Of a stretch of DNA of 34,125 nt, positions 1 through 34,125 are shown one piece after another (positions within the stretch are counted from its first letter, which is position 1; the number at the start of each line of letters is the position of its first letter). The notes beneath the pieces are model-generated. The model saw only the letters and a list, made by a program, of their open reading frames with translations. It was not told the origin of the DNA and did not search any database. Source of the stretch: Podaxis mareebaensis (taxonomy: Eukaryota > Basidiomycota > Agaricomycetes > Agaricales > Agaricaceae). Position numbers and translations under genes: made by a program. Location: assembly GCA_018524725.1 (NCBI GenBank), contig JAEUWP010000146.1, positions 1-34,125 of the forward strand. Direction: 5' to 3'.

Positions 1-58
1 CCTGATGAGTCTATAAAGTAGACGAAATTCGCGGGGAGAAATCCCAACGAATTGCGCC
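1..58 (+). ncRNA. Hammerhead ribozyme, type I, copy 1 (5' edge cut by window)
   Basis: All core elements are visible: CTGATGA at 2-8, stem II GTCTA/TAGAC (9-13 with 19-23, 5-nt loop), GAA at 24-26, and a closed stem III formed by ATTCG (27-31) with CGAAT (48-52), extended by GGG/CCC (33-35 with 43-45). The cleavage nucleotide H17 would be T53. Only one base of the 5' strand of stem I is inside the window (C1, pairing with G54), so stem I cannot be tested. Stem III is closed and stem I open, which makes it type I, the topology reported in Penelope-like elements and animal retrozymes. Confidence 0.8.
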
Positions 59-530
59 TGCAGTTCATCAGAGAGCCCTCTCACCTCTAACAAACCCCTA
101 ACCCCCTCTAACCCAGATATTCGTCTTAGTCTAACGAATTTTTCTCCCATGCCAGCACCTGCCGATAGCGTCTACCCGCGCGTCGGTCAAGAGAGCGTCC
201 TATGGACGGGCGCTCAACGGGCGCTTCGTAAAATACGGAGCGCCGGTGGTAAGCGCGCGCTTATTTTATTCGAACTTTAGTATTTTGCAAGAAATAGTTT
301 TGTTTACTATTTATAATACGGTCCGCGTACCGAGCGTCAATCAGATTGACGCCGATTCCATCGGGACGAACTCCGGATAGGATAGTCCCCTCGATCTTGT
401 TATCGAGACATCGTCCACTCGGATGGACACAATGGATAGCCGTCTAGATAGATAACGAGCTACGTAGAGCACCTGATGAGTCTATATAAGACGAAACAGG
501 CAGTCGTCGAGGTTTCCCCTCGACACCGTT
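54..530 (+). mobile_element. Hammerhead-bounded unit, probable terminal repeat of a Penelope-like retroelement
   Basis: The segment between the two predicted hammerhead cleavage sites is 477 nt and carries a telomere-like tract near its left end. Hammerheads in the terminal repeats of Penelope-like elements, and telomere association of endonuclease-deficient fungal members (Coprina), are established. No reverse transcriptase ORF is visible, so this would be an isolated or truncated terminal repeat, or a non-autonomous derivative. The element name is inference. Confidence 0.5.
91..116 (+). repeat. Degenerate telomere-like tract (CCCTAA variants)
   Basis: Three imperfect CCCTAA-like units follow one another (ACCCCTAA, CCCCCTCTAA, CCCAG). 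The orientation is the one expected if the chromosome end lies to the left. It is too short and degenerate to be a functional telomere. Confidence 0.5.
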
Positions 531-534
531 GTGC
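469..534 (+). ncRNA. Hammerhead ribozyme, type I, copy 2 (complete)
   Basis: Complete fold: stem I GCAC (469-472) with GTGC (531-534); CTGATGA 473-479; stem II GTCT/AGAC (480-483 with 489-492, loop ATATA); GAA 493-495; stem III starts A496-T529 and C497-G528, continues GG/CC (499-500 with 526-527) across an internal loop, and ends in a perfect 7-bp helix GTCGAGG/CCTCGAC (506-512 with 518-524). H17 is T530, giving a GTT cleavage triplet. The short 4-bp stem I suggests it may work best as a dimer or in tandem. It has the same orientation as copy 1; predicted cut sites are 477 nt apart. Confidence 0.85.
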
Positions 535-576
535 CAGTAGTCACTGTACTCATCGTTGTCTTTTATTGCACCGCCG

Positions 577-1330
577 CTACTAATTCTTATACTCACCTTA
601 CTCCATCATATTTATAACTATTATTCATATATTATAAATACTCTTATCTTTAATCATATTCACTATAAATCATAAATTCCTCTCCTCATAAACAAATCTC
701 TTCACCAACTTCTTTATCCATTATACTGTCTATACCTATATACAAAATAATCAACTCAAAAATAATTTTTTCTACCCTTCATAATCAACTTCATAGCCCC
801 AAGGCCTTTCAATGTATATATCTTCAATAGCAATATCTCAATTTTTTCTCTACTAAACTCACATAGTTCCCATCCTATCCATAGTCATACTAGTATAACA
901 AATGTACTCCAATCTATTTTCCCACGCTTTTGATGGCAGATTTAATCTATACTACTAGTAATTTCTATATCTATCTTTTTTCTCCTTGCTTTTTTGCTTG
1001 TTGTGCCTTAGTTACTTAGTAAATAAGTCATACCTGCTTGCTCCTTCAACTCCTCCAAATGTCTCTTCACATGTACTGACACTTGTTTTCCTATCAAAAC
1101 TCAGTTGTCCTGTTATTCTCTAATAATTTCAAATATCCATCATCACTCACTGCAATCCCTACTCCTGACATCTCTCTTACTGCATATAAATTTCTTCATG
1201 CGCAACTCTGCCACTCTTCGCACAACTAGTAACTATCTATTATATCCTGTCTTGAAGTCTTATCAAATTTCTATGCTTCAATGCATATATCAACCAGTAC
1301 ATTTCCTGCCATCGCAGTCGGTCAAACCAG
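577..1330. other. AT-rich, strongly G-poor tract without genes
   Basis: Positions 577-727 contain no G on the + strand (151 nt), and the following 600 nt stay G-poor while C is still common. Short ORFs here are pyrimidine-biased and do not look like protein. No gene, tRNA or clear repeat is seen. Confidence 0.7.
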
Positions 1331-2900
1331 ATCGCATCCTAGATCTCACTACCTCGCCCTTCCCTCCCCTCTGCTTTGCCCCGCTTCTCCCAACATCTCG
1401 TAACATTAAGCCTGTTCACTCCACCCCCTCAACTTTCTTCCAAGTCAGTGACCCCTTTGGCCTAGAGCGTGCCAGTAGCTGTTGGATCCACCCATGGTTT
1501 GTTTTTTTTACCCCAGATGCAGGTGTCGCTATGTAGGTGCTCAGGCTGTGTGCTCAACCCTTATATATCCTTATTCTGTGAACTCATACTTCCTACTAGC
1601 CCTGATGGCCGTTTACTTTTGAGCCGTATTTTTACTGAATGTAAACATTTAGGAAGCATGCTAAGATGTATGTATAGCCCTGTAACAAGGAGGTCCTTTG
1701 GCTGATTGATCGGTGTAACCAGATGCGTTGGCAAGGTACAGAGCTGTGTCAGTTGACCCATCCATTCTATGCCATGGATTAAGTGATTGATTGAACTTGC
1801 CTGCTGACTTGGATGAATGCTCGCATGGTTGAAAGCGCGTTCATTTATGATATACTATGAACATGCATCTGATCCCGCCAATTACCCTCCCCCGATTGGC
1901 GGTGTTTGATATGCGATGTACGAGCGTCCTGTCTCATACACCGCAGATTGAACGTGTACAAATCGCGGGGCATGTGCTGCAGATGTGTCCGTTCTATGTT
2001 GTCGAGAGCATGCTATATCTGTTTTGCGCAACTCATCTGTGCGACTCGTAACCCGGATGACGGTGGTTTGACGAAATGATGTTCATCATTCTGAGAGCTT
2101 AGGAGCACACCCCCGACGACCAGAGGGCTTCATGACCAATTGTATATTACAATCTCCGTCTGACAATGCCATTGAACCTTCCAGGTCCTTTCGTCGCCAG
2201 GAGCCTAATGTACTGCCAAGAGAACATCTATTATGTAGCAATGCCCAGGTCATCTCCTTCATTGCGACCCTCATGTATATCTGCAGTATTCGTGTCATAG
2301 AGTGTAGCAGATATACGTCCTCCATGCCGGACATGTTGGTGGCAACTAAATATCTTTAAAAATAATATAACAACCCGCCCATTTACTTGTGGAAATGAGC
2401 GGACTTTCACAACAACCTTTTAATGCCCACGCCCGACAGTGGGTAGCGAAAGATGCTGCTTATGTGTACAAGGACTCACATTCTATACAATATCGTCATA
2501 CCCCTGCTTTTTTGAAACCTCTCCACAGATTCCTTATCCCTTCTGGGTGCGTGTTGTGAAGTACAAGGATCGGCGCAAACACCCAATTGATTCCCATCAT
2601 ATACAATACCGTTGAACGCCCCGCTGCATCTTCCACATCATCTGCCATCTGCAGTGACCGTTCACGTCTATGTTGACAACGCAATTTGATTTTCGACAGC
2701 ACCCGGATGTCAACTTCGATGGCGAGAATCTCCCAAACTCTTATTCTTCTCTCAACAGACAGACACGGGTCTTTGTATATCCCCATACATCCAAATAGAT
2801 GTGCATGTTTCTGGAATTGCCTGGGACAATAGTCTCTTCGCTTATAATCCTCAAGATACGTTGCCGTGTTCATTTATGAACCCCTCTACTGCAATCATCT
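1331..2900. other. No supported gene
   Basis: Only short overlapping ORFs on both strands, none with recognisable domains or consistent splice structure. The one structured item is the short palindrome at 2374-2402. Confidence 0.6.
2374..2402. repeat. 29-nt CCCGC...GCGG palindrome
   Basis: CCCGCCCATTT pairs with AAATGAGCGG around a short loop. Member of the dispersed hairpin family found throughout this window; here it is intergenic. Confidence 0.6.
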
Positions 2901-3405
2901 TCGCTGGCCCTTTCACGATGGATCACTGGGATATTTCGCCAACCGAGTGGCAGATCTTCCCAAGCCTATCAACCGAGAATGATTAGTGGCGCGTTTTATA
3001 AGTCTGTAAAGCGTTTTTTTACACCCATCCCGCCGTCAGGAGCACCATTGAGCCCAATGTAACTTATCTGATTCACTGCTCCACAATAACCAGCTTACCG
3101 GCTCGTCAACCCACCAGGGTGGTATCGCAGGGTTGCAACATCGACACATTGTGTCACTCAATCATTTGATCTGCAGGACCCTGTTGCGGAAACAACAGCT
3201 GCTTTCAGACGACGCATGGTTATATTTAGCACTACGTCATATCAATTTATAACTGCCCATATCTCTTGTATATTATACAAGACTGGCGTCAACTGAGTGC
3301 TCAATTGCCAAACGTTTCGTATGGCTTACATTATCGACTACAGCAACAGACTCAGACAAGTGTGGCGGGCGCTGGGAAAATGGTCACCGTGTGCGTCATT
3401 CCTTG

Positions 3406-3422
3406 AGCTTATATCGTTCTGA
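3406..3422 (+). promoter_or_regulatory. Conserved TATA-like promoter box, unit I
   Basis: GAGCTTATAT followed by GTTCTGAC-type sequence sits about 100-115 nt upstream of the ATG and is kept in units I, II (from 16033) and III (from 21201) although surrounding bases differ. Probably the core promoter; inferred from conservation and position only. Confidence 0.45.
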
Positions 3423-3520
3423 CTTTCAAAATAGAGTTTTCCACTTCGTAACGCCCTTCTTCCACCATCCATCCATCTTCCACCATCCATCCATCGTCTC
3501 TCTTCGCCTACATTGCCATC

Positions 3521-4360
3521 ATGCCCACCGACACACAGCAAGACTCTCCTAGTATCACTCTCTTGAAGATCTTTCAGTCGCCCGATTGGGCTGCCCAGGA
3601 TATCAGCAAGAGCAAGGAAGTCATCTCGGAGATGATGGAAGTCCTACGCAACGAGAAGTCCAAGTTGGACGCGAGAGAGGCCAGCGAAATAACACTTCTG
3701 GATTCCTCACCGGTGCGTATTTCATTCGTTGCCTTATCACTGTATCCGTTTCCATTAAACTTGCATCTCCTTTCACGCACAAACTCAAAGCAGGCAGCCA
3801 ATACATCCATATCTGGCCCCGCCCTAGGCCGCGCATCAAGCAACCTGCCCTCTAGCCCTTTATCTCGCTTGCCGCCCTATAGATCCACCCATTCCAAAGC
3901 GCCCGTTAGCACCAGCAATGACTCTGCTCCCCACGGACCTATTATTGGCAATATTTCTGATTCACGCCCGCCCAAAGCGTCCACCCCAGTCATCCACAAC
4001 CCATTTTCCTATGAACAGTCCACTGGTGATAAGGCTAAACAGAGCTCCCGTGCCGTCGTTGTCAATAACAGTGACGACTCAAGCCCCCGCCAGGTGTCCG
4101 ATGGCATTGATAATGAAGAGGACTGGGCCTCCCGTGAGGTGCTTGTGAGGAATGCCGGCCCACCCGTCTCTTATCCATCCGATAGTGGACCAGCCACCTG
4201 TTATGACCGACTTTCCACTGGGGATCCGGGTCAGCCTCGCCGTTACCTTCGTCCACGCGCTGTCATGACTACTCGCCTCTCCCGATCTTCCGCGGCCCCT
4301 GCCCCTGCGTCTTCTGACAATCCCAGGCGCTCAAATGCTAAGGAAAGGAGAACCCTCTGA
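3521..4360 (+). CDS. Small repeated-family protein, unit I (252 aa, two exons)
   Basis: Function not recognised. Exons 3521-3712 and 3794-4360 with an 81-nt GT-AG intron (in frame, so unspliced reading would also stay open at 279 aa). The ATG is chosen because the N-terminus (MPTD.QQ.SPSI) is shared with unit II and exon 1 has the same length (192 nt) there. Residues about 12-55 form a conserved, probably helical stretch (IFQSP.WAAQDIS..KE.ISE.MEVLRNEK) that could be a coiled coil; the rest is Ser/Pro-rich low-complexity sequence ending RSNAKERRTL, matching HSNSKGRRIV in unit II. No signal peptide or membrane segment is seen. The acceptor used by unit II is altered here (CACAG has become CACGC), so splicing must use a downstream AG. 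Likely a lineage-specific expanded family. Confidence 0.6.
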   Translation: MPTDTQQDSPSITLLKIFQSPDWAAQDISKSKEVISEMMEVLRNEKSKLDAREASEITLLDSSPVRISFVALSLYPFPLNLHLLSRTNSKQAANTSISGPALGRASSNLPSSPLSRLPPYRSTHSKAPVSTSNDSAPHGPIIGNISDSRPPKASTPVIHNPFSYEQSTGDKAKQSSRAVVVNNSDDSSPRQVSDGIDNEEDWASREVLVRNAGPPVSYPSDSGPATCYDRLSTGDPGQPRRYLRPRAVMTTRLSRSSAAPAPASSDNPRRSNAKERRTL

Positions 4361-4618
4361 CGAGCAAGTGGTACTCCGTGCACCAACGGAAGGAGAACCC
4401 TCTGAGGAAAAAGTGGTGCTCAGGATCATTGAAACACGACGCCTGATCTCCCCTGCCACTCCCGGCAACTGGGACCTTCTCATTTATCCGCTGTTCCTTT
4501 CTTGCACTTTTGCTTCGTTTTTCATGTTGCCTCCCTACCCCTGCTGTCAATCTACATATATTTCGCTATCTGTCTGTAACGTCGTCCTCGTGGTTTCAAA
4601 TATGTAGATTGTTACAGT

Positions 4619-4624
4619 AATAAA
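4619..4624 (+). terminator. Poly(A) signal AATAAA, unit I
   Basis: AATAAA just after the conserved TGTAGATTGTTACA block, about 260 nt past the stop codon. The same arrangement occurs at 17224-17229 in unit II. Confidence 0.5.
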
Positions 4625-4699
4625 TGTTTCTTGAACGGGTATTGATACAGAGGCAGTTCAAACTGCCACCGAACGCCAATGGTCTCAATGCTGATTATA

Positions 4700-5657
4700 T
4701 GGTTAGCGATCGCATACTGGAATTAAAACATTGTTGAGCATCTTGATTTTCTTGTCCAGGATGCTTGGTACATTGATGACCACATGGCGACGATAATTCG
4801 CACCAAATGCAGTGATATTTTTATGTCCTTTACTGGTCTGGCTCAAGATGGGACGAGGGGCCTTTCTACTGAAGGTGAGGTTTCTATTGATACACGATTC
4901 GTTTGAGGTCCTTGTGATTTAGGAAGATGGGGATCCTCGAGTCCTGTTTGAAAGGGGCAAAGCTGTCGCTATTGAAGGTGTTTGTTAAAGTCCCAACGCC
5001 TGTTTCTTGAAATATTGGTTGAAGATCTTCCTCTCCAAAGCAGAGGGGAAGTGATAAGTCAGTGATGTCCATTAAGATTATCACCGCGAGTGCATCATCT
5101 TTGAGACTCGTCTCCAAAGACGACAGAGTCTCGCTTATTTGTGCGATGGACAATCCTCCGATGAGAGCAGGAGCTCCACCATGGTTGCAAAACGGGTCAG
5201 TGGGCACAAGAGTGCGAGCGGACAGATCTTGTGTCAAAGATGGACCGTGCTTTTCGGGGGTGTGGATCTGCAGAAGCATGGGTGGTGGCCTCTGGACGAT
5301 TTTCCATGCATATTGGGGATGCTGTATTCAGCAGGGGGTTCCTTTTGCTCATTGGTTGACACGGGACATGTATAAATATGTTGCTTCTGTTAGAAGTTTG
5401 TAGCGTGTCTCATCTAAGCTCTTCAACTGCTGTCCAGCCGTGCTAGACGATTTGCCAGCCCGTACGGCGGATAACGTACTGGCCGGAATAGATATCTTCC
5501 ATTATACCACAAAATATACATCCAGATTATGTCTGGGTACAACGGGGAGATCGGATCACTCTCTGACCTCATCTGCGCATCTGACATTACCCAAGGCGCC
5601 AGTGCCTTTGGCGGCATATTTGACCTTGAAGTTTTGAGCCTTGCTGGATATCTTCAT
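4700..5657 (-). pseudogene. Broken ParB-like family copy C
   Basis: Reading the minus strand from the ATG at 5657, an exon-1-like piece (TGALGNV, compare TGAFGSV in gene A) is followed by sequence matching gene A exon 2: SSS.A.Q.LKSLDE.RYKLLTEAT..YMSRVN (gene A: QRSKSLGGKYYQSLVEATQEYMSRVN), then SSLETSLKDD, PLPL.FGE and FAPFKQDSRIPIFLN. It carries stop codons after YMSRVN, a frameshift near 4895, and then resumes as INRNLTFSRKAPRPILSQ, ITAFGANYRRH and a LDKKIK helix before homology ends near 4700. The GGNHRR motif has decayed to GANYRR. Everything corresponding to exons 3-19 of gene A is missing. It directly abuts the 3' end of small-gene unit I, so the two families have recombined or been co-duplicated. 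Confidence 0.8.
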
Positions 5658-6630
5658 CGCTTTGGGTAGATTCACTGAGTGCAGAGTGGATTGGATGAAC
5701 AAGCGAAAGATCGGACTTACTAGCTTTTGCATCGCCTCAATTATCCATCAAGTCGTCCTGATAAATGCGTTATTTCAGATAAGGAAAATCATTAATGCCA
5801 TTGGTGCGTAGATAATAACCAAATTGTTTATACAGTACAGGTCCCTGCTGTGAGATCGGTGCTCCGTTCTGGAGAACATATTTATTGCTTGTATGTCTCA
5901 TGGTACGGAGTACCGCCGGTGATCGGGTCAAAAGATATGACATCTCACCCTTGATAGGCTGCGAACGCATCAAGCTTGGAACGTGCCTATCACGGAGGTA
6001 TCTGAGCCAGCTAGAGCTCGGGCTTTTAGATGTAACGATGAACCAAGCATGAATATATGGCATGAGATATGATGACGTTCACAAAGTGGTGGAACATCGT
6101 CAAGTATCTGAGCGAGTAGATCAAGTGTATCCCTCGTGTCGATAAGGAGCGTACCTGAGTGAACTGGGCTCGGCTCCCTTCTAGTGCGCTGGAGAAAGGA
6201 GCCAATCGGTTGCTCTGAGATGCATTAGCTATCAAACCGCACATCCACTGGAGTATATGTGCGGGATTTTATTGCCAGATGAACCTCTGTGCTATTTCAC
6301 GAGCTCAAATGGTTTGAGTGTCTGGTACATACCCTATATTTCTTCGATCCTTTTTTCCAGAGATATTTACGGACCGAGATCCACCAAACAAATACAAGGA
6401 CGCATATGAATTCAAACACGGACAGGTACAGAGAACGCGCAGATACAGGTACAGAGAACACACAGAATTGTAAAGTGAGTGATATGGGTGAGGTGAAGGG
6501 CAAGGACGTAAATCGAATCAACGAACGGTGGCGTAAGAGAGAATATTCTGGTCGTGACAGTAAGAAAACGCTGGATCAACGAATAGGTGGTGGTGGTACA
6601 TAAGACGAGCCACATAACACGCCTGATTTT
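5658..6630. other. Intergenic, no supported gene
   Basis: Lies between pseudogene C and the 3' end of gene A. Only short ORFs without family resemblance. It contains the palindrome at 6237-6265 and a small GGTACAGAGAAC direct repeat near 6425-6460. Confidence 0.55.
6237..6265. repeat. 29-nt CCGC...GCGGG palindrome
   Basis: CCGCACAT pairs with ATGTGCGG. The stem bases differ from other members but remain complementary, and the length is again 29 nt. Confidence 0.6.
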
Positions 6631-9600
6631 CTAGCGGCCACCGCGATTAGACCGAGTAGAAGCAAGTCGGTGCGACTCGACCTCGGTGTTAGGTGTGGGT
6701 GATATATTGCCCTCACGGATCCTCTTGTGTACATGGGTAGCTGATGGAAACGAGATATTTGTACACGGGGGGCAAGGAAATGAGATTATCGGGGACAAGC
6801 CAATAGGGATTTGAAACTCACTGGGACTGCGTTGGTGGTGTGGTTGTGCACGCTTGAGATTAGGAGGCTGAGAAGCTGTGGAAGCGGCAGCATTACAGAG
6901 ATAAGGACAATCTGTAGAGCGGAAGGAAATGGGCGAAGAAACATACATTGGATGTTGACTTGTGTAGGAGAGTCTGGGAATGAGAGAATTTGATTGAGTG
7001 CGTGGGGTATATGGATGATCGTGGTAAGGCAAGAGATGTGAGCGTGTAAACGTACTGGACTTGCTCCTAATAGCGTCGTGATCTATCGCATCGTCATTGA
7101 TATTGCAGTCTATAGGGAAGTGCGTCATTCAGGCGAATAGGTGAAATAAAATTGTAATCAAAGGTGACACGCTTACTGTCCCATTTCTTTGAAATCGAGT
7201 CGATGGTGTTCTCTCCATCATTATCTATGGAGCGGAAATAAATCAGACCCGTCTTATCAGAAACATGTAGATATAGGTTAGGAAACATACCAGCGTTTGC
7301 AACTGGTTCCGTGTATATGAAACATAAGATCAAACGAAGTTTGAGATGCGTCACGGAACTCACGCGACCCAGGTTCGATGTCCATCAATTGCGATCCATC
7401 GTCTGCTTTGGGGCATGTTGGTAACCCATCCGAAGTGACACAAAGATGGACTCACGCTTCATAGATTCGATTGCGCTGGACTTTGGCTGCTCCGCTGTTT
7501 GAAACGTGTGAATAAGCCCGCTGGTACGTTCAGTTACATCAGCGGTGTCTCACTTAAAGATTCTATACAAGTGTAGGAGGTGGTTATTAGCACCCGCGGA
7601 TATTATGAGGTCGATCGGCGGTGAATTAACATACCGTTGTCTTGCTCAACATTGTCGTTCCTCCTCGTCTCGCCTTCTATTCCTTCCATTTTCCCTCCTG
7701 GTGCGTCGCCACCCAGTCCAGAAACCTTTCCATCGCCACCGTCCGTCTTGTCGTTTTCACCCACATCCTCGCCGCATTCGTCTTCATTTTCACCACCGTC
7801 CTCTCTGCCTTCGTCTCCACCCTCATCACCTTCCTCATCACCGTTGTCCTCATCCCCCTCGCTTTCCTCCTCATCTTCTTCACTGTTTTCCTCTTCATCC
7901 TCTTGGCATTTCCCACTTTCCATCGCACAGTTGTTGTCATTTTCGGGGCCATCCTGTACATTATCGACTAACATGGGATCGGTTTGAGGGGGAGGTGTAC
8001 CTAGAATGGACGCGTTAAACACCCCGCTGATCTACTAGCTGAAATGCGCGGTACAATACCTGTGCGTCTGGTATCTGGGCCATCTCCTTCCTTGGCGTTT
8101 CGATCTTTGCATATATGTTTGCCTTGGTGTGGCTGGGAGGGGGTAGGGTGATGTTGTGACGCCCCTAGTAAATATCCATTGAATACAGCGCTGGTATACT
8201 GAGTGAAATGTATGGTACGGTACCTGGATCATCGACCTCTACACCATCTTCCTCCATGGCATCGGCGTCTTTGCGTATCTCCATGACTTGTTGGGGTTGG
8301 GAAGAAGGCGTTAGATCTGGTTCGGGTTGCATTCGTTTATGATCCGCTGCATTCTTGTGTTGATTGGCCGTCAGTTTTACCTGGAAATATATGAACACCG
8401 AAGACAGTGGGAATATGCATTCCACTACAGGACATGACCGACTTACCGCTTTTGTCTTCTCCCGGTCTAGTTTACCCTCAGTAGGATCCTCTTCCTCCTG
8501 GCGAGTATACATAGCCAGTGTACGGAGTGTGAGATTGCAGTATCATAAGGCAAAGAGTATACGCACCGGTAGGGATTCCGTCCATCCAGGAATTCGTTTG
8601 TATTCAAGATCGTGGAGATCGATGTCGTCGACATTGTATTCATCTTTCAATGGGTCGATCGGATCATCAGGGTTATTTTTGAGGACCGCGTTCATAAGTG
8701 CGTGTCGCTTCACGTTCTGGAGAGCGGCCTATGGATTGTATATGATACATCAAGTGATAAATTGAATTTATAGGCAGAGAGTAAAAAGACGTACGTATTC
8801 AAGCTTATCCAGTAAATTGCGGATGGTGTCGTCCAAGAGAGAGGTGTCAGGAGCCGCCGCGAAGATCGGAAGTGCTTGTGCTTTCATTAGGAACCCTTTC
8901 AGTGTTCGTCGCCCCTCCACCTCTGCCGCATTCTTTTCCCGTGTGGCCGCCAACTCTGCTACATTCACGCTCGGTTTTGCGATCCGCTCCCGGTCAGCTC
9001 GGAGTACGATTAAGTCTGGATAGGCCCACCCCTTGACAGTTTTCACTTTCACTTTCTTTCCATCGACGAACTTTACAACCCTGTCCATGCAGAACGGCTT
9101 CAGGCTCTCTTGAAATGCGTGTCGAAGGTATGCCGCTGCATCAGATTTTTCCAAGAGCTGGGAACGGTACTTATTGACGGCGTCGATCTCGAGGAGTGCG
9201 AAGTGCGCGAATTTAGTATAGTCACGGCCATGGTTCCTTTTCCCGGGGTCCCTCCAGTCAGCGCAGGTCTTCTGGTTCAGGGGCCAGTATTCCAGTGATT
9301 TCACATTGCGATTCTTCTTCATCCAGTTTACCAGGGGTTCCACCTTCCGTTTGAGATCTGGTTGCGCTTCCACAAGTACAGCAGGAGTTTGTCCACCAGA
9401 ATTGGTGGTACGTGCTGGGATTATGTAGTCCATCATGTCGTGCTCGAGTTGGTGGAAAACGGCGAGGTGTTGGAATGGAAAGAATGCGAACTGGAGTCAA
9501 AATATTAGCTCAAAGACACAAATGTGCAGTGCTGAGACTCACCCGGTCAACTGCAGAGTCAGTGAGGGACGCATTGAACACTCCATCTTGGTTCATCCCA

Positions 9601-12016
9601 AGGGTCCTCAGGACAAATACCGCGGCATCACGGGGGTCCGTCAGAACCTTGTTGCCGTTGGTGAGGTAGATTGACATCGGACAAACCCATGACAAAAACT
9701 CGTAGATATCATGTTAATACCTTATCCGAATAATCTGTTTAAGGATACTCACCTCAGCCAAGGCGTTTGGGATCAGTTGGAATGCTTGTGCGATACAGAT
9801 GAGAACATTTGGCGTGATGAGGGGGAGGACGGGGGCATAATGGTATTCTCCGTGGTTGAACGAAATCCATTCGAGCTTCCGCAGGATTCCAGACTTGAGC
9901 ATAGCGCGCTCTGGGGTCGAGCTATTGATGTTTGTGAACGCGGTTAACATAATACTCGTGAACTTCAACATATACTCCTTGATGTGCGAATCCCAAGTGT
10001 CGTCACCCACGGCACAGAAATGTGCTACATCCGCAAGCATATCAGCAGCGAGTGCGTCAATGCTTGAGAACACGTCATTGGGCAACAGGTTGAGCAACGA
10101 AGTCGTTTCGGACGAGGTGAGCGAGCTCCAAGTTGAGGATGCGGTCAGCGCATGGCGCTTGTTGATGGTGGGTGTGGTGGATGAACACGCGTTTTGGTAC
10201 TTTCCCCACTGCTCCTCGTTGTTCCCGTCGACGTCGTATAAAATCGTGGGCGAAAATAATCCAGACCACTGATCTAGCGAGTAACTTGCATACTTAATAA
10301 TGAACTGTTGGTGAAGCATTATCGCATATTCAGCACTAAAACCGTCGATCACTAGCAGGCGACTTACCCCTCCTGCCGTCGCCATCAGATGCTTTCCAAC
10401 CCAAGCTTTTGTCATCGGAGGAGACAAATGGAAATGATTTCCAAAGTTGAGCAAGCGGAGGAGTAATTTCAACGTCTCGCTGCTGTGCATCAGATGGGGG
10501 AGGATAGTTTTGTCTACAACGGTGTTGAATGAATTGATGTTAGCAATTGCTGCTGAAGGATCGTCTGACGATTCGAGCTCGTTGTGATAAACTAAGACAC
10601 GGTGCAGCTGCTCGGCGTCGCTTTCGACGGTGCGGATGCTGGCTTTGTTGCTGGAGATATACGTTCCCAAGTGTTTCTCGCGAACAAGTTCTAATTAGTT
10701 GTGAAGTGAGAAGCGCATCCGGCACAACAGAATACATCACACTTACTAGCGTTGTAAACAATGACACCCCACATTTTGACGGTGGCCTTCTTTGCGTTGA
10801 TCTCGTCTATGTCCTTCTGTATCGAGGTGACGGTGGCGCCGTCGAGGAGTAGCTCATCCGCCTCGTCGTCATCTGACTCCTCCGTCTCAACTTCTTTCCC
10901 CTTTCCCTTCCCCGCTGCCTTCCCCTTTCCCTTCACCTTGGGTTTCTCTTTTGTTGGCCCGGTTTGCTTGGCCTCGAGACGCTCACTGAGGGACTTCAGT
11001 TTCTTGTCCAATGCCCCTAAGACATGGAGGACGGCTTTGCGGCGGTGATTCCCACCGCAGGCAGTTATCTGTTTTTGTTGCTTGCCTATCTCGCTCAACA
11101 CGAGGCGAGGCGCCTTGCTGCCGAGTGTGATGTCCTTGTTGATGCAGGAGCTGTCGATGTCTTCAGGATTCAGGAGGATGGGGATCATCGACTCCTGCTT
11201 GAAGGGGGCGAAGTTTTCGCTCATGAACTCATTCGCTAGGTCCCTGACACCAGTTTGAACGATTGGACGAGGATTGAACTCTCCGATGTGGAGGGGAAGC
11301 GGTGCATCGATCAAGTCCATCGTGTTGATGGATATGATCGCTGCACGTGTGTCGTCTTCAAGACTTGTCTCCAATGAGGACGACGTTTTATCGTTTGCTT
11401 TGCCACCCTGTAGCGGTTGTTTCTCTGGGATAACGACTTTGTTTGTGATAGACGAAGTTCCGCTATTATCGCGATGTGGATCGGCGGGTGCGGGAGTGGG
11501 AATGGGAATGGGTTCGCTTGCCGTCGATGAAGACCCGCGTTTTCTGGTAGGCAGATGTGCGGAGGGTGGTGGGTCTGTATCCGAAAGTTCTTCTACGTTT
11601 ATTGGTGTTTCCGTCCCAGCGGCGGAAGAACGCCCAGATACTTTGTTGACACGGGACATGTATTCTTGAGTCGCTTCCACAAGAGACTGGTAATATTTCC
11701 CACCTAAGCTCTTTGAACGCTGGTCTCCCTTGCTAGACGACTCCCCACGCTTCGCAGAAATAAATTCGTCGGCTGGCATAGGTATCTACCGTTTAACGAA
11801 CGAACATGCGATCAGTATGTGTTTAGGCGTATATGAGAACCAGTCACTTTCGCTGACCTTCTTATCGACATATTCTACGCTCCCGAAGGCACCAGTGTCC
11901 TTCGAGGTTTTGATCGCCTTGGAAGAAGGTGCCTGTTTGGGCTTGGCAGCAGCTGCGTTCGATTGGGCATTCGCTTGCTTCGCGGACTTTGATTTCTTCG
12001 ACGTCCTTGGAGGCAT
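6631..12016 (-). CDS. Gene A: ParB/sulfiredoxin-like domain protein (19 exons, 1377 aa)
   Basis: Exons (minus): 12016-11858, 11785-10747, 10690-10368, 10304-9753, 9698-9543, 9490-8795, 8728-8567, 8497-8447, 8380-8224, 8164-8060, 8000-7635, 7494-7456, 7402-7364, 7302-7291, 7224-7177, 7109-7056, 6958-6947, 6875-6822, 6740-6631; they sum to 4134 nt in frame. Basic N-terminus (MPPRTSKKSKS); residues about 215-305 resemble a ParB/Srx fold (FNPRPIV, GVRDLANEF, MIPILLN, ITACGGNHRRKA) but the position of the sulfiredoxin catalytic Cys is Asn. A Lys-rich then acidic linker follows (about 326-365), then a large region conserved with gene B (LLLRLLNFGNHFHL, SYSLDQW, HYAPVLPLITP, LEHDM, YWPLNQK..ADWR), a very acidic exon 11, and a basic C-terminus (STRSNRGGR). 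No membrane segments. Introns from exon 8/9 onward are nearly all phase 1. Probably nuclear, given its composition; biochemical role unknown. The end exons rest on splice signals and comparison with B. Confidence 0.82.
7635..8000 (-). other. Acidic low-complexity exon of gene A
   Basis: Exon 11 encodes a Glu/Asp/Gly-rich tract (EDEEENSEEDEEESEGDEDN and onward). It occupies the position of the Asp/Gly repeat exon of gene B (29342-28680) but the repeats are of a different kind. Confidence 0.75.
8001..8310 (-). repeat. Tandem exon-intron duplication inside gene A
   Basis: Exon 9 end plus its 59-nt intron (8223-8165) resembles exon 10 plus its 59-nt intron (8059-8001). Both introns begin GTA..GTACC..CATTTCA and end CTAG. 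The proteins align as TPSSQPQQVMEIRKDADAMEE against TPSQPHQGKHICKDRNAKE. Confidence 0.65.
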
Positions 12017-12069
12017 TGGTAAAGATGGGGTCAATTTGGATGGACAAGAGAACGACGCACCTTTCCAGG

Positions 12070-12076
12070 TTTTATA
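12070..12076 (-). promoter_or_regulatory. TATA box of gene A
   Basis: TATAAAA on the minus strand 54-60 nt upstream of the gene A start codon; gene B has a TATA-like box at a comparable distance. Confidence 0.5.
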
Positions 12077-12516
12077 GCATTGGCTACAAACACCCTTTCC
12101 TCAGCATTTCTATCCCACGTCCTTGGAACGTTCCTTGCACGCCATGGTCCATTACATATCATGTTCATATTCAAGTAGGTTAGTCCATGTATATGCTATA
12201 AAGACGAACAGCCACTCACCACTACTATCGTTGCTCCTGTCTAGACCATTCCAAATGGCCGTCACCTGGATATGCGCATAATGACCCACAGACATGAGGC
12301 CGCCACATGAACTGAGGCCTCCAGGGACTTATCTTCATCGTATTCGTCTCATTCAGCTGTGTTGCTTGCACTCAAATGAAACGACAGGCAAGACGTCCCA
12401 CACCGCAGCTGCATACGTCCTACACCACGTACCCGGTGACTTTCATGGTCGGCTAGTATGCAGAATGAATCAGGGTATGCCGTTGATCTGCAAGGACGAA
12501 ATTGGTTTGCTTACCT

Positions 12517-13230
12517 GTAGTGAAAGACATCCATGACTTCTGCAAAGAAGGACCCTATCGCCGCTCCAGACATTGCTGCAGATACACGGAATCAGGATTA
12601 GTGTAATCTAAATAGATGCGTTTCAGACTCCACAATGGATAACACAAGGTCAGGACAATACTCTTACCAGGGTCTTTGTACGTCCTTCCAGCTACCGACG
12701 GTGCGTCCATAGACGTTACCTTCTTGGTACATAGCTATGTAGATAATAGTAACAGAACGCGTCCTTGTCCGTATCTGGCGATAGGATCGATCCTGGCATT
12801 CTATTGGCTTTGCTGAGATCACTTATTCCACCGACAACCTCCTGCGACGAAGGCTAGAGTATCGTCAATATGCAAGAATAACTCAGGATCACGCATATCT
12901 GCATACATACCTTATCGATAATGAGGATTTTCGAATTTTGGGCTGATGGATCATAATCACAGAGCCGGCGTGCTATCGCGCGGAACGTAACCCAGTATTA
13001 TATGTGTACCAGGTAACAAAGGACAACACCCCTGATCGGATCAACTGATATGTTATTCTCCCACACGTCAATAAACACAGAATGATACCTGGTTACATGA
13101 GCAAATTTTAATGTCAACACTTGCCGCAAGTACGCACCTCCAAATATATCATCAACGAATATTGTGTGGGGTGCAATCCGCCCTATTGTCGCCAACACAT
13201 GTCTCTTCGTTTCTGGGTAATGTATCAGCT
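12517..13230 (-). other. Possible exon fragments of an unrecognised gene
   Basis: Minus-strand pieces read like protein and are bounded by plausible splice sites: LIHYPETKRHVLATIGRIAP followed by HTIFVDDIFG (about 13226-13136), RRLCDYDPSAQNSKILIIDK (about 12972-12912), PSSQEVVGGISDLSKANRMP (from about 12856), and MDAPSVAGRTYKDP joined to AMSGAAIGSFFAEVMDVFHY (about 12712-12517). A complete start-to-stop model could not be built, so it is either an intron-rich gene with missed exons or a decaying one. No family is recognised. Confidence 0.3.
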
Positions 13231-13344
13231 AGGTGTCTTAAGAACATCCATCGTGTTGGTGCGATGAACGTCTGGGTGAATGAAACATGGCCCCTTATCT
13301 ATCGTATCAGGGAGGGGGTCACCCGCTCATGCGTCGGAGGTCCA

Positions 13345-13373
13345 CCCGCTCATTTACTAGAGTAAATGTGCGG
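13345..13373. repeat. 29-nt CCCGC...GCGG palindrome
   Basis: CCCGCTCATTTAC pairs with GTAAATGTGCGG. A second partial copy of the left arm (ACCCGCTCATG) lies just upstream at 13321. Confidence 0.6.
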
Positions 13374-14160
13374 AGGTTTTCTGGGAAATTATGAATACCC
13401 AGTATAGCTTCAGTTTAGATCAGTCTGCAGGTATCGGTCTATCAACAAGCGGTTGTATATCTTGATGCTAGTCGTTCGTTCCCGTTTTCATTCTTTTTTC
13501 CCGCTTGAACCGAGTCACAGTTCCTAAAGCTCACTTGAATTTTTCTATGATCGTCTCGTCGGGCTAGCCCTAACCCCTCCATGCTCTCAATTTGCATAAA
13601 TATAATATAACATCAGTGACTATCGCCCTTTCGTCTGCCATCTAATGTGACCTCCTTTATTCCCTGACCTATGTACCTCACGATCGCCCTTCACTACTAT
13701 CCTACTTGCAAACTTCTTGCCCTTAGTTCCATCGCTCATTCATCACACTGTGATCATATCATTTCTACTAAGTCCCTTTCCTTTCCTTTATCCCTACGAA
13801 TTATCACCTCACAGCATATCCTCGTCTACCCATAACTATCCATCTTCCCTCCTGTTGATAGACGTCCTGTTCGGAGTTTATAGATGTTGTCAGAACATAT
13901 GACAGAACACTTTGCTAATCTCCCCTCAAGGGATCCTGTGTCCTGTTCGTACATACCAACCTAATGCTCGCTACCTATTTGATGCATGATCTTCCTCCTT
14001 TCTTCTATACACTTCACTTCCTAGCGGCAGTCATTCTTAAACAGAGAATGTGTTACCACATGCATGTGATCAGTTTATTCAATGTATGCGTGCTCATACA
14101 GGAGTCTATGGAGTTCAGCTGTACAGCATAATATGCAATTGACATTCACATAAATTCACT
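13374..14160. other. Intergenic, no supported gene
   Basis: Pyrimidine-biased + strand with short ORFs only; nothing recognisable. Confidence 0.55.
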
Positions 14161-14166
14161 GACCCG

Positions 14167-14432
14167 TTCGTTCACTGACTTGTTCATTCATGGACTTGTT
14201 TATTCACGGACTCGTCCATTCACAGGCTTGTTGATTCACGGACTTGTTAATTCGCGGACTCATTCATTCACGGACTCATTCGTTCACGGACTCATTCATT
14301 CACGGACTCATTCGTTCATGGACTCATTCGTTCACGGACTCATTCGTTCACGGACTCATTCATTCACGGACTTGTTCACTCACGGACTTGTTCATTCACG
14401 GACTTGTTCATTCACGGACTTGTTCATTCATT
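14167..14432. repeat. 16-bp minisatellite (about 16 copies)
   Basis: Tandem units close to TTCACGGACTCATTCA, varying mainly at ACTCATTC versus ACTTGTTC. Because the unit lacks stops and 16 is not a multiple of 3, the same open frame recurs every 48 bp, which explains the long repetitive ORF (SFTDSFVHGLIHSRT-like) here. Not a gene. Confidence 0.85.
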
Positions 14433-15550
14433 CATATAGATCCGCGGGGCACAGGAGGGTTAGGCCTAGACACGTAGTGGCAATATCAACAGCAACACCA
14501 TCCGGAACAAGACAAACCGAGCCCATTCTTGTGTCACTAGAAGGCACTCAACATTCACAGTAGGATATAGGGGTTATAGTGAATGCCACAAGCCGGCTGA
14601 CCATATGACTGCCCAGCAACACAAGTCAGCAGCTCTGGCCAAGACATACCCTTCTGGCGGTCATTCACGCAGCTGGGGAATATACCACCGATTGCTGTGT
14701 AGAATTATGCAGGCTTTTGAAGTAATGATCACCACGCGGCTCAGAATAGGTATCCGCTGGTCAGTATTGAAGGATGTTAGACTCCCTACCAATATCCTCT
14801 CGTGAATGTCCCAGTATCCAACCCCATCCAATTCCCTGTAGATAAAATTCTATATAATGATCAGGCGAGACATATGGCAAATGTTACTCCATCCATGCCT
14901 TTGACCTTCGCAAGTAGAGTTTAGGTATGACTACTTGAACATTCACAAATGACCGAGTACTCAAACCACCCTTCATTACATGGTGGAATGTTCTTCACAG
15001 GCTGGTGGTCGATTTCAGGCCCTTGGACTGCTCTCGGAACTTCATACAGCCTCCCACTGTCAGACATTTATTATACATGTTGTGCTGCGACGGTGTTCCT
15101 TCTCACTCATAGAGGGTTAGCGAAGCCGTATTCATTCAATGGGGATCAACCTCGATGCCCTGCGCTCTGTGCATTCTATCAGCCCCCGTTGCAATGAGAT
15201 ACACGTCTATCCTCAAATTATGGCATATTCAGTACCCCCCCTTATATATCAGATAAGCATTTTGATTTGTCGCCCACCAGGTGGGTACCTGTACACCAAT
15301 CGATAAGGGTGGATTGGCAGATTATTTTTTGTCACTCATAGTTTATATTCTTACTCCAATCGACAAGGTTGGATTGGCGGGGTTCTTTGTTAACCCGCCA
15401 ACAGATATTCGTCCTTTGTATGCCTGTACATCAAAATAGACCAGCACATCTTTTGGATTGCCCAAGATGGTGGTATCTTCGTTTCCAACCCGACAACATA
15501 CGTTTCTGTATTCATTTATTGACATGTCTACTGCGACTATCTACTCCGAT
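14433..15550. other. Intergenic, no supported gene; palindrome arms
   Basis: No convincing coding sequence. Near 15294-15320 and 15354-15382 two adjacent copies of a CCAATCGA...GGATTGGC palindrome occur, the second followed by a further CCCGCC arm at about 15404. Confidence 0.55.
15354..15382. repeat. 29-nt palindrome (CTCCAATC...GATTGGCGGGG)
   Basis: Member of the dispersed hairpin family; a partly decayed sister copy starts 60 nt upstream. Confidence 0.55.
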
Positions 15551-15571
15551 CCGCCACCATAGATCAGCGGG
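15551..15571. repeat. Short CCGCC...GCGGG palindrome at head of unit II
   Basis: 21-nt version (CCGCCACC...ATCAGCGGG) just before the CCAACCGAGTGG landmark that begins the shared upstream region of units I and II. Shorter than the usual 29 nt. Confidence 0.35.
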
Positions 15572-16129
15572 TTCTTTCACCAACCGAGTGGTAGATCCTC
15601 ACGGACATATCTATCCATCCAGGATGACATAACCCTGTAAAGTGATTTTATACACCCATCTCGGTTGAAGGTACACCATCAAGATCAATAGAGTTCCTCT
15701 AACATACCGCTCCAGGATATCCAGCCCAAATAGTCGCTAACCACCGGTCAGTATAGTGAGCATGTAAGATCAACAGGTTGTGTCACTCAATCATCTGCTC
15801 TTCTGGACCCCGTCGCAGAACAACGCATACTTTGAAGTGATGCACGGTTATATTTAGCATCCTATCATACCAATTCATAACCATCCATAGCACTGGTATA
15901 TTGCGCAATACTGGTACCAAACGAGTACTCAATCGCCAAACATTTCATAAAGCTTACAATATCGACATCGATCACAGACTCAAAGTAGTGTGGCAGTGGC
16001 TGGGAATATGACCTCCATTTGCGTGATCTCTCGAGCTTATATTGTTCTGACTCGGAAACAGACTTTTTCACTTCTTGACCGTCTTTTCTCACCATCCACC
16101 CACCGCCTCTCTTCACCTACCCTGCTACC

Positions 16130-17009
16130 ATGCCCACCGATCGACAGCAAGTCTCTCCTAGTATCGCTCTGAAGGAGATCTTTCAGTCGCCTGTATGGGC
16201 TGCCCAGGATATCAGCAGGAACAAGGAAATCATTTCGGAGACGATGGAAGTCCTACGCAATGAGAAGTACATGTTGGAGGCAAGAGAGATCAGCGAAGGA
16301 AAATCGTCAGCCTCTTCACAGGTACGTATCTCAGTAGCTGCGTCAACATTGTAATTATTTCTGTTTAACTTTTTATTTGCTCCTTCTTTCACAGATGGAC
16401 TCAAACCAGGTGGCGAAAACATCCATTTCCAGTCCTGCCCTGGACCGCGCACCATGCAATGCAACTTGTAGCCCTTTATCTCAATTGTCACCCCATGGAC
16501 CCACCCCGAGTCTCAAGACGCCTTCTGGTGCCTCCAACAATCCGGCTCCTCACAGAGCTATTACCAGCAACAAACCTGATTCCGTCTCACAGAAGGCATC
16601 CACCCCGGTTGACCACATGTCGAGTTTCTATGAACAACCCACCAGGGATAAGCGTGAACAGAGCCCTCAAGCAGTTGATGTCAATAATAGTAATGAATCA
16701 AGCTCCCGCCAGGTGTCCGACATCATTGATGATGGCTGGATACCCTGTGAAGTGCGTGTGAGGAGGACAAGCCCATGTGTCTCCCCTGCATTCAGGATTG
16801 GTCCACCCAGCTCTCACCAATATCTTGGCAGGAATCGTAGTCAGCCCCGTCCTCATCCACTAGCTATTTCAACTACTTCCACTAGATACAACAGGACCAT
16901 TCCTGGAGATCTCAGTGACGACGATCGCCCACACTCTCCCGTGGCTCTCACCCTGGAATCCACCAATGACGTCTGGCACTCAAATTCCAAGGGAAGAAGA
17001 ATCGTTTGA
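16130..17009 (+). CDS. Small repeated-family protein, unit II (268 aa, two exons)
   Basis: Function not recognised. Exons 16130-16321 and 16395-17009 with a 73-nt intron having clean GTACGT and TTTCACAG signals. This is the best-preserved member: exon 1 is 192 nt as in unit I, the predicted helix at residues about 12-55 is kept (IFQSPVWAAQDISRNKEIIS), and the Ser/Pro-rich remainder includes SSRQVSDIIDD..I.CEVRVRR, matching the corresponding segment in units I and III, and ends HSNSKGRRIV. Conservation of the reading frame between units I and II, with splice sites placed alike, suggests both were under selection at least until recently. No domain, signal peptide or membrane segment is seen. 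Confidence 0.62.
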
Positions 17010-17223
17010 TGGAACAAGTGGTTTCGGGAACATTGATACACAACGCCTGACCTCCCTCCCCCCCGCTTCAGAGAACTGGGACCTCCTCGTGTGCTCGTTG
17101 TTCATATCTTGCTCTATTTCTCCGTTTTTCTTGCTGCGTTCCACCGCTGCCGCTGCTGCCATCTAGATATGTCGCCGTTTTCCTGTAATGTTACATTCGT
17201 TATCCAAATATGTAGATTGTTAC

Positions 17224-17229
17224 AATAAA
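17224..17229 (+). terminator. Poly(A) signal AATAAA, unit II
   Basis: AATAAA directly after the TGTAGATTGTTAC block, 215 nt past the stop codon. Confidence 0.5.
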
Positions 17230-17754
17230 TTTTTCAATGGGCAACGATTCAAAGGATGTCGAAGCTCCTCATCATTCTGAGCCCCAAATACCCAATAGCA
17301 ATCGCATGACTCAAATCAAGACACAGGGCATTGTCCTTGTAAATGGACAGCGGAGCTAGTAGGCTGGCAGTGAACGTTTCACCCAAGATATCTTGTATTG
17401 CTGTAGGGACTCAGCTATGTAGATTCACCAGGAGAACATGCATATGCTCACCGAGAGACTCCTCATATATAAAGTCATTATCCCACAGCCCTCAGCAACG
17501 CGTCACTCTGTTGTCAAATGTTGTCCTGTTTCCCTGTCCCTTCCAATATACTATCATCGTCATCACCTCCGGTATACCACGCCTTTCACCTGGAGATGGC
17601 TTTACTTCGCGTGATTCAGGCTGCTCCCTCCACATCTGCCTCTATCAGATGCCCCTGATTTAAGCCACTGAATGAGCGGGTATATGCTGTCATTGGCTTC
17701 CTTGCCCGGGAAGATGTCCATCCACCTGTGGGTCAAGATAGAATATGTAATCCA

Positions 17755-17783
17755 CCCGCCAATCAGGTTAATAGGATTGGAGG
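17755..17783. repeat. 29-nt palindrome in the 3' flank of unit II
   Basis: CCCGCCAATC pairs with GGATTGG(A)GG; homologous copies at equivalent positions lie at 20128-20156 and, decayed, at about 22679-22709. Confidence 0.65.
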
Positions 17784-17789
17784 GGTTTC

Positions 17790-18404
17790 AACGACCTCCA
17801 GCTGGTGTAGATGCAGGATAGAATGTACTCCAGATCGTACAGCATGTATATCACTCAAGTACTTTATAACAAATCAGATCAAATAGTTCAGCTTGGCCAT
17901 GAAATCGCCATCTGTCACCCTTCTCTATTATCCCCCATTACTTCAACATCCCGCTGTTTCCATTCCTCAACAACACAACACACCCATTCGATGACACTGC
18001 TCACCTACCCAATACCATCTGCACTTCGGAAGGTGGCCCAAGACAATCAACGACGGAACAGGTCCACTCACATGCTACTTCATACTCATTCTCCCGACAT
18101 CCGAGTGCATTTCAAGAACCACTCATCCTTTCCCTGTGCCTCGAAGATCCTGCGACATTGGTATTTAGCGTTCGGAGATGTAGTTCCTAGGTTGTGATGG
18201 TTGGAAAACAAGGAGAACGCTGAAAACGAATCTCCCAAGGAATGTATCCATTTGTCGCTCCAAAAATCAACCATACTTCTCTGTTTTACACGTCTCTTCT
18301 CTATAGTCAAATACATGCCAGATTGTAAAGAAAGTCGTATATACATCCGCCCAAGGCCCTCCACCACACAATGCACCTCGTGGCCCTTTCACATCGTTGC
18401 AAGT
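17790..18404. other. No supported gene
   Basis: Sequence between the flank of unit II and remnant IV. It does not visibly match the promoter segment of the other units and has no recognisable coding potential. Confidence 0.5.
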
Positions 18405-19750
18405 CTTGTGAACCCAAGACAAGTTGGAAGGCACCATCTGGAATGAATGAGCTCCTATACAACCCCTCACAGTGCTATCGCTATCAACATTTGTGTTTCG
18501 AGCTCACATAGGACATCCACTAGGGTCAGCCGTGAATCAGGTGTCACAAACTGTCTATCGAGGAAATGGGCAAACGGGACTCTTGGGCTGTCAGTGTGAA
18601 GAAGAGCAGTAAAAACAAGCTCTTGCCGGGTCTTTTACGGGGTTGACAATGACTGGACCTCCTGTGGTATGGCGGTAAGGAACTGTGGTCCGTACATATC
18701 ACCTTCTGCGGAGAGGAGTCCATCCAGCTACTGTGGAGATCGGACGACGGCTAGCCGTGTAAGCGTCTATCTGTCATCCTTCTCCCACTAATTGGACCAG
18801 CGACATCTCCATTCAATACGCCCCAGCCCTCCATGCATGAAAACAGCCCCATGACTCGATGAACAACACAACACGAACGCCTATTGGGCGTTCATCAAAC
18901 ATTGCAACCCATATAAGGCAAGAGGTAGACCACTGCCTCAACGCCCCACTCAGTCATCGCCTCTTCACTCCCCTCGCGCCATTTAATTTGAGATCCTTTC
19001 TTTCCGTTCAATTCAATCCCATATGTAATATTACAAATTGTAAATCTTTTTCTAAGTTTCGGATTCGTCCTTCACTCTCCACTTAGTTATTTCGCTGTTG
19101 TCTTCGTTTCTGTGACCTTTTCTGACTCGGTTTTTCCTCTACGGACCTCGTATTGTACCACGGATCTCATCTGAATACTAACTGTAGCTGTAGGTACTTT
19201 GCATATAAATAAGGCGCTGTAAAATACCTACAAAATTATCGAAATATTAGTTCTCTTCTCTCAACCTCTTCGCTTCTTCCATCCTTTGCTCTCGTCGCTC
19301 TCCATCCACTCCATCCTATCTTATGGGTTGAAGTCCTAGTGTCAGATGGACACTGACACGCTCGCTACTTAACGAAGTTATCTCTCTTCACTACCACTAA
19401 GCAGTTGGTCAGAGCGGCAGTTGGTATAGCCCCCATCAGTCGGCTGCAAGGGCCACTCACAGGACACGCAATCCATCCCCTGCCAATAATACCGCTGATC
19501 CCAATATCTGATGGGTTGGGACCATGACTCATCTGGAGTTGGATGGAGCAACAGCTGCAGAGACAAGCTGCATCCGAGAAATTCAAAACACGATGCCCGA
19601 CTGCTCGTCTCAGTCCGAAGCCTTTCCATGCGTTCATCTTTTGTTCCTCGGTGCTGATTTCTCTATTCTCTTGCTGTCTTTCTGCCGTCTCTGCTGCGGC
19701 CATCTACATGCCTCGCTGATTGCTCATAATGTCAGGCTCGCTATGTAGAT
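18405..19750 (+). pseudogene. Remnant IV of the small repeated gene, split by an insertion
   Basis: 18405-18745 aligns with unit III exon 2 (GGCACCATC..GGA, CTATCGCTA.CAACATTTGTG, TAGGACATC.ACTAGG, GGAGAG..GTCCATC) but with many indels and no open frame. The match resumes at about 19396 (CAGTTGGTATAGC, compare CAGTCGGTATAGC) and runs to a TGTAGATTGTT 3' end at 19745. Exon 1 and the promoter are not seen. It is non-functional. Confidence 0.6.
18746..19395. mobile_element. About 650-bp insertion in remnant IV, possible solo LTR
   Basis: Absent from the homologous position in units II and III. It contains a TATAAATA box near 19204, CT-rich sequence downstream, a CATATAAGGC motif near 18912, and near its right end a GTGTCAG/CTGACAC inverted repeat (about 19339-19359). 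These resemble promoter features of retrotransposon LTRs. Clear TG...CA ends and a target duplication were not found, so the class is uncertain. Confidence 0.3.
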
Positions 19751-20127
19751 TGTTTTTAATAGAATCGACTGCCATTTCTTGAAGTCCGTTGTAGTAATAC
19801 ACATATAGGCTTCGGGGACAAGCTTTAAAATGCTGTCAAAACCATTTGTGTGTCCGAGAGCCTGGGTTCTAGGTTTCTCACTCACGCGCAAGCATTACCA
19901 TTGCCCTCGGTATACCATTGTCTCTATCTGCATATCGCTGTACTCCATGTGAACCACGCCAGTCTCGCTGCATTTGTCCCTATCAGAGGCCACTGATTTA
20001 AGTTGTTGAATGAGCGGGCGCATGTAGCCACTGGTCGCCTTGAGTGAGAAGATAATCTCCGTTGATGCACAGATCAACATAGGTGAATAGTATGTGGGGA
20101 AATACATTATAAAATCATGCAACCCAC

Positions 20128-20156
20128 CCCGCCAATCAAGTGCATAGGATTGGGGG
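20128..20156. repeat. 29-nt palindrome in the 3' flank of remnant IV
   Basis: CCCGCCAATC with GGATTGGGGG, followed by TTTGAACGACTT, which matches the TTTCAACGACCT after the copy at 17755. Confidence 0.65.
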
Positions 20157-20299
20157 GGTTTGAACGACTTCCGGCCAAAAGTATATGTAAGAAAGAACAC
20201 TGGGTTGTATAGCGTATGCATTATTGATTGAGTACGCTATAACAAACGATCGGATAGCTCATATTTCAACATACAAGTTGCCGGTGTATACCAGGCTAC

Positions 20300-20860
20300 C
20301 TGAATTCTCGCCGCTGAGTCCACTAACGACGTCTGGCACTCCAACTCCAAAGGAAGAAGAATCCTCTGCAAGGAGCAAGTGGTATTCAGGGACATTGGAA
20401 GATGACGCCTGACTTCCCCCTGCCACTCCAGAGAACTGGGTCCCCCTGGCTTGCTTGTTGTTTCTTTGCTTTCCTTTCTGCTCTCCATCGTCGCCACTGC
20501 CACCGCCATCTACATATGTCACCCTTTGCCTGAAATGTCAGGTTTATTGTTTCAAATATGTCGAGTGTTACAGTAAATCTTTCTTGAATATGTATTGACT
20601 CAAAGGTAATTGAATGCTGCCATTCAATGTTCTGAACCTTGATGACATTACCCCACAGCATACTGCTATACGTTGCTCTGTCGTCCAATGTTGTCTGGAT
20701 ACTCTATGCTATTCGACGTATTTTCATTACTGTCACCCTCGGTTTACCATACGTTTTGTTTGGAGATCGCTACACTTTGTGTGATTCAGGCCGCTCATTC
20801 AGGCCCCTGAATGGGCGGGTATGTGTATGTAACCACTGGCCTCCTTGACTGGGAACATGA
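20300..20860 (+). pseudogene. Remnant V: 3' end of the small repeated gene
   Basis: From about 20310, GACGTCTGGCACTC.AA.TCCAA and GGAAGAAGAATC closely match the last coding bases of unit II (16968-17005), followed by the same 3' flank and a TGTCGAGTGTTACAGTAAA end at 20560. The 5' part of the gene is missing, so it is a truncated duplicate. Confidence 0.65.
20791..20819. repeat. 29-nt CCGC...GCGGG palindrome
   Basis: CCGCTCATTCAG pairs with CTGAATGGGCGG, one of the most complete members (12-bp arms with one G-T pair). Confidence 0.7.
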
Positions 20861-21326
20861 CCGTCAACATGCAGATATGCTACTCCAATCCAATCAGCTC
20901 AAGGGAGGCTGACCAGCGGTCAGTATCACCGGCAGACACAGGATTGACTCAAGTATTTACCCTCTAGACCCTATTGCGGAACGGTTGCACAAGGCCAAAT
21001 GACCTTGCTTCTACCTTTAGACGATATATAGCTATATTTAGCATCAATTTTTAATTGTCTACACTACTCGTACATAATACAATGTATTTATCAAGTGAGG
21101 ACTTGGCTGCTGGATGTTTCCTATGGGTTGTAATGTCGCTATCCAATTGGACTTCAAGGCGGCGGGAGTGAAGGATGTGACTGCTATGTGCGAGATTCCT
21201 TGAGCTTATATTTTCTGACTTTGAAAACAAGCCTTTTCGTTTCTTAAACCTCTTCTTCCACCATCAACTTGTTGCCCGTCTTCTTCCACCATCTACTCAT
21301 TGCCTGTCTTCATTCGCATTACCACG

Positions 21327-22200
21327 ATGTGAGCCAAGAAACAGCAAAAGTCCCTTGAAGAATACGTGGCGGAGATATTCAAGTCAACAGAGTGGATTGC
21401 CCAGGAAGTCCGCAAGAACAGGGAGACCCTTGCGGAGGTGGTGAAAGTTCTATGTGATGAGTGGATCCAGTTGAAAGACAGGGAGCATGGCGCAGAAGAA
21501 TCTCATGAGGTACATATCCTGTTTGTATCTTCAATGATCACCCAGCACTTTTCTATTCAACACATGTCTCCTTTATGACCGAATTCACACCAGATCGTGA
21601 GAGCAGTCTTATCTACAACTAGTGCAGGTCCTCTGGCAAACAACACTACTCATGGCACTTCAGCTTCATCACAGCATTATGAGCCCAAGGCCAGTTGCAA
21701 GGCACCATCCAGGAGGAGCTCCCATCCAACTCCTCATGACGCTATCGCTACCAACATTTGTGATTCAAAGTCGCATAGGACATCTACTAGGATCTGCCAT
21801 AAGTTGGGTGGTCATCAAGTGTCCACCAGGGATAGGGACAGAGAGGACTCTCAGGTGGTCACGATCAGGAAAGGCCATAAATCAACCTCTCAGCAGGACT
21901 TCGATGATGCTGATGGTGACTGTATCTCCTACAAGGTGCTGGTGAGGAACGGTGGTTTGTACATCTCTCCTCTGGTGGAGAGCGGTCCATCTGGCTCTTG
22001 TCAATCATCTACTCAGAATCGCAGTCGGTATAGCACCCGCCAGCTTGCAATCAAGACTACTTGCAGGACATGTAACAGGGCTTATCACTGATGAGGCCTC
22101 TGATTCGGATATACAGTTTGTCGGGATCCTAAGGCCAATGCCCAAGGGTGGAGAGTCTTCAGATGAAAAGAGTGGTATTCATGAGTTTCGAAACATGACG
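21327..22200 (+). pseudogene. Small repeated gene, unit III, disabled
   Basis: The homologous start codon at 21327 is followed at once by TGA (21330-21332). The remaining exon 1 frame is open (KKQQKSLEEYVAEIFKSTEW and onward) to a GTACAT donor at 21510; the acceptor CAG ends at 21593, and exon 2 is open to a stop at 22091. Near that stop the reading shifts: the next frame continues as TDEASDSDIQFVG, the counterpart of the SDDD-containing C-terminus of unit II. No other in-frame ATG replaces the start. One nonsense codon plus one frameshift with otherwise good preservation suggests recent loss. Confidence 0.65.
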
Positions 22201-22359
22201 GCTGGACATCGCCGCCTGCTCCCATGCTGGTTTGTGTGTTCGCCCTCTTTTCCTTGCTGCGTGTCTTTCTATCTCCTGTTGTTTTTTGACTTTGCTGCTG
22301 CCATTGTCTACACAAATCCATGTTTTCCTAAATGTTGGGTTTGGTGTTCTCGTATGTAG

Positions 22360-22877
22360 ACTGTTGTTGCCAATCGGTATGCCGCTGTGATTGTACATCC
22401 TGGCGTAGTAAATACATGCACAGCTACTGGGATAAAATGTTGAAATTATTGGTGTATGACATCTCAGACACTGAGCGCCACTAGTGCATCACTGATTGAC
22501 TTAAAATGACCCATGCTGGTCTCTTTGCACCAGCCCCTGTCTGTGACCGCTGATTTAAGTCATTGAATGGGCGGGCACGTATAGCCACTTGTCTCTGTGG
22601 GGCAGCATGCCTGTGCCTGTTGGCCCGCAAATTGACACAGGCAGATGGGCGGGAGAATATATAACATCACACAATCCACCACACCAACCAAGTGTGTAGG
22701 GTTGGAAGGATTTGACTGACTTCACACCAAAACAAGCGCATGTCAGAAAGCACTCCGGGTTGTATTATAGCGCGCACACATATGAACTACCATAGAACAA
22801 CGCGACCTTTCCGCCGATATCACAACACATGATTTGCAAGTGCATACCCAGACTGCCTGAATATCAGTGGGGCTCAG
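22360..22877. other. Unit III flank and gene D 3' intergenic region
   Basis: Contains the repeated 3' flank of the small-gene units and two palindromes: 22624-22653 (CCCGC...GCGGG) and a decayed one at about 22679-22709. No gene. Confidence 0.55.
22624..22653. repeat. 30-nt CCCGC...GCGGG palindrome
   Basis: CCCGCAAATTG with a GATGGGCGGG right arm; the inner stem is imperfect. Confidence 0.45.
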
Positions 22878-25800
22878 CTATCCAGACCTGGATGGCCCAG
22901 AACTGAACGGAGGCTTCTTCATATGGCCTCTCTTAGATACTTCATCTGCCATCGCAGTCCCGAATATCTCCTGCATTGCAAAGTAGACCCCATAGTCCTT
23001 CTTTTCGAGGTGTGCCATTACGGTGTCATAAATCTTCTTCAAGTCTTTGTCGCTTTTCATCTGCCAGTTTGCCTTGTACTTTGGAACTTTGGTGACGCCT
23101 GGCTTTATCGCGGTGGCCAAACCGATACGGATAAGTGTCAGAGCATGAATTTCCTTTGCTCCTGGAAAACAGCCTATTGTCAGTGTCTGTGTGCAAGTTA
23201 TCTATATGTGATTGATATGTACATACCATGCTTCGATGTCCAATTCTCGCCGAATGCATTTTTATGGTCATTCAGGTACTCCTGCAAAGGGGATCCATTG
23301 TCCAGCAAGGCGATGATCATGGTTGAAAGCATTGTGATGTAGGGCTCCCTCGCTGTTATGCCTTTGAGCATCTCGCAAGTTGTCTGGATCCAAGGGAAGC
23401 GACGGATTTCCTGTGTCAGCTTGAGCTCATTTTTGATGTTTACAATGGAATCCTTCAACTTCTTGTCACAGAAAATGTTTGGAAGGATAGCCGAATATAA
23501 GATTGCCCACACGAGCCCCATATGGTGCTTCCATAATTCACCATTGTAGGTGCTTTCCACCCATCGATAGGTATCAGCGACATACTTCCCGTCGGTTAAG
23601 TTTTCGACTCTCCCCAAGCTCGCGTTCTTGATTTGCCACTCATGTGGCAACACGACCTTCTTCCACATGGGGCCCATTTCCTCTAGTTGCCCTGGGACTG
23701 ACCAAGGAGCTGATTTATCCAGCATTGCTGCTGTGCGCCCAATCTCCTTGACCTTCTCCATTGTACCGGTCGGTTTGGGGATAACTTGCTCTCCTTTCCC
23801 TGTGGTTCGGATAAGGAACATCCAGTGGCGATGAGAGACTGCGCGCGGAGCGGAACCTCTTTGATTTTCCACCGGAGGTCTATGCCAAGGAACATAATGG
23901 ATCTTCATCTTGTTCATCATATATGCCAATGTGGCACAGATATTTGAATCGGAGTCGGATTCCTTGGTGCACACGAGATGCTTTAATTCCTTGAGGGCGA
24001 GAGGGAGGATGTTGATGAAGAAACCCTTTCTTGAGAATGGTGCTGACAGGCGCGCTGGAAATGTTGCAACATGCATGAAATGTTTTGCAAGCAGGAAGTA
24101 GGTCCAGGAATCTGATGAAGGTAGAAGACCTTCGTTGAGGGCATCAGGATCTTGTGCCAGAGCAAGGACCAGGTTGTTATATGTTGCTGTATCTGGTTTG
24201 TCGTGATCATGCCAAGCGAGGGGAGTATCCGATTTCTTCCATTGCGCCAATGCCTTCTTCCTCCGTGAAATGTGAGGGGCGAGATCTGGAGTGCTCTGCA
24301 ATTGTTCCTCGAGTTCCTTTGAGACAGCAGTAGAAACGAGCTCTTTGCAATCCTGAATGAACACTGTCAAGCAGTAATGTGCGATAGACTTGGCTTTTGC
24401 AGTAACTTCGTCTCGGCCTGTGATGAAGGGTGCGATTGGCCTTTTGAGAACGATGGCGATACAGAGATGTGCAAAGAAGTTCTGAAGGGAGAAAATGAAG
24501 GTCAGCACATTTGTTCTTCTGAGAAGATGTCTGAAAAAGGTGCGAATCCAGGGAGCAGGATTAGCGGAACTATATGCCGTGTATGGAAAGATATGAAAAT
24601 GACGAAGCGATTGTGGCAGATGGTCCTCCAATCCAGGGAGGTGGATTGGTGGGGTCTGTGATACTCTGATAAATGGTCAGTGGCCTTGGTCTGATTGTGT
24701 GACCCCGTGGACCATTTGGATGGTGATAGCCAGGAAGATATATAGAGGTAAATGGAACTCACGTTGAAAAACGGCTCGCCATACCTGAGTATCTGTGATC
24801 TCTTGGATGATGAATGTGGTCGGTGGTGTTTTTCGTCAAAGGGCCAGAGGTTGGTGTCGATAGTGAACTGGGAACTATTGGTGGCAACATGGACGATATT
24901 CATGTTGAGAGCTGGGAACCCATCCTTCAACAAGGCACGCCCTATCCACAATGGGTTCATCACGGATGTTGCTATGACTTTTGTGTTGCCGGTGTGCATG
25001 TAGTTCAGTGCACGTTCGATGACAGAGCAAAATTCAACCATGATTGCGTGTTGGGTCTTCTTGGTCTCATAAAGAGTATTTGCTTGCTTATATGTTTGTT
25101 CGAGAAGTGATGTCAATGGGTATGTTGTCCACTCATAAAGTGCGGGGAATGCCTATCATGCACAAAAAGAACAAAGAACGGTGAGGCATATGGATGAGCT
25201 ATTACTCATGAGAGATATACTTACAGTGGGCTTGAAGAGCTGGACATGGTTTTTCAGAAGACGAAGGAGGGTGGCATGGCTCCAGATACCGGCAAGTGGC
25301 ACCAAGATATCCACAATAATAGTGCTATGAAGAAGGGCGAAGGAATGGAAGAATCAGATGAAGGACTACAGCTCCCTGATGGATAACACAACACTTACGA
25401 TCCTGTTCGAGCAGCAGGAGAGAGTGCATCCAGGTCAATATAGTATACGTTTTCCAAGCGCAGGTCTCTGGGGATATCGGGATTCTTGATCTTATCATGA
25501 AAAGCCTTGTGTGGCATCTTGTAGTTGCAGCGATTTATCAACCTTGATGCTTTCCTTGCCTCCGGTGTGTTCGGAGAAGCCCATGCCCCTGCGAGGGCTC
25601 CGGTGACCATACCGGTCTGGACTTCATGGTGTTGTGCTGTGCGTCCTCTGGTGTGGTGTGTGACGGAGTTGTAAGCCTGACTTGACATGCCGATGATGGG
25701 TATTTTATCTTGAAATGTGTCTTGGTTGTCATTTGGGCTACCAGCACGTTCATGAAGTCTTCTGCTGATCTGTGATACAAGAGGGTAGCAGGCTGTGATA

Positions 25801-27772
25801 AGTCCATCTGCCTGGAAGTGACCAACACGCTTGAGGCCAGCCTGTGGATAGAACACGAAGGCTTTTGAACCTGATGATGGGCGAGTGTGCCCACTGGGAT
25901 CATTGTCAGAGTCATCATCATCTTCCCAAGTGAACAAGTCATGTAATCGGCCTGACTTGACCAAAATCCCACAGGCAGGTTCATCTTCTCGGAAGCTGGC
26001 GAGACGGCGTTGAATATGATAGCCATTTGCATCGAAGATAGGGATTTGTGAGCCTTGATCATCTTCAAATGGTAGGTTTTCAAGGTCTTCTCTTGTGAGC
26101 TGTTTCCGTACCATGAGGTCATCACTGTCATATATGTCTTCCCCATAGTCTTCCAGAATTTCGGCTGTGTCAATGTCAATCCAGCCATCTACGCGCCTGA
26201 CCCTATGAGCACAATGAGTGAGTTTTGATATGACTTCTTCGACCCCACACACAGCAAATGACCACTTACGAAATATGGGTAGTGATTGCCACTGTCAGAT
26301 AGCGAATACGGGAAAAGTCTCTATCCCTCCTCCAATTCTCCATCTCTTCCTCAATGTTGACATTGATCTCCTGGTTTTGGCCATAACGAGATGTGACGGA
26401 TATTGGGACACGTTCTAGAAGGAAGTTGTCCTTCTTGTATTCTGGTGGAGCCTCCCGTACCCATTCATGATAAAGGTTTTGTATTGCTTCATCGAGGTCG
26501 CGTAGTTTTCGGATATTGAGGAAGATATCCCTTTCACTGTGGTAGATGGTAAGTCTAGGATAAGAGGATATGGTGGGACCACTCGGGCATCATTATATCC
26601 ACTCCCTATACCACAAAGAGATGGGATAGGTATGGCAATGGTGGCGTCCGCTGATCCATGTTGGTGGATCTGCGGGTATGTTTCTTGGCCTGCATACGAG
26701 TCCAACAAATTCCTCCTAGGCACGCAATGCATCAGGGATGGGTGGCAGCTACAAGCCTGCCAATTGAGGTCATTGGATTGGCGGGCATTTTTCACCCCAC
26801 ATGGTAATGGCCTGTCCTCTGTGCAAGCTGTACCGTCTGGTCTCCGTCAGAGAGCTCCCGGTCCATGGCATAGAGTTGCGCGGACAGTTTCTGGCCAACA
26901 CATTGCCATCGACTTGTGTTTGTCACAAGCTACTTATGAAGTGCATAATAGAGTGGAACAGTGACTTACAGGATATTTGTTGCAAATGTGAAGTCAGCCT
27001 TGTCTGTAACATCGGGGTATGTGTCGTGGACTGTGGCGTCCATGAAGGAGATGTGGTTTAGAACATATGCAAGGAACATAACGGTGCACCGGTACTGGTG
27101 GGTATTCAGACATGTCGAAGATCCAGATCGCTTTGGCCGTATCAGGTCTTCTTCTTCTGTTTCCAAGTCTTCTAGTTTAACAAATGCTAACCAAACATCC
27201 TCCCCGGATGGCGAGCGTCCAATCCACAACATAGACCCAGTGGGGTCAAAACCGAGCTTGATATGCTTTGCAGTGAACTGCCTGAAGGGGCTCCCGAGGT
27301 TCAGTGTGAATTCGTAGTTGTGTGTAGCCTCGAGATTTGGAAGCATAGCGCCGAGGCCAATATCCCGGCCAACACAGACCATCAGGTCAAGGAAACTCCT
27401 ATCCGCTGTCCATCCCAGCTCTTTGTCATCTGACTCGTATGTGTGGGTGTCTCCATATATGATCTCCCTCTGACCATTGAGGGCCGAAATTGCAGCTGCT
27501 GACTGTTTCCCTTTGTACCAATCCTCCAGCCTTGTTAAATTGATCGTCTGAACGCGCGCATCAAAAAACCCATGTGTTTCATCCCCCTCATCGCTGTGGG
27601 GTGCAGTAAGTGCACTCGCCAATGCAACGTATTGGTCTGGGGCATCGTCGGATGTGAGATTCGGAGGAGCCAAGGTAATATCGAATGGCGCTTCGAGGGG
27701 TTTGAATGTGATGTCCTCATAGTCGTCATAGCTGAAGGCATCGAAATCATCATTGACTTGAAAGGCAGACAT
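22878..27772 (-). CDS. Gene D: large unrecognised protein (7 exons, 1304 aa)
   Basis: Exons (minus): 27772-26970, 26536-26270, 26202-25399, 25324-25225, 25152-24763, 24481-23227, 23173-22878; total 3915 nt, in frame, with consensus GTAAGT/GTATGT/GTGAGT donors. The family is not recognised; it reads like the long hypothetical proteins common in Agaricomycetes. The N-terminal part is acidic (DDFDAFSYDDYEDI); exon 3 holds another acidic stretch (EDDDDSDNDPSG) and a conserved-looking segment near MPHKAFHDKI and LENVYYIDLD. Exons 5-6 are helix-rich, with a weakly hydrophobic run near NFFAHLCIAIVL that is not a clear membrane segment. No nuclease, helicase or transposase motifs are evident. ATG 27772 is chosen because no earlier in-frame ATG is present. 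Introns 1 (433 nt) and 5 (281 nt) are far longer than the other four (53-74 nt), and both contain the dispersed palindrome. It lies 484 nt downstream of gene B on the same strand. Confidence 0.8.
24625..24653. repeat. 29-nt palindrome inside intron 5 of gene D
   Basis: CCTCCAATCC pairs with GGATTGGTGG. The host intron (24762-24482) is about four times longer than typical introns of this gene. Confidence 0.6.
26648..26676. repeat. 29-nt palindrome in intron 1 of gene D (first)
   Basis: CCGCTGATCC with GGATC-T-GCGGG. It lies 79 nt from a second member in the same 433-nt intron. Confidence 0.55.
26756..26785. repeat. 30-nt palindrome in intron 1 of gene D (second)
   Basis: CCTGCCAATTG with GGATTGGCGGG. 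Same family as the copies between genes and in gene B introns. Confidence 0.6.
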
Positions 27773-28256
27773 AGGAGGAATGGACTCAGAGATTGCGGGT
27801 GTTGGAAACAAGGAAAAACGGGCGACGGGGGGAGAGTGAGCAGAAAAACGAAACGCGAAAACGAACAGAAAAGAATGGGGCCTGGACCTCCAGCTGTGTT
27901 TTCTTGTTTAGTAAAGCAATGCATAAAAGCCCTCCTCGTCTGAATGGGCATCTGTCTTGTACTCGTGTAAGGCAACATGAGGCACTTCATGCTGAATGCA
28001 CACTCCCAGAGGCAACAAAATGGATTCAATTCGGCTGTACGTATACAAGGCAGGCACAGAAACTAGCTAAGACGTACAAATCACAGGAAGGACAACATCA
28101 TAGAGGGTTGGATTAGAATGGAAGCGCGCAAAATTTAAGGAAAAGGAAGGCAATCAAAGGTAGAGGTGGGATTACAGTGGGAGCGAAAAGACAGCATGGT
28201 GCGAAGAGAGACACGGAACGGCGGTGGCAGAGTGAATGGAAAGACATACAAGCACC
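27773..28256. other. Intergenic between genes B and D
   Basis: 484 nt. Read on the minus strand, it holds a pyrimidine-rich tract shortly before the gene D start, typical of fungal promoters. No separate gene is seen. Confidence 0.5.
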
Positions 28257-31200
28257 CTAGCCTGCTCTGGGTCGGACGTTTGGACGGCGACGGCGCTCGA
28301 CATTGTTGTTTGAAGCAGATGACTGGGATGGCTGCAGTTTCATGGAAGGGGTGGAATCGCGGACTTTCTTCTGAGCCTGGGGAGCTGAAAGGGGATTGGC
28401 GGAAGAACATATGAGATCAAGGAATATAAGGGATTAAAACAGAAGGACAGGACTACTCACGAGGGCTACTGGCGGAGTCAGGTACTGGGCGCTTGAGAAG
28501 GTTATGGCTAGATGCGGTTGTAAAATCTTTTTTAAACGTGAGGTGCTGTATGGGGAGGAAACAGAAAAAGTGAAATGTACCTTGATTTTCCGATGAGGCG
28601 GGTGAAGCTAGACGAAGAGACGAGACATGTCAATAAGCACGTTGATGAAATGCATGAATGAGGGAACGATGGGATGTACCTGGCCTTGTCTCAAGGGTTC
28701 CGATGAAGTTTGCAAAGCTTGGGGTTTCTTCAATGTCCATGGACTGGGATAGCGAATGGTCGAGGGACATGTTTGATACCATGGTGGTGTTTCCGGGTTC
28801 AACGGTAGTGGTGTCCATTTGGATGTTGTTGCTGCTAGTGGCGACTTGGGTGGACTCGGTTGTGTTGCTGTGCTCGCTATTGACCACATCTTCCACCTCT
28901 TTCACCTTGATCCCACCATCTTTGTCACCCCGTTCCTCATTCTCAGCACCATCTTTGTCACCGTCACCATCGCCATCCTCATCACCATCGCCGTCCTCAT
29001 CGCCATCGCCATCGCCATTGCCATTGCCATCACCGTCGCTGTCCTCATTACCATCACTGTCCTCATTGTCCTCGCCTTCATCATCCTCATTCCCATCACC
29101 ATCACTGTCGTCATCGTCGTTGGTATTGTCACCTTCATCTTGTTCGTTCTTACCATCCTTTGCCTTGTTGGCCTTGAGCTCTGCTTTCGTACGACCATTG
29201 ACAACTGGGTCCGCATCTGTATCATCATTTGCTTGTGACTTGTCCTGATCTCTAATGCCTGCTTCAGTGCCACGGGTCTTCTCACTGAGAGGTTTGGGGT
29301 CGTTGGGATCGGTGACGTTGCACTCGTCGCTGAGGCATATATCTAGCATCTTTTGAGTACAATGTCTTGTTGAGAAATGGATAACATACCTATGTCAACG
29401 TGGTACAATAAGTATCAATGTTGTGGAGATGGTCAGCAAGAATCTGTATTTATTAAGTAGGAGAAAACATACCAGATGCGACCTTTTGTCCACTGGCAGT
29501 CACTGAGACCATCTCGACATCTTCGTCACCACCGCCATCTTTGGAAGAACCTAAGACAACAGAGGTGGTTATCAATGAGCCCCATGAATACTTATACGCA
29601 AAGTTGCAGGTCGTACCTGTACATATGATATGTGAGGATCAGATATGAGCTGAAGGGAGCGTGCTGATACATATAGATATATCGGCAGTATACACACGTA
29701 CCTTGTCCCTGTGGTGCTGTGATGAAGAAAATGTGGTGTCAGCCTGCCGATCTCTGTGCATGGATTGGGGGCGTATATATACGCACCCTTTCTGTTCGGT
29801 TCTGTGACAAGAAGTAGCATATTATTAGCCCGCCAATCTCTGTGCATGAATTGGAGGCGTATATACGCACCCTTTCTGTTCGGTTCTGTGACAAGAAGTA
29901 GCATATTATTAGCCCGCCAATCGCTGTGTATGAATTGGCGGATGTTCACATACCCTCGATGGTTGGTTCTGTGACAAAGAATAGCATGTTGTGTTAGTCC
30001 GCCAATTAAGGTGTGTGGATCGGAGGGCATATGCATACCATTCTGCTTCTTGACATTGGTCCGCAGATTTGGAGTTGTTGATAGGCGGGACTCTGTAACA
30101 GTTCATTGGTTTGTAAATGTGGTTTCAGTTAGACAAACCAGAGGCTTACTCTGCGGTTCGGAACAATCTTCCTTGTCATCGATAACATTTGTCGACACGT
30201 CGTCGTCAGAGTCGAGGAGATTTGGTGGCTGCAAAGAGGGTGTGGGTTCTGTGGTCGATGTCGATGGCTCCTCTGACTTTTGCGCTTTCCTTTCTTTTGC
30301 CGCTTGCCCCTGTAACCTCGATGTATAGAGGACGGTGGATAACAAAGTGTAAGAAAACCTACCTCACTAGATTCCCAGTAGCCTTCGACGTGAATATAAT
30401 CCAGCTTCTGTACATTTTTGGAGCTGACCTTGTATTCGTCACTGTACGGGTCCAGTTCAAAATCGGCATTTGGGTCTTTCAGAGCCTCGTTGATCATTGC
30501 ATGTCGCTTCATGTTCTTGAGTACAGCCTGTGACGTTGTGCATCAGACAGAGTAGGAGTAGAAGTAATGCTGCAGTGCATACCATAATCAATTTATCCAG
30601 ATAATAGCGAACATCATGATCCATCGGTGTCGCGTTTGGATATGCTGCCACGATCGGTAGGCTTTGCACCTTCTGGACAATAGCAACCAGGGCTTTTCGA
30701 CCGTTCTCCTCAGCACTGCTCTCCTTGCGTATTTTCATCAGCTGCTTGATGTTGACTACAGGTGGCAGGGGAGGATCTTGAGTTGGCGATTGGATCAGAT
30801 CAGGGTAGACCCAACCATGGCATGGTTCGGCCGCCTTGTCCTCGACGTACTTGACCCTCCGCTCTATACAAAACCGTCCCAATGTTTCTTGTAATGCATG
30901 ATGAAGGTATGCGGCAGCGGCGGATTGCTCGAGAAGTTGTTGACGGTATTTATTGACGATGCCTATTTCGATCAAGGTGAACACTGCAAACTTGACATAG
31001 TCACGCTTTACGTTGTGGCTCTTCGATTCTTGCCGCCAGTCGACACATAATTTCTGGTTGAGGGGCCAGTACTTCTTGGTCACCGTATTCGTAATACCCT
31101 TCATCCATTCTGCTAAGACACCCGCCTTCTGTCTGACACCAGGGAAGCTCGCGTCGAGTTTGGCTGGCAGTTGTTGACCGGACTGGATGGGACGTGCGGG

Positions 31201-33686
31201 GACGGTGATCCCAGGGAGATTCGTCATATCATGCTCGAGTTGGTGAAGGTATTTGATGTGCTTGAACGGGAAGAATGCGAACTGGTTGCAAGACATGTGG
31301 ATATAGGATAGTCGCAACGAGACTGTACGATCACTTACAGACCGGACGAGATCATCAATGGCATGCGTTTGAAAGATCCCGTCTTTGTTCAAGCTAAGTG
31401 TCTTGATTATAAACAGCGAAGTGTCTTGAGGGTCACTGAGGTTCTTGTTCCCATTCGCTATATACGGTGCTAGTGGGTATGTCCATGAGAGGATCTAACA
31501 ATCACATGTTAACACCATAGAATCTCAAACCGGAAATATCAGAACTCACCTCGAGCAGTGCATGTGGGAATGAATCGAAGATGGCAGCCATGTACTGGAT
31601 GACCTTAGGAGTAACGAGAGGGAGGACGGGTGCATAGTGGAGTGACTGGTGGTTGAACAGGATCCATTCGAGTTTCTGGGGGAGGGCTTGCTTCACATTG
31701 GTGACGTCTTCGCCTTCTCTGTCGGCCTTTCCTATATTTGTTATCAATGTACTCTTAACTGCTGTGGTATAATTGTTCAACAAGCTGTTCCAATCAGTGT
31801 CTCCAGTAATACCGAAGAGAGTTGTGTCAGCGAATAGCGGTTTGGCGAGGTCATCAATTGACTGGAATGTTCTCTTTGCCATGAGGTCGAAACACGGGAC
31901 TCTCTGGTGGTTGGTTATCACTGCCCAACTCGAAGTTGAGGTCATGACTGCCTGGCTGTTGGAAGTCGCATTGGTAGATGAGACCACTTTCTGGTAAGCT
32001 GCCCATTTGTCATCGTTGTTACCATCAACGAGTGAGAGCTGCGACGGGGAGAGGAGACACTCCCACTGATCGAGGGAATATTCGATGTATGAGATGAGAA
32101 ACTAAGGAACCATGCGTTCGTACAAGTCAGTGGTGTTTTGAATGACAAATGCTGTTCATACGTACCCCTCCCGCAGTGTTCATTAAGTTATCATGGACCC
32201 AGGCCTTCGACATTACTCTGTGGAGGTGGAAGTGTGAACCGAAGTTCAGGAGGCGGATGAGGAGATTGCGGACGTCGACGCTTTGCATGATGTGGGGCAA
32301 CCAGTTGTGGTTGCTTGTCGTCTTCATCGAATCCACATATGCCTCTGCACCAATGTGATCCTGCTGAACGATGAAGTTGTTGTACATTTGCAAGACACCA
32401 TGCAGGTGTTCAGCATCGCTCTCAGCAGTTTGGACGAATTTTCTGTTGCTGGAAAGATAGACTGCGAGGTTGTTCTTCTGGACTACCTCTGTTATAGACG
32501 TATATTATTAGTAGCTGAGCTCCATGGCGATCAGAAACACATACCGGCGTCATAGAGAATTACTCCCCACGAAGAGTAGTAAACTTTGTCAGCCTGTAGC
32601 ATGTCGATGTTGTCGTTGAGTTCTTCGATGCTCTTCTTTTCGGTGTCGATGTTGACTGGGTCGATATCAATGAAATCGTTGTTGCCGTCCAGTTCTTCCA
32701 CTGACTTCTCCGCCTTCACCTTCTTCGCTCCCTTTGCTTTCCCTTTCAACTTGTTTATGCGTAACTCGAGGCCTTTTATCTTCTTGTCGATGTTCTCTTG
32801 CATTTTCCGAACAGCTTCGTATCGATGGCGGCCACCCAGAGCAGTGAGGCTATCTCGTGTCTGGCCTTTCTTGGAAAGAAGAAGCTGAGGGGCATCATGA
32901 CCAAGTGTGAAATCAAGGTTAATGCAGCTGGGATCGACATCGTTGCGATTGATGAGGATCGGGATCATTGACTCCATTTTGAAAGGAGTGAAGTCATCCT
33001 CGAAAGCTTTGATGAGTTCTTTGACTCCCGAATCGACGACAGGTCGAGGGTTGAATGTACCGAAATGGAGTTTGAGTGGAGGGTTGGTTAGGTTGATTCG
33101 GTTCACAGAGAGGATCGCCTTCCGAGACATCTCATCTGCATTGGCTGTGGCCTTTTTGCGCGAGCTGTTGGGGTCAGCAGTGAGCCCGCCGATTTGGGCA
33201 GTGGGACCAGCGGACTTCTTGGTGGGAAGGGGTGTTGTGGTCCTAGACCCGCCAATCGAACCGATATCATCAGCGGGCTCGGCCAGAGGGTCAGTGAGAT
33301 CGATCTGCACAGCCGTTTTGGACCCGCGAATCTTGGTAGGTGGAATGGCGGGAGGATCAGGGGCAGGAGTGGGGGAGGAATTGGCCCTGGATGTAGACGC
33401 ACGCCTCTCTGCATACTCCTTAGCTTTCTCTGCGAGAGATCGGTAGAAGCTCCCACCTCCGCTCGGTCCAGTCCCATGGCCGTCTACATACACCTGTTTG
33501 CCACCAACCGTTATGTCTACTTTTCATATCCAACAGAGTCGATGTTTCTGTACTCGCCTTATCAACAATCTCCAGTGTCCCTGGGAACACTCTGACCGTC
33601 ATATTATCACCAGCCTTCACCTTCGCCTTTCCTTGTTTCTTTCCGCTCGCTTTCGAACCAGAAGCTTTCGCAGACTTGGGGGGCAT
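28257..33686 (-). CDS. Gene B: ParB/sulfiredoxin-like domain protein (18 exons, 1402 aa)
   Basis: Exons (minus): 33686-33558, 33493-32545, 32488-32166, 32101-31550, 31494-31339, 31281-30583, 30527-30363, 30309-30150, 30092-30039, 29968-29954, 29885-29871, 29801-29787, 29716-29702, 29550-29473, 29342-28680, then about 28608-28582, about 28525-28460 and about 28384-28257; total 4209 nt, in frame. It is a paralog of gene A: exons 3, 4 and 5 are identical in length and exons 6 and 7 differ by one codon each. Basic N-terminus (MPPKSAKASGSK); ParB/Srx-like domain at about 183-271 (FGTFNPRPVV, GVKELIKAF, MIPILIN, LTALGGRHRYEA), again without the Srx Cys; Lys-rich and acidic linker; conserved middle region (LLIRLLNFGSHFHL, YSLDQW, HYAPVLPLVTP, LHQLEHDM, YWPLNQK..VDWR); then four 15-nt microexons, an Asp/Gly repeat tract, and a basic tail ending RPNVRPRAG. 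Intron 1 begins with GC. Probably nuclear; role unknown. Confidence 0.84.
28930..29115 (-). repeat. Asp/Gly triplet-repeat tract in gene B exon 15
   Basis: Runs of GAT/GAC/GGC/GAG codons encode DGDGDEDGDGDEDGDGD-type sequence. Such triplet runs are prone to length change; the frame stays open throughout. Confidence 0.75.
29702..29968 (-). repeat. Tandem 83-85-nt intron-plus-microexon array in gene B
   Basis: Four 15-nt exons (29968-29954, 29885-29871, 29801-29787, 29716-29702) start 83, 84 and 85 nt apart. Each follows a 68-70-nt intron; the three clearest introns are near-identical over TATGCTACTTCTTGTCACAG. All exons begin and end in phase 1 and encode EPTIE, EPNRK, EPNRK and APQGQ. Each of the four introns carries a member of the palindrome family: 29999-30026, 29913-29941, 29829-29857 and 29743-29772. 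Confidence 0.85.
30061..30089. repeat. 29-nt palindrome within gene B exon 9
   Basis: CCGCAGAT...AT(A)GGCGGG. It lies almost wholly inside the coding exon 30092-30039, directly before the microexon array; it encodes part of RLSTTPNLRT. Confidence 0.5.
33494..33557 (-). other. GC-AG intron 1 of gene B
   Basis: After GTT-GAT-AAG the intron begins GCGAGT, not GT. The paralog gene A has VDKK followed by a GTCAGC donor at the matching place. The 64-nt intron ends CAACAG and splicing keeps phase 0. Confidence 0.6.
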
Positions 33687-33750
33687 TTTGGACCGACGGG
33701 GTGACAGCAAGCAGGTAAGTGTTGGATGAAAGTGCCATTCTCGTCCCTCA

Positions 33751-33762
33751 TTATTTATATAC
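33751..33762 (-). promoter_or_regulatory. TATA box of gene B
   Basis: TATATAAATAA on the minus strand 65-76 nt upstream of the start codon. Confidence 0.5.
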
Positions 33763-34125
33763 AGTCCACCTCCCCGACTTGCTTCTTTCCTTTTTCTGTA
33801 TGATCAGCTTAGTGGACATACATTTCCAAGGCTGGGTAGTGTTATGGAACGCACCTTCAGGGTACTTGAATGATAGATGCTTGCCAATCTACGCTCATGC
33901 AGTCTAGACCATACCAAGTGGTATTGTAAATACTGTATCTGAAACAACGTCAAGTCCCTAGCAAGCTATGTATCGCCTCGGCTCAAATCAAAGTCAGGGG
34001 GCAAATACATATCTTGTACATACCAGTCATCTGATGAGACACACGAATGATTGCATCTGCCTCGTTGGCTCTACTGTATTTAATATCCCTTGGGCCCATC
34101 TTGTGATTCAATGCCCGCATCGTAT
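33763..34125. other. Upstream region of gene B, no supported gene
   Basis: A TCTAGACCAT.CCAA motif at 33904 resembles one at about 12240 upstream of gene A, suggesting that some promoter-distal sequence was duplicated with the gene. Nothing else is recognised before the window ends. Confidence 0.4.

Follow-up and report, generated by a model that had tools for sequence, protein, structure and literature searches.

How did a gene come to hold four exons of only 15 nt in succession, each behind an intron of nearly the same size, and are these exons included in its message? The question is posed by positions 1-34125 of Podaxis mareebaensis contig JAEUWP010000146.1 (the window, 34,125 nucleotides, from an assembly of 36.95 Mb in 429 contigs), in which four tandem units made of an intron and a microexon occupy minus strand positions 30038-29702, inside a gene that we call gene A. 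Judging from sequence, the array probably arose by serial tandem duplications of an intron together with a symmetric, phase-1 exon of 15 nt, in the charged and probably disordered C-terminal part of gene A, and it is most likely spliced constitutively, as a near-neutral growth of a linker.

The array and the gene that carries it

Gene A was modelled with 18 exons (Table 1). After the array, the model continues with an intervening sequence of 151 nt, exon 14, a second intervening sequence of 130 nt, an acidic exon of 663 nt, and small exons up to the end. Nine introns in a row, 8 to 16 out of 17, are in phase 1; intron 17 was modelled in phase 0, with both its sites and its phase uncertain. Of the coding sequence, which is about 4.2 kb long, the four microexons account for 60 nt. 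Support for the model comes from its similarity to a tandem paralog, gene B: the two genes are 39-49% identical over five stretches, and their exons 3 and 4 are of equal length (323 and 552 nt). In both genes the introns are short, of the GT-AG type, with CTRAY-like branch motifs.

Two introns of gene A are peculiar. Intron 1 (33557-33494, minus strand) was modelled as GC-AG, with donor GCGAGT, where gene B has GTCAGC at the matching place. A 57-nt intron (31338-31282, minus strand) is a multiple of three without in-frame stop, so that its retention would be invisible from the frame, and it was recognised only through the gene B intron found there. The 663-nt exon contains an acidic, Asp/Gly-rich low-complexity repeat at 28958-29155, with DNA repeats of 6 to 24 nt.

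No Pfam family scored above cut-off in gene A, none of 7994 scored candidate proteins reached E ≤ 0.001, no homolog was found outside this contig, and Rfam and tRNA scans gave no match. A conserved core (33118-32546 in gene A, 11341-10748 in gene B, both minus strand) contains GGRHRYEAV in one gene and GGNHRRKAV in the other, which we take to recall ParB-like nuclease motifs; Pfam gives no support for this. Structure prediction of the exon-2 region from a two-row alignment was too poor to use (mean pLDDT 38.7). Read by eye, the N-terminus of the model is basic and polar and lacks a hydrophobic stretch, giving no sign of a signal peptide. The family is represented a third time by a short stretch at 5216-4905 (minus strand), which is 33% identical to part of gene A and, on reading, seems degraded.

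The units of the array measure 85, 83, 84 and 85 nt, each consisting, in the gene model, of a GT-AG intron (70, 68, 69 and 70 nt, respectively) and a 15-nt exon. All four exons are symmetric, being in phase 1 on entry and on exit, and encode, in gene order, EPTIE, EPNRK, EPNRK and APQGQ. The initial annotation had described four 15-nt phase-1 exons in units of 83-85 nt, and had noted that each duplication inserts five residues without a frameshift; the gene model bears out both statements. Its proposal that the units are complete introns with a 5-codon exon, duplicated in tandem, agrees with the detection of the array by Tandem Repeats Finder, independently of the model (period 84, score 338), and with the similarity of introns A9-A12 to each other (z 7.0 to 25.0). 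Adjacent copies, here spaced by 83-86 nt, and symmetric phase are the two marks of a tandem intron and exon duplication, and such an origin is well supported by these features.

The same program, run on the window and 20 sampled stretches (234,125 bases, including 10,003 N, one stretch being all N), returned 43 rows. Five had a period of at least 40; two of these are the array, and the other three were inspected by eye only. Elsewhere in the window, it reported a minisatellite at 14154-14430, in which a 16-nt unit is repeated about 17 times.

Several related introns in one gene could also be copies of a dispersed, introner-like element that inserted repeatedly, and A10 can indeed fold into a hairpin. 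DNA searches of the 36.95-Mb assembly matched the array only (1 and 3 matches), with no copy elsewhere, which disfavours a dispersed element, and the exons were duplicated together with the introns. The four introns do not share this hairpin (z -0.15, -2.28, -1.01 and 0.64 for A9 to A12), which was rejected as a common feature. We consider repeated insertion extremely improbable.

Table 1. Features of genes A and B and of the array, in positions of the window
Feature	Positions	Strand	Basis
Gene A, 18-exon model, ATG 33686, TAG 28259-28257	28257..33686	-	single open frame after splicing; exons 3 and 4 match paralog in length
Exon 9 of gene A, 54 nt, upstream border of the array	30039..30092	-	gene model
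Unit 1 intron (A9), 70 nt, GTATGC ... CTAAC ... CACAG	29969..30038	-	signal score 16.0
Microexon 1, 15 nt, EPTIE, AACCAACCATCGAGG	29954..29968	-	gene model, unit alignment
Unit 2 intron (A10), 68 nt	29886..29953	-	signal score 20.9
Microexon 2, 15 nt, EPNRK, AACCGAACAGAAAGG	29871..29885	-	gene model, unit alignment
Unit 3 intron (A11), 69 nt	29802..29870	-	signal score 20.0
Microexon 3, 15 nt, EPNRK, identical to microexon 2 (AACCGAACAGAAAGG)	29787..29801	-	gene model, unit alignment
Unit 4 intron (A12), 70 nt	29717..29786	-	signal score 20.6
Microexon 4, 15 nt, APQGQ, CACCACAGGGACAAG	29702..29716	-	gene model, unit alignment
Newest duplication, copy 1: 3' part of A10, microexon 2, 5' end of A11	29860..29941	-	96% identity to 29776-29857 over 82 nt, spacing 84
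Newest duplication, copy 2	29776..29857	-	82-nt repeat pair with 29860..29941
A13, first part, 85 nt, ends CAG directly before GTACG	29617..29701	-	signal score 22.1
A13, second part, 66 nt, also an open in-frame stretch of 22 codons, GTTCNFAYKYSWGSLITTSVVL	29551..29616	-	signal score 16.3
Exon 14 of gene A, 78 nt, downstream border of the array	29473..29550	-	gene model
A14, first part, 83 nt, ends TAG directly before GTATG	29390..29472	-	signal score 15.5
A14, second part, 47 nt	29343..29389	-	signal score 15.3
27-nt exon of gene A; gene B counterpart, 27 nt, at 6973-6947	28581..28607	-	paralog comparison
Gene B, tandem paralog, 20-exon model, one open frame to TAG	6631..12016	-	similarity to gene A
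Gene B exon 10 (105 nt) and intron 10 (59 nt), seemingly a tandem copy of the exon 9 end with intron 9	8001..8164	-	DNA and protein alignment

Predicted splicing of the microexons

All exons of the array are multiples of three in a single phase, so that the frame is open with or without them, and an open frame is no proof of their inclusion. Splice signals were scored with a model trained on 29 other introns of genes A and B, leaving out the array introns, A1, A13 and A14. Scores of the array introns (Table 1) compare with a mean of 17.0 for the training introns (sd 3.3, minimum 10.9; n = 29), and with a mean of 5.2 (sd 5.0) for random 70-mers forced to GT..AG, 1.6% of which reach 16.0. A fairer control is to let each random circular unit of 84 nt pick its best GT..AG pair with an exon that is a multiple of three: 62 out of 1500 such units scored at least 16, and 6 out of 1500 at least 20. 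Treated as circles, the four real units gave coding-strand scores of 16.7, 20.7, 19.9 and 21.3, compared to 7.5 to 12.7 for the opposite strand. In the quality of their splice signals, the array introns equal the other introns of the two genes, and they lie above chance. Unit 1 alone is unremarkable compared to the random circular units, whereas the set of four is remarkable, though its members are related; the array introns being homologous, their good signals are not four independent observations. In all four units a CTRAY branch motif precedes the 3' site by 22-25 nt. The branch matrix learned by the model is not stringent, and in A9 it preferred the 7-mer CTTAATT over CTAAC.

Are the 15-nt pieces exons at all? 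Omitting the whole block leaves a single intron of 488 nt (30038-29551), and the array could be an 84-nt minisatellite lying within it, whose splice motifs are leftovers of intron ends. A frame that is open either way, a peptide that is not conserved between units, and the score of at least 16 found in about 4% of the random units are all compatible with this. Intron length argues against it: among the 36 introns of the two genes, 34 measure 52-84 nt (median 65), and the other two only 130 and 151 nt. In addition, three of the four units, related as they are, score at least 19.9, close to the value of 20 that so few random units reach, the signals remain consensus-like in the diverged units, and the tail of gene B was itself modelled with many small phase-1 exons, of 9-54 nt. 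A minisatellite inside one long intron is, in our opinion, quite unlikely.

The narrow range of intron lengths suits intron definition. Each short intron of the array would then be recognised as a unit, and constitutive inclusion of the four predicted microexons is likely; the product would carry the 20-residue linker EPTIE-EPNRK-EPNRK-APQGQ. That 15-nt exons are hard to recognise for the spliceosome, as initially annotated, is a weak concern here given these intron lengths. It is further weakened by the exons of 9 and 12 nt in the gene B model, by the inclusion of a 15-nt exon in Aspergillus niger rtnA (PMC6616335), and by the microexons of fungal P450 genes (PMC1184071).

Alternatively, the microexons may be variably included. 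The near-identical A10 and A11 would let the pairing of splice sites slip, and in-frame isoforms with zero to four units, differing in linker length, would be produced. Every subset of microexons keeps the frame, and microexons 2 and 3 are identical, as are the 3' parts of their upstream introns. For rtnA, a cDNA without the 15-nt exon has been found, by way of a stwintron (PMC6616335). Skipping microexon 1, 2 or 3 alone, on the other hand, requires an intron of 153, 152 or 154 nt, outside the range of 34 of the 36 introns, an objection tempered by A13 and A14, which would be 151 and 130 nt long if they were single introns. We hold variable inclusion to be possible, though on balance not likely.

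A13 (29701-29551, 151 nt) and A14 (29472-29343, 130 nt), on the minus strand, are the only overlong intervening sequences of the two genes. Each contains exactly one central YAG/GTRNG, which splits it into 85+66 and 83+47 nt, respectively, that is, an acceptor followed directly by a donor, between intron-sized parts that have their own signals. A13 and A14 may be abutting intron pairs, separated by an exon of zero length and removed in two steps; the alternative is a single longer intron in each case. Abutting introns are a known class, excised by recursive splicing (PMC6616335). A central YAG/GTRNG was found in 185 of 18985 random genome tracts of the length of A13, and in 129 of 18968 of the length of A14, the looser YAG/GT being about ten times commoner (1807 of 18985 and 1249 of 18968). 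Its presence in both sequences has a chance of about 7 in 100,000 if the two are independent, in a test that was framed after the sites had been seen. The second part of A13, with its 22 open codons, could be retained in the transcript, while that of A14, if retained after removal of the first part, ends by reading in an in-frame TAG. Two further possibilities were rejected by reading: 29616-29551 as an additional small exon using other donors, as these break the frame, and the first part of A13 as an exon, as its 85 nt lead to a stop in the next exon.

History of the array and possible growth of the tails

Units 2 and 3 match in 74 of 84 columns when aligned unit to unit, compared to 51-60 matches in 85-89 columns for the pairs involving unit 1 or 4 (46-60 in a second alignment). 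The best register for units 2 and 3 does not run from intron start to intron start: the longest block starts inside A10 and ends in the first bases of A11, and in this register 82 nt are 96% identical, with 3 differences and a 2-nt difference in length just beyond. Judging from this divergence, the pairs with unit 1 or 4 are older than the duplication that gave units 2 and 3. The copies had been annotated as near-identical and their expansion as recent. The first term fits units 2 and 3 but not the pairs with unit 1 or 4, and the second applies to one duplication, the other units being older. Two types of 5' ends are found among the array introns (A9 and A10 against A11 and A12), and three types of exon and 3' intron end (unit 1; units 2 and 3; unit 4).

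Tandem units of 84 nt in an assembly of 429 contigs raise the suspicion that the near-identical middle unit is an assembly duplication. The 3 differences in 82 positions, the 2-nt length difference and the age of units 1 and 4 speak against it, and we find such an artefact very unlikely.

The identity register indicates that the breakpoints of the newest duplication fall within introns, which means that one full extra intron and exon were gained and five codons added in frame. In the simplest account, an ancestor with three microexons had one intron-exon-intron stretch copied, both breakpoints being intronic. The copied stretch would comprise the 3' part of A10, the EPNRK microexon and the 5' part of the next intron, leaving four microexons.

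What has been kept since the duplications? Identity between exons (10/15 for units 1 and 2, 8/15 for units 2 and 4, 6/15 for units 1 and 4) is not above that between introns (48/70, 42/71 and 40/73, respectively). That exons have diverged at about the pace of introns is an argument against selection for the repeated peptide. Exon length is constant at 15 nt while introns vary between 68 and 70 nt, with six gapped columns among units 1, 2 and 4, in an alignment where exons and the first six intron bases are joined gap-free by construction. Among the same three units, G1, T2, G5 and the final AG are invariant (hypergeometric P 0.02), a result that is partly circular, GT and AG having served to place the borders. 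Taken together, splicing and frame seem to be preserved, and the encoded peptide free to drift. With selection on splice sites and frame only, a near-neutral lengthening of the linker would be most likely, rather than a tuned device, and the 20 residues, placed between charged segments, would form a disordered linker.

The array may be the newest part of a longer habit, as both paralogs have tails with runs of small, symmetric phase-1 exons. In gene B, introns 9-19 are all in phase 1 (11 in a row), and the modelled exons include one of 9 nt (7562-7554) and one of 12 nt (7302-7291), on the minus strand. A further duplication is apparent there: exon 10 and intron 10 can be aligned with about 79 nt from the end of exon 9 plus 45 nt of intron 9, with 82 of 125 DNA columns identical across the exon-intron boundary (a count for which there is no DNA null). 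At the protein level, one shuffle in 1000 attained the observed score of 48, and introns 9 and 10 resemble each other (z 7.3). The place of this duplication, after the conserved exon 9 and ahead of the acidic exon 11, corresponds to that of the array in gene A.

Phase-1 introns are concentrated in the tails, with 9/10 against 1/7 in the body for gene A (Fisher P 0.004; 6/7 in the tail if the array is counted once) and 11/11 against 1/8 for gene B (Fisher P 0.0002), keeping in mind that the border between body and tail was set after the phases had been seen and that the array introns do not count as independent cases. Repeated copying of symmetric units would be expected to leave a succession of introns in one phase. 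Outside the array, adjacent introns of the two genes were not clearly more alike than others (31 pairs, mean z 0.54, one above 3; non-adjacent pairs, n = 593, mean z 0.23, 11 above 3), and a general similarity of neighbouring introns along the tails was rejected, being seen only in the array and between introns 9 and 10 of gene B. The case for growth of the whole tail thus rests on the phases and on one further duplication. Either the older duplications, if any, are beyond recognition, or phase 1 has another cause. A bolder proposal is that the tail in this gene family lengthens through the copying of complete spliced units, intron and exon together, with exon lengths from 105 through 15 down to zero nt (the two abutting pairs, recursively excised), a number of units that varies between strains, and a linker that changes in steps of five residues. 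We put it forward as speculative and rather unlikely in this full form.

Comparison with known systems

Provided that splicing follows the model, intron gain can be observed in progress at this locus: the newest intron is an existing one copied with its 15-nt exon, and the breakpoints as well as the effect of a new intron on splicing can be examined in a single gene. As a natural series of near-identical introns, the array also lends itself to testing directly how strict a spliceosome that works on short introns is in its pairing of adjacent sites, and it illustrates how phase-1 introns could accumulate in succession within a charged tail.

Tandem exon duplication is a familiar process, of which the 54-bp exons of collagen are an example. 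The array resembles such cases, among them the Schistosoma tandem exons that encode 81-base repeats, in that the unit is copied with its intron and that symmetric phase keeps the frame. It differs in that the exon, with 15 nt, is shorter than its 70-nt intron, and in that the duplicated peptide is not conserved.

Micro-exon genes (MEGs) of Schistosoma have short exons, mostly multiples of three and in majority of 15 bp, between introns of 0.1-5 kb, and encode secreted proteins (PMC10526429). Gene A has a comparable series of short exons in multiples of three, in part of the gene only. Its array introns, of 68-70 nt, are unlike the long introns of MEGs. MEG products are secreted (PMC10526429); by reading, a signal peptide is not evident in the gene A product.

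In fungi, microexons of 2-10 amino acids occur in nearly one-third of the P450 genes of the white-rot basidiomycete Phanerochaete chrysosporium (PMC1184071), and Trichoderma Xlr2 has a functional microexon (PMC11121469). These are likewise exons of a few codons between introns, but the available parts of the two reports do not describe them as tandem, near-identical arrays. In rtnA (PMC6616335), the included 15-nt exon lies beside short introns, and the likeness would extend to intron definition and consecutive splicing reactions; stwintrons are nested, whereas the introns around the gene A microexons are separate and the A13 and A14 candidates would be abutting. No prior report of a tandem array of near-identical fungal microexons was found in a literature search that covered mostly titles and the openings of abstracts.

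Tandem duplication has been proposed as a source of introns in Drosophila, where the duplicated sequence is coding and holds a proto-splice site, and one of the copies becomes intronic (PMC2891723). There as here, duplication adds intron positions, but in gene A whole introns were apparently copied. A basidiomycete gene with rapid intron gain is also on record (PMC3584928). Microexons and tandem duplication of intron and exon are thus each known, and it is their combination that is unusual: the ingredients being familiar, the value of the locus is that of a clear example and a test bed, rather than of a new system.
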